From Asparagopsis taxiformis (taxonomy: Eukaryota > Rhodophyta > Florideophyceae > Bonnemaisoniales > Bonnemaisoniaceae), in contig JALQPE010001702.1 in NCBI GenBank assembly GCA_030407315.1, positions 1-64,000 on the forward strand: DNA of 64,000 nt, read 5' to 3'. A program made the position numbers and the translations under genes. This document shows positions 1 to 64,000 of this stretch, piece after piece (within the stretch, counting starts at the first letter, position 1; the number at the start of each line of letters is the position of its first letter). The notes beneath the pieces were generated by a model that saw nothing but the letters and a program-made list of their open reading frames with translations, made no database searches and was not told the origin of the DNA.

Positions 1-1644
1 TTACGACCACCAACGGGCGCGTGCGTAACCACGAGTCGCCGCGGCGAGACGTTCCGAAATCGCGCGCTCCGTTGCCAAGCGGGCAGTCAGATCCAACGTC
101 TGGGCTCTGAAATCTTCGGCTGCGCGAGCCACGGACGTAATGAGGGAACGAATAACCCAGCCGTCCGCACGAGGCGGAGCGGCCATCGACGTACGAGAAG
201 CCGACGGCATCCTCATCGGAGACGCGGTCGTCCAGGCTCACGAACCGTGGCGCGCGCTCGGCCGGCGTGGCCACATCCGGACGACCGACGCGGCAACGTT
301 GCCCCCTCCGTAGCCTCGCGTGGCACGATCTCTCGAGGATCCGGCGCACGCGGCGCTTCGTTTTGATGGCCACGACGGCCAGAACGCGTCCCTCGGGGGC
401 GCTCGTGGCCCCGAGGCCACCGAAATAACCGTACGATTGCCACGACGGCGTTCGGAACGGGAAGCGACCCGCGGCACGTAAGCCCCATAGCTACGCACGG
501 AGACGAACTCCTGGTTATCGCCGCTTGCGTAATCGGGACGTATAACCCGATACTCCGGCCCCAACGCAAGGGCGCCGCGAGCCTCAGCCAACGCGCTGGT
601 AACGGAGACGAACGTATCGGAACCGTCCACCGGGATTGCACGAAGCATCTCGTAGTCGGCCAGGAAGTCCAACGTGGACTCCGGCAGCAGGCACGCGCGC
701 CCGAACACACGACGTTCCACGAACAGCGAGCACGCGAGCATCGCTGCGTGTTCGATATCCACGGCCATGAGGAAACGTTCCTTCACGGGGGCAGGCGCGT
801 CCTTCACGGCATCGGTAAAATAATGCACCACGCGTGGTAGCAATGTGGACGATCCACGAGGATACGGGAACTCCTCCACTACTTCCGGCAACGGCGGGAA
901 GTAGTGTTCGCTCGGGACGACCCACGGAGCCGACGCGTGCGACACGCGGTAATCGTCCGCGTTCACGTGACGGAGCGCGAAATGGTCGTCGTACGAAACT
1001 ACGCTCTTGGAGATGACGCTCAACGAAAGAGCAGTCTTCCATTCGGCACGTTGCCTTTCGGAAAGTGTCCGCGGACACACGAACACGGACGCGACCGTGA
1101 TGAACGGTGGTTCCTCGGGCGTTCCCTTCCACAGGAACGCGTCCATGCGGTCAACGTAGATCGCGTCGTTGACGTCACGCAACCACGAGCGGTCGCAACG
1201 TATCGACGCCGGGATCTGGTAACGTTCCGATCCCGGTGGCCCGTTGGCGAAACGACGCCCGGCTGCCCGCCCCCACGTATCCTCGGCGGAACGCATATAG
1301 TCGACGACCGCGCGGGCGTCCAGACGATCTCTGGCCAACGTGGCGAGATCGTCATCCGTGATACCCACGCGAGGCAACGCAGCCCACGCGTGGGTCAGGA
1401 CGCCTACGTTTAGCGCCGCACCGCCACGTGAGGCGGTGCCGACTGTCCCAACGGGGTCACCACCCTCCGGCGAGGGATCCTGACGAGGAGAACGAGGCGA
1501 ACCGTCACGACGAGGCACGCCCGTGCGGGCCGCCGCCACAGCACGACGCGAACGAGCGGCCGCTGCCATCGCGGCTACGCCCCTCGATGGGGCCGCGACA
1601 TCCGGATGATGGGTGACGAATTCCCCGAGTCGGACGCCGTTGCG
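1..1644 (-). pseudogene. gag-like frame with in-frame stop
   Basis: A minus-strand frame is open after a TGA at 1645-1647, has an ATG at 1569, and runs to a TGA at 238-240. The same frame then continues from an ATG at 216 to a TAA at 1-3. The central part (about residues 60-350 of the 443-residue ORF) has normal protein composition with acidic and aromatic residues, while the last 60 residues before the TGA look like out-of-frame Arg/Ser/Pro-rich translation, suggesting a frameshift near position 430. I read it as a decaying capsid-type ORF. No zinc knuckle is visible. The family is not recognised from the sequence itself. Confidence 0.4.
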
Positions 1645-1919
1645 TCATCATCACGTGGGGCATCGGCCCTAGCAGCCTCGGCAGGCGTCACGGAAGCCAC
1701 CAGGCGAGACGGAGCCATCGGGCGAGACGAAGAGGCGACGGCCTGAGGAGCAACGGCTTCTCCCGCCCTAACGGATGGGGCGGGAGCGACGGACGCTTCC
1801 GTCGCTGGCGGCGCACCGGCTCCGACGAGGGAGGGAGCGCCCTGCGAAGGGTTCCTCGCTCCACCTCCAGCAGAGCCGGCGGGCCGCGGAGTGTTAGCAT
1901 CGGTACTACGAGTCGTAAC
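1575..1919 (-). CDS. gag-like N-terminal frame of the LTR element
   Basis: From an ATG at 1917-1919 this frame encodes about 114 residues beginning MVTTRST, a start reminiscent of gag proteins of plant and algal LTR elements, followed by a low-complexity Ala/Pro/Ser-rich segment, and it stops with TAG at 1575-1577. The frame is open further upstream to 2066 through a hydrophobic segment that probably belongs to the leader. The next frame, shifted by one base, is open from 1644 and overlaps this one by about 70 bp, so either a programmed frameshift or a decayed gag is possible. Function is inferred from position and composition only. Confidence 0.4.
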   Translation of the reverse strand, partial: VTTRSTDANTPRPAGSAGGGARNPSQGAPSLVGAGAPPATEASVAPAPSVRAGEAVAPQAVASSSRPMAPSRLVASVTPAEAARADAPRDDDATASDSGNSSPIIRMSRPHRGA

Positions 1920-2517
1920 CATCGTGGTTACGCTGTACACGATAATTACGACGAGTGCAACGAGCACGACGACGAGAGCCACGCGGGCTAGACGAAACAA
2001 GAGAACGAAATGAACGGAGGTAGCAGTACCCAGCGGGGGAAAAAGATAAGGGAGAACGAAAGGCAACGGCCTGGATGACGATGGTGAGAGGAAGGGTGAG
2101 CGACGATCGCTATCACGTTAAGCCGCGGCTTAAATAACCTTCGGACGACCGTTGTCGTAATGCCCGCTGGCAGATTCACGAAAAGGCCGCGGCCTGCGCA
2201 CGTATCGCGCTGAATTGAAGCACACCCGCGTGGTGGAATTGGACACTGCATTCGTTGCAGGGAAACGCCTAAGCGAGGCATTGACGTACGATGCCAACGG
2301 GCGGGCCTCGATGATTACGAAAGAGCCGGAGCGCACGCGCGCGCTCCGGCGCCGTGGCGATTCGATCAGCCAACCGGGCCGCGTACGTTTAAACGAGATT
2401 TTTCGGGACAACTGCCACGTCCGCAGTTGTACCCGAAAAGACGCCACGGCCCCGTGTCTCAGGCGCGTCCTGACGGGCCTCGCGTGGCCGGGACGTCCAC
2501 GTGTGGGGGTGGGGCTG

Positions 2518-3185
2518 TGTAGTATACGTGGCAATTCCGAAATTGCAAATATTTACGATTTCCGCGGAATTCGAATTTCGGCGGACACGACCGGCGACAG
2601 CAATGCACGAACATTGCTGGCGCATGCGCGCGCGCAACCGGCACACGTGTGCAACGAACGTACTGGCAACGGCCAACGGACCAACGGACCAACGGGTCCC
2701 TACGTGCGACCCACAAGGTCCTTTCCCATTCGGGGACGTTACGAGCAGTGTTTACACTGTAAAGCGATGCCATCGTGGCTATATAGGTATTGGCATCGTG
2801 CCGGGAGGGAAAGGGGACAATTCATCGAACGGGCAACGGCTCTAGTCTACGACTGACTTCTACGTTTTACGTTTACGTTCTGCCTAACGAGGCTTCGTCT
2901 CCGTCGAGCTGCGTACTCCCTACCCATCGCCGCACGTAAGGCTGATTGCGTGTAGTGCCTCCGGGCTTGGTTGAGAGCGCCTCCGGTGACGTGCCACCTC
3001 GTTTACCGAACGTAATCCTCGCGTGGATTGTTGTGTCGTGACGCTCGTGTCTACTCGCTAACCACTCTACCTTCTACCGTTCTAACAATACAGTCAAACA
3101 CCAGCGGGTGGTACTGTTCGTTCGTTTCGTAAGGACAGCGTGTCCGTAGCTCGTACCAGCTATCTAGAACTAACGTTGTTCCACA
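2518..3185 (-). repeat. 5' LTR of retrotransposon
   Basis: This 668-bp sequence has the canonical TG...CA ends and is nearly identical to 4029-4689. Differences are a few substitutions, an extra copy of an 8-bp unit (accaacgg) near 2680, and a more diverged stretch just before the right-hand end. A TATATA-like box lies near 2778-2784. It is oriented so that the element's internal region is to the left (minus-strand element). The flanking 5 bp on the right, tgcca (3186-3190), is the presumed target duplication; its partner would be outside the window. The 5 bp on the left (ggctg) do not match, as expected for an element that continues leftward. Confidence 0.8.
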
Positions 3186-5243
3186 TGCCACCAACTTCCT
3201 CTCCTCAAACTCCAATTTCCTTCGTTCTAGTTCTAGCTCAGCAGTCGAAGTTTTCCCTTTTTCGATCTCAGCGTTTGGCTTGTCCCTTTCCAGCGCCAAT
3301 ATATCCCTTTCATGCTGCAATCGATCTTCACGCTGTCGGGACTCCACTTCGGCTCTCCTGATTTCCATGGTAAGTCTCTTTGCCTCTCTTTCGTCTTGAC
3401 GTTTTGCAAGAGCATTGCGGTTCTCTTCAGAGTTATCTAACGAATGAAATAGTAACGAAAGTGTATCCGGTTCTCTTACCCGTTTCACTACTCTCCTGTT
3501 CGAAATGTCCATTTCCAAATCACCTTCTACATTTCCTTTCTTTCGTCGTTCATCCTCCCGTTCTGATGCTTCCTGCCTTTCGTCACTCCTTGCATCACGC
3601 ATTCCCATGTTTCTTACGGCATGTGCCCGCCTTCTCATCGCCATTTCACACGCCTCGGTGCCTCCAGACTCTAACTCATCCCTTCGACTCACATCTTTCT
3701 CACCTCTTGCCTTTCGTTCGACCTTCTTTGCTTCTATTTCTTCCCAAATTCTGCGGCATACGTCGATTAGTCTTTCCTGTAATTCATCGTGGCAATCGTC
3801 TCCTATCGTTCTATTTCTGAACCGGTCCATGTTCTTATTGAAACGTTCCTTACAATGAGAAATATCTTTCTTCCATACTTGAACTTTCCGAGGATGTCTT
3901 CTACGCCGATTACTATTCCTGGTTTCTATGTCTTCTCTCACTGTGTTTCTGAATTCTGTTGACGAATTCAAGCATGATGCAACTGCATCAGTCTCAAAAG
4001 CCGCTTGCACTCTTCTTCTATTGCATACTGTAGTATACGTGGCAATTCCGAAATTGCAAATATTTACGATTTCCGCGGAATTCGAATTTCGGCGGACACG
4101 ACCGGCGACAGCAATGCACGAACATTGCTGGCACATGCGCGCGCGCAACCGGCACACGTGTGCAACGAACGTACTGGCAACGGCCAACGGACCAACGGGT
4201 CCCTACGTGCGACCCAAAAGGTCCTTTCCCATTCGGGGACGTTACGAGCAGTGTTTACACTGTAAAGCGATGCCATCGTGGCTACATAGGTATTAGCATC
4301 GTGCCGGGAGGGAAAGGGGACAATTATCGAACGAGCAACGGCTCTAGTCTACGACTGACTTCTACGTTTTACGTTTACGTTTTCGCCTAACGAGGCTTCG
4401 TCTCCGTCGAGCTGCGTACTCCCTACCCATCGCCGCACGTAAGGCTGATTGCGTGTAGTGCCTCCGGGCTTGGTTGAGAGCGCCTCCGGTGACGTGCCAC
4501 CTCGTTTACCGAACGTAATCCTCGCGTGGATTGTTGTGTCGTGACGCCCGTGTCTACTCGCTAACCACTCTACCTTCTACCGTTCTAACAATACAGTCAA
4601 ACACCAGCGGGTGGTACTGTTCGTTCGTTTCGTAAGGACAGCGTGTCCGTAGCTCGTACCAGCTACTTCTAACGAACCGTCGTTCCACACATACATGTGC
4701 ATTCCGCTTGAGAACTTCTTCCATTAGCAGAAAATCCATTTCACCATTGAAGCGTCGTTTTTCTCTACGCCTTTGAGATTTTGAAAGCACAGGTAAGACT
4801 TCTTTTTCACTATCATCTTCCGATCCATTGATTATGTCATTCCTTAGCAAATTCTTTTGATTTTGTGCGTCATTTCCTGTTGCAATTGGAGTTTGTGAAT
4901 TCAAAAAGCCGTCTCCGCTGCTTCCAGCCCTTGGACTGATCAGTAATGAATCTATGTTTTCATTTGTGTCGGTTCTTGAATCAAATCCATTTGTAAAAGG
5001 AGCTTTATCATTTCATTCAATTACTTGCACGCCAATGGATGCAACATTCTCAACCTCAAATTGTATGCCACTCTCTCTGAACGATTGTTCTTGTTCTCCT
5101 AGTCTATCACCTCTTGTCACCACCTCAACATGCCCGTATACATTTCCATTTTCCATCAGTATGGAACCATCAACATGAGAGTCGTTATCATCCTGATTCA
5201 AAAGTTCGGTAACTCTCAGAGATCCTGTGTTTCTTCTTTCCAT
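3186..5243 (-). pseudogene. Myb/SANT-like coiled-coil gene broken by two LTR insertions
   Basis: A minus-strand gene starts at ATG 5241-5243. It has an acidic, low-complexity N-terminus, then a basic Arg-rich segment and a weak Myb/SANT-like helical region (FNGEMDFLLMEEV before the insertion, WKKDISHCKERFNKNMDRF after it), then a long charged coiled coil rich in Glu, Arg and Lys. Coding resumes in frame after 4029-4689 plus one CATAC copy is removed, which shows that the solo LTR landed inside an existing ORF. It also carries an in-frame TGA at 5013-5015, and its 3' end is cut at 3186 by the second LTR. The layout recalls Myb-like proteins of Harbinger-type transposons, so the broken gene may be an older transposon accessory gene rather than a host gene. 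Confidence 0.7.
4029..4689 (-). mobile_element. solo LTR with 5-bp target duplication
   Basis: This is a 661-bp copy of the LTR at 2518-3185, with TG at the left end and CA at the right end. It is flanked directly by CATAC at 4024-4028 and CATAC at 4690-4694, a perfect 5-bp target-site duplication. No internal sequence is present, so the element has recombined down to a solo LTR. The TATATA of the other copy is TACATA here. It sits inside the coding frame of the Myb/SANT-like gene. Confidence 0.9.
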
Positions 5244-5449
5244 TCCTGCAAAGTTTGCAATGATGAACCTCTTTTCAACACGTACGAGCTCTTAGCCCCT
5301 CTCTCTTTATATGTTCCTGTACATGAATGCCTCTTCTAATACTTTCATTTAATTGAAAATGAGTTTATTGATAAGCTTCTTGTGCTCTGTTCTATTCCTT
5401 TCTCTCCCCTCAAACACCGTTATACTCCTCACTCATTGATGGGTTAGGT

Positions 5450-6350
5450 CTATGTAGGACCTTAGCCCTTGTAGATAGATTGTACCTCTGAGGAGGATAA
5501 GAGGATAGGGATAAGGCTTCGAACTCACGAGTGAGAGCGCCGATTCCACGAGGCTGACGCCTCGTGCGATCCTAGTAGCCCGAGGGCTGTGTCGGGTGGA
5601 TCGATCCCTCGGAGCCCGGACACCTGTCTCCCAACCCGGTAGCGGGTGGTAGAGCGGGGTCCGGGGCGGCTGGATCTAACCTGCCGCAGGGATCTATCGG
5701 CCGTGGCCGTCCTCAACCCACTCAAGGGTTAACTAGGCACTTAGCGCGATGGAACCCCGGGGGGAATTGTGGTCGCCTCCACGCGTGGCTGCCCACACGA
5801 CGGATTCCGCAACTGTGATACTGCCAGCGGCTGTGGTCGAGACCGATTCAGAAGCCCACGGGCGTTAGCTCGGTTGACCGGCTGGGAGTGCCGAACCGAC
5901 AGCGCTCCCAGTCGGTAGCTTTGTCTCGGTGGGCGGAAGGCCACTCCCGGTCTCCTGACGGCGTTAAAAGAAGCGGGAAGGTGGTCCACTACCGCGCAGA
6001 CGAAATTCCCTAGGGCAATCCACGTGCACTCCCGCCGGAGGAGGCTCGCGGTGGGCAATTGGGGAAATGTGCGAGCGATCCCCAATTGGAGATCGAAACG
6101 GAGCAGCGGGTATCCGGTAAGGGAACTGCCGCCGCCGTTTAGTTGTAAGTTAAACGACCACGGCCGAAAGATTTGGAACCGAGACGATCTACCTTTATTG
6201 TAGCTTAGTGGTCAGTCCGTTGACCTTAAATGTTCAACGAGACTGCCGGGACCGGACCAGGACTAATGGTCCCGATCCGGTGTCCAATGGACCTTGTGGG
6301 GTGTTTATGCGGCCCAGGGGCCCTACAGAGTAAGCTGCTACGTTGCTACG
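5450..6350. repeat. GC-rich unassigned block, possible decayed SINE or LTR fragment
   Basis: This block is clearly more GC-rich than the AT-rich flanks on both sides and contains no convincing ORF. TAGCTTAGTGG at 6201-6211 matches the pol III A-box consensus, and GGTCCCGATCC about 65 bp downstream is a loose B-box look-alike, but no acceptor stem can be folded around them. A local stem can form between CGTTGA and TCAACG near 6218-6240. A tRNA-derived SINE or a fragment of another retroelement would fit; neither is proven. Confidence 0.3.
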
Positions 6351-8289
6351 TGTAAACTAATAGAAACGACCAGCCGTAACGTACACGTGCACAACTGTAA
6401 CGGGAGAATCCTCCCGCTCGCAAACGTGTGAGACTAATCGCGCCTATATCGCTACACTTTGCACGCTCGCCGAAGGTCCCGCGCAAGCAATGTTGCCCGG
6501 TGCTAATGCAAGGCGGCACGCGCCCATTCGCCCTTGGGCGACAATTGCCTTGCCACGTCACCGCGGCTAGTGATTACCAACGCGGCTCTTCGCGGCTGAT
6601 TCCTTATCGAGCACCCACTCACGCTCTCGAGCGTACCGCTTAAGCGACCCCTCCTGGCGCCCATTCCAGACGCCTGGAATTATCCCTCCCGCGACCGCTC
6701 GCAGCGCAAACGGGACGAGTCCCACAGTCTACACCGCTTTCAATCGTGATTCCAGATCAGTTGCACTCATAATATATTTCGTTCTCAATGTCAATCCAGG
6801 ACACATTACAGACCTTCCCTTTGCTCGGATTTGTACCTGTTTGTCACACCTTTCTCTCCATCCGTCACATCATCGATTATCGTTGGTTAGTTTCGACTGC
6901 AGGGATGTGGTTTTGTGTGCAGCCGTCACTCTTGGAAAAGCTCGTTGGTATATGCAGTTCATGTGTTAGATTGCTGGCAAATTGCACGACGAGATGTACC
7001 CTCCGCGCGCGATGTGCTGGCTTCTTTTTCGTGTACAAGATGCGCCTTGTTGTCTGTCTCATAAACGCAGTGCATGTCTATTGTTTGATTCACAATAGCG
7101 CCACTGTGCTGTGAAATTGCGGTTTCCGACTTGCGCCTTGCGATTGCGAAAGAATGACGCAGACAATGCAGCTACGATAATCACGACCAATATAGCTGCA
7201 CTGGTATCTGGGCCACTTCGAAGCAGAAAATGATTGAAGGGAGTGATGAAATAGATAGAAGGTTGATGTGAAACATCCTGCGTGGCTGTCCACAGCGTAT
7301 GTCATCTGAACGCTGTATGCGGCTACATCCGCACAGATCTCGTTCAGATACGAGCTCATATCCCAGAGTCGAGATTTCGAGACAACTGTCTTTCACTTGA
7401 CGCGTTACGAGTGCACGAAGAACCGTGACTCTTCTTCTTAAGCATTGAAATCATCGTAGCACAATTGCTAAAACTATTCATGCAATTTGTCTTTACTGTA
7501 AGGTATTGCACATGCTCCCTGGACAGCGTGTGATAAACACAGGCTCCGTGCGAACACCGCTTCCTCTGCCCAGCCATGCGCACAAAATTTCCATGCCATT
7601 TCCGTATATTCCCATATGGGAACTCCAGAATTCGTCTATTGTCCAATTTGTGACGGAATTGAGGTGCTGGATGAGGAGGGCATTTTGATGGAAAGCTCAG
7701 TGGTAACTCAAATCTAATCGTAGAAACTGGTGCCAATCGAACGAGGGAACACCACGCTTCATAGCCGTTATGGTATCTCTTTCCAGAATGGAGTTCTCGA
7801 TATATTATCATTTAAAATGTGTTCAAGTGTTCCATAATACCCCTCCAGGGAGGGTACTCAGCTATCCCGTATACACATTCATTTCAATGATGGAGTGATC
7901 GTCGGCGGTGGGCGCAAAAGAGCCGATATCCTGTGAGAATATATGGGTACCTACCTCCCCTTTTTCCTGATCCCTCTCTCTCTTACGAGCCTATGTTTTT
8001 CATGTCTTGAGATCGCTGGTGATGCTAATGAGGTAACAACATCCTGACATCGTGCACGGAGCTTCGTGTACTGCTGCGAAGCGGAATGGTTCTAATTTCG
8101 AATTCAGAACAAATTCAGTCGAAAAGAGCATGTCAATCAACCATTTTATTTTTGCAAATCTTTGAGAGAGATTTTCCCTCACAACTGCGCAAATGTGTGC
8201 GCGTAGTGTGGAACTATGTGTCTCGGACAAGTCCTGAACAGTCCCCGTCCGTTGACTTATCAGAAGCTCTCTAGTAGACAAAATAAGCC
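6351..8289. other. intergenic, no supported gene
   Basis: The first 400 bp are GC-rich and repeat-like, and the rest is AT-richer. A 151-codon minus-strand ORF (7356-7811, ATG start) is the longest frame, but it has no recognisable domain. I see no RNA gene or strong promoter motif. Confidence 0.5.
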
Positions 8290-8991
8290 ATGGTTTCATC
8301 CGAAGATCTACAATCATCTCTAGCTCAATTCGAGCGTGAAATTCAGGAGGTCAAAACTGCCCCCTCAGACCCCAATGAGAATCAGCTTGTTTCTAGTTCC
8401 TCGCCGCCCATTACTGTCCCAAAGCTGGAATCAAGCACCACATCATCGCAGCCTGCCGGTCGATGGAAATGGATAGGCGATTCCTGGAAATGGGAAGGAG
8501 CCAGCCATCCCATCAGTGAAGAACCTCATACCCCTGCTACTCTTCCAGCAATTTCGGCTACACCAACTGTCCCAGTATCTGCACTCGACTCTGGCACTAC
8601 TTCTAACATGCATCGTCCTCAAACACGCACTGCGGCTGGCACAACGTGGCGAGATCCTACTCTACTAGACTGGCCAGATGCGGACTATCGTCTCTTTGTT
8701 GGAGACCTCGCCCCTGATACCACAGACATAGAATTGGAAAACGCATTCAGGCACTATGCTTCCTTTAACATGGCGCGTACCGTACGTGACAAGCGCACAG
8801 ATGTTTGCCGCGGTTATGGATTCGTAAGCTTTGGAAAAGGTGAAGACATGGTTGCAGCTTTACGCGAGATGAATGGCAAGTATGTGGGTGCGCGGCCTAT
8901 CAAGCTCAAAAAAAGTAATTGGCAAAAGAAGAATCTCACTTCCGAACGACGAAAACAGTTGAAGCTATTCCGCCGCATTTCGAAGCCATAG
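8290..8991 (+). CDS. RBM42: RBM42-like RRM RNA-binding protein
   Basis: This gene encodes 233 residues. The N-terminal half is low-complexity Ser/Thr/Pro-rich with two Trp-Lys-Trp patches (RWKWIGDSWKWEG near 55-67). A single C-terminal RRM covers about 131-206. RNP2 is LFVGDL, RNP1 is RGYGFVSF, and the stretch MNGKYVGARPIKLKKSNW followed by a basic tail is characteristic of the RBM42 family, which associates with spliceosomal tri-snRNP and binds mRNA. The protein is shorter than animal RBM42 because the N-terminal region is reduced. The family assignment is strong; the cellular role is inferred from animals. It converges with the helicase gene, with stop codons 31 bp apart. Confidence 0.85.
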   Translation: MVSSEDLQSSLAQFEREIQEVKTAPSDPNENQLVSSSSPPITVPKLESSTTSSQPAGRWKWIGDSWKWEGASHPISEEPHTPATLPAISATPTVPVSALDSGTTSNMHRPQTRTAAGTTWRDPTLLDWPDADYRLFVGDLAPDTTDIELENAFRHYASFNMARTVRDKRTDVCRGYGFVSFGKGEDMVAALREMNGKYVGARPIKLKKSNWQKKNLTSERRKQLKLFRRISKP

Positions 8992-9022
8992 ATAGATTGC
9001 TTCTGTCGTTCTAATTGCACTT

Positions 9023-12013
9023 TCATGGTGATCCAAACAGTAGCTCAACCTGTTCTTCAGCTGTATTGATGAATTCCTTTGAACCATTGAGAAACATCAC
9101 CTCGATCCATCCACCACCTGTGCTTGCCTGTAGCCCTTTTATGACAGTTCCTCTACCTCGTTTTTCACATCGCACGGCATCGCCCACTTTCCAATCTCTA
9201 GCCATTGGCGTATCATCGCTTCCTCTGTTGACTCCAAAATTTGCCTTTCTGTTTCGCTTATATGATGTGCTAGTTACCTTACTCTTGCTCTTCCCACTCG
9301 GTTTATCGATTGCTTTCCTGTGGAGAAATTTCGAAGGAACGGCCTCCAGAAATCTTGACGGGCCTCTGCTTGATTGCTTCCAGGCATTTCCACTATGAAT
9401 GGTTACTTTCTGGGCTCGCCAAGTCATCGTCAGATAGCTTTTTGCTCGTGTCATCCCGACATATAATAGACGCCGTTCCTCCTCGAGTTCCTCCTCATCT
9501 CCACTATTGAGTGTACGACCAAGAGGGATCAGCCCATCTTCAACCCCTGTAATGAAGACTGCTGGAAATTCCAACCCTTTCGCGGAATGCAGTGTCAACA
9601 ATGAGACAGAATCTTTCTTCATCCCGTTTTCTCCAGCTTCGGAATCATCCTCTGTTTCAGTCATCAATGAAACACTTTGAAGATATGCTGGTAATGAATC
9701 ATAACGAGATGCGGCACGTTCCAATTCATCAATGTTGTTGATTCTCTCCATGCTCTTCTCCATTGTCTCTGTGCCTCCACCCTCACTGCCTCGGCTTTTT
9801 ATGTACTCCCGATATCCAGTAGCGCACACAATTTCAGCAAGAAGTTTGTTGACGTTTGTATCATTGCTTCCTGAATGTGACGACATGCGCGATGTATCTC
9901 GGAAAGGCTCAGCGGCTTTGCGCAGAATAGAAAGCATGCCGTGAAAGTCCGCCAGCCTTTTCAATGACGCTTTCCTCAACCCAAGTTTACCTGCGTCGCC
10001 ATCTTGATCCGATAGAAATGTTTCCATGATATAGTCGAGCGCAGATAGAAGAGGAATGTTTCTTGATGAGGCAAGTTCTTCAACAGACTCCAACGTCTTC
10101 TTCCCAATTCCTCGGGGAGGAATATTTATAACTCTCCTGAAAGCATTGTTGTCAGTAGGGTTTGAAAGCAATCGCAGGTAGGATATGAGATCTTTGACTT
10201 CCATTCGTTCATAGAATTTCGTTCCAGAAAGTAATTGATAGGGGACGTTGCTTATAATACATGCCTCTTCTAATAGTCTTGACTGGGCGTTTGTCCTATA
10301 CATAATTCCAATATCAGAGAAGGACCCGACTTGAGAATCGAAGACAAGTTTTTTGCTCGCAGACGAAACAAAGAAAGCCTCCTTTCTATCGTCTTCTATT
10401 TCATTCAATTGGACACGATGTCCAAAACTGTTGGGAGTCGTCATTTTCTTCAATGGGCGATTTTGGTTTCCCTCAATGACAGATTGAGCTGCAGCAACAA
10501 TACACGCAGTCGAACGATAGTTGTGCCCGAGAGTTATAGTTTTTGCGTCCGCAAAAACCTGAGAAAACGATTCCAAATTGCGCACATCCGCTCCACGAAA
10601 CTTGTAGATTGACTGATCTGCATCTCCGACCACGAAAAGGTTTTTCCTCTTCGCAGATATGAGGGAAACAATGTCAAATTGTACAACATTGGTATCCTGC
10701 CATTCGTCTACCAAGACGTGTTGGTAAAGATTTTGTACCTCAGCAAGTACGTGCGGAACAGACTGGAAAAGTCTTTTGGTCTCTACTAAAAGATCATCAA
10801 AATCCAAATGGTTCATAGATCTAAGCTCCCGATCGTACTGTTTTCGAAGTTCATGGAGCCTCATGAACAATCCATTTGGCATAGAGTTTCTCAGCTGGTC
10901 ACCACTCTCGTTTTTCAGCTTGGAAATCTGTGCTCGAAGCATACCCACCGATGCTGAATCTGGTGCTTTGCCCTCTACTCTCTTCAATATTGTAGATACA
11001 ACTTGCCTCGAGTCGGCTGTGTCGGAGATCAGGAAATCTGGAGGAATACCAATAGCATCACCATATTGTCGTAGAAATTGGGCTGCAATTGAATGAAACG
11101 TGCCAACTGCCAACCTGCTGGTCAAGGTGCTCTTCTGAAAAGGCGCTGTGTTTTCTTTCGAATTCGTGTTCAGGAGAAGTGTTAGCCTTTCCTTGAGCTC
11201 GCCTGCAGCCTTGTTTGTAAACGTTACAGCAAGAATACGATGTGGAGGTACTCCAAGTTTATCCACGAGGTATGCCACTCGATGAGTTAGTACTCTGGTT
11301 TTTCCGGAGCCAGGTCCCGCTAAAACCAAGCAAGCTTTGTCATGGCTTGCAAGTACTGCTTGTCTTTGCTGCTCATTCAAATCCTTAAGAATTGTACTAT
11401 CCTCAATACTGTTGCCTGCTGCTGAATCGACCGAGCCCATCAAATTGCTTGATTGGAATCGCGGTAGGTACCAATCAGAGCGGGATGGGTTCGAATCCCG
11501 AGTGAAGGCAGATAGAGGAAGTAACTGTACACTATGGTAAGTAGCTGCAGAGTCAGTGACAGTTACTGCATTTCTCCATGGCAACCGCCCATCTCGTTTG
11601 CGCAGGGTTTCATATTGTGCAATAGCAGGTTCTGGAGGAATTTCATTGCGAGGACGCGAAGGGGAAGGTGCCCCATCCGGAGCTCCATTTGAGATGGGTG
11701 GCATAGTAATCTGTGGACTGGAAGCTTTAGAGGGACGTGTTATGCTGTTAGTATTGTTTAATGGTAAAGATTGATTTGGGTTGGAAGAAATGGGTTGAGA
11801 AGATATGCTTGCATCCGACAATTTGTTACGACGTCTGAGAATAGCTTCTTGCAGAGACCGTAATCGGGCAAGCGATTGCATACTGCGAGATGATGCATCC
11901 GATGATTGTGAGCTCATTGTTGTTCGGCAATGGCTCTTGCGGAAAAAAGGGCGAATGATGACAAATCTGCCAGTGAAAGGTGTGGATACGAAAACAGGAC
12001 TGTAGTAATTCAT
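9023..12013 (-). CDS. PcrA/UvrD-type superfamily 1 DNA helicase
   Basis: This single-exon gene encodes 996 residues. Residues 1-60 are Ser/Arg-rich without acidic residues and may be an organelle targeting peptide; a second Met at residue 33 is an alternative start. The helicase core starts near 210 (LNEQQRQAVLAS). Walker A is AGPGSGKT near 232, motif II is VLVDEWQDTN near 433 (DEWQD in place of the bacterial DEFQD), and motif VI is VGMTRAKSYL near 850. The C-terminus carries the small Tudor-like module typical of bacterial PcrA (GDAVRCEKRGRGTVIKG...WIEVMF). The protein should be a 3'-5' ATP-dependent translocase. The bacterial-style architecture with a leader suggests mitochondrial or plastid DNA repair, but a nuclear Srs2-like role is possible. 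The start codon is about 210 bp from the divergent AAMP-like gene. Confidence 0.88.
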   Translation of the reverse strand: MNYYSPVFVSTPFTGRFVIIRPFFRKSHCRTTMSSQSSDASSRSMQSLARLRSLQEAILRRRNKLSDASISSQPISSNPNQSLPLNNTNSITRPSKASSPQITMPPISNGAPDGAPSPSRPRNEIPPEPAIAQYETLRKRDGRLPWRNAVTVTDSAATYHSVQLLPLSAFTRDSNPSRSDWYLPRFQSSNLMGSVDSAAGNSIEDSTILKDLNEQQRQAVLASHDKACLVLAGPGSGKTRVLTHRVAYLVDKLGVPPHRILAVTFTNKAAGELKERLTLLLNTNSKENTAPFQKSTLTSRLAVGTFHSIAAQFLRQYGDAIGIPPDFLISDTADSRQVVSTILKRVEGKAPDSASVGMLRAQISKLKNESGDQLRNSMPNGLFMRLHELRKQYDRELRSMNHLDFDDLLVETKRLFQSVPHVLAEVQNLYQHVLVDEWQDTNVVQFDIVSLISAKRKNLFVVGDADQSIYKFRGADVRNLESFSQVFADAKTITLGHNYRSTACIVAAAQSVIEGNQNRPLKKMTTPNSFGHRVQLNEIEDDRKEAFFVSSASKKLVFDSQVGSFSDIGIMYRTNAQSRLLEEACIISNVPYQLLSGTKFYERMEVKDLISYLRLLSNPTDNNAFRRVINIPPRGIGKKTLESVEELASSRNIPLLSALDYIMETFLSDQDGDAGKLGLRKASLKRLADFHGMLSILRKAAEPFRDTSRMSSHSGSNDTNVNKLLAEIVCATGYREYIKSRGSEGGGTETMEKSMERINNIDELERAASRYDSLPAYLQSVSLMTETEDDSEAGENGMKKDSVSLLTLHSAKGLEFPAVFITGVEDGLIPLGRTLNSGDEEELEEERRLLYVGMTRAKSYLTMTWRAQKVTIHSGNAWKQSSRGPSRFLEAVPSKFLHRKAIDKPSGKSKSKVTSTSYKRNRKANFGVNRGSDDTPMARDWKVGDAVRCEKRGRGTVIKGLQASTGGGWIEVMFLNGSKEFINTAEEQVELLFGSP

Positions 12014-12222
12014 TGCAATGGAGAAGAGAACGAAAACAATTCAGTCGTGCTTCCTCATCAGAACTGGCAACCACAGCTTCTGTGTCGTCGAGCCAAATAG
12101 ATCTTCTGAAGTCCACGTTTTGTACACGTGTTGTCTATCATGGATAAATTTTTTGTTTCATGTTATTAGGCTGTTGGGTAGAGCCAGTTGCCGAACGGCG
12201 CGTTACTCGACTACATATTGAA

Positions 12223-13564
12223 ATGGAGTCATCCAGTGAAGCCGGGAATCCTCAGCAAACTGTTTCTGATGATGAAGATCTGCCAAATATTCAAGAACAT
12301 GAAGCAGACGAAGTCATAGTCCTAGATCAAGGTTGTACGTTTATTCACTCAACAGCCACAAACTTGTGGTGCAAATATCAAGTCTAACCTTTTTTGTTCT
12401 GTACCAGCTTCAACTTCTACTCATCTTGCTGATAGTGGCCAGGATATCGATTTGGAAGACGAGCATCCGCCTCCACAAATTCCTGACGATGCCGTAATCG
12501 TCCTTAGTGAGCACACATCCGAAGTGCTGGCTGTCGCAGCTAGTCCAACCAAAAATGGTTGCATTATCACTGGTGGTATGGATGATGTCGGTCTAATATG
12601 GGATTTAGAAATGCGAGCAGCTATAGCCAAAGTAGATGGTGCAGACGAATCAGTATCAACAGTCGCATTCAGTTGCGACGGAAAATATGCGGCCTTCGGC
12701 TCTGAAAATGGTGCCATTTCTGTTGTCTTTATGGATGGATCCCCCGCTCCAGGTGCGCCATTAGATGGACCTGGTGACACTGTACACTTTTTGAGCTGGC
12801 ATCCGCGCGGTCCTGTTCTCCTCGCTGGGTCGGAAGATAATGTTGCATACATGTGGAATGCTGCCAAGTCCTCATTCATGATGGCGTTTGCTGGTCATGA
12901 GGACGCAGTTTTGTGTGGCGGCTTCTCTAGTGATGGCAAGTCAGTCGTCACAGGTTCCAAGGATTACTCCGTTCGCATCTGGAACCCATCTTCTGGTGAA
13001 ACATTGCTTCGCATACAGACAGGAATTGCAGGTCTTCGTGGTGCTTTCCATAAAGCACACATACTTTGCATTGCTAACGGTGCTGTTAATTCGCCTGCTG
13101 AAAAACTCATTGTGTCAGGATGCGCAGAAGGCGACGTCTTTGTCTCGCACAGAGAAACTGGTCAAATAATCACTCAACTACCTCTCCACAAAGGTGGCGT
13201 TGAATGCGTTGTGTTTTGTCCAAACCCGTCACACCCAATGTGGCTGGCTAGCACAGGCGGTGATGGTATTGTCAGAATATGGGATATGGAAACAAACTCA
13301 GAAAGATGTAAACTTGTGCATGGGGGAGTTGTTCCGAAAGCCATATGGCACCCCACTCTACCGGTAGTGGCATCCTGCTCATCGGATGGAAATATTATCA
13401 TCTGGAACATTTTGACTGGAACTGAAGTTTTACAACTGAAAGGCCATTCTGCTTTCATCTCTGATTTTTGTTTCACAACTGGCAACGATTTCATCGCCTC
13501 GACATCTGGGGACGGGACCGTACGAATATTCGATGTACGAGTAGCTTTATCTCAAATAGAATGA
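12223..13564 (+). CDS. AAMP: AAMP-like WD40 repeat protein
   Basis: There are two exons, 12223-12331 and 12408-13564, with a 76-bp GT-AG intron in phase 1 (gttgta...taccag). Together they give 421 residues. A short acidic N-terminus is followed by about eight WD40 repeats from near residue 60 (IITGGMDDVGLIWD, LLAGSEDNVAYMWN, VVTGSKDYSVRIWN, LASTGGDGIVRIWD, VASCSSDGNIIIWN, IASTSGDGTVRIFD). The WHPRGPVLLAG motif and overall length match animal AAMP and its yeast relative Sqt1, a chaperone of ribosomal protein uL16. A ribosome-assembly chaperone role is therefore plausible. The stop is only 6 bp from the convergent uS9 stop. Confidence 0.75.
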
Positions 13565-13570
13565 AACCGA

Positions 13571-14230
13571 TTATCTCTTTACCCATTGGAAAGATTTGCG
13601 TGCCTTCTTTTTGCCCGCCTTCTTACTCTCAACTACCCTGCTGTCTCGGGTGAGCAGACCATCTTTCTTCAGCGCAGGCCGCGTAGTCGGGTCCCAGTTC
13701 TGTAAAGCTCGAGCGATACCAAGTCGAATAGCTTCAGCTTGGCCAGTGACACCACCACCGGACACTTCACATTTTATGTCTACAGCGTCAATAATGTGGA
13801 GGACATTGAGTGGTCGTAGAATGCTGTCACGATGATCCAATCTGTTGAAACAATCTGCCCATGATGCCCCATTGATCAAGATCTGACCAGAACCATGTCC
13901 TAATGTGACACGCGCTTTGCTCCGTTTTCGACGACCAATAGCGTGTGCGAAACCATTCTCATCAACAATTTTGTTGTATACTCTCTCTGTGTTCAATGAT
14001 TGATGCTTTCCCCAGTGCTTATCTTGGCGGAGTTCCTCAACTGCAAGAGACGCTAGTGGATTTTCATGAGGGTTGCGCACGTTGGGCAAGCCGATTGATT
14101 GGTCTCCTGGTTCTCCGGAAGGGGTGCATGCATATCTAGAAAAGATCGTGAAAGATGGCTTGATTGTGCGCGATTCAGTTAGATGGTTGCAGAAAGAGAA
14201 CACTGTTCTGACCCTTGCTAATGAAGACAT
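13571..14230 (-). CDS. organellar (probably mitochondrial) ribosomal protein uS9
   Basis: This gene encodes 219 residues. The first ~85 residues are an extension, probably with a mitochondrial leader (basic, Ser/Thr-rich, no early acidic residues), followed by a bacterial-type S9 domain. AIGRRKRSKARVTLGHGSGQILING opens the domain, VSGGGVTGQAEAIRLGIARAL is the central signature, LLTRDSRVVESKKAGKKKARKSFQWVKR is the C-terminal tail that reaches the P site, and the last residue is Arg. The protein is part of the small ribosomal subunit. Plastid targeting cannot be excluded, but uS9 is plastid-encoded in red algae, which favours mitochondria. It has a divergent promoter of about 206 bp shared with GCN5. 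Confidence 0.88.
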   Translation of the reverse strand: MSSLARVRTVFSFCNHLTESRTIKPSFTIFSRYACTPSGEPGDQSIGLPNVRNPHENPLASLAVEELRQDKHWGKHQSLNTERVYNKIVDENGFAHAIGRRKRSKARVTLGHGSGQILINGASWADCFNRLDHRDSILRPLNVLHIIDAVDIKCEVSGGGVTGQAEAIRLGIARALQNWDPTTRPALKKDGLLTRDSRVVESKKAGKKKARKSFQWVKR

Positions 14231-14436
14231 TTCTCTCGTGTGATTGAAAGGTGGGATGCGCCCTGACTAGACACAAGATCCGTTGACGACGTCAATGATA
14301 AACGTGCAAGCAACATATTCCAATCCGTTGAAATCAAATTTCACTATTTCTGATTTTCCCATATCTTGATCAGAAGAAACCAACCTGCCACCAACAGACG
14401 CGACAGCTCAGTCTTGCTGCCTTTCACAGACGTATC

Positions 14437-15855
14437 ATGGAGAGCTCACCACCGCCAAAGAAGAAAGTGAAATCTTCTAATGCACCTGCTGCAAACGGTC
14501 AGCGAAATCTATCTCAAAAACGGAAAGAGTCACCTAATGTTCAAGGAACCACTACTATTCAAGTTGCCTCGATTGTTCCACCCCCGGAAAAAGGTGGTCC
14601 CAGTCTTGTATCCGTTCAACATGTGCCTATATCTGATGTAGACCTCTCTTCGGAAAAACCTTATAACATTAATCCAATCGTACCTGTGCCATCATGCAAG
14701 AAGCCCCGACCAGCACCTCCGGGTGCCCACATGCATCCAACCGCAGATATTCTTGGCTGGGATTCCCAACATGCGTACATTCAGCGATGGGTGCGTATGA
14801 CCAAGGAAGAGCGCAATCGCAATGTAAAATTCCAAGTTGTACGCAATGACTCGAAACGAGAAAACCTTCTGCTCCTTCTGGGCTTGAAAAACGTTTTCGT
14901 TAAGCAATTGCCCAATATGCCACGCCCATATGTTTCCAGGCTTGTATTTGACCGCAAGCATGAATCGTTAGCACTGCTCAAGAAGTCGAACAACGACTAT
15001 ATTGTTATGGGTGGTTGCTGTTATCGCCCCTTTTGCGAACAGAAGTTTGGAGAAATTGCATTCCTAGCCATCTCTCACACAGAACAAGTGCGTGGATATG
15101 GTACCCGTTTGATGGCGCAAACTAAGGAGAGAGCGAAACGCATTGGGTTGACTCATTTGCTTACATGTGCCGACAACAATGCTGTTCCGTATTTCAAAAA
15201 GCAAGGTTTCAGTAAGAAGATTACACTTCCCTTCGAACGATGGCAAGGTTATATCAAGGACTACGATGGTGTTACTCTTATGGAATGTATTCTGCATCCC
15301 AAAGTTGATTATCTCAACATTCCCATGCTACTCAAGGCACAAAAGATGTCGTTAGTCGAAAAATTGAAAGAGATTTCCAATTCACACGTAGTTTTCCCCG
15401 GCATAGATGTCACAGCTAGGAGAGGCTTGAAGATTGAAGAGATTCCTGGTCTGAGAGAAGTGGGATGGAAGAAGGACAAGGGGGGTACATTTTCAACCCG
15501 GGGTGGTCCGACAGCTGCGTTTTCAGTACGAGATAAGACGTCACAAGAATTGCTGCACAAGCATCTTCAAAGTGTTCTGACTGAAATCAAGTCACATGAT
15601 TGTGCATGGCCATTCTTGGAGCCAGTGAATGCTCAGGAAACTGGAGCATTTGACTACTATGAGGTCATAAAGAACCCTATGGACTTGTCCACCATGCAGA
15701 AGCGGCTAGAAGACGGTTGGTTTTATGTTACCAAAGAAATTTTCATTGCTGATTTGAAAAGGATGGTGGAGAACTGCAAGACATATAATGGCAAAGGTCA
15801 TTACGTTACTGAAATGGCTATTCAATTGGAGAAAGTGTTTATGAACAAAATTTAG
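14437..15855 (+). CDS. GCN5: GCN5-type histone acetyltransferase
   Basis: This gene encodes 472 residues from a single exon. A short N-terminus carries a PPKKKVK nuclear localisation signal, then a GNAT/HAT domain covers about 125-290. NVFVKQLPNMPRPYVSRLVFDRKH and EIAFLAISHTEQVRGYGTRLM are the diagnostic segments; the Glu of GEIAF aligns with the catalytic Glu of yeast Gcn5, and QVRGYG is the acetyl-CoA loop. A bromodomain covers about 385-470 (WPFLEPVNAQETGAFDYYEVIKNPMDLSTM). The length and arrangement match yeast Gcn5, lacking the long animal PCAF N-terminal extension. It would acetylate histone H3 in SAGA-type complexes. Its stop codon directly abuts that of Pelota. Confidence 0.95.
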   Translation: MESSPPPKKKVKSSNAPAANGQRNLSQKRKESPNVQGTTTIQVASIVPPPEKGGPSLVSVQHVPISDVDLSSEKPYNINPIVPVPSCKKPRPAPPGAHMHPTADILGWDSQHAYIQRWVRMTKEERNRNVKFQVVRNDSKRENLLLLLGLKNVFVKQLPNMPRPYVSRLVFDRKHESLALLKKSNNDYIVMGGCCYRPFCEQKFGEIAFLAISHTEQVRGYGTRLMAQTKERAKRIGLTHLLTCADNNAVPYFKKQGFSKKITLPFERWQGYIKDYDGVTLMECILHPKVDYLNIPMLLKAQKMSLVEKLKEISNSHVVFPGIDVTARRGLKIEEIPGLREVGWKKDKGGTFSTRGGPTAAFSVRDKTSQELLHKHLQSVLTEIKSHDCAWPFLEPVNAQETGAFDYYEVIKNPMDLSTMQKRLEDGWFYVTKEIFIADLKRMVENCKTYNGKGHYVTEMAIQLEKVFMNKI

Positions 15856-17004
15856 CTATTCTTCTTGCGATTGCAAATCATCCAGACCAGCCAACGGAAA
15901 TCGCAGAATGGCAGCAACACCAGACATGAGATCTAATTCCTCACCGCTCACATGCTTCGCAGAGAACACAACTACTTGGGCGCCAGATGCTTTCACTTGC
16001 TCCACTAGAGCAACATATTGTGTTCTCTGTGCGGTATCAGTGGCACGAAATAAAGTGTCTGTGACGAGAAGGGTATCGATAGCGGCCATATCGGCTGCAA
16101 ATCGAACATGAAGTGGACCATAAACGGCCTTATCCGGATCGTTGTTGAGCTTATCATGGAACGAGTTGAGAGTTCGAACTTCGCCGACTGCCTTGGTGTG
16201 CTGCAAGCGAGATTGAAGTTCAGGTCTTGTCAGAATCTCTTGGAATGCGTGTCTATAGCCGGAGGACGCATGGCACAGAATGATTTTGGATTTGTTGGAG
16301 ACGAGATCTTTGAGATCACGGCGAGAAGCCTCGAGCATGGCGTACTTGAAAAATTCGTCTTTGACAAAGCCTGGTGACGCTATGAGCAGCACTTTCAATT
16401 TGGCGATGTCCAGATGGGTCAACCAAGCGGATAACACCGAGTCGAAGAATTTGTCAATGGCTGAGCTGCGATTGTATATGGCATTTTTGCCTTTGCGTGG
16501 AATTTGAGTTTCAACTCGCGCCCTCGTGATAGTCAAGGAACGGCTGACGAGCAGCAAATGTGCGAGACCTTCTTGCATTACAATTGCAGCAACATCTGCA
16601 TCGGCTGCTGGATTGAGGGCAAGTTGCAAACGTTCCATGTACACGGAATCCCATAATTGTTTGGTAAGCGTAAACGCGCGATGCGGTTGTAGCTCGAGAG
16701 TGTGGAAGGCTCCCACGCGAACGTGATCATTTTCTACAACCACCTGACCGGCTACTCGCAAATTGACGGCAGACGCATCGTATGCGAAGGAGCTGATTTT
16801 TATAGATAGTGTGAGACGTAGACGTTCAGAAGTTGAACTGCCTGTTGAGGAGAGCTGTTGCACCTTTCGAATTGTTGACGTCCTTAGCAAATCACCTGGA
16901 GCAAGTAAATTATAGACATGCCACATGTCCTCCTCATCGTTTGCTTCAAGTTTGACATAACCTGCGTTTGTTCTAGGATCGATAGAGGTCGTAATCTGAC
17001 GCAT
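15856..17004 (-). CDS. PELO: Pelota/Dom34 ribosome rescue factor
   Basis: This gene encodes 382 residues from ATG 17002-17004, the length of human PELO. The frame stays open for another 130 codons upstream, but that sequence is low-quality and the MRQITTSIDPRTNAGYVKLEANDEEDMWHVYNL start matches the family. The N-terminal Sm-like domain includes EDMWHVYNLLAPGDLLRTSTIRKV, followed by the central and C-terminal eRF1-like domains (LLIASPGFVKDEFF, AIDTLLVTDTLFRA, VVVFSAKHVSGEEL). No GGQ is expected. With Hbs1 and ABCE1 it splits stalled ribosomes. The 3' end is back to back with GCN5, so the transcripts must overlap antisense. Confidence 0.95.
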   Translation of the reverse strand: MRQITTSIDPRTNAGYVKLEANDEEDMWHVYNLLAPGDLLRTSTIRKVQQLSSTGSSTSERLRLTLSIKISSFAYDASAVNLRVAGQVVVENDHVRVGAFHTLELQPHRAFTLTKQLWDSVYMERLQLALNPAADADVAAIVMQEGLAHLLLVSRSLTITRARVETQIPRKGKNAIYNRSSAIDKFFDSVLSAWLTHLDIAKLKVLLIASPGFVKDEFFKYAMLEASRRDLKDLVSNKSKIILCHASSGYRHAFQEILTRPELQSRLQHTKAVGEVRTLNSFHDKLNNDPDKAVYGPLHVRFAADMAAIDTLLVTDTLFRATDTAQRTQYVALVEQVKASGAQVVVFSAKHVSGEELDLMSGVAAILRFPLAGLDDLQSQEE

Positions 17005-17437
17005 ATTGGGGGAAGCAAATAGGGTGCGTTTAGCGTAGAAGCGGCGTGGAGTGGCAATGGGATGACAAGTCAAGAGGAGTGGACCAGGGGAAGGAAATGG
17101 GAGGACCGAGGGGCAGCTTGAAGAAATACAGTGTAAATGAAAAAATGGCGCGGCATGCAATCGAATCTTGTGTTTGTGTTTGGTTGGAGGGAGTGGTTGG
17201 GCGCAAGCACAACCAAACGTTGTACTGTAGCAAAAGACGTGCGATGAATGGCGTGCGAGTCGCAGCCAACCAACCAGCCAGCCATAAATCGCCCCTGCCA
17301 ACACCCCCTGGAACGGCCCTGGAACGAACCCACGTAGGAACCAAACCAAACAACGCCGCGCACCCATAACGCCGAGTGTCACGGGCGCCGTCACGGGATT
17401 ACCGCTTTCGCGTCACTACGCGCGCCCGAATATCGCC
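17005..17437. promoter_or_regulatory. divergent promoter region Pelota / triple basic-motif gene
   Basis: This 433-bp spacer separates two divergent starts. It contains CCAACCAACCAGCCAGCC-like repeats around 17268-17285. No TATA box is convincing. Confidence 0.35.
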
Positions 17438-19882
17438 ATGAAGGAGACCGTGGTGGACGCGCCACCATCTCCGCCCCCGGGCAAGGAGACCAGCTCCGAG
17501 CGTAAACGCCGTCTCGCACGCAATCGTCAACGCCGTCACCGCGAAAAACTGCGTGCCCGTGGTGCCGAGGCCAAAGATAAAGACGCTCCCGACCCGACTC
17601 CCTCTGTGCAACGCCAACCCGAACAGCATCTCCCGCCCTCCGTTGACCCGCCGCATCATGCTCGTGTGCCACCGCACCAGCATGTCCCCCAGCCTCCGGA
17701 GCAAAATGACCCCCGCCGTCTCGTGCAAAGTAGACACTCCGCTGCTGCTACCGCTGCCGCCTCCGCTGCTGCCGCTTCTGCCGCTGCTGCTGCCGTTGCC
17801 GCCGCTGCCGCCGCTCAGGCACCCCGTCCCCTTGCCACTCCTCCGCGACAACCCGCTCATGCCAATCGCAAGCTGAGGAAAGCTGTTATACCCGACACAT
17901 CCGACCATCACTTGTCCCACCCTCAGCGAAGCCCCGCTACCGTTGACCAACGAGCTGCAACTATGACCAACGAACTCAACGCACAGCAGGACACAAGCCG
18001 TCCACGTGCAAAGCAGTTTTCTCGAGCACCCAATCGGTCGTTCAAGGTTTCTACGGCGCCAGAAAAGACTGTGCAACGTCGTGTCAGTGCAGATTCCATA
18101 GCCGCCAACCGTCAGCTTCGTCAGCAACAATTGCAACAGCAACATGAGCAAGTGCAGAGACAGCATCAGGTACAAAGACAATCGTCACAGCAACAGCAAC
18201 ACCGTTCGGGTCAACAATTTAATCACAACCTACTCATTCATCAGCACTCGGCAAACTTTCCGAGTCAGAGTCATGGTTTTACCTCAGCCAACCCACAACA
18301 AACAGCCACTCAGTCGCACGCCGCACACAACGATGCAGCTTTTGCTTTTGCACCCGCCAACGATCCTTCTCCCCAACATCAATTTGTCGATAATACTCAG
18401 CGGTCCTTCTTGCAAAATCAAGCATTACCACTCGGTTTAGGAGCCAGACCGCATTACCAGCAACAATCCCTGCCGCAACAACAACAACAGCAGCAGCAAG
18501 CGCAACGAGTGCATGCATCACTGGCTGCAGACGCCGCTGCAGGTCTCACCGCACTGCCTGCTGCTGTAAACGGGATGCATGGTGGTCTAGGTAGCGCTGG
18601 TAGTAATGTTGCGCCCAATGCACCTACCAACGCAACGCCCAACCCAATGGTAGCACCTCACAGAACTATTTGTGCCCCAAATGACTCACGCTATACAGCT
18701 GAGCACAATGCATTAGCCACATCACCAACAACTCAAGATACAACGGGAAGACAACAAGCGGTGAGACGCGGTGAAGACAATGAACGATCACCTGGAGCAG
18801 CAGCTGAGACTAGTGAGGACAGAAAGCGGCGCTTGGCACGAGAACGACAACGGCGGCGTCGCAAGCGTCTGAAACGCGAATCCGATGGTCAAAAGTCGGA
18901 AATAGAAACGGGTGATGGCGAAGGGGAAGAAGATGCGAGAGAAGTTGGTGGAGGCGGCACTAACGTGGTGCACAATGTAGTTTCCGATATTGGAATGCAT
19001 ATGCGTGGTAGTGATAACAGTATGCATGCGCAGGTGGAAGGAAATTTGCCGTCACAGTTTGAATCAGCCAATTTGAACGGTGGGCACAATATGTCGGGAA
19101 TGCAACCTCTACAAGTTGGTGCGGTTGGTGCTGTACAAGACGATATTGGAAGCAGCGGTGGTGGGGCTCGGGGCGGGTTCAGTTCGCATACGATGGGTGT
19201 TGGTAATGTGAATGGAGGTGCAGCAGTGGTGCACAACAGTGGGACGGAAATGCATCGACTCGGTGGACAACACGAGGAGGAGCGGACGCGATCTGTTGTG
19301 CTAGAAAACGAGACGGCTGAGGACCGGAAACGGCGTCTTGCGCGCGACAGACAACGACGGCGACGGAGCCGATTGCGCGATGCGAAAATGGAAGCGGAGA
19401 AGGGTAGTGGCAAGGAGGAAGGCGATGGGGGACGGGTAGATGAAGGCGGGGAGGGGCGGGAAGGGGAGCGACTGAGTATTGGCGGATCGGGTGGGGTGTT
19501 CAACTCGCGGGGAGACATGAATCAAGCGTTAGGTTTTGGCGAGCGTGCAGTTCGTACTGGAGCTGGGATGGGCGATGCATCCATGTTGAACTTTGGTGGG
19601 AACAATGCGATGAATGTTGCGATGAGCGCATTGGGAACACAAGGTCAGAATTTGATGCACTGGAGTCAAGCGTTTGAGTCGGAGAGTGCGGCGCGATTTG
19701 CGGTTGAGAGTGCGATGTCAACGTTTCGTTCGCAAATTGGAGCTGTTAGCAGTAATGCGCGCACTTATGTGATGCAACAAGTACTTGTTCAGATAACGGA
19801 TGAATTTCGAAACGATGTGGTGAATGTGGGCGTTGGTGTGGGCGTGGGCGTGGGCGGTCAGATAATGTCGAGTCTGAGATGA
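17438..19882 (+). CDS. Q/A-rich protein with three bZIP-like basic motifs
   Basis: This gene encodes 814 residues from one exon. The same basic motif occurs three times: near 17-41 (SSERKRRLARNRQRRHREK), near 457-481 (SEDRKRRLARERQRRRRKR) and near 624-648 (AEDRKRRLARDRQRRRRSR). Each resembles a bZIP basic region but is not followed by a leucine zipper. The spacers are low complexity: an alanine run near 100-127, Gln/His-rich stretches near 225-350, and Gly/Asn/Met-rich segments. The last ~110 residues (after 700) look like an ordered helical domain (WSQAFESESAARFAVESAM, MQQVLVQITDEF), ending in a Val-Gly repeat. I do not recognise a family. DNA or RNA binding is inference from the basic motifs. 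Confidence 0.7.
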   Translation: MKETVVDAPPSPPPGKETSSERKRRLARNRQRRHREKLRARGAEAKDKDAPDPTPSVQRQPEQHLPPSVDPPHHARVPPHQHVPQPPEQNDPRRLVQSRHSAAATAAASAAAASAAAAAVAAAAAAQAPRPLATPPRQPAHANRKLRKAVIPDTSDHHLSHPQRSPATVDQRAATMTNELNAQQDTSRPRAKQFSRAPNRSFKVSTAPEKTVQRRVSADSIAANRQLRQQQLQQQHEQVQRQHQVQRQSSQQQQHRSGQQFNHNLLIHQHSANFPSQSHGFTSANPQQTATQSHAAHNDAAFAFAPANDPSPQHQFVDNTQRSFLQNQALPLGLGARPHYQQQSLPQQQQQQQQAQRVHASLAADAAAGLTALPAAVNGMHGGLGSAGSNVAPNAPTNATPNPMVAPHRTICAPNDSRYTAEHNALATSPTTQDTTGRQQAVRRGEDNERSPGAAAETSEDRKRRLARERQRRRRKRLKRESDGQKSEIETGDGEGEEDAREVGGGGTNVVHNVVSDIGMHMRGSDNSMHAQVEGNLPSQFESANLNGGHNMSGMQPLQVGAVGAVQDDIGSSGGGARGGFSSHTMGVGNVNGGAAVVHNSGTEMHRLGGQHEEERTRSVVLENETAEDRKRRLARDRQRRRRSRLRDAKMEAEKGSGKEEGDGGRVDEGGEGREGERLSIGGSGGVFNSRGDMNQALGFGERAVRTGAGMGDASMLNFGGNNAMNVAMSALGTQGQNLMHWSQAFESESAARFAVESAMSTFRSQIGAVSSNARTYVMQQVLVQITDEFRNDVVNVGVGVGVGVGGQIMSSLR

Positions 19883-20623
19883 ATATAAATTTGAGTGGTG
19901 AGTGCAATGTTTTTTCGGGGCGCACGAGATGTGATTGGCGGAAGTGAATGCGGAATTTTTCTAGAACGAACCAACTATTCATTAAAAAATCTGTAGCAAA
20001 AGAGTGTTGTGCATTTTTATTGGACAAATTTTTGATATGTAAATTTTAATACGGAGATTGTGGTGTCGTTTACAGGATGGGCTGTGATTGGGCACATGTC
20101 ATGGGGCAAGGGCATGTCTGAGTTGCGACATGTAAGTGAGCGAATGGCGTAGAAACTAGCACGGCCTCACAATGGTGGGTGTCGTTTTGCTGGCGGAGCG
20201 ATGGTAGATTTTTGAGATTTATTGCGCGACATGACGTCCATGTTGTCCTAAAAAATAATGAAGAAAATAAACAAGAGACACCCGTTTTGAGGGTTTAGTG
20301 GCAGATTCCACCAGATCTTTCAGCAGCCAATCATAGCCAAGCACCGTGCCGAGATGAAAAGTGTCCGCACCGGTGGCGCTTTCATGGTTTAGATATGTGT
20401 GCCGAATCGCCGGCCGCCACCACCAATCGATACATCGTAATGCAGAATCATTGTTTTAAAATCTGCAACATGACTCATACAGGCGGCGACTGCTTCCGCC
20501 TCCATTTTCTATCCGCTTAAACTTGGATGCTTTTCGTCTGTGAAAATATCCCGCCTCAGCCTCTCGAAACGGCGTCGCTCGCTTCCGCCCCCGTCCTCTA
20601 CTTACGTACAACTACCCGACGCA
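19883..20623. other. intergenic, no supported gene
   Basis: This AT-rich spacer lies between two plus-strand genes. It would hold the 3' UTR of the basic-motif gene and the promoter of the MYB gene. No RNA gene or repeat was recognised. Confidence 0.4.
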
Positions 20624-22591
20624 ATGTCCGGCATCACACAACTCCCCGGCCCTGGACCAGGACCAAATCAAAATCGCAACCGTCCATCACCGCCCAGCAA
20701 CCTTGCCGCTCAAACTGCTCTCGTGCAACCCACCTCCCCCTACTGGCTCGATCCCTCCCTCACCATGCATCTCCAACAACACAACCCGCCCTACTACGTG
20801 CCCGTTCCGCCCCAACAGACCGCAACCGCCCTTCCAACCCATCCCGTGCCTTCCACTGCCTCCACAGAACCCCCACCGCCGCGTCCTCGCAAGCCCTACA
20901 CCTCCACAAAAGTTCGCGAAATGTGGAGTCCGGCCGAACATGATCGTATGATCGAGGGCCTCCGCCGCTATAAGCGCGACTGGGCAAAAGTTACCCAATA
21001 TGTCGGCTCCCGCTCCGCTGCACAAGTTCGTTCCCACGCTCAAAAATACTTTGACAAAGTTACACGCAACAAAACAGACGATTACATTCCTCGTGCACGC
21101 CCAAAGCGCAAATCTGCCGCACCCTATCCACGCAAAGTACGCGACGATGCCACACCTGCCAACCCTTCGACACACGCACCTGTTCCACCCACGCGCCCGG
21201 TCCCCCTTCCCATTCCCGTCGTTGCACCCCTTTCCTCAATTCCCAACACACATCCCGTGCACCCCGCTTCCCTGCCCGTGCAAATGACCCAATCCCCATT
21301 ACTCTCCCACATGCCATCCTCCCCTTATATGCAACAGGTTGCCGTAACCAACATTGGCGTTTACCCACCCTATGTTCCCGTGCATCCACACAGGCAAGAC
21401 CCGTCTCAGTCTCCTGTAGCCCATCACCCGCACCCTCACCATTCCCCCGTTTCCTACGTCAACCCACAGTATTCATCTCACTCACCCGCTCAACCAATCC
21501 CGCTCCCTCAACAATCTATGTATGGCATATTTTCTCCAATGACACCAGCCGCTTATCCCAACATGGCGCGTTCCCCAGTTTCTATGGTCCCCACTCCAAC
21601 TCATCATGTACCTACGCACTCTCATCCAGGCGGTCCTATGGAAAATTGCGCAAAATGTGCCGCGTTGCAGCGTTACGGCAATGTCTTTCAAGAGATTGGT
21701 GATCTTCGAGCGCAGGCTGCTCCTCATAAGGAGGCTCCTCAACTTGCTGTTGCTTTTGCTCATCCATCGCCCGATATCCAAGCGCAGTCGCAAGCTCACA
21801 ACAACGCTGCAAAACAAACGAGGCCATCCACTTCGCGTGACTCTTCAGGTGCATCCTCGCTTAAAAGGTATACAAATATCTCCGCAACAGCCTCTCCGCA
21901 ACTCCGCGATGCCCCTGATGACGCAGCTGTCAACCGTGCAAACCGCGCAAAACTGCTCAAGGCGAAGAAGGCTCGTGGAGATGGTGCTGCCCCTGTAGTG
22001 CGTAAGTCTGCTGTTGCAACTGCTGAACGTACCTCCGAATCCGAGCTCTCTGCAGATCGTGCAAGTACAGCTAGTATACCTCATCAGAAACTACCAAATG
22101 CAACTACATTATCTAAGACAACAGCAGATACATCCTCTTCTTCAGAGAAGGCTAGCCCGAATCCGACTAAGTCACGCTCTGTGCAAAAGAGAATACGTGG
22201 AACTATTATCTCCAAATCAAATCAAGATGATAGCGTGCAGCGTACTCCATCGCCCGTAAACCGTGTAGAGAAGATCTTGAAACGCCCAAGGCAAAGCACC
22301 GCGATGCCTGCAACGAAGAAGAAAAAATCTTCCGAGAGTAACCCAGCGGAGCGAACACGAAAGGCAAAGACTGCATCACCTTCGGGCTCTGAAAAAGAAC
22401 AACCTGTTAGTTCCGTCATCGAAAACAGTGGGAAGAATGAGAATGGCTCTCCTGTGAAATCGTACCCACCTAGTGTGCAGAAAGAAATATTTGACGCCGT
22501 TCACTCACTACAGATTCTGTCTAAGACGTCGTCGTCTATGTCGCCGTCATCAGAAACGAACAGAAAGGAGGAAAGAAAACCTGAAGCATGA
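20624..22591 (+). CDS. single-MYB SHAQKYF transcription factor (LHY/CCA1/REVEILLE type)
   Basis: This gene encodes 655 residues from ATG 20624; the frame is open upstream only through a GTG. The MYB repeat covers about 99-147 (MWSPAEHDRMIEGLRRYKRDW...VGSRSAAQVRSHAQKYF). It is preceded by RKPYTSTKVRE and followed by PRARPKRKSAAPYPRK. Both flanks match the plant LHY/CCA1/RVE clade more than the I-box or DIV types, and that clade drives the plant circadian clock through the evening element. The rest is disordered: Pro/His/Gln-rich to about 400, then Ser/Lys-rich with nuclear localisation signals. A role as a clock or light-response regulator is inference by homology. The only Cys-rich spot is ENCAKCAAL, near 345. 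Confidence 0.85.
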   Translation: MSGITQLPGPGPGPNQNRNRPSPPSNLAAQTALVQPTSPYWLDPSLTMHLQQHNPPYYVPVPPQQTATALPTHPVPSTASTEPPPPRPRKPYTSTKVREMWSPAEHDRMIEGLRRYKRDWAKVTQYVGSRSAAQVRSHAQKYFDKVTRNKTDDYIPRARPKRKSAAPYPRKVRDDATPANPSTHAPVPPTRPVPLPIPVVAPLSSIPNTHPVHPASLPVQMTQSPLLSHMPSSPYMQQVAVTNIGVYPPYVPVHPHRQDPSQSPVAHHPHPHHSPVSYVNPQYSSHSPAQPIPLPQQSMYGIFSPMTPAAYPNMARSPVSMVPTPTHHVPTHSHPGGPMENCAKCAALQRYGNVFQEIGDLRAQAAPHKEAPQLAVAFAHPSPDIQAQSQAHNNAAKQTRPSTSRDSSGASSLKRYTNISATASPQLRDAPDDAAVNRANRAKLLKAKKARGDGAAPVVRKSAVATAERTSESELSADRASTASIPHQKLPNATTLSKTTADTSSSSEKASPNPTKSRSVQKRIRGTIISKSNQDDSVQRTPSPVNRVEKILKRPRQSTAMPATKKKKSSESNPAERTRKAKTASPSGSEKEQPVSSVIENSGKNENGSPVKSYPPSVQKEIFDAVHSLQILSKTSSSMSPSSETNRKEERKPEA

Positions 22592-23284
22592 TATCTTTGG
22601 CACAAGTGCAATGACAGAAACATCATTGAGCTCCCCCATGGTAAAACACGCAGGGGCTAAGCATTGAAAGCCAAGAGCAGGAATGGTAGATTCAACTGTA
22701 CACAACAATGAACAAGGTATTGGTGGAATGTGTAGTTGCTGTTGTATTAATTCAATTTCCGATAGCTACTCTAATCAACTTGCTAAACCATCTGTTCGCG
22801 ACAAGGCGGTTATGTCTGTTGCGAACAGAATATAATGAAATGGGTTGCCCTGAGCACAAGACAGTTGCTATGAAGGGAGGGGATGAATAAGAAGTATAGA
22901 CTGGTGGATTGAGTGCCAGTTGCATGACTGCGCTCATTGAACTCTCAAAATATAATGTGTAGCCCTTGGTCGTGGTGTGTGCACATGTCAGACGTTGGAT
23001 CTGGTGGTGCGAAGCTGAATGAGCGTGACATGACCTATCGTAACATTATCTGCTTTTAACAGCAGAGTAAACTATCGTGCGGAGCACTCGTGGATTTGAT
23101 CCAGCGCAACTACCCTTGAAGGAATACCATTACTGTAGCCCGATAGTCATAAATTTGCCAGGCAAGTTTTATAATTTCTGACGTCGCCTACCGGGCTATC
23201 CTAATTTCGTTGCTGCCTTACTTGCTTGGCGTTGAACACGAGCCATTAGGCTTTCCACCGCTTCATTCTCAGTTGATACAAGAT
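22592..23284. other. intergenic with a small inverted repeat
   Basis: No gene is supported. TAGCCCG at 23136-23142 and CGGGCTA at 23192-23198 form an inverted repeat about 90 bp upstream of the TTC4 start. Between them lies a short palindrome (TTGCC A GGCAA). It could be a promoter element or a 5' UTR structure. Confidence 0.35.
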
Positions 23285-24640
23285 ATGGAACACGGAGGAC
23301 GGTCTTCTGATACTGATGCAATATGGGAAGATTTCCCGCTCTTTGCCCCAACCGATGTATCTATTCCAAAACTGGATAGCGACAAGACAGCAGAAGATGT
23401 ATCATCTGCAATGGGAGCATTGTCCCATCTTCTATACGACGAGGAAACCCCTCAGGAGAAATCAGAACTTTTGCGCGACGAGGGTAATCGTTACTTCAAG
23501 AGAGGAGCAAGGTAAGTTACCCCGCTACGCTTTCTGCTCATGCCTGGATACAAAATTCAGTACCTGAACATTTCCCGACGATGAATTCCATGTATACCTC
23601 CTGACTTGTTAGGGGATATGCCAATGCAATCAAAAAATACAATGATGCCATAACTGCTGCCGCAGATGTTCCTGAAGCACTAGCGCCTGCTTATATGAAT
23701 CGTTCCGTTGCTGAGTTCAAGCTTGGAAACTATGCTAGATCTCTAGCAGATGCAGAGCAGTCTCTGCGATACTTACCAGGAAATGCGAAAGCTCATTTCA
23801 GGTACGCCTTGAGAGTTTTATCATTCCTAGACGAATTGGTTTCACCTGTGCGAACGTTTCTCATTTCGAAATTTGTTTTCCATATCAACATTGTTTATCT
23901 TCAACAGAGCGATGATATGCGCCAAGAATCTAGGAAGATTTGCGGATGCAATTAATCATTACCGAAGCGGCATAGCCATCCTTGGCAGAAGTAATTCAGC
24001 ACAGGCAAAGAGAGACATCCGACTTTTCGAGGCAAAGAAACAAGAGATTGAAGAGGTGCAGGATGCTCACAACAAGAGGCAAGTCGAAAGAGATGAAAGA
24101 ATACAAGCGAAAAATGCCAGCCAAGAAAAACTTTCTGCGATGCTAGAGTCAAGACAAATTACAATGGGTCTACCATTGTTTTCACAGCAACGTCGATACC
24201 CAATTGTAAATCCGGTTGAAAAGGATGAGGCATGGTTCTGGCCTGTGTTGTTGATATATCCGGAAGAGGTTGCATGTCCAGGACATGGCGATCAAAGCGA
24301 TTATCTTGAAGAAGTTTCAGAAGACGCAACAATTGAGGACATTGTTGCATCTGTCTTTGGGAATGAAATGCCCCCACCCGCATGGGATGTGAACAGACGT
24401 TACAAAGATCCGCATCATTTAGAAGCTCTGTTTCGGGCAGAGTGGACAATGAAGACTGAGGATGCCGATTCCGACGATGAAGAAACTTTCTATGGATCAA
24501 TGATGGGCCCTGAAGATGTTGGACATTGGGTATCATTGTCGCGTTCGAGTCAATTGCGAGATATTCTCGGGCGAAGAGAATATATAGTGCCCTGGTTTCC
24601 AGTTTTATACATTGTTCCCGTTGGAATTCACTTGACATAG
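23285..24640 (+). CDS. TTC4: TTC4/Cns1-like TPR Hsp90 co-chaperone
   Basis: There are three exons, 23285-23511, 23613-23801 and 23908-24640, with introns of 101 and 106 bp. Together they give 382 residues, close to human TTC4 (387). The TPR domain spans about residues 60-175 (LLRDEGNRYFKRGARGYANAIKKY..., AYMNRSVAEFKLGNYARSLADAEQSL..., RAMICAKNLGRFADAINHY), then a charged helix and the conserved C-terminal wheel domain (AWFWPVLLIYPE, ...TIEDIVASVFG...PPPAWDVNRRY). The acidic ATG region matches IWEDFPLF in family N-termini. It should bind the C-termini of Hsp90/Hsp70 and support translation factor folding. Confidence 0.9.
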
Positions 24641-25770
24641 CCAAAGTAACGTTTCACCAATCAATTTGGTAGCCGTCATCGAAGGTAATAATTTCAATGT
24701 GCAGGTACCATTTCTCAGTGGCATTTCAAATCTTGAGAGGTCATCCTGCTAGCCTTAAGCAGAAATCCGAAACAGCACGCGTATAGTTTGAAGAATGAGA
24801 CCAGGATGCTCGGCGAAATCAAGATTGGATGAGTATGATCGTCACAAGATGGCTGACGTTTCCCTGGTATCAAGGTTTGCATCAAACGCGATGGATGCAG
24901 AGTGTCAGACTCGGACCAGATCGGGATGGTCATACATCTGAGTATAGAATACTGGTCGCATTGCAAACAAAAAGGCTGTGTATTGATTACAACTTGGTGT
25001 GAGGACAAAGTCGAGTGAACGATTGTTGCACCACTGGGGAAAGCTCCATGGATCACTGTCATAGGGTATAGATTACAGATAGGGTCTGAGTGCACACTCG
25101 AAGCATTAGTAGAACCGATTTTTTCAGCGCGTCTTTTGAAAAATATCTGTATCAATGTCTGTAGAGTTGTGTTTGGTTTACAATGATCATGACATCTGTA
25201 ATGGGATAAAGATGTTTTACACGGTAGAGTACACAGAATCCAAGGGCATTGCTCTTTCTCAGCTTGATGTAGAATGTGTATTACTCGAAAACAGGGGTGT
25301 TGCACGATTTGATAGAGCTGCCAGCCAATGGCGGATAGTATCTTAAATTCAACTGAACATGAAATTGATGGGAAAACTATCCACCACAAAAGCGCTCTTT
25401 CTGAAGCTATTGAATCGTTGCTGCCAGATCAGGGGACGATGCCATTGTCCCCGATACGACAGCTTTAGCTCTAAGTCTAAAATAAAGTGCAATTCCGAGT
25501 GGCGTAGTTGCATTTCAACAGTTAATGAGGCCCATCTGTAGGTGCACCTCAGCACACTTGAATATAATACGAAGATATGTGCTTCGTACCATTGCACGAC
25601 TGAACAGCTTTTCAAGATTAGTGCGTGTGTATTAAAGGGGTCAGGCGAATTGCACTCCAATGTTGTTCCACGTTGGCAGCTTCTTGGATACAGAGCGTAC
25701 CCTTTACGGAATAGTCGATATTATATCTAGATTGCAAAAACTGCCACCTCTGTAGTCAACACTACACTAC
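24641..25770. other. unassigned 1.1-kb region with possible broken gene
   Basis: No complete gene can be supported. On the plus strand three successive frames look protein-like but do not join cleanly: about 24830-25000, 25022-25193 and 25140-25346. The last contains YNDHDICNGIKMFYTVEYT and ends RFDRAASQWRIVS. On the minus strand a 225-codon frame (24715-25389, TTG first) stays open. A degraded gene, or one with unusual introns, is possible. Confidence 0.35.
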
Positions 25771-27123
25771 TTAATATTCATCGGCATCTTCAGGGTCATC
25801 AGCATCTTCCTGAGAAACCTCTGCATAGTCACTCTCAAGCATGGCAAGATTCTCACGAGCCTCAGAAAACTCACCTTCCTCCATACCTTCACCAACGAAC
25901 CAATGCACAAAGGCTCGCTTGGCGTACATGAGGTCAAACTTGGCGTCAACGCGAGCGAACACTTCAGCAATGGCAGTAGAGTTGGCAATGGAGCAGACAG
26001 AACGTTCAACCTTGGCAAGATCGTCACCAGGTACCTGAGTGGGTGGCTGCGAGTTGATACCAATCTTCATACCAGTCGGGGACCAGTCCACAAACTGGAT
26101 AGATTTCTTGGTCTTAATAGAGGCGACCGCAGCGTTAACGTCCTTCGGGAAGATGTCTGCACCACGATAGTTGAGAGACACTGCAATGTAGCGACCAGAA
26201 CGCGGGTCGCACTTTGCGAATGCAGCGTTAGGTTCGAAAACGGAGGAGGTGATTTCGGCAACACTGGATTCCTCATGGAATGCCTTGTCCGCAGACACAA
26301 TAGGGGCATATGCAGAAAGCATGAAGTGGATACGTGGGTACGGAACCAAGTTAGTCTGGAACTCGTTGATATCGACATTGAGGGCACCGTCAAATCTCAG
26401 AGATGCAGTGAGGGAGGAGACAACTTGAGCAATTAGCCTGTTAAGGTTGGCATACGTGGGGCGGATGATACCAAGAGAACGGCGGCAAATGTCATAAATA
26501 GCTTCATTGTCCAGCATGACACACACATCCAAATGCTCCAGAAGAGCATGAGTGGCAAGGACGGAGTTGTACGGCTCGACAACCGAGGTAGAAACCTGGG
26601 GGGAGGGATACACCGTGAATCCCAGCTTGGACTTCTTACCGTAGTCAACAGAGAGGCGCTCAAGCAAGAGTGAACCAAGACCTGAACCTGTGCCACCACC
26701 GACAGATGAGAACACAAGGAAACCCTGAAGGCCGGAGCAGTTATCGGCAAGCTTGCGAATGCGGTCAAGGGCGGTATCGACGATCTCTTTACCTACGGTG
26801 TAATGACCACGAGCATAGTTGTTGGCAGCATCCTCCTTTCCTGTGATAAGCTGTTCAGGATGGTAGAGCTTGCGGAAAGCACCAGAGCGAACTTCGTCGA
26901 CGACGGTGGGCTCAAGATCGAGGAAGATGGCACGGGGAATGTGCTTACCGGAAGACGTTTCTGAGAAGAAAGTGGAGAATGAATCGTTTCCGGGGTTGGA
27001 AATCTTTTCATCGGTAAGCTCACCAGTCGGCTTGATACCGTGTTCCAGGCAGTACAACTCCCAACAAGAGTTGGCGACTTGCACACCAGCTTGTCCAATG
27101 TGGAGGGAGATAATCTCACGCAT
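25771..27123 (-). CDS. TUBA: alpha-tubulin
   Basis: This gene encodes 450 residues from one exon. The start is [13 protein letters not shown] (MREC/I autoregulatory N-terminus). The tubulin G-box is [10 protein letters not shown], and the alpha-type catalytic Glu lies in [14 protein letters not shown]. Lys40, the acetylation site of alpha-tubulin, is present ([11 protein letters not shown]), although its loop differs from the animal sequence. The acidic tail ends in Asp-Glu-Tyr, so the terminal tyrosine for the detyrosination cycle is kept. The microtubules would serve mitosis and cytoplasmic organisation; red algae lack cilia. A TATAAATA box at 27265-27272 lies about 140 bp upstream, in a promoter shared with TRAPPC13. 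Confidence 0.98.
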
Positions 27124-27517
27124 TGTTGGTCGTTTGTTTGATAACTTTGCGAGAAGGATAGAGGTGACACCGGGATCAGTTCAACAAGAAATGCTTCTTC
27201 GAGCACCTGTCAAACTTTGTCAACGATACGAAGTCGTGCGAAACGGGCACGGCCGATGTTGCGATATAAATAAGCGCTACATGGCGCACGCAGTGGAGCG
27301 TTTGTGTGAAACAAGCGCCAAAAATCAAACCAATGGAAATCGAGAGGTTTGAAGATTTGAATTTTCGGATTTTGGACAATTGATACTCGTTTAACTTCTT
27401 CTGCTCAATGTAATTGTCAACATCACAACATTGTTGACAACAATTGTTGGACATATCTTTCTTGCTTGGACCCAACGGTTTCCACTTCCAAGTTGCCAGA
27501 TCGTTTCCCGCTTCACC
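27124..27517. promoter_or_regulatory. divergent promoter alpha-tubulin / TRAPPC13
   Basis: This 394-bp spacer contains a TATA-like element (TATAAATA at 27265-27272, readable as TATTTATA on the minus strand) and an AT-rich stretch with a TTGTTGACAA-type palindrome near 27430-27445. Confidence 0.45.
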
Positions 27518-28996
27518 ATGCATGATGCTGCCCCTGTTCGCAGCACGTCCTCGTCGCTCACTGCGACAACTCCGCATATTCTTACCTTTCGCGTTATGCG
27601 TCTAACCACTCCGCTTCCATGTCGAACCTCTGCCATGCCATTCGTAACAACTACACCAACCAATTCCTTTCTCGACAACGCACCCCTATGGGAGGGCGAA
27701 GGGGCACCATGTGGTGTAGGATCTCTATCAGTGCTTCCATCCTCATTCGGTTCCATATACGCGTCCGAAACTTTCCGTTCTTTCATATCTGTTTTCAATC
27801 GCTCAACACACACCGCTCATGCCATTTCCATCTCAATACATATGCAAACCGCCTCGCAGCACCGCATTCAATTGTTCGATTCTTCACAACAACCTCGTGC
27901 ATCACTTGAACCTCGCGCGAGCATTAACAATGTCGTCAAGGTCGCTCTACCGGAGCTAGGCATTCACGTCTTGGTGTGTGCTGCAAGTTACAAAGATCCT
28001 ACGTCTTCAGCTGGTCAGATGCGAACGCTGCGTCAATTTTTCCGATTTAATGTATTACCTCCGCTTGAACCTTCCTTGTCTGTTCTACCGCTGTATCGAG
28101 AGCTTGACTCCTTCCTCAACACCTCCAAACCCCGAGTGACTCAAAATTATGTACATTACCTCGTCGACCTGCGTGTGCTCAATGCCGTACCTTTTCCAGT
28201 GTATATCACAAGCGCTAAATTGACACCGAAAAAACCGTTCCAGGTTCGAGCCCTTCTGCGAGATTCTCCTCATTCTGCCATGCAATTAGATCAAGTTGAT
28301 GGCACTAATGAGAGTAATAAAGTTGTTGCAGAATCTCGCCATGCTACAATGGCGGTGGGTGACGCTCGCAACTTTTTATTCCACGTTTATCGCAAAACAA
28401 ATGAAGACGGTGCTAAGGACAACGAATCATCCACAGTTGCTCGCAATGCAGAGCGTGGAGCATCAACTTCATGGTCGCGATCATCTGCAACAGCCGATTT
28501 TACATCACATTCAACCATCCGCAATCCTCTAAAAAAGCCATTGAGCGAACTCGTGCCCTCCGCGAATACCAAGCGAGAAATAGGTTATATGACAATTTCA
28601 TGGCGATCGGCACTAGGCGAATTGGGCCATTTAGAAAATGTAATACTTGCGTCGGAACCATTGATGAGCAGTCCAGATGTAGAAGTTGCCATTGTTGCAG
28701 TGCCACAGACAATTCGCACACATCACCCATTCGTTGCGCGTTGCAGTGCTCGAAACAATACGGAAAATGCCGTTAGGCTCTACCTACAGATCCGTCGTGA
28801 CCTCGTCGGTGAGATTGTACCAATGGGCGTCAGCGGTGTACCATTAGGAGAAGTACTTCCTGGTTGCATGGTAAGATGTAATATCACATTGCTTCCTCTT
28901 GCAAGGGGGCATCATAGTCTATCTGGTGTGCGTGTTGTGGATATTGACTCCAACACTAGTTACAAGGCGGAATCCCCAATCATTTCAGTCTCATGA
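27518..28996 (+). CDS. TRAPPC13: TRAPP complex subunit 13
   Basis: This gene encodes 492 residues from ATG 27518. The frame extends upstream only to a TTG. Diagnostic N-terminal segments are LTFRVMRLTTP and LSVLPSSFGSIYASETFRSFISVFN, which match the DUF974/TRAPPC13 family, followed by immunoglobulin-like beta-sandwich sequence (FPVYITSAKLTPKKPFQV) and a C-terminal beta-domain (ARGHHSLSGVRVVD). A linker near 270-350 is Ser/Asn-rich and charged. In other eukaryotes this subunit belongs to the TRAPPIII form, a Rab1 exchange factor in ER-Golgi traffic and autophagy. It converges with the membrane protein gene, 87 bp between stops. Confidence 0.88.
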   Translation: MHDAAPVRSTSSSLTATTPHILTFRVMRLTTPLPCRTSAMPFVTTTPTNSFLDNAPLWEGEGAPCGVGSLSVLPSSFGSIYASETFRSFISVFNRSTHTAHAISISIHMQTASQHRIQLFDSSQQPRASLEPRASINNVVKVALPELGIHVLVCAASYKDPTSSAGQMRTLRQFFRFNVLPPLEPSLSVLPLYRELDSFLNTSKPRVTQNYVHYLVDLRVLNAVPFPVYITSAKLTPKKPFQVRALLRDSPHSAMQLDQVDGTNESNKVVAESRHATMAVGDARNFLFHVYRKTNEDGAKDNESSTVARNAERGASTSWSRSSATADFTSHSTIRNPLKKPLSELVPSANTKREIGYMTISWRSALGELGHLENVILASEPLMSSPDVEVAIVAVPQTIRTHHPFVARCSARNNTENAVRLYLQIRRDLVGEIVPMGVSGVPLGEVLPGCMVRCNITLLPLARGHHSLSGVRVVDIDSNTSYKAESPIISVS

Positions 28997-29083
28997 AGAT
29001 ATCGAATACGAAAGCAAAGATGTATATAAACGATTTTTAAGTTTTGGATATATAGCCCCATCATCCGTGTTGTTCCACATGCC

Positions 29084-29801
29084 CTAAGTCTGCTTCTCTG
29101 CCAAGAGCTGGCTCACAAGACGAGAGGAGGCAACATAGTGGTAGACTTGAGACGTGATATCAGAGCCGTATCCATAATCAATGAGCAAAATACATGCGTA
29201 GAAAGCAGCAAAGAGGGCGACTAGTCCATAAATTACCTTCGAAAAAACATTCAGTTAAGATTAAGTCAGACAAAAGATACTTGGCAATTCTGAAAGGGAA
29301 CAAGACAAGAAAGAAACGTACAAATCTGGCAACTTGTAGCAGCGTGAAGTCATGTACAGCAAAGAAAATGAGTTTGACAATATCGCCTGCAAACATGAGC
29401 CAGCAAAAGATACGCAGGTACTTGGCATTGATACCATCAGGACCAAAACGATACATAGCCAATGTAACAGTCCAATGCGCCCAGTTGTTAGGGAAGACGA
29501 AAATCATGGAAATGATCTCACGATACACAAGTCTGTCTATAATCGCAACTGTTAGTAAAATGGACGCGAGGAGCATGATAGCGATTTCAATGACAAAGGG
29601 ATAGGGAATCGTTTTAAAGTCGACTGTGGGTGCATTAGGTCGTGAAACGAAAGGAACGAAGAACCAAGCAGCGACCTTGACAAACGTCTCCAGCCAACCC
29701 AAAAGCGGCCAGCGATTCAACCACCAGCCATCGCTCGAAAAGAGAGAATGCTTTCTTGCTGGCCGATACTCCGGAATAAATGACAACGGGAACAACACCA
29801 T
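29084..29801 (-). CDS. conserved multi-pass membrane protein, unknown function
   Basis: There are two exons, 29322-29801 and 29084-29236, joined across an 85-bp intron (gtacgt...cgaag), in phase 0. Together they give 210 residues. Without the splice the frame runs into unrelated sequence, while the spliced exon adds VIYGLVALFAAFYACILL, a clear membrane helix, and ends SRLVSQLLAEKQT. There are four to five hydrophobic helices, near 67-90 (IEIAIMLLASILLTVAII), 94-113, 130-146 and 160-178. The N-terminal FIPEYRPARKHSLFSSDGWW faces the cytosol by the positive-inside rule. I do not recognise a named family. Confidence 0.8.
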
Positions 29802-30261
29802 TGTGCTTTCAGATTCGGCTTGTCAGCTGAGAAATACACGCGACGATGTTAGATACAATGATGATGACGAAGTTGAGATGTTCGTCTAAACGTCCTTGAT
29901 TCAAAAGCTTGGAATAAATATACAGCTTGCAGCTACTGCTGTAGAAACGCTGGTAAATTGAGCACCACACCTGGCAGAGTGCTGCATCGGTTTGAAATGA
30001 TTTCCTGCTTTGTCCATGGCGCGCTGTGATCTGCAATAAAATAGTGAGGTGTAATGTAGTAATGTGTTCCATGAAATTAATTTAAAGAAAGTGAAAAAGC
30101 TTCCAATTTTCACTAATTTGAGGCTGGCGCCGTCGTCGGACCGCTCAATCGTTTCTACTGCCCACCATTCTTCAAAACTCTTCGATGGAATACATTTTCT
30201 CCCAAGTCTGATACAGTTGGTGAAGGCTCAACAGCGTCGAACATTCAGCTACTCCGACATC
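29802..30261. promoter_or_regulatory. divergent spacer membrane protein / eS26
   Basis: This 460-bp AT-rich spacer holds both promoters. No convincing motif or RNA gene was seen. Confidence 0.3.
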
Positions 30262-30648
30262 ATGACTGTCAAACGCCGCAATCACGGACGCAATCGCCAT
30301 GGACGTAATCACACGCATCAAGTTGTCTGCGATGGTTGCGGATGCAAGCCAGCGAAGGACAAAGCCATCAAGCGCTTCACTGTGAGAAATATCGTCGACA
30401 AGAGTTCATTGCGCGATCTCAATGATGCCTGCATCATTGAGGATTATGAACTCCCCAAGTTCTATATCAAGCTTCACTATTGCGTCTCATGCGCTGTGCA
30501 TCGCAAGACGGTCCGCCCGAGGGCCCGCGCCGTCCGTGCTTCCCGCGTCAACCCGCGACAGGCGATGATGGATAAGTATCGTGCCCAAGGCGCCGATAAG
30601 AATGCTGCACCAGGCGCTCGTCAGGGCCCGGCTGGTGTCAGCAAGTGA
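30262..30648 (+). CDS. RPS26: cytosolic ribosomal protein eS26
   Basis: This gene encodes 128 residues from ATG 30262. The frame is open upstream, but MTVKRRNHGRNRHGRNHTHQVVC is the family N-terminus. Zinc-binding cysteines are CDGC near 23-26 and CVSC near 74-77. DKAIKRFTVRNIVD and LPKFYIKLHYCVSCAVH are near-invariant eS26 segments. The C-terminal tail after position 100 is Arg/Ala-rich and longer than in animals. The protein sits at the mRNA exit channel of the 40S subunit. Confidence 0.97.
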   Translation: MTVKRRNHGRNRHGRNHTHQVVCDGCGCKPAKDKAIKRFTVRNIVDKSSLRDLNDACIIEDYELPKFYIKLHYCVSCAVHRKTVRPRARAVRASRVNPRQAMMDKYRAQGADKNAAPGARQGPAGVSK

Positions 30649-31485
30649 TTCCATACGCCATCTGTTGTTGACCTTCCGCCTTTAGCCATCTGGACATAGT
30701 TCAATTGCTGCTCTGCTGTCACACACTGTTCGCTGGTTGTAAATGCTGTAGCAATCGACGTTAACTTTGTGAGCGTGCGCTCACTCATTTTGCCGCTGAT
30801 TACTAAAGGAATTCCCAGAGCGTTTTCGATGTGCAAATGTAAGTCGCCTTCATAGTTGCTTCTGTTTAGTCAACCAATGCGGAGTAGGCAGAGTAACTTC
30901 GTAGCGATCGATCTTTGGATGTTGAAGACATCAGTGCAAAGTTGCTTAGTCTAGAATAAACTCTAAGAACAAGCATTGGCGAACAGAGTAAAACTATTGA
31001 TTATTAACCACATCAACATTGGAGGGTAACACCCTTTGCTTTAAACAATATAGAGTCTGTGCAATTGCTTGGAAGAAAAGCACTATGTACGAAATTTGAG
31101 GAGGGTAGGTCAATGCTATTCAGTAAGACCTTACAATAGTAGGAACGCAACTAATTAAACCATACGAGAACAATGCTCTCGTAGCAGAATGAAGTTAACA
31201 AATTCACAAACAGATGGGTGCGTCCCAACAAACTTGCTACGCAGCTTGCTCCTACTGTTCAAAATGACAAGCTGGGCGTGGCGAGTCCTCCTCACGAACT
31301 CTTTCTGTGTGCATCATACACCAACCGGATGTGGAATAGGCGAGAAATGACAAGTTTGTCGACTGCAAAACGGAGAAACGATTTCATCGCTGCCATACCG
31401 TGTGATTCATAGCCAGATCCGGTTCTCACGAAATTGATCGTTGCTAGCCGACATTTTCATCATCATCACCTCGCATCACATGCAC
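30649..31485. other. intergenic, no supported gene
   Basis: This 837-bp AT-rich spacer lies between convergent eS26 and Pumilio. I see only short chance ORFs and no RNA gene. Confidence 0.4.
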
Positions 31486-34400
31486 TTACTCATAGTACAT
31501 GAAGTCCTGAGGAGACTGCGAGAGACCATGAGACACACCTACAGGCATCATTGACGGACCGACATGACGTTCGCCACGATGCAGACCAGTTTGGCCACCA
31601 GCGCTGTGCACATGTGTGTTCTGGTTATGATGAAAAACACTAGGTCCCGAAGAGTTTTGATGTTCCTCAAGACGGGCAATGATATGTTTGCCATACGAAT
31701 ATTTTTTGATTGCAGGAACCTGCGCACGAAGTATTGTGACAACACGCTCTCTCTGCGGAGGTAGCGCAACGTCCAACACACGTTGCACGACGTAATTTCC
31801 GAATTGATCCCGAACAAGATGATTGAGCGGGGACGAGTTCGGGGCGCCCTCCCCAACAATGAGGATTTCAATCAGAACTTGGCGTTCTTCTAACGAACCA
31901 AACTGGAGGCAGCGCTCAACAACATTAGAAGCGAACTTATGTTGCGACAATTGACATACTTCACCACGCACAAGATTCATGATGATAGAACGCTCCTCCA
32001 CAGTGCCATGCTCAACAACGTGCTGAATCACATAGTTCCCATACTGATCTTTGATCAGCTCAGCGATACAAGACATAATTTCTACCATGATCGGTGCCTT
32101 TTGGTCTGGTGCGCCATGCTCAAGAATTCTCTGCACTACGCGACAACCGTACGAGTGTCCAGCGAGCACCACTGCCTGACCCTGCACAGAATCGACAATG
32201 AACTGCACAGAATCAGGTTCAACCAACTCAACACATTTTTGAATTACATGATTCCCATTCTGATCACGAATGCACTTGAGCACATGTCCGTCCAGTTCCC
32301 GCACAAGTTTCGCTCTTGCTCCCGACTCGAGCACTTCGAGAGCCTTTTGGACAACACGACATCCATACATATGCAGTGATAATACAAGCATTCGACCTTC
32401 GAGTTCACCAGCAATAAGTTTGACAGCGTTTTCACCACCATGATCTAGCAGCTTCTGAACGACATAATTTCCAAATACATCCGTCATCAAACGCTGGGCA
32501 TCAGTCAATGCATGCTTCAGAATGGCATCTTTGTCTTCAGCAGATGCGGATTCAAGCTTCTGTTGAATGAAACGAGACCCATGCTGGTCTGTTGCAAACT
32601 CTACGACATTGTCTTTGATCTGAGACAACTGCCATTCACGGCCATTTGCAATACCCGAACCAGGGCCTCCAGTGCCGTAGTTTCCATTGATACCAATGTC
32701 ATTGACACTAATACTACGACCGATAGATAAAGAGGTTGCACGGAACTCCTCCAGTAGTGGTGAACGTGCATGGGCGGCATCTTGAATGCTGCTACCGAGG
32801 GAACCGCCGCTCAGACCTATGCGATCATTAGCCTTATTGTTTCCAATCATACCGACGTCGTCGTGCCCCCGATGACCTCGACGACCACGTCCTCGTCCCT
32901 TATGTCCGGCATCTAGTCCCCCCTTCTTCTGTCCACCAATGTGGGCCCCGGTACCTCCTCGGTACTGATCAAAGTGATGTTTAGAACGAGGCATATTTCT
33001 ATGAGGAGGTGGGCTTGGTTCACGGGAATCCCATGGAGAGCGCAAATGCGCACCATGAGAAACATTGCCAGTATGTGAAACTGCAGCTCCAGGTATGGCC
33101 CCACCGGTAAATCCGGATGGATTTCCGTTGAAACCAGAATTTCCCGTCATAGCAACCATCTGTGCCATTTGGGCAGCGTAAAGCTGTTGCTGGGCGCTTA
33201 AGAAAGCAGCCATTTGAATACTCATGTTCTTCAGGTTATCAGCAGCAGCTAACCCGTCACGAAAAGAGTCGGTGTAGACTGGTGCTACACCAGCGCCATT
33301 ACCAATACCACCAGCTGTATTAGAGAATGGCGACGGAAACAAGCCCATGCCGGGAAACACATTGGAATACTGGGAGGAAAGACCCATAGGCTGTCCATGT
33401 ACATTTCCAATCCCCGATGCACCAATTTGATTCGGGTTGGATGCGGAATATGCCGTACTAGGAAACGGTGACAAAGAGTTGGTCGCAGGGGAAGAAGTAA
33501 TGGTATTGTCTGATTGATCATATAGATAGTCATAATCAGCTAGCCCAGGGACGTTCAAATCATCCATAGAGGAAGACGAGAGTGGGTCGGCAACAGTGGG
33601 CATTGCATAAGGAATCCTCCGATGCTGAGAAGATGAAGTAGCCATGGAAGAGTTCATCTGCACAGGAAGCGGAATAGTTGGGGAAGCCAATGGTTGCGAT
33701 GCTAATGTAGCTCTACCAGAAGATCCTGTTGGAGACAACGACTGGGTCGGAGAAGAGCCGGCCGATGGGTCTACTGTGCCTGGTCCAGCTGGACCATTCA
33801 ATGGAGCACCTCCGGAAACAACCGAAGTAGTTGAGGAAGAAGGCACAGTAGGTTCGGGATGCTTTGTCGGAAAATACGCAGGAGTTGGAGAAGATGCCAA
33901 GTTGGAGCGAGAAGAACTTCTAGAGATGCCTTGTGGCAAACCCGAAACGTCACCAGTCCAATTAATGCTGACAGAACGTCGGTGGTGATTGCGAGCTGGT
34001 GGATCAGAGGGAACAACCTCGTCGTCGTTGCTGCACAGTGTAGAGAGATCATTAGGCGGCTCGGCAGAGACGCGGAGTCGATCCAGGTCGATATCCAAGG
34101 ACGCTGTGGAGGGCAGTCGGTTACGACGTTCACTTGGGGCAGCTGCAATGTCTTCCCGTGGTTGAGGGTGCTCCTGTGGTGCAGCATTGGGACGAGAGGT
34201 TGCCAGAAGCGAAGAAAACATAGGAGAGGGAGTCCTTGGAAAATCATCTTGAATCATGTCAAACACGCTCTTGTGCCATGCGGGTGCAGTATTCTTCTTT
34301 CCCTTTGCAGGCGGATTGGGCTGCGGTACGGAGGCGGATGGATTGGCTGGGAGATGTGCGGGCACAGCAGTGAAGGGCGAAGAGGATCTGGTTGAGACAA

Positions 34401-34815
34401 TTGCGGCAAGCTCAACAGAGGACATGGAGCGGGAGGGAGGGGGCTTGGGTGGGCCTGCGGCTGGAGGGGGCCTACGTTGACCTGCGGGCGGAGGCGGATT
34501 CAAAGTTGAAGTCGGAGTGACGCCGGTGGCAGCGGCAGCGGCAAAGTTCATTGGATGCTGGAGAGGGGGCAGATCGGAATCGGGAGTTTCGGAAGTGGGG
34601 AGGGGGGGAGTTTGATTTGCATCGAGAATGTTGAGCGGAGCGCTTTCGCTGCGGGTTAGACTTGAAGAATTGGACTGTGAAGGTTGAGAGTCAAAGATAG
34701 GGTTTGTATTTGAAGGGGGTTGCATTTCGGATTGGGGAGGGCGCGAGTCGGATGAGAGGCAAAGAGGTGTGGTCCAGGCTGAAGATTGTGGAGGCTGGTT
34801 GGCGACAACCTCCAT
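31486..34815 (-). CDS. PUM: Pumilio (PUF) RNA-binding translational regulator
   Basis: This gene encodes 1109 residues from ATG 34813-34815. The frame stays open upstream to 35004 without another ATG. Residues 1-700 are disordered, Ser/Pro-rich. The C-terminal Pumilio homology domain (about 725-1055) has eight PUF repeats, for example DQHGSRFIQQKL, DVFGNYVVQKLL, HMYGCRVVQKAL, DQNGNHVIQKCV, HSYGCRVVQRIL, DQYGNYVIQHVV, HKFASNVVERCL and DQFGNYVVQRVL. The recognition residues in each helix match the standard set, so it should read a UGUANAUA-like element in 3' UTRs. Its long 5' UTR or promoter contains TGCAG and TCTG microsatellites. A short tail after the domain is His/Gly-rich. Confidence 0.96.
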   Translation of the reverse strand: MEVVANQPPQSSAWTTPLCLSSDSRPPQSEMQPPSNTNPIFDSQPSQSNSSSLTRSESAPLNILDANQTPPLPTSETPDSDLPPLQHPMNFAAAAATGVTPTSTLNPPPPAGQRRPPPAAGPPKPPPSRSMSSVELAAIVSTRSSSPFTAVPAHLPANPSASVPQPNPPAKGKKNTAPAWHKSVFDMIQDDFPRTPSPMFSSLLATSRPNAAPQEHPQPREDIAAAPSERRNRLPSTASLDIDLDRLRVSAEPPNDLSTLCSNDDEVVPSDPPARNHHRRSVSINWTGDVSGLPQGISRSSSRSNLASSPTPAYFPTKHPEPTVPSSSTTSVVSGGAPLNGPAGPGTVDPSAGSSPTQSLSPTGSSGRATLASQPLASPTIPLPVQMNSSMATSSSQHRRIPYAMPTVADPLSSSSMDDLNVPGLADYDYLYDQSDNTITSSPATNSLSPFPSTAYSASNPNQIGASGIGNVHGQPMGLSSQYSNVFPGMGLFPSPFSNTAGGIGNGAGVAPVYTDSFRDGLAAADNLKNMSIQMAAFLSAQQQLYAAQMAQMVAMTGNSGFNGNPSGFTGGAIPGAAVSHTGNVSHGAHLRSPWDSREPSPPPHRNMPRSKHHFDQYRGGTGAHIGGQKKGGLDAGHKGRGRGRRGHRGHDDVGMIGNNKANDRIGLSGGSLGSSIQDAAHARSPLLEEFRATSLSIGRSISVNDIGINGNYGTGGPGSGIANGREWQLSQIKDNVVEFATDQHGSRFIQQKLESASAEDKDAILKHALTDAQRLMTDVFGNYVVQKLLDHGGENAVKLIAGELEGRMLVLSLHMYGCRVVQKALEVLESGARAKLVRELDGHVLKCIRDQNGNHVIQKCVELVEPDSVQFIVDSVQGQAVVLAGHSYGCRVVQRILEHGAPDQKAPIMVEIMSCIAELIKDQYGNYVIQHVVEHGTVEERSIIMNLVRGEVCQLSQHKFASNVVERCLQFGSLEERQVLIEILIVGEGAPNSSPLNHLVRDQFGNYVVQRVLDVALPPQRERVVTILRAQVPAIKKYSYGKHIIARLEEHQNSSGPSVFHHNQNTHVHSAGGQTGLHRGERHVGPSMMPVGVSHGLSQSPQDFMYYE

Positions 34816-36484
34816 TAGCTCGCACGAGGAGGAATGCTCGGCGTGTGGAGGGGACGCACGGCGGTGATGACGGAACTTGCCATGCACGACGGAGCGTTGA
34901 AATGGGACGGCAATTTGTTGGGAGGCGAGTGTGGATGGAGTGATAGACGAGGGGATGAAGAGGGTGCGGAGGGGGACGAGTGGAGGTGCGGCGTTGGTTG
35001 GCAAAAGAGGGGCGAAGCGGACGGTGGGTAGGTCTGTCTGTCTGTCTGGCTGGCTGGCGGGAGGGCGCTACGGATTGGGGGTGGAGGAAGTAGGTGGTGA
35101 TTTGAAGAGCGTTGTGCTTATTACAGTAATGGTGCGGTGTGGAGCTGCTGCTGGCGGTTGTGTTGTGTTCGGTTGGTCGATTGCGATACTATGGCGTGGG
35201 CTTGGCTGGGCTGGCATTCGCTCACTCACTGAGGCAACTGCGCATGGCTGCTCGCAGCGCGAGAACGCGTATGGTGAATTTATAAGGAAATTTGCATATT
35301 TTTCAATAATTTCACACGCCGCCTCTGTTTGCTGGCGTCGATTGTTATTGGCCACCGTCGCTCGATGCCAGCCGTGTGAAAAGTTTTGCAAAGCTACCGA
35401 TTAATTTGGCACAAATGCAGTGCAGTGCAGTGCAGTGCAGTGCAATGAGCTAGCTAGATCATGGCGAGCGTCGCCCACTTCTGGGCTGCACCAGAGACAG
35501 TGCCAAGCTCGGCTAGGCGACTCGTTCTAGAAATTGGAACCGTCGGTATAGTCACCAGGTGACACGTTGGCCGTAACAATGCACTACACAAGTGCAGGTT
35601 ATCTCAATCGTTGAGACGACGCAAAGTGGCATTCACACTGGCAGCACCGTAAACAAGCGCAGCGACAGTGCGGGACGCTGCACATGAGCGCGCATTGCCC
35701 TTCACAGCCCGCGCACTCGATGGGCCCATTCTCGAGACCCATTGCGGCCCTACTGTCACTTTGCACTTTTTCATTACAAAATATGATATCAACTCTCTCT
35801 CACGCAACTGTTCCACAACCTTATGGAAACAACTTGTCTACATGATGTCAGGGAACGGCGCATTTCATGTGCTCACGCACGCCGTCCCTTGCGGTCCATC
35901 GCCGATGAAGATGTAAGCGCATTCCACAACACGCCTTGGAAAGCCATCCGCAACGGCCACTAAAAATGAATTAATTTTCACCCTAGCTCCATACCATTCC
36001 ACGTTTCACCCTTTTTGCACTGTACAGCGGCAGCAGAAACAAGCCACCCAAACATCCTGTTTGCAATCGGGCTACACAACTTGTGAAGGTGTCTTCCATC
36101 CACTTTCTCCCTTGGCCCGCTCCAATCGTTTCTAGTCCTATTGCCAAATCAACTCGTTCCCATCTACTGCCGTACGCCTTCTACGTAACTTCAACCATGT
36201 TACAGTACTGCCATTGCACCAATTCACAACTCGCACTGTAATCTCACAAAAAACTCCTGACAAAAAATATCCACACGTGCACATCTGTACACATATCTTC
36301 CGTGTACCTGTAGAACACATGTCATCCATGAAAGGACAGTTGTCTTCCCATCGACGACGATTGATATTATTTTCGATACTACGCCACCGCCTTCACCGTT
36401 GCCACTATCGCACTCGGTTCGTCTTACTCCCACACACTTTCCTGTTCTCCACGACATTGCTCACACCTTTGTCATTCACTCACT
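34816..36484. promoter_or_regulatory. 1.7-kb divergent spacer Pumilio / BRX1
   Basis: No gene is supported. It holds a TGTC/TGGC tract at about 35033-35055 and five TGCAG units at 35416-35440. It probably contains a long Pumilio 5' UTR on the left and the BRX1 promoter on the right. Confidence 0.4.
35416..35444. repeat. TGCAG pentanucleotide microsatellite
   Basis: Five perfect TGCAG units (35416-35440) plus a trailing TGCA lie upstream of the Pumilio gene. Confidence 0.9.
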
Positions 36485-37345
36485 ATGGTTAACAAGAAAG
36501 AAAAATCAGATAAGCTCAACTCCGCTGCCAACCCTGCGCCTGTTCAAAGGACTATTCTCAAGAACAATACAAGAATCCTCATGACGTCTACACGAGGCGT
36601 CACAACTCGCTTCAGACACTTAATGGCAGACCTTCAAAAGCTTCTTCCACATGCTAAGAAGGAATCAAAACTTGACTCCAAAGATCGTCTCGAAGTAGCC
36701 AACGAAGTAGCTGAACTTCGCAATTGCGATACAATCATGCTCTTCGAGTCTAGAAAGCGCCAAGATCTCTATTTATGGCTCGCAAAGTCACCATTCGGTC
36801 CATCTATCAAGTTTCATATCGCCAATGTACATACCATGCAAGAACTCTCCTTCCCGGGAAACAACCTTATGTATTCGCGACCATTACTCACTTTCGATCC
36901 CGCGTTCGACAAAACGCCAATAATGCGACTTATGAAAGAAATCCTCACTCAAACTTTCACCGCCCCCGTTGGTCATCGCCGAACAAAGCCCTTTGTCGAC
37001 CACATTATTTCATTTACCATGGTGGACGGCTGCATTTGGTTCAGACATTATCAAGTAGTGGATGCTGCACTCGACGAAAAACTTGTAGACAAAAGTGTCG
37101 ACTCAACCGTTGTGGAAATTGGCCCCAGGTTTGTAATGGCTCCTATCAAGTGCTTCTCGGGAGGATTCAACGGAGCTACACTGTGGGAAAATCCTAGCTA
37201 CATCAGTCCCAATGAGATGCGACGAGCACAGCGCAGGAATGAGGCGCGCGAGACGGTTGGTAAAATGGTGCAAAAGTCTAGACGCTCCAAACATGTCGCC
37301 AAGAACAAAATTAAGCATGATCCAATTCACAAAGTCTTTCGGTGA
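36485..37345 (+). CDS. BRX1: BRX1 ribosome biogenesis protein (Brix domain)
   Basis: This gene encodes 286 residues. The Brix domain covers most of the protein: RILMTSTRGVTTRFRHLMADLQKLLPHAKKESKLD opens it, LRNCDTIMLFESRKRQDLYLWLAKSPFGPSIKF is the family core, and VDGCIWFRHYQV and VEIGPRFVMAPIKCFSGGFNGATLWENP follow. The tail is basic. The length equals the yeast protein (291). It acts in the nucleolus in 60S subunit assembly. It is convergent with the NDRG-like gene, 43 bp apart. Confidence 0.95.
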   Translation: MVNKKEKSDKLNSAANPAPVQRTILKNNTRILMTSTRGVTTRFRHLMADLQKLLPHAKKESKLDSKDRLEVANEVAELRNCDTIMLFESRKRQDLYLWLAKSPFGPSIKFHIANVHTMQELSFPGNNLMYSRPLLTFDPAFDKTPIMRLMKEILTQTFTAPVGHRRTKPFVDHIISFTMVDGCIWFRHYQVVDAALDEKLVDKSVDSTVVEIGPRFVMAPIKCFSGGFNGATLWENPSYISPNEMRRAQRRNEARETVGKMVQKSRRSKHVAKNKIKHDPIHKVFR

Positions 37346-37388
37346 TACATGTTGATCTGATGCAATGCGATGCTTAATGTTAATACTT

Positions 37389-38357
37389 CTAGTCAATCAC
37401 GGGGAATCCTTTCATAAACAATGACAGTGACTGAGCGACCGATTCTGTAACTTCATCATGTACCAAAGAGCCCGCTTCAGGCACGTCCAACCAAGACGTC
37501 TTCTCAGGATTTAATGACGAGAACGCTTCGGCTGCATCGTCATGTAACGGTGACTCCTTGCCGGAAATAAGCAGTACTTTTGCTTGTACTTGTGCAATCA
37601 GCGGCAACGTATCATCCCTCCATGTATCCGCTGCCAAAAAGCGCACTAAATTACTCGCGTTCAATCTATCAAGCCCATCTTCTAAAGCCGCAACCAAACT
37701 ATGATTTGTCTCTCTCGTTTCGTCTCGCAACCATCTCCCCAGTAAGCGGTCCTTTACGCGTCGTGAAAGTCCAAATCCAAGATTCTTTGTAAACACGCCA
37801 TCCATCGAGACTGCTGCTTTTTCCAGAATAGAACTTGGACGCAACACGGGCGATATTAAAACTAGTCCCGCAAAAACCTTTGGGCGGGAAACAGCAGCTC
37901 TTAATAAAACAGCAGCGCCGATGCCCAAACCAAGAGCTATAACACGGGTCAAGTTGAAGCGATCTAGTAGTTTTTCCACCGTGCACACGAGGTCGTTGAT
38001 AAGAATTGAGGAGGAAAGCGGCAATGCAGGAGCATCTGGCAAATGACCTGGCGCAGTTAAATGGTAATGTGCGACGCATGAGGTAAGCTCTGGAACGAGA
38101 TGGAACCGTTGAGCATGTGAGAAGAAGGTCGAGTAGCATACGGCAGCGTTTTGACCCACGTCATGGAAAGTTAAAAGAGGCGGAAGATGCCCGATTGATG
38201 CGTCGGCTATTGTTGGAGTGTGCTGTTGTATGGTCATATCATCCACTTGGTGGATGGTTTCTTCCCAGGTTGGAGGCGGTAGGAAGGACATGCCGGCTCC
38301 GGATGACTCTACCAATAGGTCGAATTCTGGGTCGAGATCTGGTGCTGCTGACATCAT
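37389..38357 (-). CDS. NDRG-like alpha/beta hydrolase-fold protein
   Basis: This gene encodes 322 residues. LLTFHDVGQNAAVCYSTFF aligns with the NDR-family opening TYHDIG...FF, and VIALGLGIGAAVLLRAAVSRPKVFAGLVLISP matches the nucleophile-elbow region, in which the catalytic Ser is replaced (GLGIGA in place of GxSxG), as in NDRG proteins. VLLISGKESPLHDDAAEAF and the C-terminal helix complete the fold. It is therefore probably non-catalytic and may act as a scaffold or in trafficking and stress. A diverged true hydrolase is the alternative. A second Met follows the first directly. Confidence 0.7.
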   Translation of the reverse strand: MMSAAPDLDPEFDLLVESSGAGMSFLPPPTWEETIHQVDDMTIQQHTPTIADASIGHLPPLLTFHDVGQNAAVCYSTFFSHAQRFHLVPELTSCVAHYHLTAPGHLPDAPALPLSSSILINDLVCTVEKLLDRFNLTRVIALGLGIGAAVLLRAAVSRPKVFAGLVLISPVLRPSSILEKAAVSMDGVFTKNLGFGLSRRVKDRLLGRWLRDETRETNHSLVAALEDGLDRLNASNLVRFLAADTWRDDTLPLIAQVQAKVLLISGKESPLHDDAAEAFSSLNPEKTSWLDVPEAGSLVHDEVTESVAQSLSLFMKGFPVID

Positions 38358-38860
38358 GGTGCGCGACTGAACTGCGGGCTGCCGTTGTCGGTGGCGGATT
38401 ACCTTGTAGCAGCGGTAGTGCGTCGGTAAATGTAGATGTATCGGTTACGAGTCGGTCGACCAGTTGAGGTTGAAACGGTACTGGAGATTGACCATGTGCC
38501 GGGGGAACGCTTTAATTTAAATTTTTTTTGTTTTTGGCTCTGTTCGACGGATTCAGATGAATGGTGTCGTATCCAGCGAGTAACCCAATCGATAGCGAAA
38601 CATGCGTCCCTCAACACGATATAGTTCCGCCAGAGACTCGGGGCGGAACAGGAAGACCTGCCGGAGGAATCAAGTTGGCTTTCCGCGCTGTGAGGGGTAG
38701 AGATGCAAATAACTGGCGCGATTGAGGATAGAATCGTAGACGGTGCATAAACCTGCCGAGATGCAACCATGTGGGTAGTTGAATTCCTCTTTACTTTACT
38801 GTACGTTTCGCCACAGAAAATAATCGAGATTCAAATAACTGTGACCTGGTATCGACGATC
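38358..38860. promoter_or_regulatory. divergent spacer NDRG-like / aminotransferase
   Basis: This 503-bp spacer contains an AT tract (TTTAATTTAAATTTTTTTTG near 38512-38531) about 150 bp from the NDRG-like start. Nothing else was recognised. Confidence 0.35.
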
Positions 38861-40333
38861 ATGAATTACCGATTACAACCATTGCTACAAACTGCTCGTC
38901 TTGCTTGTCTGCAACACATCCCACCCCTACAAACAAAATCTGCTGTCTTCGCGACGAAAACCCATCTCAGAATACGTACTATGTCTGCATTATGGTCTTC
39001 CGATCAAGGTGAACTGATCAATCTCGGTAAGGTACGAGTGCATGTCATCCAAAGCCAACAATTGATCCAACGAACACCATCGGTTACTAACGGCACACAC
39101 CACAGGGCCATCCGAATCCGTCATTACTTCCACTCTCCGATCTGCGGAAAGCGTTTGAGATAGCTACCTCACGACCAGATGCTAAGCAGCTACTCATGCA
39201 GTACGGTCGCATGCAGGGAAATGACAATTTCTGCAAGGAGATCGCGGCCTGGTTGACGCGAGGGGCCTCCCGTGATCCGCCAGTAGATCCGGAACATATT
39301 TTCATTACGAATGGAGCGGGACCTGCTTTGTCGGTCGTTTCCCAGCTGTTTACCAAACCTGGCGATACTATTTTTGTGGATTGCCCTGGCTACTTTTTGT
39401 CATACTACGCGTTCAAGGACTGCAAGCTGAAGATTGTGCAGATTCCCACTGACGAACATGGTATAGATGTAGATTTTATGAAGGGATTACTTGAGAATGG
39501 TACAAGAGCATCCATGGTCTACACGGTTCCAATAGCCAATAATCCTACCGGGGTGAATCTTTCCACGGAGCGCAAACAACAGCTTGGGGATCTGTCTCGT
39601 CAGTATGATTTCAAGATCGGTACGTTAACTGCAAATCAATGATTCATAGGTTGATGCGGCGACGTTTCGCGGTGAATTCTGACAGTGTTATGTTTATGTC
39701 GGCGACCATACGTGTCATAATATAGTTGCTGATGAGGTATACCAATTTTTATGTTTTGATGGCGTCCCGCAAAGCTTGATCGAATTTGACGACGCAGAGC
39801 ATCCAACGGTCATTTCCATCGGTTCTTTCAGTAAATTATTGGGACCTGGCCTTCGACTCGGTTGGATTGAGACGCACTCGTCGCATGTTGCGAGATTATT
39901 GCAATATGGTGCAGTGCAGTCTGGTGGTGGACTTAATCCTCTGACATCAGGCGCAGTGTTGGAAATGATGAGGAATGGCTCGTTTCAAACGCAAATTGAC
40001 AAGACGCTTATGAAATACAGAGAAACGGCCAAGGTATTGTGCAATTCTATTGATGAGTTGATGCGTCCTGCTCTGCAACCAGGCGAGAACTTATCTTACG
40101 AGATGCCTATGGGTGGATTCTTCTGTTTTGTTTCCCTTCCAGAAAGGTTTGATACTGAAAAGTTGTTGGAAAAGGCTAAGAATGAGTTTGGGGTGTCCTA
40201 CTTTGCAGGGAGACATTTTTCGGCTGAGAAAAACATGTTTAGGAATAGCCTGAGGGTGTGCTTTGCTTTTCTGGAAGCAGATGTAATCAAGGAGGGGGTG
40301 CAACGGCTGGCAAACGCGATTGCAGCTTATTGA
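38861..40333 (+). CDS. fold-type I PLP aminotransferase (LysN/Yer152c-like)
   Basis: There are three exons, 38861-39031, 39106-39619 and 39726-40333, with introns of 74 and 106 bp. Together they give 430 residues. The first ~45 residues are basic and Ser/Thr-rich, a likely mitochondrial leader. INLGKGHPNPSLLPL is the substrate-binding opening, ITNGAGPALSVVSQLFTKPGDTIFVDCPGYF and YTVPIANNPTGVNLS are class I/II motifs, VADEVYQFL holds the PLP-ring Asp, and Lys265 in GSFSKLLGPGLRLGW is the Schiff-base lysine. It most resembles bacterial LysN/MocR-type and fungal Yer152c proteins, so an aromatic or 2-aminoadipate substrate is plausible but not shown. Confidence 0.88.
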
Positions 40334-40676
40334 CATGAGTTGATAATCGAAAGGTCGTGGGCAAAACGGTCAAGTGTGATATTGTGAGATATCTTGCGTT
40401 CGGTGCTTATGATTGGCCAGGCTTGATTATATAATGGTAAATTCCAAGTGGAGCAAAATTAGAGGTTCAAGCTGATATCCAAATTTTGCAGCAAACGCAG
40501 ATTTTGCGTAATAGATCCTGATCACATGAAAAATATAATCCTGTTGCCTTGTTATAAGGACATGTCCGTGTCCCCTCATCCAGTTCATATACGTACCAGG
40601 TCACAAGTTTCGCGAGTGAGGTGGAGGCAACTAACACTCCAATCCTTCCTTCGTAAACACACCTCTTTCTTGCAAC
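40334..40676. other. intergenic spacer
   Basis: This 343-bp spacer between two plus-strand genes contains no recognised motif. Confidence 0.3.
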
Positions 40677-41363
40677 ATGAATCTCGCATTCGCCTCCCCC
40701 GTACTTGCTCTTCGTTCCTCCCCCGCATTCCTCCGTCCCATCAGCAAGTCACATAGGCGTCCGTGCATCCGTCGTGTCACCACTGCACTTCTCGGCGCAG
40801 ATGGCGGGCCTGCAGCCTACTATCGCGAACAAGAAGGCCTCGATGATGCCGATGAGTCCGCTTCAATGGCCATGTGGAACTCGGTTATTCATGCTTCATT
40901 GAAGCGCAAACTGGAAGGATTCGTTGCTGAAAACCCTGTCGTCAGTGGTGTAAGTGCCCTCATGCACGCATCCCCGGGATACACCTCCCCAGGAGAGACC
41001 TGTCCATCTCCGAATATGCCGCAGAATCTTTCGCCAGAACTTTTGGTCTCGCATATACTCAATACATTCATTGAAGATGCTCTTGCTGGTGCAACTGCTT
41101 TTATCCAGTATGCCAGCCCATCCAACTACGTTGGTCTATCTACGCCGCAGGGAGTTGTTCTTTTTGCGGGCGATAATGAAAGCTATCGCCCATTGTTGCA
41201 TATTCAGTCCTTCAAGTGTGATCCGCCCAAGTTTGAAAAGAGTGGTTCCAAATGTGTCGTGCGAGCATATTTGCAAAGTGCTCAGGAGGCATTCACTTTT
41301 GATTTTCAGCTTTCCTCTGCCGATGGAACTTCCTGGTTAGTTGATGAACTGTTCCGACTTTAG
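40677..41363 (+). CDS. plastid-targeted protein of unknown function
   Basis: This gene encodes 228 residues. The N-terminus (MNLAFASPVLALRSSPAFLRP, then Arg-rich to about 36) has the hydroxylated, basic composition of a transit peptide, with a Phe close to the start as in red-lineage plastid leaders. The mature part has a helical segment (ASMAMWNSVIHASLKRKLEGFV) and a mixed alpha/beta C-terminus (VVRAYLQSAQEAFTFDFQLS... WLVDELFRL) whose last strands resemble NTF2-like folds. I do not recognise a family. Plastid location is inference from the leader. Confidence 0.75.
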   Translation: MNLAFASPVLALRSSPAFLRPISKSHRRPCIRRVTTALLGADGGPAAYYREQEGLDDADESASMAMWNSVIHASLKRKLEGFVAENPVVSGVSALMHASPGYTSPGETCPSPNMPQNLSPELLVSHILNTFIEDALAGATAFIQYASPSNYVGLSTPQGVVLFAGDNESYRPLLHIQSFKCDPPKFEKSGSKCVVRAYLQSAQEAFTFDFQLSSADGTSWLVDELFRL

Positions 41364-41791
41364 GTGCATGTGATGTCAACTTGTGCTTGCAGCCTGCTTT
41401 CTTTGTGCGCTTCATGTAAAATTATTGTACAGCGGGCCTTTCTGAGTACTTTCAAAGGAGAATGCGCTGACTTGAGACTAGGTTGTGCACAGACAGAAAT
41501 CTGGTGTCAGCCCTAGGAACGTGTCTAACATGGGGAACCTGCTATGCCTTCTAGAAGTCCTCCGAATCAGGCTTGGGGTAGACAGCTATGAATGCTCATC
41601 CAGAAAATACACACTGTTATGAAATGTATGTGTCAAATAAAATTTCTTTGAATTCTGAAGACTTGGTTTTTTTTTGAGTTTTGTAACGCATGGATTGACC
41701 TACAGATATGTTCGATACGTTATCTTTTTGTCTCAAGATTCCCAGGCCAATTTCATACTTATGTTCAAAGCTTCTGTAAATATACAAACGG
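41364..41791. other. intergenic, convergent 3' ends
   Basis: This 428-bp AT-rich spacer lies between convergent genes. No feature was recognised. Confidence 0.3.
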
Positions 41792-43300
41792 TCATGAATG
41801 GAATGGGGACAAGATTCCTGCAAGCGGTGTACGGGGCGGAATCGTAGCTCGCTCTTGCTCGGGAACAAGTGAACTTGCGAACCGTTTCAGCCATGGAACG
41901 TAGATGTTCTCACATACGCGTAACGCGCGTTCATTGCTGATGCAATCGCTGAAGACGACAACAAACTTGCGTTGCCACAGCACTATTCTAAGCTTTTGGC
42001 ATGGAAAATTCACGATGATGAAATTCTTAGATCGAAGCGCGTGTATAGGATCAACATCACGTTGATTGCCATCCCATTGCATCAGTGTTTTAATGATGCA
42101 TGTACCAATGTCCAGTCCAAAGGAATCCATAGTTCCGATGATACGCCGTTGTTCCAATAGCAATACAGCCTTTGTATTTTGCCGTATTTCCGTTTCAATT
42201 GATACCTTGATTTCTTTCAATGTCCATGGACGCTCCATGCTGACCATGACATCCCGCGATGCACTTGCTCGATCCAAAGAATCCTCTACGCAGTCGAGAA
42301 AGTCTCTCCCTATGTTTTTGTCACAGCCTTTTCGCACCACACCCATGACCCAAACTGAATCGCTAGATGAGCCATTCCATTCCGGCCTCCATTCCGAACC
42401 ACCGACAGCATTCCTAAAGATCTCATAATCGTCTGGATCTAATCTGAGCTGAACGAGTCTGAGAAAGACTTCACTTGCACGTGAGAAATCATCCGATTGC
42501 AGATAGAGACGTTCTGGTGTACGCAGTGTGTCGTCGGCGCGCAGCGGAGGGATCGTCATGAGAAACAAAGTGTCAATAGGCGATAATTGGGCGTTTGAAG
42601 GCGAAACAGTCGCGATAATCCGCCGTGGGTAGGGCGGAGATGCTGAAAATATGAGCGCATGTGCTATGGGTGGACAGCGATTCAGTGCGCGTCGCAGGAT
42701 GTGTGACACTGCCGAACGCGAGCCAGGGCTCATAGGGCATGGCAGCGAAACAGGCTTGAGAAGGGTGTACGGCAAAGGATATGTTATAGCATCGAGGAGA
42801 ATAGTCTGTAGCATTTTTTGCGCTGGACGTGTATGGTGCGCTACGTCGGCGTTGGCATGAGAGGCAAGAAAAGCGGAAAAACCGGTAGAGAGCGTCGTGT
42901 ACAGAATGGCGACAGAAATACGAGCGAGCGCGAGGAGGAGTTGCGGGGATGTTTGGCGCGATTTGGAACTGACAGTTATGTGAAACTGGTCGATGACGAG
43001 GGAAACAAGAACTCCGGATGGGGCACGCACAACGCGTACGGCGTTATTTGTGGCTGCCTGATAGGCAACCGCTGTCGCGCACAAGGCGCTTGAACGGGCA
43101 TATTGCGAGGAGGTGTTGGCATCGGATGCGGCAGGGTTGTAGTTGAAGTGCAAGAGAGGCTTACCGGCCGATGTGGATACGTGGAGTTCAAGGAGGGGGA
43201 TGCGTGGACGTCGTGGAGTGGATGTCATGTGAGGAAGGTCATGCTCTGGGGACTTGTGGTTCATGCGATGCCAGAAAAGTGCGTCATCGGACTGGGGCAT
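41792..43300 (-). CDS. MON1: MON1-like vacuolar fusion protein
   Basis: This gene encodes 502 residues from ATG 43298-43300; the frame begins at a GTG three codons upstream. Three longin-like regions are visible. LLELHVSTSAGKPLLHF matches the Mon1 opening (SxAGKPxY). VSLPCPMSPGSRSAVSHIL, HALIFSASPPYPRRIIATVSP and LSPIDTLFLMTIPPLRADDTLRTPERLYLQSDDF follow the animal order (sLP..vRd.v, slvfsIl..nqlva, LhpiDLhLLfnlI). With Ccz1, Mon1 is the exchange factor that activates Rab7 on late endosomes and vacuoles. The protein is more diverged than average, particularly after residue 300. Confidence 0.75.
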   Translation of the reverse strand: MPQSDDALFWHRMNHKSPEHDLPHMTSTPRRPRIPLLELHVSTSAGKPLLHFNYNPAASDANTSSQYARSSALCATAVAYQAATNNAVRVVRAPSGVLVSLVIDQFHITVSSKSRQTSPQLLLALARISVAILYTTLSTGFSAFLASHANADVAHHTRPAQKMLQTILLDAITYPLPYTLLKPVSLPCPMSPGSRSAVSHILRRALNRCPPIAHALIFSASPPYPRRIIATVSPSNAQLSPIDTLFLMTIPPLRADDTLRTPERLYLQSDDFSRASEVFLRLVQLRLDPDDYEIFRNAVGGSEWRPEWNGSSSDSVWVMGVVRKGCDKNIGRDFLDCVEDSLDRASASRDVMVSMERPWTLKEIKVSIETEIRQNTKAVLLLEQRRIIGTMDSFGLDIGTCIIKTLMQWDGNQRDVDPIHALRSKNFIIVNFPCQKLRIVLWQRKFVVVFSDCISNERALRVCENIYVPWLKRFASSLVPEQERATIPPRTPLAGILSPFHS

Positions 43301-43792
43301 TGTGTTCACGGACAGGAGGGTAGGCGAGGTCTCAATTTAGCGTTTGTCGCATATTGAGTATCAGTGACCTCATCGTCAATAGCACAATTTAGAATGGTAG
43401 CAATTTTTAGGATGGATTCAAAGTGGAACGCTCGACCAAGTCAAGTGACAAGAAGCTGAAAACATTAGACGCCCTCCTGGTGACTGGGGAGCGTCTCGCT
43501 CGCTTGGAAAGCTTGCAAGATGCTCATGCCATTAGGCGAGTGATCAAATTGTGGACAACTGTACACTTGTCCAGGTCTCCGCGCTTACAGTAGCCGTTGA
43601 ATGGCGCCGTTACCATCATGCCAAGTGGCACGCTTGAGGTCTACTGAAAATTTAACGAGCCGTCTAGGATAAAGCGAGCAGATAGATAGATAGATAGATA
43701 TTCAATCGGACAAACCGGAAGGGGATGCATAGTTACGTAAGCTAACCATCTCAACAAACTCACTATCTCTATCAATCGCGCCGACAAGCACA
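43301..43792. other. intergenic with GATA microsatellite
   Basis: This 492-bp spacer contains five GATA units at 43681-43700. It is otherwise featureless. Confidence 0.5.
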
Positions 43793-44176
43793 ATGTGGCA
43801 GATATTCGCTTTCATCGTCACAATGGGGTCACCCATGTACTTTGCAAGAACACTGCAAAAGCGCCAGTCGCACCTGGCATGCCCGGAACCGCGCGACTGG
43901 ACGCTGCGCGCCCCATCGCCGTCTGCACACTTTGCGCGCCCATCGGCGCTGGAGGACGACATTTGGGAGAAGAATCGGGAGCGACTCTCGGAAGATTGGT
44001 GGGGCGATGAACGAGATGATCTGTATTCGCACCGTGTGAAATCGCGGCTACGTGGTGTTCCTGCGCGACGCGACTTTATCATTCGTAGACTTGACGCTGG
44101 TGAATCGCTGTACATGCATCGGCCCGGACGTGACTTACCTCGTGCCCCCAAGTCAAGAATCATGAACGAGCCTTGA
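43793..44176 (+). CDS. small hypothetical protein (127 aa)
   Basis: An ATG-started frame with a hydrophobic N-terminus (MWQIFAFIVTMGSPMYFARTL, a possible membrane anchor) is followed by a charged, Trp/Asp/Arg-rich part (DDIWEKNRERLSEDWWGDERDD). No family is recognised. Its 3' end overlaps the convergent DUF2470-like gene by 17 bp. The composition is more protein-like than the other short ORFs nearby, but the case rests on that alone. Confidence 0.45.
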   Translation: MWQIFAFIVTMGSPMYFARTLQKRQSHLACPEPRDWTLRAPSPSAHFARPSALEDDIWEKNRERLSEDWWGDERDDLYSHRVKSRLRGVPARRDFIIRRLDAGESLYMHRPGRDLPRAPKSRIMNEP

Positions 44177-44810
44177 CGGGCGGCGGATTGTTTTCGGCGA
44201 GAAGGTCCATTAACAGAAAGAGACTTGGAAAGCCCACAATTACCGTTTGGACCGCCCATGCGATTGCATGCGTTCCGCTGAGGGACGTGCGGCCTACCGC
44301 GCGCCGAATGAGGGTTATGGCATACAGGCCTTCAAGCGCGTGCACGATGACGGTGAAGAGGAAGAATAGACGGAGCGATTGGTGCGATTGGAAGAGCGGC
44401 ATCAGTTTGTGATGCAGTTGGGATAGAGAAGCGTCGAGAGGAGCGGGGACTTGGTGCGGTTCCGGCAAACAGATGAACGCCTCAAGCAGTAGTAATGTCA
44501 AGAGGAGATAGGTTTGTGGTTTATGCGGAAACTGTAATGGCGGAATGCGCGATTGAACAGCGCGGTCTGTGAGAGTGCATAGGCGGACGGGTAGTGAGGA
44601 CTTGGACGGTGGGAGCGGAATGTCAATTGTTTGGGCGTGTGTCGATGGCAGCTTATACTCGAGGGTTACGACGGAGGTGGTAAGTGATGTGATGCGGACA
44701 TCGACGGCATTTGAGATGTGGGCATAGTGGCGTAGTAGGTCGTTTAGCGCGGTGCGGTTTTGGTTGAGAGTGGCGATAAGCTGGTCGTGTTCGCTTGGCG
44801 CGTTGGACAT
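44160..44810 (-). CDS. DUF2470-like protein with C-terminal membrane helices
   Basis: This gene encodes 216 residues. The N-terminal 90 residues resemble the DUF2470 heme-oxygenase-like fold (LNDLLRHYAHISNAVDVRITSLTTSVVTLEYKLP... VRLCTLTDRAV). Three hydrophobic helices follow: PQTYLLLTLLLLEAFICL near 103-120, LRLFFLFTVIVHALEGLYAITLI near 147-169, and AWAVQTVIVGFPSLFLLMDLL near 184-204. This combination of an N-terminal DUF2470-type module with membrane helices is seen in uncharacterised fungal proteins; the function is unknown. Confidence 0.65.
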   Translation of the reverse strand: MSNAPSEHDQLIATLNQNRTALNDLLRHYAHISNAVDVRITSLTTSVVTLEYKLPSTHAQTIDIPLPPSKSSLPVRLCTLTDRAVQSRIPPLQFPHKPQTYLLLTLLLLEAFICLPEPHQVPAPLDASLSQLHHKLMPLFQSHQSLRLFFLFTVIVHALEGLYAITLIRRAVGRTSLSGTHAIAWAVQTVIVGFPSLFLLMDLLAENNPPPVKARS

Positions 44811-45306
44811 GTTTTATTGGGAAAGCGTAGGTGCGTTTGTAGTCGTGAGGGTGTGCGGCGCAGGAAAGCATCTACTAGGACGGAGGCGGACAATGGAATG
44901 AGGTTCGGACAATGCGTCTGGTGCCAAGCGGGTGGAGTCGTGAACATGTGGCGAATCTGGTTGGTGTCGTTTCGGCGGGACTAGTGGTGGTGACGTTTGG
45001 AACAATGATCGCAGATCTGTGGCTATCTGCTGAGATTTTGCAGAAATACCCAAGAATTTTATGTGAAACATCTAAAGTAGTTTTCTTTAGAAATCCCTAG
45101 TTCTATTCAACACTCAACACTTGTCTCACGCCCATTTGTCGCACCAATGTAAATTGCGACAATTAATCTGCCGTCCAGATTAAAATCGATTTTTTTTTCC
45201 AAACAGCGCTTCCACAGCACTCAACATGGAAGCAGTCGTATAATCGAATGACGCCGCCATCCGTTTCTCACACCCCCATTCCATATCGCTGCCGAGAAAA
45301 TCCGCA
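44811..45306. promoter_or_regulatory. divergent spacer DUF2470-like / RING-CH
   Basis: This 496-bp spacer contains a poly-T run at about 45189-45198. Nothing else was recognised. Confidence 0.3.
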
Positions 45307-45882
45307 ATGGACCAAGCCTCCGCGCCGCCCGTCTGCCGCATCTGTCACACCGCGTCCACACCAACGCACAAACTACTAACGCCATGCGCCTGCACCGGCA
45401 CCTGCGCGCACATCCACTCCTCCTGCGCCGAGCAATGGATAGCGCGACGCATCCAAACCGGCATCCCGTTGCACCAGGCGTCAATCTGCGAAATCTGTCG
45501 CACCCCATACGCACACGCCCTGCACGCACCCCATCCAATCTCCTTCATGCTGTCCGCCGGCGCGTGGCGTCGCTGGGCACATGTGGCCTATATGGCCTTT
45601 GTGGGACGTCGCATGCGCTACGAACTCGCCCTCGTGTTCCGATTGCTCCGCGGCGGCCTCGGTCTCACCGTCGCCTACGCGCACACAACAGATCGAAAGT
45701 GCGGCCGCGACGTCGTCAGTCGCGTCAGCTTTTCGCTGCTCATGGCTACCCACTATGCGCTCTTTCTGTTTCTGGACGCCAGACATCTCATGTCGCAGTA
45801 TCGCAAGTGGAGGGCGTCGACTGCTCGGATTGTTGTCAGAGATAAACATTCGGCTGATGGCGCGGAGGCCAATGCTGAGTGA
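45307..45882 (+). CDS. MARCH-type RING-CH membrane E3 ubiquitin ligase
   Basis: This gene encodes 191 residues. The RING-CH (C4HC3) ligands are Cys10, Cys13, Cys27, Cys29, His37, Cys40, Cys61 and Cys64, with the conserved Trp44, all in the spacing of RINGv domains. Two hydrophobic stretches near 97-125 and 140-158 (VSRVSFSLLMATHYALFLFLD) follow, as in MARCH proteins, which ubiquitinate membrane proteins. The C-terminus is cytosolic. The gene lies 888 bp upstream of the NLR-like gene on the same strand; any functional link is speculative. Confidence 0.85.
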   Translation: MDQASAPPVCRICHTASTPTHKLLTPCACTGTCAHIHSSCAEQWIARRIQTGIPLHQASICEICRTPYAHALHAPHPISFMLSAGAWRRWAHVAYMAFVGRRMRYELALVFRLLRGGLGLTVAYAHTTDRKCGRDVVSRVSFSLLMATHYALFLFLDARHLMSQYRKWRASTARIVVRDKHSADGAEANAE

Positions 45883-46770
45883 GTGAGTGCGTGCATGCGT
45901 TGATGTTGTTGTTTATATTTATTCGACAGTGCACGCTTCTTCATTAGTGCTGTTGCAAAGTTGGTACGCTCCTTACTGTTGTGGACAGGGATAAGCATAG
46001 AGTGCGTATGTTGGACATGGTGTTGTCGGGTAGCTAGAAGAAGTCTGCCTCATACACGCAACGTTTTTTGGAGTGTTCCTCATGAGGAGGAAATCGCGAC
46101 TTGTATTTTGATTGCTGTGGTAATGAAGATGTAAATACGAAGCAGCAGTTTCGATAAGTTCTCCGTTAAACCAGTCATAAAAGTTGCGTTTGACTGGAAT
46201 TCCATCAGCATGGCTAAATTGCGTAATACTTGGTTTAAGTACAGTTTTGACGCAGTTGTGCTCAAGAGGTGCATCATTGGCAGACAACCGGAATTCACCG
46301 CTGTTCTTTCATTGCCACTTATCAGCAAAGTCTAGTGCAAATGGGAAACTATGAGTTTCCACTGCGTTTTCCTAGGCGCAGACTATCGAGCCATTTCGAT
46401 GAATATATGCTACTTTGATTCAATGCTTCGTTGACTTTCACTCCTTTGCGCAGGTACCCATTCTCTCACTTTCGATGGTTGTACAACCGTAGTTTGAATA
46501 CGTCTGAGATCTTACAACAATGCACCTGGTCACAATGGCGTCATCGACTATATTTACATCCAATAATAATCGCATGTCCTCCCCAACATTGTAAATTACA
46601 TCCCAAACACCCTATCATTACAACCCACCTATTCAGGCAACCTTCACAAATTCCCATCTGCTATCCTATCTCGTCCCATCTTCTCCCTTCAACGTCCTCA
46701 CACCACAATCAATCTACCTCCTCGTCTCTTCCCATTCATACACCCTCACACCTACACGCCCACTCCCACA
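45883..46770. other. intergenic upstream of the NLR-like gene
   Basis: This 888-bp spacer has an AT-rich left half, and the last 250 bp upstream of the NLR ATG are very C-rich (CCTCCCC/CACCC tracts), the pattern seen at other gene starts here. No TATA box is obvious. Confidence 0.4.
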
Positions 46771-49700
46771 ATGGGCTTGAACCAATCCACACCCCTCTCC
46801 GATTCCTTCTACATCCCCCCAAATCCAACAGCACACAATCCAAACTTCCAACCAAACGCCAGCACACCCGAAAGCCGCCTCCTCCACCTTCTCACCGACG
46901 CCCTCGATGCCCCTCCCGCCCCAGTCATGGCTCTCGTCGGCATGGGCGGCTCCGGAAAGACGTGCGCCCTCCGCGCAGTAGCCGCCCACCCTCAAGTCCG
47001 TACCCGCTTCCACCACGCAGTCTGCTACGTCCAGCTCAGCAAATCGGCCCAAGTCGAGGAGATGCTGCAACAGCTCATTGAGATTGTACGTGTGCACTAT
47101 CGCGCCGCCACTGCCGATGACCTATGTCGTATGGCCAACCAGTCGTCCTTGCAGTCGCGTACGATCGCCAAAACCGTATTGCTGCTCAAGAGCAAGTCAA
47201 TTCTGCTGGTGGTCGATGACGTCTGGAAGGGCGCCGCGGTGTACAGTCGTTTCCTCGAACTACTGCGCCTTGTGCAGAAGCATTCCGACGCACTGTGTCT
47301 GGTGTTTTCGACACGCGACTGGAATGTAGCCAACCTCGTCCCGCAAAAAGCACAGATCCATGTACGACCACTGCAGCCCACCAGTGCTGTTGCCGCTGCT
47401 ATTCTGTTCAACTATGCGCAGCTGAATGCACACGACGTGTACGCATGTGCACAGGACATTGTCACCAGTTTTGAACAAGTGCTGTCGCACTGTGCCGGGC
47501 TTCCACTGACACTAGCCATTGCGGGGTGCAGTGTGCGAACCATGCTGCGTAACGAACAATGCAACGTGCAGAACGTTTGGAAAGCATACTTGCGCCGGAT
47601 CACATTGCCTGGCTCGCTGCTGCAGGAGCGCAGTGAGGAGGACAAGAGCATGTTTGCAGCAGTGCAACTGAGCCTGGATGCACTGGAAGAATGTCAAGCA
47701 GCCCAACACGGGGTAGCAGCTGTGAGTGTGCACGAAGTGTTCAGGTGCTTTGCCATTACATCCAAGTCAAAGTGGTGCCCGATTTCTGTGATTGAGTGCG
47801 CACTAGAGGGCAGCAGTGGGGAGGACGGGGAGCAGGCGAGAAAAGGTGAGGTGGAGAAGGTGTGCAGGTCATTTGCACAACTCAACCTCGTCGACATCGC
47901 CACACTCCACGACACGCTGTGCGTCACTCTACACGACCTCGTGCACGATTACTGCACGTTCACGTGTGAGCCAGTGGGACTGATGCAGAAACTGCACAAA
48001 AGTATAGTGACAAACTACTGGATGCGGTACGGCAGCGGGTCAGCGCCCTCGACATCCAGACAGCGGGTGTTGCGGCCGTGGTGGACATGTGCAGGTGCGA
48101 ACAATGGGTACGTTGCCGACAACATTGCAGTGCACCTCTCGGGGGCGGGAGAAGTCGATGAACTGCTTGCACTGGTGGTGGACTTCCGCTGGACGCAGGC
48201 TCGCATGGAGTTCAGTGAACGTGGCAACAACTTGTTCATGCTTTCGCGAGATGTGAAGATTTTGATCCAAGCTGCCACGGGCAGCATGGCGGAGAGCGTG
48301 GAGCGGGGACTGCGGCTAGTGAGCGAGGCTGCGGAACTGTCTGCACCGTTCGTGGCTGTCAACGGGAGGGAGCTGGCGTTCCAAATGCACGGGCGGCTGT
48401 CCGGGGTGTCGAAGCAGTCCGGCGTCGTGAAGCGGTATTTGTGGAGCCTGGAGCAACATGCTGCAGTACCGTGGATCCGACCGTACAGTGGGATGCTGCG
48501 GGAGGCGGGGGGAGCAGTTCGGCTGAATATTTCGCTACGGCGACAGCTGCTGTGCGTGGCAGTGGTGGGCTCCGGGAGGGAGGTGGTAATTGGGGACAGT
48601 GCCGGGCGCGTGTCATTGGTCGACATGAGAAGCGGGAGTGTGTTGCACACCTGCTGGGTGCGGGGCGGAGGAGTACATTCCATTGCAGCGTGCGGGAGCG
48701 ACGGACGATTCGTGGCGGGATGCGAAAACGGGATACTGTCATTACTCAAATACAGATGTACATTCGGTCCTAGAACCCTGATCCGAGACGGTAGCCATCT
48801 CGGCCACGACGGTGCCGTGTTAAGCGTAGTGGCAAACAATGACGGAGATCGCGTCGTGTCGAGCGGCGAGGACACCAAGATAATCGTATGGAATGTAGCC
48901 GATTTCACAAAAGTACACGTACTAGAGGGACACAGCGCAGAGGTGTGCTCTATTGCATTGCGCGGTAGCATGCTGGTCTCCGGATCGTGGGACTGCACGG
49001 TGAGAGTTTGGGACATGGAGAGCGGTAAACCTGTTGGGTCAGCAGTGAAACGTCACGAATACGAAGTGAGCAGCGTGAGCGTCAGTGAGGACAAACAGTG
49101 GATCGCTGCGAGCTCATACGACGGGAGGGTGCGCGTGTGGCATGTGCAGCGAATACAAGGCGTGGCCGGTAGAGGCCCAGACTACGCTGTAGACCAAGAC
49201 ATGGAAATCCGACACTCAGAGTCTGTGATGACGACTGCGTTTGGCGAAACGAGTGAGAAGCTGTACTTTGGCGACCGAGAGGGCATGACGCACTGCTGGA
49301 ACATTATGACACAGAGTGTGTCGGGAAGCGGTGTTCGGGCTCATTCCCAGGATGTGCGTGGAATGGCAGTGGTGTGCAACGAGGGCGAGTACGAGATTGT
49401 GAGTGTGTCGTCGGATGAGAGTGTGTCTGTGCAGCAGATGAAACGTGACTCTGGTGGAGGTGGTAACAATGGCGTTGGTGATAATGGTGGCAACGGTAGA
49501 GCATCAACGAGACTATGGGATTGGGTATCGTTTCCAGACAAGCGGGGGTATGTGCAGAGTGTGCGTGATTGTGGGGAAGTGTGGATAAGTGCCATGACAG
49601 AGGCGGGGTGTGAAATGCTTGAGAGTCAGACAATGCCCTTGGTGGATAGCGCCACGAAAACCGAGGAAATCGCTTCAACGCGTGAGCCTTCAAGCACTTC

Positions 49701-52512
49701 ACTCCCCAATCGGCCCGCTGGAACTCCACAGTCTCCCACCGAAAATGCACCATCTTCTCCATACCCTCAGTCCGTCACAGCTCCACCGAACACCACCCAA
49801 GCCATGTCTCCTCCACAGCTGTATCCAAGCAAATCAACCCCATCCGCCCCACCACTCCATCCTCAACCTTCACCGACTTCTGAATTTCCGCCTGATGCCC
49901 CAGCGAGTTCCCAACCTCCGACCCCAGCCCCTATTCCACCCCAACAAGCCCCTCCATCCAATCCGGTTGCATCCCTCCGCCCCTCCCCCTCTCATACCCC
50001 TTCACAACACTCACCCCCCATCCCGTCCAGGAGACTCGCAGTCCTCCCCGAAGATGTCACCAGAATGGCTGTCAGCTGGAACTCCCAATTCATCGTTGCT
50101 GGAACAAAGTCCGGCTCCGTCTTCCTCATAGACCCACACACCGGATCCCTCCAGCGCCCCATTGCCTCCCACCGCGACAACGGACTTGTCCTTTGCATCG
50201 ACGTCAGCCACGACAATCGCTTCATTGCCTCCGGCTCCATGTGCGGCTCGCTGCGCGTTTTCGATACGAACGGTAGTAGCTGTGTCGATCTACCGTGCAC
50301 GGACGAGCTCGGCTACGTCAAGAGTGTCGGGTTCAGCGAGCACGATAGCCGGGTTGTGGCGGCATGCGGCGATGGCAGAGTACGGTGCTGGGATCTAGAA
50401 CAGAGGGTGCTATTGCACGAGTTCAGCGTTCTGTGCATGTCGCGATCTGTTCCGAAAATCCCCGATGCGATCATAATGCGCAGCGACAAGTGCATCGCTC
50501 TGAAAATGATTAACGAAGCAGGACACCGGCTGTACAACTCTGTGACGGGCACACATTCTGTCGCTGCTGAAGACGGACAGGGGGCCATTCACGAGTTGTT
50601 GCAGAGCATGAAGCAGAAGTACGGTAGGGTGGACAAAGAGGGCTGTCTGTGGATGGCTCCGTTTGGGTCGTCGATATACTATGGGGAGCGGCATCACAAC
50701 GTTGTTCTGGGTACCCTGGAGAGTCGTCTGGTGGGATCGTTCCATCCGTCGGAGTGGGTGTTCAATGCACAGACGAAGATGTTTGTGAGAGGAGTGTGGA
50801 TGCAGGATCAATTCATTGCGAGGCTTGTGGACGGCACTGGCGAGGAAGGGGGTGCGGCGGCAGGAGGAAGTAATGAGGCACCGGAGATTCCTGTGCTCAC
50901 GGGGGGACATGTTGACATTGATGAGGAGTGGCCGGATGTGTTTATCAGCCACGCTGGAGAAGACAAAATTGTGTTTGCCAAGCCTCTGTACGAGAAGTTG
51001 AAGCGGAAGAACAAGCGTCTGAGAGTGTTTCTGGATGCAGAGTCTCTGCACGCCGGGGACAAGACGGGAGCGTACCTGATGAATGATGCGCTGGAGAAAT
51101 GTCGAGCAGCTGTGTTCGTATTATCACGAGAGTTTTTCCGAAAGTGGTGGCCTGTGCACGAGTTGCAGACGATGCTGCGGAGGCGAGCGGAGAACGAGCG
51201 AGAGGGCAAGCCGGGACCTGCATTTATAGTTGTGTTCTACCGTGTGACGGTGGAGGAATGCAAGGGCCAGTATGGAGGAATGGTGAAAGAGCTGAACTGG
51301 TACTGGGAGGACAAGGGGGAAGAAGTGGTGCAATACATCAAGGAGGTATCAAAGTACCCGGGGATTCGGAACGACAAGGGACAATCGGGTGATGAATTGG
51401 GGGAAGAAGTTGCTGATGAAGTGATTCGAGCACTCGAGAGTACCTATGGGAGCGTGGAGAGAAAGCTGACTGAACGATGCGATACGAGCGTTGAAAAGTT
51501 TGCGAAAGAAATCGGTAAGTCGAGGGAAATGCAACAAGAGCTGGTTAGTGCTAGGGAGACTACGGACGCGCAAAGCAGCTTCATTCCGGTCACTGTATCA
51601 TACAATATGACGACTGGGCACGTAGACGCAAGGACATGCGCTGCTTGGAAAACGGCGTTCGCTCATATGCAAAGGCAGAATTTCCGACGTTCACGCAAAT
51701 GGCAACATGAGAACCTGCGTTCACAAGGTGGGGAGAAGTTGAAGGCGCAAGCTGTATGTAAACCGCAATATTGGGAGTACATATTGCCAAACCTAGGAAA
51801 ATGGGCTGGGATGAAATGCTCAGATAGAGAAGTTTCTCGCTCTGAGTACACTTCTACTAGTATACGGAAAGCTGCCCCATCGTGGAGTGTTCGGAACAGC
51901 AAGTGCAATAGGACATTATGGGTAGCCGCCGGGACTAAATTTTCAAAGCCGGATTCATCAAAGGTACGATCAGCAACCTATTCAGACAAAACGCCGCGTG
52001 CTCCTCCAAGAGTGAAAAAAATGCATTGTAAGCCTACAAAATCTTGTACAATTGCAGGTCGGGATTCTGAATCGCACTCTCGAAATTCAGCTTGGGACAG
52101 GAGAGCTCAGCTGAGACTTGCGATGAGATTTGATGGAGGGGTCGTTACGCATGCTTATGATGTCAGAGAGCGGAAGCAGGACGGAGCTCTGGGGCTTGGA
52201 CTGTGCAAGGAAGTTATGAATTCCGCGCCAAAAGTGGGCGATCAAAATCTGTCAAGCGCGTTTCTGTCACCTCACAAACAATCTACTGCTGACAAAATAG
52301 AAGCTGAATCCGCGTCTCTAGTATTTCATGAGAATGCAAGCACTGCAAGAGATGAGACTGAGATGCGTGATACGTGGGGTGCAGACAGTTCTTCTTCATC
52401 ATCAGAGAATAACCCCTCAGGGACATCCAAGAAGTCGCATTTCGCAACAAAGTTATCCGATCTACTTGCGAGCCACAAATGGGAAGTGGACCTCTCTGAA
52501 GAGAACATGTGA
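46771..52512 (+). CDS. NLR-like STAND protein: NB-ARC, WD40 propellers, TIR
   Basis: This uninterrupted gene encodes 1913 residues. It starts MGLNQS, a classic N-myristoylation signal (Gly2, Ser6). The NB-ARC has a P-loop GMGGSGKT (57-64), Walker B LLVVDDVW (145-152), the LVFSTRD sensor (177-183), CAGLPL (241-246) and an MHD-like LHD near 386. WD40 block 1 covers about 591-890 (VVSSGEDTKIIVWN, LVSGSWDCTVRVWD). A Pro/Ser-rich linker (960-1088) leads to block 2 (1089-1218; FIASGSMCGSLRVFD). TIR follows at about 1387-1510 (WPDVFISHAGEDK; WWPVHELQTML with the candidate NADase Glu). The last ~350 residues are unknown. Function by analogy: ligand sensing by the propellers, ATP-driven oligomerisation, and TIR signalling or NAD cleavage in immunity or cell death. 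Confidence 0.92.
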   Translation: MGLNQSTPLSDSFYIPPNPTAHNPNFQPNASTPESRLLHLLTDALDAPPAPVMALVGMGGSGKTCALRAVAAHPQVRTRFHHAVCYVQLSKSAQVEEMLQQLIEIVRVHYRAATADDLCRMANQSSLQSRTIAKTVLLLKSKSILLVVDDVWKGAAVYSRFLELLRLVQKHSDALCLVFSTRDWNVANLVPQKAQIHVRPLQPTSAVAAAILFNYAQLNAHDVYACAQDIVTSFEQVLSHCAGLPLTLAIAGCSVRTMLRNEQCNVQNVWKAYLRRITLPGSLLQERSEEDKSMFAAVQLSLDALEECQAAQHGVAAVSVHEVFRCFAITSKSKWCPISVIECALEGSSGEDGEQARKGEVEKVCRSFAQLNLVDIATLHDTLCVTLHDLVHDYCTFTCEPVGLMQKLHKSIVTNYWMRYGSGSAPSTSRQRVLRPWWTCAGANNGYVADNIAVHLSGAGEVDELLALVVDFRWTQARMEFSERGNNLFMLSRDVKILIQAATGSMAESVERGLRLVSEAAELSAPFVAVNGRELAFQMHGRLSGVSKQSGVVKRYLWSLEQHAAVPWIRPYSGMLREAGGAVRLNISLRRQLLCVAVVGSGREVVIGDSAGRVSLVDMRSGSVLHTCWVRGGGVHSIAACGSDGRFVAGCENGILSLLKYRCTFGPRTLIRDGSHLGHDGAVLSVVANNDGDRVVSSGEDTKIIVWNVADFTKVHVLEGHSAEVCSIALRGSMLVSGSWDCTVRVWDMESGKPVGSAVKRHEYEVSSVSVSEDKQWIAASSYDGRVRVWHVQRIQGVAGRGPDYAVDQDMEIRHSESVMTTAFGETSEKLYFGDREGMTHCWNIMTQSVSGSGVRAHSQDVRGMAVVCNEGEYEIVSVSSDESVSVQQMKRDSGGGGNNGVGDNGGNGRASTRLWDWVSFPDKRGYVQSVRDCGEVWISAMTEAGCEMLESQTMPLVDSATKTEEIASTREPSSTSLPNRPAGTPQSPTENAPSSPYPQSVTAPPNTTQAMSPPQLYPSKSTPSAPPLHPQPSPTSEFPPDAPASSQPPTPAPIPPQQAPPSNPVASLRPSPSHTPSQHSPPIPSRRLAVLPEDVTRMAVSWNSQFIVAGTKSGSVFLIDPHTGSLQRPIASHRDNGLVLCIDVSHDNRFIASGSMCGSLRVFDTNGSSCVDLPCTDELGYVKSVGFSEHDSRVVAACGDGRVRCWDLEQRVLLHEFSVLCMSRSVPKIPDAIIMRSDKCIALKMINEAGHRLYNSVTGTHSVAAEDGQGAIHELLQSMKQKYGRVDKEGCLWMAPFGSSIYYGERHHNVVLGTLESRLVGSFHPSEWVFNAQTKMFVRGVWMQDQFIARLVDGTGEEGGAAAGGSNEAPEIPVLTGGHVDIDEEWPDVFISHAGEDKIVFAKPLYEKLKRKNKRLRVFLDAESLHAGDKTGAYLMNDALEKCRAAVFVLSREFFRKWWPVHELQTMLRRRAENEREGKPGPAFIVVFYRVTVEECKGQYGGMVKELNWYWEDKGEEVVQYIKEVSKYPGIRNDKGQSGDELGEEVADEVIRALESTYGSVERKLTERCDTSVEKFAKEIGKSREMQQELVSARETTDAQSSFIPVTVSYNMTTGHVDARTCAAWKTAFAHMQRQNFRRSRKWQHENLRSQGGEKLKAQAVCKPQYWEYILPNLGKWAGMKCSDREVSRSEYTSTSIRKAAPSWSVRNSKCNRTLWVAAGTKFSKPDSSKVRSATYSDKTPRAPPRVKKMHCKPTKSCTIAGRDSESHSRNSAWDRRAQLRLAMRFDGGVVTHAYDVRERKQDGALGLGLCKEVMNSAPKVGDQNLSSAFLSPHKQSTADKIEAESASLVFHENASTARDETEMRDTWGADSSSSSSENNPSGTSKKSHFATKLSDLLASHKWEVDLSEENM

Positions 52513-52665
52513 AGGCACTACTTGAAATCCGCAGAGCTCCCTCATCAAACTGCTGAACGCCAGACATCGGATGTGCTTCAAGTAGACGAATGTAAATGTA
52601 ACATAAATTATCATAACACGAAAGAGTCAATGGGAAAGTGGAAAAACCTGTAAAGACCTACAACG

Positions 52666-53205
52666 CTAGTCTGCTTCGAAGCGGGACACGCTATTCCCCA
52701 CATCTGCTTTATAATACGCGCGAACCTGACCATCCGGATCCAAACGGCCCGTATACGTCCTCGAAAACGCCAACAAATCACGCACATCTTCCCGCGGCAC
52801 CCGGAAGCGATGCGCAATTGCGTCAGCATCCCACAACAGAGGGTCCTTACGTCGGAGGTTGAACAATGCGATAATCTGGTTTTGCGTCAGCGCATTTGGC
52901 TTGCGCAACGTGAGATGTTGGTCAACACCACGGACGGAAGGCAGATGCTTGACTGATGCATCGCTTCTTTTCGCCGCATGGTGCCGCGAGTCGAGCACAG
53001 GCGCCGTGGAGTCATCCCAGGAACTGGAGGAGATGACACCGCTGACGCGCTGCAACGTGGACGCCCATTCGGACGGCTGCGCGCGGCGGACCGACGTGTG
53101 GTCTAGCGGCGCCACCAATTGCGGTTGCGGTTGCGGCGACGGCTTGGCGGCGCGCGGTGCGCGCTTCGGCGGTTTTTGCAGTGGTCTGGAAATGGCGGTG
53201 CCCAT
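52666..53205 (-). CDS. NDUFAF4: NDUFAF4-like complex I assembly factor
   Basis: This gene encodes 179 residues, like the human protein (175). The start is MGTAIS, an MGxxxS-type myristoylation signal; animal NDUFAF4 also starts with Met-Gly. The conserved C-terminal helical part is LTQNQIIALFNLRRKDPLLWDADAIAHRFRVPREDVRDLLAFSRTY, matching the family pattern (WTAEKI...QEY.L...DV..LL.YF). The middle is low complexity. The protein helps build the Q module of mitochondrial complex I. Stop codons of NLR and NDUFAF4 are 153 bp apart (convergent). Confidence 0.75.
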   Translation of the reverse strand: MGTAISRPLQKPPKRAPRAAKPSPQPQPQLVAPLDHTSVRRAQPSEWASTLQRVSGVISSSSWDDSTAPVLDSRHHAAKRSDASVKHLPSVRGVDQHLTLRKPNALTQNQIIALFNLRRKDPLLWDADAIAHRFRVPREDVRDLLAFSRTYTGRLDPDGQVRAYYKADVGNSVSRFEAD

Positions 53206-53674
53206 CGCTGCAGACGCGAGCTGGCGTCCGGTGACGGTCGGTTAGAGTGAGGGACGGCAGGATAGAAATGGCGCGGATGGCGCGAAATTTCAGAGGATTA
53301 ATGCACCGTGTTGGATTACGCGTTTGGGTGGCGGTTCGTCATACAACTAAGTAAAATTTTATGTGGGCGCCAAAAGACGACGTGACCCCTATCATATTTC
53401 TGAGCTCTGCTTTGCGTGGCCCGCTGGCGCGCGCGGGAATTAACTGCGTTCAAGTCGAGCGATGAGCGATTTGCATTCTTCGTGTTGTACAGATAGTGCT
53501 TCTGCGCGCTTCCCGCCAATGTTGCATCTCAACGGTATTCATCGAGCGCCAAATGATTGCCCCATTCCGCTCTACACTTGATTACTTCATGCTACTTATA
53601 CCTCGCCGTAGCCCTCTCCCCGCAAGCTTCGCAATCATCCCCGTCCCTCGTACTGACTTCACTCTAACTGCACA
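53206..53674. promoter_or_regulatory. divergent spacer NDUFAF4 / CDT2
   Basis: This 469-bp spacer holds both promoters. No specific motif was recognised. Confidence 0.3.
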
Positions 53675-55252
53675 ATGATGACTTCCCGCCCCTACGCCCG
53701 CCAGTTCCGCAAGGCGATGCTAACCCGCGAACTCGGCCTTTCACGACCACTAGGTACGATTGATCATCAGCGATCCTCCAATCACCCCACCGGTCACGCT
53801 GATAACTAACCCGTATCCCCAATCGCAGCTACAAATCTGGATCCGACATGTCTTCTAGGCGGACTCTATACAACCCCTGAAGCAGAATATGGCTTTCGTA
53901 ACGTCAATCGCTCCGGTGAATCGCAAGCAATCCCTCCCTATTCCCTGTCCTACTCCCGCACCGCATTGCACGGACACGCGCTGGCTGCCGGTGACGAAGA
54001 GGGCATTCTAACAATAGTCGACACGCGTCGTTCACTTCGCGAACAAATGCACGCTGCAACCCCCCAGGAGGCGCCCATGGCTCGCTTCCGCGCCCACGAT
54101 AACGCCATCTTCGACCTCATCTGGCTCAAAGACGACAAACAAGTCGCGACAAGCGCAGGTGACGGCTCGGTGCGCGTCTTCGACATCGAGGGCACCTATC
54201 GTCGCGCACTGCTGCGTGGCACGACCAAATCTGTCAAATGCGTCCGCGCACTCCCCGGCTGCGACGACGTGCTGTTCACCGCGTCGCGTGATGGTAATGT
54301 CCGTGCCTTTGATCTCAGATGTCCGGCGATATGCGATGTATCGCAGTATCCAGAGGCTTTCCACTCGCCGGTGTTCACCATCGAGCAGCCGCACTCCAGA
54401 CGACCGCCCGCCCGGAAGAGGAGGCGCGTCGAAGCAGATCCCCTGGGGTCGGTCACGACGCTCGCGTTCAGACCGGGGACGACCTCGGAGTTGTTCACCG
54501 CTGGCGCCGTGGACGGTAGCGTGAAATTGTGGGATATTCGTAGCACGGGGAGTATTCAGGGCAATGCAAAGGCGACGTGTGTCGCATCGGTCACGCCTTG
54601 TATGCAACGCCCGGGCGCTCCGAGGACTTATGGTATCGCCAGTATGGCTGTGCATGAGGCCGGGCATCGCTTGCTCATTTCGTCGACGGATTCGAGGATT
54701 TATGTGTACGATACGGCGGATGTAAATCTTGGATATACAAAGTGTCTTGCGGGACATACTCAGACTGGATTTTATATCCGCGCTAAGTTTTCACCGTGCG
54801 GACGCTATGTTCTGTCCGGATCGGCTGATACGAAGGGGTACATCTGGGACACGCAACGGCCAGTGAGACATGGTGTTGTAGACCCATTGTTCGAACTGGA
54901 GGGCCACCGAGGTGGTGAAGCGGCTGCCGTGGACTGGTGCAAAACTGATCCTTTTGAAGTTGCGACTTGCGGCGATGATTCTACTGTGAAAGTTTGGCGT
55001 GTAGATGCTTTGAGAAGACCTGCTGCTATGAGGGAGTGCGACAGCATGGGATGCAACACGAGCAGTAGCACCGGGAATCAGTTGAACGGCGCTAGGATTG
55101 CAAGAAGCAGCGAGGATCGGATCTGCAAGACTCGCAAGATGTCTAGCATGTCGATGGTCGGAAACAGCGGGAGGAGGTTGCGCGATGCGGATATCAGACA
55201 GTTCTTCGGGAAGAGCACATTGGAAGTACCGAAAGCTGAACATGTACATTAG
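53675..55252 (+). CDS. CDT2: CDT2/DTL WD40 substrate receptor of CRL4
   Basis: There are two exons, 53675-53753 and 53829-55252, with a 75-bp intron (gtacga...tcgcag, phase 1). Together they give 500 residues. The WD40 region spans about 45-405. HGHALAAGDEEGILTIVDTR, AHDNAIFDLIWLKDDKQVATSAGDGSVRVFD, FTASRDGNVRAFDLR, LFTAGAVDGSVKLWDIR and LSGSADTKGYIWD match CDT2 in order, including the conserved NxxFDL segment. CDT2 directs PCNA-bound Cdt1 to ubiquitination in S phase. The protein is shorter than human DTL (730), mostly in the tail. A second ATG follows the first immediately. Confidence 0.87.
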
Positions 55253-55461
55253 CAGAGTCGAGTAGTAGTAGTGGAAGTCGGGTGGGAGCGTCTATTGCGT
55301 AGGCGTTGAGCGTTTTATTTAATGATCATAACTGGCAAACGTGGGCCGCACACTTTTCGTAAAAATATCTGAGGCACGGCGCACTATCACTCGGAACTTG
55401 AGCATCGGACACATTGATTAATCTCCCACTGAGCCATCAACACTGGCACCTGTCCAACACA

Positions 55462-56259
55462 ATGTCTGCCTTCCTCCACTCACCGTTGCCAGCGCGAAAC
55501 GTTCATCGTTCAACAAATTTTCTGACCCACATCAAAGGCTCCCAGTTTGAGCAGTTTGAACAACGCGACGACAAGAACCGACAACTACAACTTGACCAAC
55601 TCAAAGCAGTGTCCAAACGCGCACGTTACTATCACGTCTTCCTCAACTCGACGTCCTCGAAGCCGTTTCGCACGGCGGCTGAGCGGTTTTTCGAATCCCA
55701 ATCAGCGCAGCCGCACAATCGTTTATGGCTCGTGCAGCAGGTTGCCGACGATACATTCGGCACCATTCGTGGAATTCCTTCGCCGCCACGCGTTATGCTC
55801 ATTGAAGACGTGGATACGGGTGCGGAAGAATCAAATGCATCCCGGTGGATTGCCGCGCTGGATCGCGCTGCACATGCTCTGTCGCCCATGGAAAGCCATT
55901 TTGTTGATTATGTAGTGCAGGGGTCCATTGGCGACAAGGGAGCATTGTGCGACCATGAAATGTTCGCCAGTGAGATCTTGAATGCCGATTGGAGTCGGGC
56001 TGCGGCGACGTCGGAGATGCGGATAAAGTTGCTGCAGTATGCGGAGAGAGTTGGTAATGGCCCCCATTGTCGATTGTACGAGGTGTTGCAAAGTGTTGAT
56101 GAGCCTTCATGTTTCAAGACAGTTGAGGTTTATACGTCCATGGACGCCTTTAGAGAACATATGAAGAATGTGGATCCATTGTTCGCAAAAGACATGTTGG
56201 ATTGTCGCGCAGCTGTGAACAGAGTGCGGCAGTTGTACTGTCGGTTAAACTCTTTGTAG
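55462..56259 (+). CDS. hypothetical protein with ABM-like alpha/beta barrel
   Basis: This gene encodes 265 residues from ATG 55462; upstream the frame has only a TTG. The C-terminal segment, about 198-260 (CRLYEVLQSVDEPSCFKTVEVYTSMDAFREHMKN), has the beta-alpha-beta-beta pattern of an antibiotic biosynthesis monooxygenase/dimeric alpha-beta barrel, with the typical E-x-Y...H spacing. The N-terminal half has a similar pattern (RYYHVFLNSTSS), so two barrel modules are possible. The substrate is unknown. It is tandem behind CDT2 and convergent with COQ2 (23 bp between stops). Confidence 0.6.
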   Translation: MSAFLHSPLPARNVHRSTNFLTHIKGSQFEQFEQRDDKNRQLQLDQLKAVSKRARYYHVFLNSTSSKPFRTAAERFFESQSAQPHNRLWLVQQVADDTFGTIRGIPSPPRVMLIEDVDTGAEESNASRWIAALDRAAHALSPMESHFVDYVVQGSIGDKGALCDHEMFASEILNADWSRAAATSEMRIKLLQYAERVGNGPHCRLYEVLQSVDEPSCFKTVEVYTSMDAFREHMKNVDPLFAKDMLDCRAAVNRVRQLYCRLNSL

Positions 56260-56282
56260 TGATTTTGAAACGGTCATACATT

Positions 56283-57440
56283 TTAGAACAATCGTCCGGC
56301 TAGAATGGACAACCAAGTCATTACTCCGATTTTGGAATTACTAATGAATGCCTTGTTACATTGTTCACTATCCGACAAATCAGTGTCGTAGACAAGGCGT
56401 CCGAGCTGCATGCACGACGCTGAAATCCCCATGAAGTACGGCAGCGAAAGCCCAGCCGAGAGACCAGCACCCGTTAAACACGCCAACTTTCCGGCCGTGA
56501 ACAAGGCCAATATATTGCGAGTGTTTCCTTCAAATCGCAAAGCGCTCGACCCGATGCCTATCGCACGATCATCGCGCAAATCCTGATGCGCGTATATCGT
56601 GTCGTACACCATCGTCCAACACCAGCCGGCGCCGTAGAGCCACAAGGCGGGTATTGCAAGCGAATCAGCAGCAGCCGCGTATCCCAAAAGCGCACCGGTA
56701 TTAAACGTCAGTCCCAGCACACTTTGCGGCTGGCCCATTCGCCTCTTGGCGAGCGGGTAGAAAAAGACTGGAATCACCGCAAGAGAGCCCACGAGAAACG
56801 CGGTACTATTCAGCTGTGTTAATATAACCAAACCTGCACTGAGCTGCGTTGCCAGAAAACCAAACGCCATCGGGACGGATATTTCACCTGCAGCAATTGG
56901 CCGTGAACGCGTTCGCTCTACTTTTCGATCAATGTCCACGTCCCAAATGTCGTTTATGGTGCAGCCTGCGCCGCGAAGCAGGACGGCACCGCTGTAGAAG
57001 AGCGTTGAAAGCAGGAGAAAATCGGGGACGGAATTGACCGCAATTGAAATTCCCCATGCGGCGGGCAGGAAAAGAAGATGTGAGCCGATGGGCTTATCGA
57101 GTCGCATGAGACGTCCATATCTAGTCGCGGCGACTCGAGTGTAAACATGGTCGAAATTTCGCTTGGTGGATATCAGCGTCGTTTGCCATTCAATTGCTTT
57201 TTGTTTGTGTTGCGGTGTGATCGATAGACGGGCAAGAAGTCGATCCCATACGGCGCTGGATGGTGGGGTGGTGTCGCGGGTGTGATCGCGTCGATTGTCC
57301 GGTGTGATGATGGAGGAAAGAGAGCGAGTGGGCGGCTGGAAGACAGTTGGGATGTGCTGTCGCGATGCGTTTTGATGCAAAATGACACGCCAGGTCGAGC
57401 GGAAAGCAGCTGTGGCGGAGCGGAGGTGATGGACTTGCAT
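56283..57440 (-). CDS. COQ2: COQ2 4-hydroxybenzoate polyprenyltransferase
   Basis: This gene encodes 385 residues from ATG 57438-57440. The frame is open for another 61 codons from a GTG but with unlikely composition. The first ~60 residues look like a mitochondrial leader. The UbiA core has RLDKPIGSHLLFLPAAWG, the first Asp motif INDIWDVDIDRKVERTRSRPIAAG and the second, YDTIYAHQDLRDDRAIGIGSSA, which bind Mg2+ and the prenyl diphosphate, plus about eight membrane helices. The enzyme attaches the polyprenyl tail in ubiquinone synthesis at the inner mitochondrial membrane. It lies 146 bp downstream of another probable mitochondrial gene on the same strand. Confidence 0.93.
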   Translation of the reverse strand: MQVHHLRSATAAFRSTWRVILHQNASRQHIPTVFQPPTRSLSSIITPDNRRDHTRDTTPPSSAVWDRLLARLSITPQHKQKAIEWQTTLISTKRNFDHVYTRVAATRYGRLMRLDKPIGSHLLFLPAAWGISIAVNSVPDFLLLSTLFYSGAVLLRGAGCTINDIWDVDIDRKVERTRSRPIAAGEISVPMAFGFLATQLSAGLVILTQLNSTAFLVGSLAVIPVFFYPLAKRRMGQPQSVLGLTFNTGALLGYAAAADSLAIPALWLYGAGWCWTMVYDTIYAHQDLRDDRAIGIGSSALRFEGNTRNILALFTAGKLACLTGAGLSAGLSLPYFMGISASCMQLGRLVYDTDLSDSEQCNKAFISNSKIGVMTWLSILAGRLF

Positions 57441-57586
57441 GGTTTGTCTGTTTGCGATGCGATCGCGTGGCGGATGGTGACGGATGAGATATTTGCGGTA
57501 TCGAAAATGAATTATGGCGAGCAAGCGATATTTGGCTGAATTTGTGATGTGGAAAGGTTGAAAACTTACGGGAGCGCCCGGTCGGT

Positions 57587-58399
57587 TTATTTCTTGTCGG
57601 TGCGAGTTACAAGATGATCGCACGCAGTGGGTGCTAACTCTGAGCTGAAATTCTCGACAGAAATCGCCATTCTGAGCAGGATAATCTTTCTGCCGAGCTC
57701 CTGTTCTACTTTGCGTCTAATGGCGTCGTTCTCCAAGCTATTTACAAAATCGACATATTCCTTCACAGTCGTCATTGCCTTTTCGGCGCTTCCTTCGGGC
57801 AATTCAGTGTTATCTGTTAATTGGGTAGGACACGGTCAGATACTCGTGCAGCCAATGATTTTGGATTTGTCAACGTGATACAAAACGTACTTCCTAATGA
57901 CCCGCCGTAACCCTCGTGATCTCTTGCAAGATCTTCGATGTAATTGGCAAATTGATCCACGATTAGCGCCGCTTCCTTTGCCTGATAGAGATCTTTCACT
58001 TTGTCGTACAACTCCTGCAGGGATGCAGTAACGCAGATGATGACAGCAAACGCGGTGAGATGGGGAGCACAAGTGATCGCAATGGGTTTTTGACAAACAG
58101 GGCACGTACTTTTCCGACTCCTTCGGTTGCAGACTCTGCCGAGTAATGTGGGCGATATGAATCAATCACAATCTCTGCATCATTGACCATTTTGAAATAT
58201 TGGTCGTTATCGACCCACTCGTCGTCCTGTGATGTGCGCGGGTGTTAGCGAACGACATACAATGATACAGCTTGCTCGTAGACATGCAACGTACCATAAT
58301 AGAGTCCCATGCTTTTTTAGCAGTCTCGTGCAGACTGGAAGAAGCCGACGCGAATGTTCGCTGATGCGGACGAGCGGCGAATGTCAAGCGACGGAGCAT
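57587..58399 (-). CDS. probable mitochondrial protein, unknown function, four exons
   Basis: Exons are 58295-58399, 58110-58226, 57891-58014 and 57587-57813, separated by introns of 68, 95 and 77 bp, all GT-AG. Together they give 190 residues. MLRRLTFAARPHQRTFASASSSL is an Arg/Ser/Ala-rich presequence with no acidic residue; the remainder is almost wholly charged helices (ELYDKVKDLYQAKEAALIVD, TVKEYVDFVNSLENDAIRRKVEQELGRKII). The joined frame has no stop and every boundary keeps phase. Helical, soluble and small, it could be a peripheral respiratory-chain or ATP synthase subunit; I cannot name it. It is the most intron-rich gene in the window. Confidence 0.8.
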
Positions 58400-58928
58400 T
58401 TTGGTGCGGCGCAATAGAGATGATGCACCGGGTCGATTGGAAGGTGTTCACAAGAGACAAGCGTGTTGTCAGCGAGAAAGTGAGTTCAAATGTGAAAATT
58501 TTTCGAAATTTGAAACTAATTGACGAGAGTACAGTTGTCCGGTGAGTATTCGTGATATTGACTGTGAACGTGAGGTATATACGTTTCAAAATGGACAACG
58601 TAAACACGTGGTATATATTGATTGCACAAAGATTGGCACATGTTTGAAAATTCAACCAATTAACCACGCCAAGCCAATGAAAAACAACGTATTTTCCGCA
58701 CACAAATTACGCAACACTTGACACACGCTTAACCGTCAGCCCCAAACAACAGTTCATTCCAGTTCGCAGCACGACGAGCATTGCAACAACCACAATTCAC
58801 ACAAATTGCATCGACACAACCCTATCGGCGCCAATCCATCTGCCAATTCCACCCGACGCGCGCGCGGCGACTTTCGACAGCGCGGCGAGTAACCCCGTCG
58901 CGCGCACGCGGCCACCGCCGCCGCCGCA
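58400..58928. promoter_or_regulatory. divergent spacer mitochondrial gene / MGDG synthase
   Basis: This 529-bp spacer is AT-rich in the middle and sharply C-rich for 100 bp before the MGDG synthase ATG. No TATA box is convincing. Confidence 0.3.
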
Positions 58929-60569
58929 ATGGGCGCAAACCAAAGCAGTGCATCCGAATCGGCGCATCGAAAACGCAGCGATGACGCCGAGGAGCTGTCC
59001 CAGCTCGTGCAGACGCGACAAAATCCGTCGAGTCCGTCTGGCGACATGGCGTCCGAGGACGTCTATCTATCAGGAGCGCATTCACCGCGCGCGGTGAATC
59101 GTTTCACAACGACTTCATCCACCGATATCTCGCCCAATTTGCCCCAATTGCCCTCCGCGTTGCACACAGACATGTCCTCCATCTCCGTCGCCAGCACCAT
59201 CTCCCCCGCCGCCTCCGCCGTCCCCATCGAGCCGGAGAAGCGCTTCCGCATCCTCGTGCTCATGTCCGAGACGGGCGGCGGCCATCGCGCAAGCGCACAG
59301 GCGCTCGAGGCCGCCTTTGACCAGTTGTATCCCGCGCAAACGGATATTACCACGGTGGATTTCTGGGTGGATGTCGCCGGCTTTCCGTTTCACAATTTTC
59401 CGCAGCAGTATTCGTACTGCGCTAAACGTCCGTTGCTTTGGAAATTTCTCTACCTCTGGGCTAAATTTCGTCCGACCCGCGCCCTTACCGAGCTCGCGTT
59501 TTCGCTCTTCTGCCACGCCAAGGTCAGACGCTACTTTGAGGCGCACCAAGTCGATCTCATCATTTCCGTCCATCCGCTCGTCAATACACTGTCGTTGTCG
59601 GTACTGGCGTACATGCGCGATCTGACCGGACGACCTACCCCGCCGTACGTCACGGTGGTGACCGACCTGGGTGGCGCGCATCCGACATGGTTTGATGCCA
59701 GAGCCGATTTGATCTACGTACCGAGCGAGCCGTTGCGACAACTGGCGCTGGAGAGCAGTGTGCGCGACGAAAATATTCGATTGTTTGGACTGCCGATTCG
59801 TCCGAGCTTTTGGACCGAGTCGCGTTCGCGGAAAGAGCTGCGCGGCGAGCTGGGCATGGCATTGAACATTCCGGCCGTGCTGCTGGTTGGCGGTGGAGAC
59901 GGTGTGGGCGGACTAGAAGCAATTGCGAGTGCTATTGCGACCAAGATTGCCGAGGAGGTTGGGGCGGCTGGTGGGCAAATTGTGGTGGTGTGTGGAAAGA
60001 ACAAGTCGCTGTTGAGGAAGATGCAGGCGAGGTCATGGCCGGTTCCGGTGATTCTGAAGGGGTTTGTGAATAACATGAATGAATGGATGTCTGCATGCGA
60101 TATCCTGTGCTCGAAAGCCGGGCCGGGGACGATTGCCGAGGCGTGGATTCGGGGACTGCCCATTGTGCTAACAGGATTTTTACCCGGGCAGGAGGAGGGG
60201 AATGTGAGGCTTGTGACGGAAAGCGGGTCGGGGGAGTATCACGCTTCGGCGGAAGATATTGCAACATGCGCGGCGAGATGGGTGGCGGATCCGGAATTGA
60301 GAGGGGCGGTTGCTGATCGAGCGCGGAGTCTGGGACGACCGAATAGTTCGCGTGAAATTGCAAGCGACATTTGGGCAATTGGTCAGGAGCGACTGCGGGA
60401 ACGAGAAGCGTTCCATCGACGAATGGCGTTGTCGCCGGTGCAGCACATTCCGAACGGGTACATTGCAATGATGCGATTCTACATCGGGAGTGCGGCACGC
60501 TCGGTGAATCGCGGATTTTGGAGCATGTTGGGATACGTGGACCCGGAGCGTGTGGGTCCAAGAGAATAG
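58929..60569 (+). CDS. MGD1: monogalactosyldiacylglycerol synthase (GT28)
   Basis: This gene encodes 546 residues. The catalytic region begins near 98 (RFRILVLMSETGGGHRASAQALEAAF, the GGGH loop of MGD synthases). FPQQYSYCAKRPLLWKFLY and VVTDLGGAHPTWFDARADLIYVPSE fit the diacylglycerol-binding N-domain, VLLVGGGDGVGGLEAIA begins the UDP-galactose domain, and SKAGPGTIAEAWIRGLPIVLTGFLPGQEEGN is the signature nucleotide-sugar motif. It transfers galactose from UDP-galactose to diacylglycerol, making the main lipid of plastid membranes. Unusually, the N-terminus is MGANQSSAS, a myristoylation-type signal, followed by a polar Ser/Thr-rich segment rather than a clear transit peptide. Confidence 0.94.
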   Translation: MGANQSSASESAHRKRSDDAEELSQLVQTRQNPSSPSGDMASEDVYLSGAHSPRAVNRFTTTSSTDISPNLPQLPSALHTDMSSISVASTISPAASAVPIEPEKRFRILVLMSETGGGHRASAQALEAAFDQLYPAQTDITTVDFWVDVAGFPFHNFPQQYSYCAKRPLLWKFLYLWAKFRPTRALTELAFSLFCHAKVRRYFEAHQVDLIISVHPLVNTLSLSVLAYMRDLTGRPTPPYVTVVTDLGGAHPTWFDARADLIYVPSEPLRQLALESSVRDENIRLFGLPIRPSFWTESRSRKELRGELGMALNIPAVLLVGGGDGVGGLEAIASAIATKIAEEVGAAGGQIVVVCGKNKSLLRKMQARSWPVPVILKGFVNNMNEWMSACDILCSKAGPGTIAEAWIRGLPIVLTGFLPGQEEGNVRLVTESGSGEYHASAEDIATCAARWVADPELRGAVADRARSLGRPNSSREIASDIWAIGQERLREREAFHRRMALSPVQHIPNGYIAMMRFYIGSAARSVNRGFWSMLGYVDPERVGPRE

Positions 60570-60807
60570 TGTACAAAGATTGATTTGGTTTTACAAGCGC
60601 TGTTTCTACTGCAACACGAAGTAAGCATACCATACTATGCGGCGACATTTGCGCTGAATAAGATACCATTCCGTGTGGTTTGGTGTTGCAACGCGACTAT
60701 GCGTACAGGAATATGAATCAACTAGAAAGGATGCACGCGTGAGACGGATACAACTACTGCAACGTTGCACCGTGAGTATTATAAAGCAAAAGTCGATACG
60801 AGCACTT
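60570..60807. other. intergenic spacer
   Basis: This short 3' spacer between MGDG synthase and the small-ORF cluster contains no feature I can support. Confidence 0.3.
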
Positions 60808-61107
60808 TCAAACAGCATTCCTCTTGTTGCGCCACCGGCGCGCCACACCGCCGTTGCATTTGACAGCGAGCGACGCGCTCAGCAGCGCGGCGCACAGCGC
60901 GCACGCAGCGGCGACGGTGACCACCTCCATGGGCATGCGACGCAGCTGGGGCATTTTCAAAGCGGGCATGCGCAGCGGCGCGCGCCAGGGCGCCCAGACA
61001 GCGCGCGGGCCGCGCACAACCGTCACACGCTTCGGGGCGACACTCGGGGCGCGATGCGGCGGACTGTAGTTGGCGGCGAGAGAAATCAACCTTGCGTTTG
61101 GATTCAT
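60808..61107 (-). CDS. small ORF with C-terminal membrane helix
   Basis: This ATG-started frame of 99 residues is very basic (Arg/Pro-rich) with one hydrophobic helix near 60-80 (EVVTVAAACALCAALLSASLA), then a basic tail. It is the first of three similar minus-strand ORFs. No family is recognised; it may be a chance ORF in GC-rich sequence. Confidence 0.35.
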   Translation of the reverse strand: MNPNARLISLAANYSPPHRAPSVAPKRVTVVRGPRAVWAPWRAPLRMPALKMPQLRRMPMEVVTVAAACALCAALLSASLAVKCNGGVARRWRNKRNAV

Positions 61108-61640
61108 CACTGGTCTACGGATGGGATGCAATTGGCGATACGTCGATGCGATGGCACTGACGTTGGCGGGCGGCACGCAGCGTTTGGATACCATGATTGA
61201 GCTTTATACGCGCATGAACACATCTCATCGCAACGCGATTGGCGCGTCAAATATCTGCCGCGTGTATCTCGCGACTCGTGCCGTGTCGCGCTGATTGGTA
61301 ATCAGCCCGCCATCAGGGCGCGTTCCCGTCCCTCCATTGGTCCGTTACTCGGGCCGCATTGCTGGCCAGGCGTGGTGGCGGTCGTGCTCGCGTCTGGATG
61401 CGCTTACAGATACGCTGCATTGGGTCGCTTTTCTCGCGTCATTTGCTGCGTGATGATGGGAAACAATGGGTTGCGTTGCGTCACTGGCGACTTGTTGATG
61501 GTAAAGTGGTTTGCATGCATGCGTCGCTTTCTTGATCCAAGGCATCGCGAGTAGAAGAACAAACTTTTACCGATAGGTTATACAACAACTGCTACAGAAT
61601 GGACAGATAACAATACAGCAAATAGAATCCATCAATGTTG
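61108..61640. other. spacer between small ORFs
   Basis: No feature is supported in these 530 bp apart from chance ORFs. Confidence 0.3.
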
Positions 61641-61895
61641 TCACGTCACCGACAAGTTGAAACTCTCAAAAGCAACAAGGCCATATTCAAAGGCGCCCCA
61701 ATTTCCGGCGCGCCGCTTCACATCGTCGGGTCGACGGGGCTGCGCGTCCTCCTCGGAGCGACGCTGCGCATCGGCCAGAACAAAGAGGCCTGCGAGCAAG
61801 CCGCGTACGGCGCGGAACGTCTGCGGGACGGGGGAGGGCAGCGGGAGTTTGAGACGGGCGACGGTTTGTGGGACGGTTGTATTGGCGGTATGCAT
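61641..61895 (-). CDS. small ORF, basic protein
   Basis: This is an ATG-started 84-residue frame (MHTANTTVPQTVARLKLPLP...). It has a moderately hydrophobic stretch near 28-42 (FRAVRGLLAGLFVLA). It lies between two comparable minus-strand ORFs. The motif LKLPLPS recalls ALKMPQL and AKLSLNG in the neighbours, but the similarity is weak. Coding status is uncertain. Confidence 0.3.
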   Translation of the reverse strand: MHTANTTVPQTVARLKLPLPSPVPQTFRAVRGLLAGLFVLADAQRRSEEDAQPRRPDDVKRRAGNWGAFEYGLVAFESFNLSVT

Positions 61896-62475
61896 GGTGC
61901 GATCGACGATACGACTGATGGTGAAGAAGCGGCGCGAGTGACGGACGGCTCGGGGTGCTGTTATAGACGCGTGGTGAAGACGCGAGTCATTGTGCAAGTT
62001 GATTGGTGAGTTTGGCGTATATATCGCGAATGAAAGTGCATTTCGATTCGTTGCATGCAGTTTGTGCGGTGCGTGTGGCGGTGAGTGGGATTTTTCAACA
62101 CCCGATTCAGAGGTGTTTAGCGGTTTTTTCAAGTTGATTTACTTGTGTGCAAATTGATGCTTTTTTTCGGGCCGTGTGCTGCGCAGATTGTGAATCTCCA
62201 CACGCTGCTCGTCATCTTCCACATGACATGCCGATCTCAATTGTGATGCCGCGTCGATTTCGTTGCAGACGCTCGTGGAATGCGCCACTTTGTCTATCTA
62301 CGCTTCATGTCGCAGTCGCATGACATGGACAAGTGTGTTCACAAATCAACGCAACACGCAATGCTTCCCGTTTTATTTCAAGAATTCACCATTCGTGTTT
62401 GGAAATTACATCATCGAAACAACAGTGCTACTACACCCCGCAGCGATCCAAACCGGCCATGATCACTGAAGCAGG
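61896..62475. other. spacer between small ORFs
   Basis: A TATATATC-like site lies near 62017-62025 on the plus strand, about 125 bp upstream of the previous minus-strand ORF. No gene is supported. Confidence 0.3.
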
Positions 62476-62718
62476 CTACACTAAGCGACGATTCAATACA
62501 CATCTCTTCTGCGGCTTGTCCAGCACCAGCTTGGCGAGACATGCCGACAGCACAAGCAGTCCGGCCAGAGCGACGGAGCTTGCGGCGGCGAGCACGGCCG
62601 GCTGTGAGGGCGTGCGAGCAAAGGTCGCGACGGGACGAATGCGGGCCGCGACGCGTGTCACGCCGTTGAGCGATAGTTTGGCGGCTTTGAATCGGACGTT
62701 TGGCGGTGGTGGTGACAT
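62476..62718 (-). CDS. small ORF with single membrane helix
   Basis: This is an ATG-started 80-residue frame. It is basic and Pro/Ala-rich with one clear membrane helix near 43-66 (AAASSVALAGLLVLSACLAKL), then a short positive tail. A tail-anchored-like topology would fit. It is the best of the three small ORFs. Confidence 0.4.
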   Translation of the reverse strand: MSPPPPNVRFKAAKLSLNGVTRVAARIRPVATFARTPSQPAVLAAASSVALAGLLVLSACLAKLVLDKPQKRCVLNRRLV

Positions 62719-63519
62719 GATGCTATGCGAAGACTCGGTAGGCTGTGATGTTTGTCATGCGTGTCGCCTTTTATGCGTATGGCAGCGGGAGATTGCGAAT
62801 TGGAATAGCAGATGGTGCCGTTTGCGGCGCCGTTTTGCGATGTTGTGCAGGGATGTGTGCGCAGTATCTCGCGTCTGCGCGCTGTTGTACGTGGCGATGG
62901 AGCGGTTGCTGCGTGGGCCGCGCGTATCGGGGGCGGACAAGTGGCGCGCGGGCGGGACGGCTTACCGTCGGTGATGGAAGCTGGTCAGCGGTTGTTACTG
63001 ATCGGTGCATTTTACAGTACAGATTGGATGCTTGGTACGGGTAGATGTAAGTTGCTGAGACCAATGATTGGTTTGCGGTGTGTTGTGGATGCATTGTTGT
63101 ACTGTACAGTACGGTATAATCAGGGAAAATCAGGCGATTTGTTATTGCGGCTCGAGTTTATCAAGGTAAGCAGGACAATCTCACGATGGCGGTGCGTATG
63201 GTGCATGGAGGCGAAAACGAGTGTCAGTGTACAGTACATACACTGGAGGTTTGTTCGAGAGGCGCGGAAGACGACCTGTTTGAGAAGTGCTCAAAATGTA
63301 ATTTGCATGATATTGATACATGATGAGCAGTGTAATGGCCATCAACTGTACAGTTATGTAACAAGAATGGATACTGCAATAGTGTCCATGCGATGGCCAC
63401 TACTCTTAATATACATATATATACAATAATAACCAAACTAGCACCATACACCTTCCCGCCGTCCAAACTCAATCCCACACCACCATCCGCCATCCTCCCC
63501 ACCCAACAGCGCACTTGAA
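62719..63519. other. intergenic, no supported gene
   Basis: This 800-bp spacer is upstream of the GT14 gene. It contains a TATATATATA tract near 63412-63423 (about 100 bp before the GT14 ATG) and a C-rich final segment. The overlapping ORFs look like shadows. Confidence 0.4.
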
Positions 63520-64000
63520 ATGGCGCTCGGCATATCCAATTCCCGTCACACCATCATCTCCAACAAATCCGCCCACACTCTCACCCGCACGATCCTCTTC
63601 GTCCTCAGCACGGTCCTGCTCACCGTCTATCTAGATCACAACTTCAACAGCGCCGCCATCCCTCTGTCGACGAGCAGCGTACATCTCGCCGCGATAACGC
63701 ACGCAACGATCCCCAAGCACGTGACGACGTCCAGCGCCCATTCCGATGCCAACATCGCCTACTTTCTCCAGCTCACCAACACCACCGCCTTCCATCTGCC
63801 GCGACTCATCGCGCGTCTGCACCATCCGCACAACGTGTTCGCCGTCCATTTCGACACCAAGGTCTCGCAGAATGACATCTCCAGTATCATCGCCGACGCC
63901 CATCGACGCACCCCCGCCGCCATGCACAACCTCTACGTCATCCCCTCCCACATCGTCTCCTACGCCGGCTACAGCATGGTCATCAACACCCTCACCGGCA
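63520..64000 (+). CDS. GT14 glycosyltransferase (core-2/I-branching or xylosyltransferase-like), 5' part
   Basis: The frame is open from ATG 63520 to the window end (160 residues, incomplete). It has the layout of a Golgi type II membrane protein: a short cytosolic part, a signal anchor near 28-43 (ILFVLSTVLLTVYLDH), a stem, then a GT14 domain. IAYFLQLTNTTAFHLPRLIARLHHPHNVFAVHFDTK matches the core-2/I-branching motif with its HPxN and H-D pair, and VIPSHIVSYAGYSMVINTL matches the following SxxYxGxS segment. Its role would be building branched glycans or wall polysaccharides; the acceptor cannot be told from this part. Confidence 0.85.
   Translation, partial: MALGISNSRHTIISNKSAHTLTRTILFVLSTVLLTVYLDHNFNSAAIPLSTSSVHLAAITHATIPKHVTTSSAHSDANIAYFLQLTNTTAFHLPRLIARLHHPHNVFAVHFDTKVSQNDISSIIADAHRRTPAAMHNLYVIPSHIVSYAGYSMVINTLTG

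Follow-up and report, generated by a model that had tools for sequence, protein, structure and literature searches.

The window, by which we mean the whole 64,000-nucleotide stretch of Asparagopsis taxiformis DNA that was analyzed, contains an open reading frame (46771..52512, forward strand) that starts with ATG, has no internal stop across 1,913 codons and encodes an NB-ARC domain, an APAF-1 helical domain, two WD40 blocks and a TIR domain, in that order. All features of this gene given below lie on the same strand. A reading made from the letters alone (the sequence-only reading) had proposed one frame with NB-ARC, two WD40 blocks and then TIR. Pfam searches of the translation confirmed this arrangement, although the APAF-1 helical domain had been overlooked. 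The protein begins with an MGxxxS pattern (46771..46788), and only 48 residues precede the NB-ARC domain. This domain spans residues 49-305 (46915..47685) and matched PF00931 over residues 49-303 with an E value of 1.4e-21 (77.3 bits); it was also above the cut-off in the whole-protein scan (residues 50-303, E 7.7e-21). The translation and the paralog alignment located the P-loop GMGGSGKT (residues 57-64; 46939..46962), the Walker B segment LLVVDDVW (residues 145-152; 47203..47226), GLPL (residues 243-246; 47497..47508) and the MHD-like LHD (residues 387-389; 47929..47937) as the sequence-only reading had claimed. D149 and D150 of Walker B, as well as H388 and D389 of the LHD motif, are invariant in seven aligned members, and an STR motif is present at residues 180-182.

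The APAF-1 helical domain (APAF1_C, PF17908) occupies residues ~406-484 (47986..48219); when the protein was scanned in pieces, it exceeded its cut-off of 22.8 bits with scores of 24.2 and 26.2. The first WD40 block follows at residues ~605-890 (48583..49440). The second block was matched over residues 1093-1220 (50047..50430) and extends to residue ~1380 by alignment; the WD40 family match in the protein had an E value of 5.5e-32, above the cut-off. A proline/serine-rich linker (residues ~953-1088; 49627..50034) separates the two blocks, and Pfam gave no match between 49480 and 50050. The TIR domain (residues 1389-1561; 50935..51453) was above the cut-off for PF01582 and PF13676 (TIR_2 at residues 1390-1491, E 1.2e-14; TIR at residues 1389-1561, E 6e-14) and matched TIR domains in the PDB. 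It is followed by a C-terminal tail without a known domain (51478..52512). Neither the linker nor the tail has a counterpart in six aligned paralogs. Pfam gave no winged-helix match in the protein, and CARD was absent among the 11 families listed at E values up to 1 for residues 1-601.

Matches to solved structures, together with the Pfam matches, supported the earlier suggestion that the protein has an APAF-1- or STAND-like chassis and that its TIR lies close to the C-terminus. The NB-ARC domain matched plant CNLs, Sr35 among them (E 1.7e-9), and the WD40 part matched APAF-1 among many other WD40 chains. The TIR domain matched RUN1 (E 9.1e-9) and bacterial TIRs including AbTIR, with TLR2 chains as weak matches (E 0.15-0.29). 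A WxxxE-type segment had been recognized in the TIR, and we found that its Glu1464, in WPVHEL (51160..51162), falls opposite the Glu of the RUN1 segment WCLDEL; by sequence, the window TIR shares a catalytic-type Glu with TIR NADases. Two structure models built from 3-sequence alignments had mean pLDDT values of 42 and 36, too low for either to be used; in the latter, the strands and helices predicted for the TIR follow one another in a TIR-like way, but too uncertainly to count.

Codon scores trained on six paralogs distinguished the frame in all five domain segments, where it reached 0.13-0.20 bits per codon compared with at most 0.03 in the other five frames. The linker was not distinctive (0.031 versus 0.030 on the opposite strand), and the tail scored 0.009 at residues 1576-1745 and then 0.164 at residues 1766-1913. 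Because a 543-nt stretch within the tail (51515..52057) is in frame, free of stops, bounded by GTAAGT and TTGCAG and low in coding score (0.009), it is a possible in-frame intron. Thus, the description of the gene as a single exon is secure for the domain region, which lies in one uninterrupted frame, whereas the tail may contain an intron. That the whole frame is an artefact, either a chimeric assembly, a pseudogene or a chance frame, is highly improbable. Decayed copies of part of the gene do occur in this genome, and the linker and part of the tail carry little coding signal. However, the 1,913-codon frame is intact, and the same domain order is seen in database protein P0139. We dropped the artefact and chance-frame readings because of the codon bias in the domain segments and the presence of the same order in 30 paralogous frames.

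The window holds 27 frames of 220 aa or more, and nine neighbors of the gene among them were scanned with Pfam. Seven belong to ordinary families (tubulin, UvrD helicase, bromodomain/acetyltransferase, Pumilio, WD40, MGDG synthase and Ndr); the remaining two had no Pfam family match. No further TIR or NB-ARC entry was found on the window contig among the genome matches listed, which omit the window gene as well. The window protein is 24-27% identical to the six aligned paralogs, with mean identities of 41% in the TIR, 27% in the NB-ARC domain and 18-22% in the WD40 blocks. A whole-protein search of the genome, in which 25 of 7,232 candidates were scored, identified intact relatives of at most 28-30% identity and no close intact paralog. 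Because of this low identity and the absence of its linker and tail from the paralogs, the window gene may have diverged in function. WD40 proteins dominated the matches of two protein-database searches, one with the window protein and one with an alignment (A1), and no red-algal name appeared in either (8,000 candidates scored each). When the ARC2/helical region of paralog L023 was the query and 4,472 candidates were scored, two of them reached E<=0.01, P0138 (50% identical) and P0139 (48% identical).

The sequence-only reading had presented the gene as a singular receptor; we found instead that the genome in which it lies holds a large family, to which it belongs as a divergent member. Searching 141,494,207 bases in 3,156 contigs gave at least 150 TIR_2 matches above the cut-off (150 of 315 candidates scored) and at least 114 NB-ARC matches (114 of 414 candidates scored). 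These matches omit the window gene and apparently include haplotype duplicates, and the family size is to be read as a lower bound. Frames of at least 1,250 aa contained 77 of the 150 listed TIR matches; the 73 in shorter frames may be broken genes, genes with introns or assembly errors. An NB-ARC match on the same strand and no more than 6 kb away accompanied 69 of the 150 listed TIR matches. Both domains shared a frame, as judged by equal frame length, in 43 of these 69 pairs, and NB-ARC was then always upstream, by 2,554-2,977 nt. The TIR was upstream in six of the 69 nearest pairings, each time in a frame of different length from that of the NB-ARC match. The TIR matches are often clustered: 103 of the 150 listed share their contig with at least one other, and among the listed matches both members are on the same strand in 50 of 67 adjacent pairs.

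We retrieved 41 regions, a non-random set whose choice was guided by TIR score, frame length and clustering. In 30 of them, a single frame of 1,200 or more codons carried both domains, giving 31 long frames with the window gene; ten of the other 11 regions were fragmentary or lacked one domain, and the last (L033) was misplaced. All 31 long frames have NB-ARC before TIR and retain both GLPL and WxxxE, and WxxxE was also found in each of the 21 TIR domains of L009-L028, broken genes included. GxGK[T/S] was present in 30 of the 31, the exception being L021, whose NB-ARC match is without that end. PF17908 was below its cut-off in four of five paralogs (13.2-21.7 bits) and unlisted in the fifth, and a winged-helix match (PF21296) in paralog L010 was likewise below its cut-off (15.8 bits versus 27).

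A Met precedes the NB-ARC domain in 27 of the 31 long frames, which yielded 21 distinct N-termini. Of these homologous and hence not independent sequences, 15 start with MG and 11 fit MGxxx[S/T]; examples are MGLNQS in the window protein and MGNCLS and MGKCFS in paralogs. The other six are MKRNAR, MQNFPS, MSSQPR, MRNLHV, MHHSFS and MNTHTP. As we take MGxxxS at the N-terminus to be an N-myristoylation pattern, the window protein and many other family members may be tethered to a membrane through an N-terminal myristate.

We compared the evolution of the modules in 28 paralogs. The window gene was excluded from this set and L014 and L017 were removed at a 98% identity threshold; alleles may persist in it, for example L041/L042. 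Divergence in the helical domain closely followed that in the WD40 blocks (Spearman 0.93-0.96), and the correlations were 0.55 between NB-ARC and TIR and 0.46 between WD40 and TIR. At least 85% identity in one module was combined with no more than 70% in another in 58 of 378 gene pairs, and six pairs were at least 85% identical in every module. The NB-ARC, first-WD40 and TIR trees mutually rejected one another's topologies (AU p <=7.8e-5). Within a WD40 clade of 12 genes (support 99), the NB-ARC domains fall into three types, each with a support of 100, and the TIRs likewise into three, with supports of 71, 86 and 100; seven of the nine possible combinations of these types occur in this clade.

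Four genes, L023, L024, L029 and L030, constitute a complete two-by-two set of NB-ARC and TIR types. In this set, dS for NB-ARC was 0.05 and 0.10 within types and ~2 between them, and dS for TIR was 0.14 and 0.35 within types and 1.9-2.3 or saturated between them; WD40 dS was 0.12-0.41 throughout. Other genes showed the same kind of mosaic. The TIRs of L034-L036, which lie on a single contig, are 99-100% identical with WD40 blocks that are 52-61% identical, and L031 and L032 are 99% identical in NB-ARC versus 47% in the second WD40 block. When eight gene pairs were examined by sliding along their length, the steps in identity, where present, fell near residues 420-480 and 1350-1390 of the window protein; the first of these regions is within the APAF-1 helical domain and the second immediately precedes the TIR. 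Assembly chimeras are an unlikely source of this exchange because the exchanged modules have themselves diverged, as in the TIRs of L029 and L030 (dS 0.35).

The WD40 and TIR domains of the paralogs have evolved at unequal rates. For pairs with dS of 0.05-0.8, which are not independent of one another and exclude the window gene, the median dN/dS was 0.09 for TIR (29 pairs), 0.32 for NB-ARC (45 pairs), 0.58 for the first WD40 block (102 pairs) and 0.53 for the second (105 pairs). A value of 1 was reached by seven of the 102 first-block pairs and never in the other domains, and since so few pairs reach it, relaxed constraint is as possible an explanation as positive selection. The combination of a conserved effector, fast-evolving repeats and module exchange is as expected of recognition genes, whatever it is that they recognize.

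Proteins of this general kind have been published from another multicellular red alga. Chondrus crispus is reported to have 61 NB genes, of which 58 are NB-WD40 genes and 23 of these have a TIR (PMC7145615). As in A. taxiformis, NB-ARC, WD40 and TIR are associated there in many copies. The Chondrus proteins are named TIR-NBARC-WD40, a label that could mean an N-terminal TIR, and their TIRs are not orthologous to those of plant TNPs (PMC9806590). The accessible text of both papers leaves TIR position, an APAF-1 helical domain and module exchange unstated, and our comparison is with the published descriptions. No Chondrus name occurred among the matches of our protein-database searches. Proteins with NB-ARC, WH, APAF1_C and WD40 are reported to occur in cyanobacteria, in both green and red algae and in animals (PMC8891106). 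Their NB-ARC, helical and WD40 domains are ordered as in the window gene, and they occur in Rhodophyta; however, the main text of that paper contains no word beginning with TIR, whereas the window gene has a TIR after WD40.

Metazoan APAF-1 shares NB-ARC, the helical domain and WD40 with the window protein (APAF-1 layout described in PMC13174449), but the latter has no CARD match and carries a TIR on its C-terminal side. APAF-1 has two propellers; the window protein has two WD40 blocks by sequence, in which blades could not be counted from the model with a mean pLDDT of 36. Human TEP1 consists of a DUF4062 TIR-like NADase, NACHT, an APAF-1-like helical domain and WD40, according to the part of a preprint available to us (PMC13174449). 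It resembles the window protein in joining a helical arm and WD40 to a STAND ATPase with a TIR-like NADase. In contrast, its TIR-like domain is at the CARD position before NACHT, whereas the window gene has NB-ARC and places TIR near the end. Plant TIR-NB-LRR proteins (for example RUN1 and ROQ1) share with it a TIR and the motifs of NB-ARC, and in RUN1 the Glu is in register, but the TIR of the window protein is at the opposite end (residues 1389-1561 of 1,913) and WD40 takes the place of LRR. The sequence-only reading had drawn this contrast with plant TIR-NLRs, and it held: the TIR is not N-terminal, and LRR was absent among 25 of 51 Pfam families listed for the whole protein and in five scanned pieces. 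Among comparators that combine TIR with a STAND ATPase and/or WD40, 12 had TIR_2 among the listed Pfam matches, two of them bacterial and one from a plant. The TIR starts within the first 40 residues in nine of the 12, lies mid-chain and before the ATPase in P0070 and P0083, and is not securely placed in P0049. The window gene is unlike bacterial-type TIR-STAND-WD40 proteins with an upstream TIR in that its TIR is downstream of both the ATPase and the repeats. The sequence-only reading had taken the receptor to be independent; its NB-ARC, APAF1_C and WD40 parts recur together in the cyanobacterial, algal and animal proteins mentioned above, while every TIR-bearing comparator that could be placed has its TIR upstream, and independence may hold in part.

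From this architecture, the window gene probably encodes a STAND-type intracellular receptor with an APAF-1-like chassis, a C-terminal TIR NADase as its output and an immune or cell-death role. Clustering activates TIR NADases. In the resting state, the APAF-1 helical arm would hold the WD40 blocks, and these would keep the NB-ARC ATPase closed. Binding of a ligand or a disturbed host component to the WD40 surface would then release NB-ARC, nucleotide exchange would allow the NB-ARC domains to assemble into a ring, and the C-terminal TIRs gathered by this ring would become an active NADase that leads to defense or cell death. Autoinhibition, oligomerization and NADase activity are inferred here, as are the tethering to membranes and the part played in immunity. 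In APAF-1 itself, the available text describes WD40 propellers that keep the ATPase closed until a signal binds, after which a ring forms (PMC13174449). Three Pyropia yezoensis genes with NB-ARC and WD40, for which the text seen lists no TIR, are upregulated during oomycete infection (PMC6928737).

Other roles can be considered for the same set of domains. It is doubtful that the window gene is an APAF-1-like housekeeping gene for cell death or stress that stands apart from the expanded receptor family. Its weak identity to the best intact paralogs scored, its special linker and tail, its mostly ordinary neighbors and a contig free of other TIR or NB-ARC entries among the matches listed, which also omit the gene itself, would all fit a separate housekeeping role; however, its domain order is that of the family, and the TIR is its best-kept part relative to the six paralogs, with WD40 far behind. 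Red algae undergo cell fusion, and fungal HET-type STAND proteins have a role in self/non-self recognition. A receptor for allorecognition, whose WD40 surfaces would read variants of conspecifics or parasitic algae at cell fusion and whose TIR would kill the fused cell, is unlikely in our estimate. A large clustered family with variable WD40 blocks and module exchange would suit this role equally well, but the sole hint from expression comes from the Pyropia genes, in infected material. Some TIR domains, such as those of animal TLRs, serve as scaffolds, and the TIR of the window protein could in principle be a non-enzymatic adaptor that recruits other TIR proteins. The weak TLR2 matches are compatible with such a scaffold, and NADase activity is a prediction from the aligned residues; against it, WxxxE is retained in every long frame and the solved structures that match best come from TIRs of plants and bacteria, including one deposited as the NAD(+) hydrolase AbTIR. 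We consider an adaptor function quite unlikely.

Along with the proposed receptor function of the window gene, we suggest a reading of the family as a whole. A. taxiformis may well possess a large combinatorial repertoire of three interchangeable modules, namely the NB-ARC switch together with the N-terminus, a rapidly evolving WD40 sensor and, at the C-terminus, a conserved TIR effector, which are reshuffled by recombination or gene conversion within uninterrupted frames. This would be a separately assembled NLR-like system of a eukaryote, in an order reversed from that of plant TNLs, with the window gene among its most divergent members. Module exchange above all, along with the domain order and the possible membrane tether, are grounds for interest in the family. 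The literature that we searched was mainly open-access, and in the texts seen we met no C-terminal TIR on this chassis, no frequent MG N-termini, no contrast in rate between WD40 and TIR and no module exchange in red algae; an earlier description is possible.

Red algae separated from green algae and plants more than 1 billion years ago (PMC5010701, as far as seen). If our reading is true, it would show that the order in which switch, sensor and executioner are put together can differ, the TIR here being at the other end, and the C-terminal TIR would allow one to ask directly whether clustering by the ATPase is all that TIR output requires. Module exchange would make receptor diversification without introns between modules testable. 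As Asparagopsis is a farmed seaweed, members of the family are candidate disease-resistance genes. The A. taxiformis genome paper, in the text available, reports 391 'potential pathogen receptors' that include WD40-repeat proteins and lists 186 genes under WD40 among unique domains; words that begin with NB-ARC or TIR are absent from its main text (PMC12115072).

Part of the window gene (47009..49289) recurs in decayed form within a repeated stretch elsewhere in the genome. Stops rich in TAG had raised the suspicion of a CHG effect on these copies, which was unsupported because the CHG rate was not raised. C-to-T differences in the decayed copies occurred at rates of 0.035 at CHG and 0.040-0.045 at CHH and were raised at CG, to 0.109-0.115.

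Part of the receptor gene (window 47009-49289, residues ~80-840) recurs as decayed copies in three regions located elsewhere in the same genome (L051, L052 and L053). These copies are 89% identical to the corresponding part of the window gene and contain in-frame stops, and their flanks are at least 97% identical to one another across 4-5 kb. Thirteen contigs besides those of L051-L053 contain additional decayed matches to the gene, several of which share similar borders. The decayed copies look like a gene fragment borne by a repeated element. We also found that CG sites in the copies are enriched for C-to-T differences. L053 and a neighbouring contig may constitute one haplotype pair. The repeated stretch also contains a near-perfect palindrome of 104 nt (L051:474-577), whose arms are 96% complementary with no loop; this palindrome is present in L052 and L053 as well.

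Three paralogs of the window gene lie on a single contig (L034, L035 and L036). Because their TIR DNA sequences are 99-100% identical, whereas their WD40 blocks are just 52-61% identical, the comparison suggests that the TIRs were homogenised through gene conversion. In the window gene itself, the tail downstream of the TIR contains a possible in-frame intron of 543 nt (51515-52057). In L026, another region of the family, a frame of 1,189 aa adjoins a TIR gene; by eye, this frame looks like a candidate retrotransposon polyprotein.
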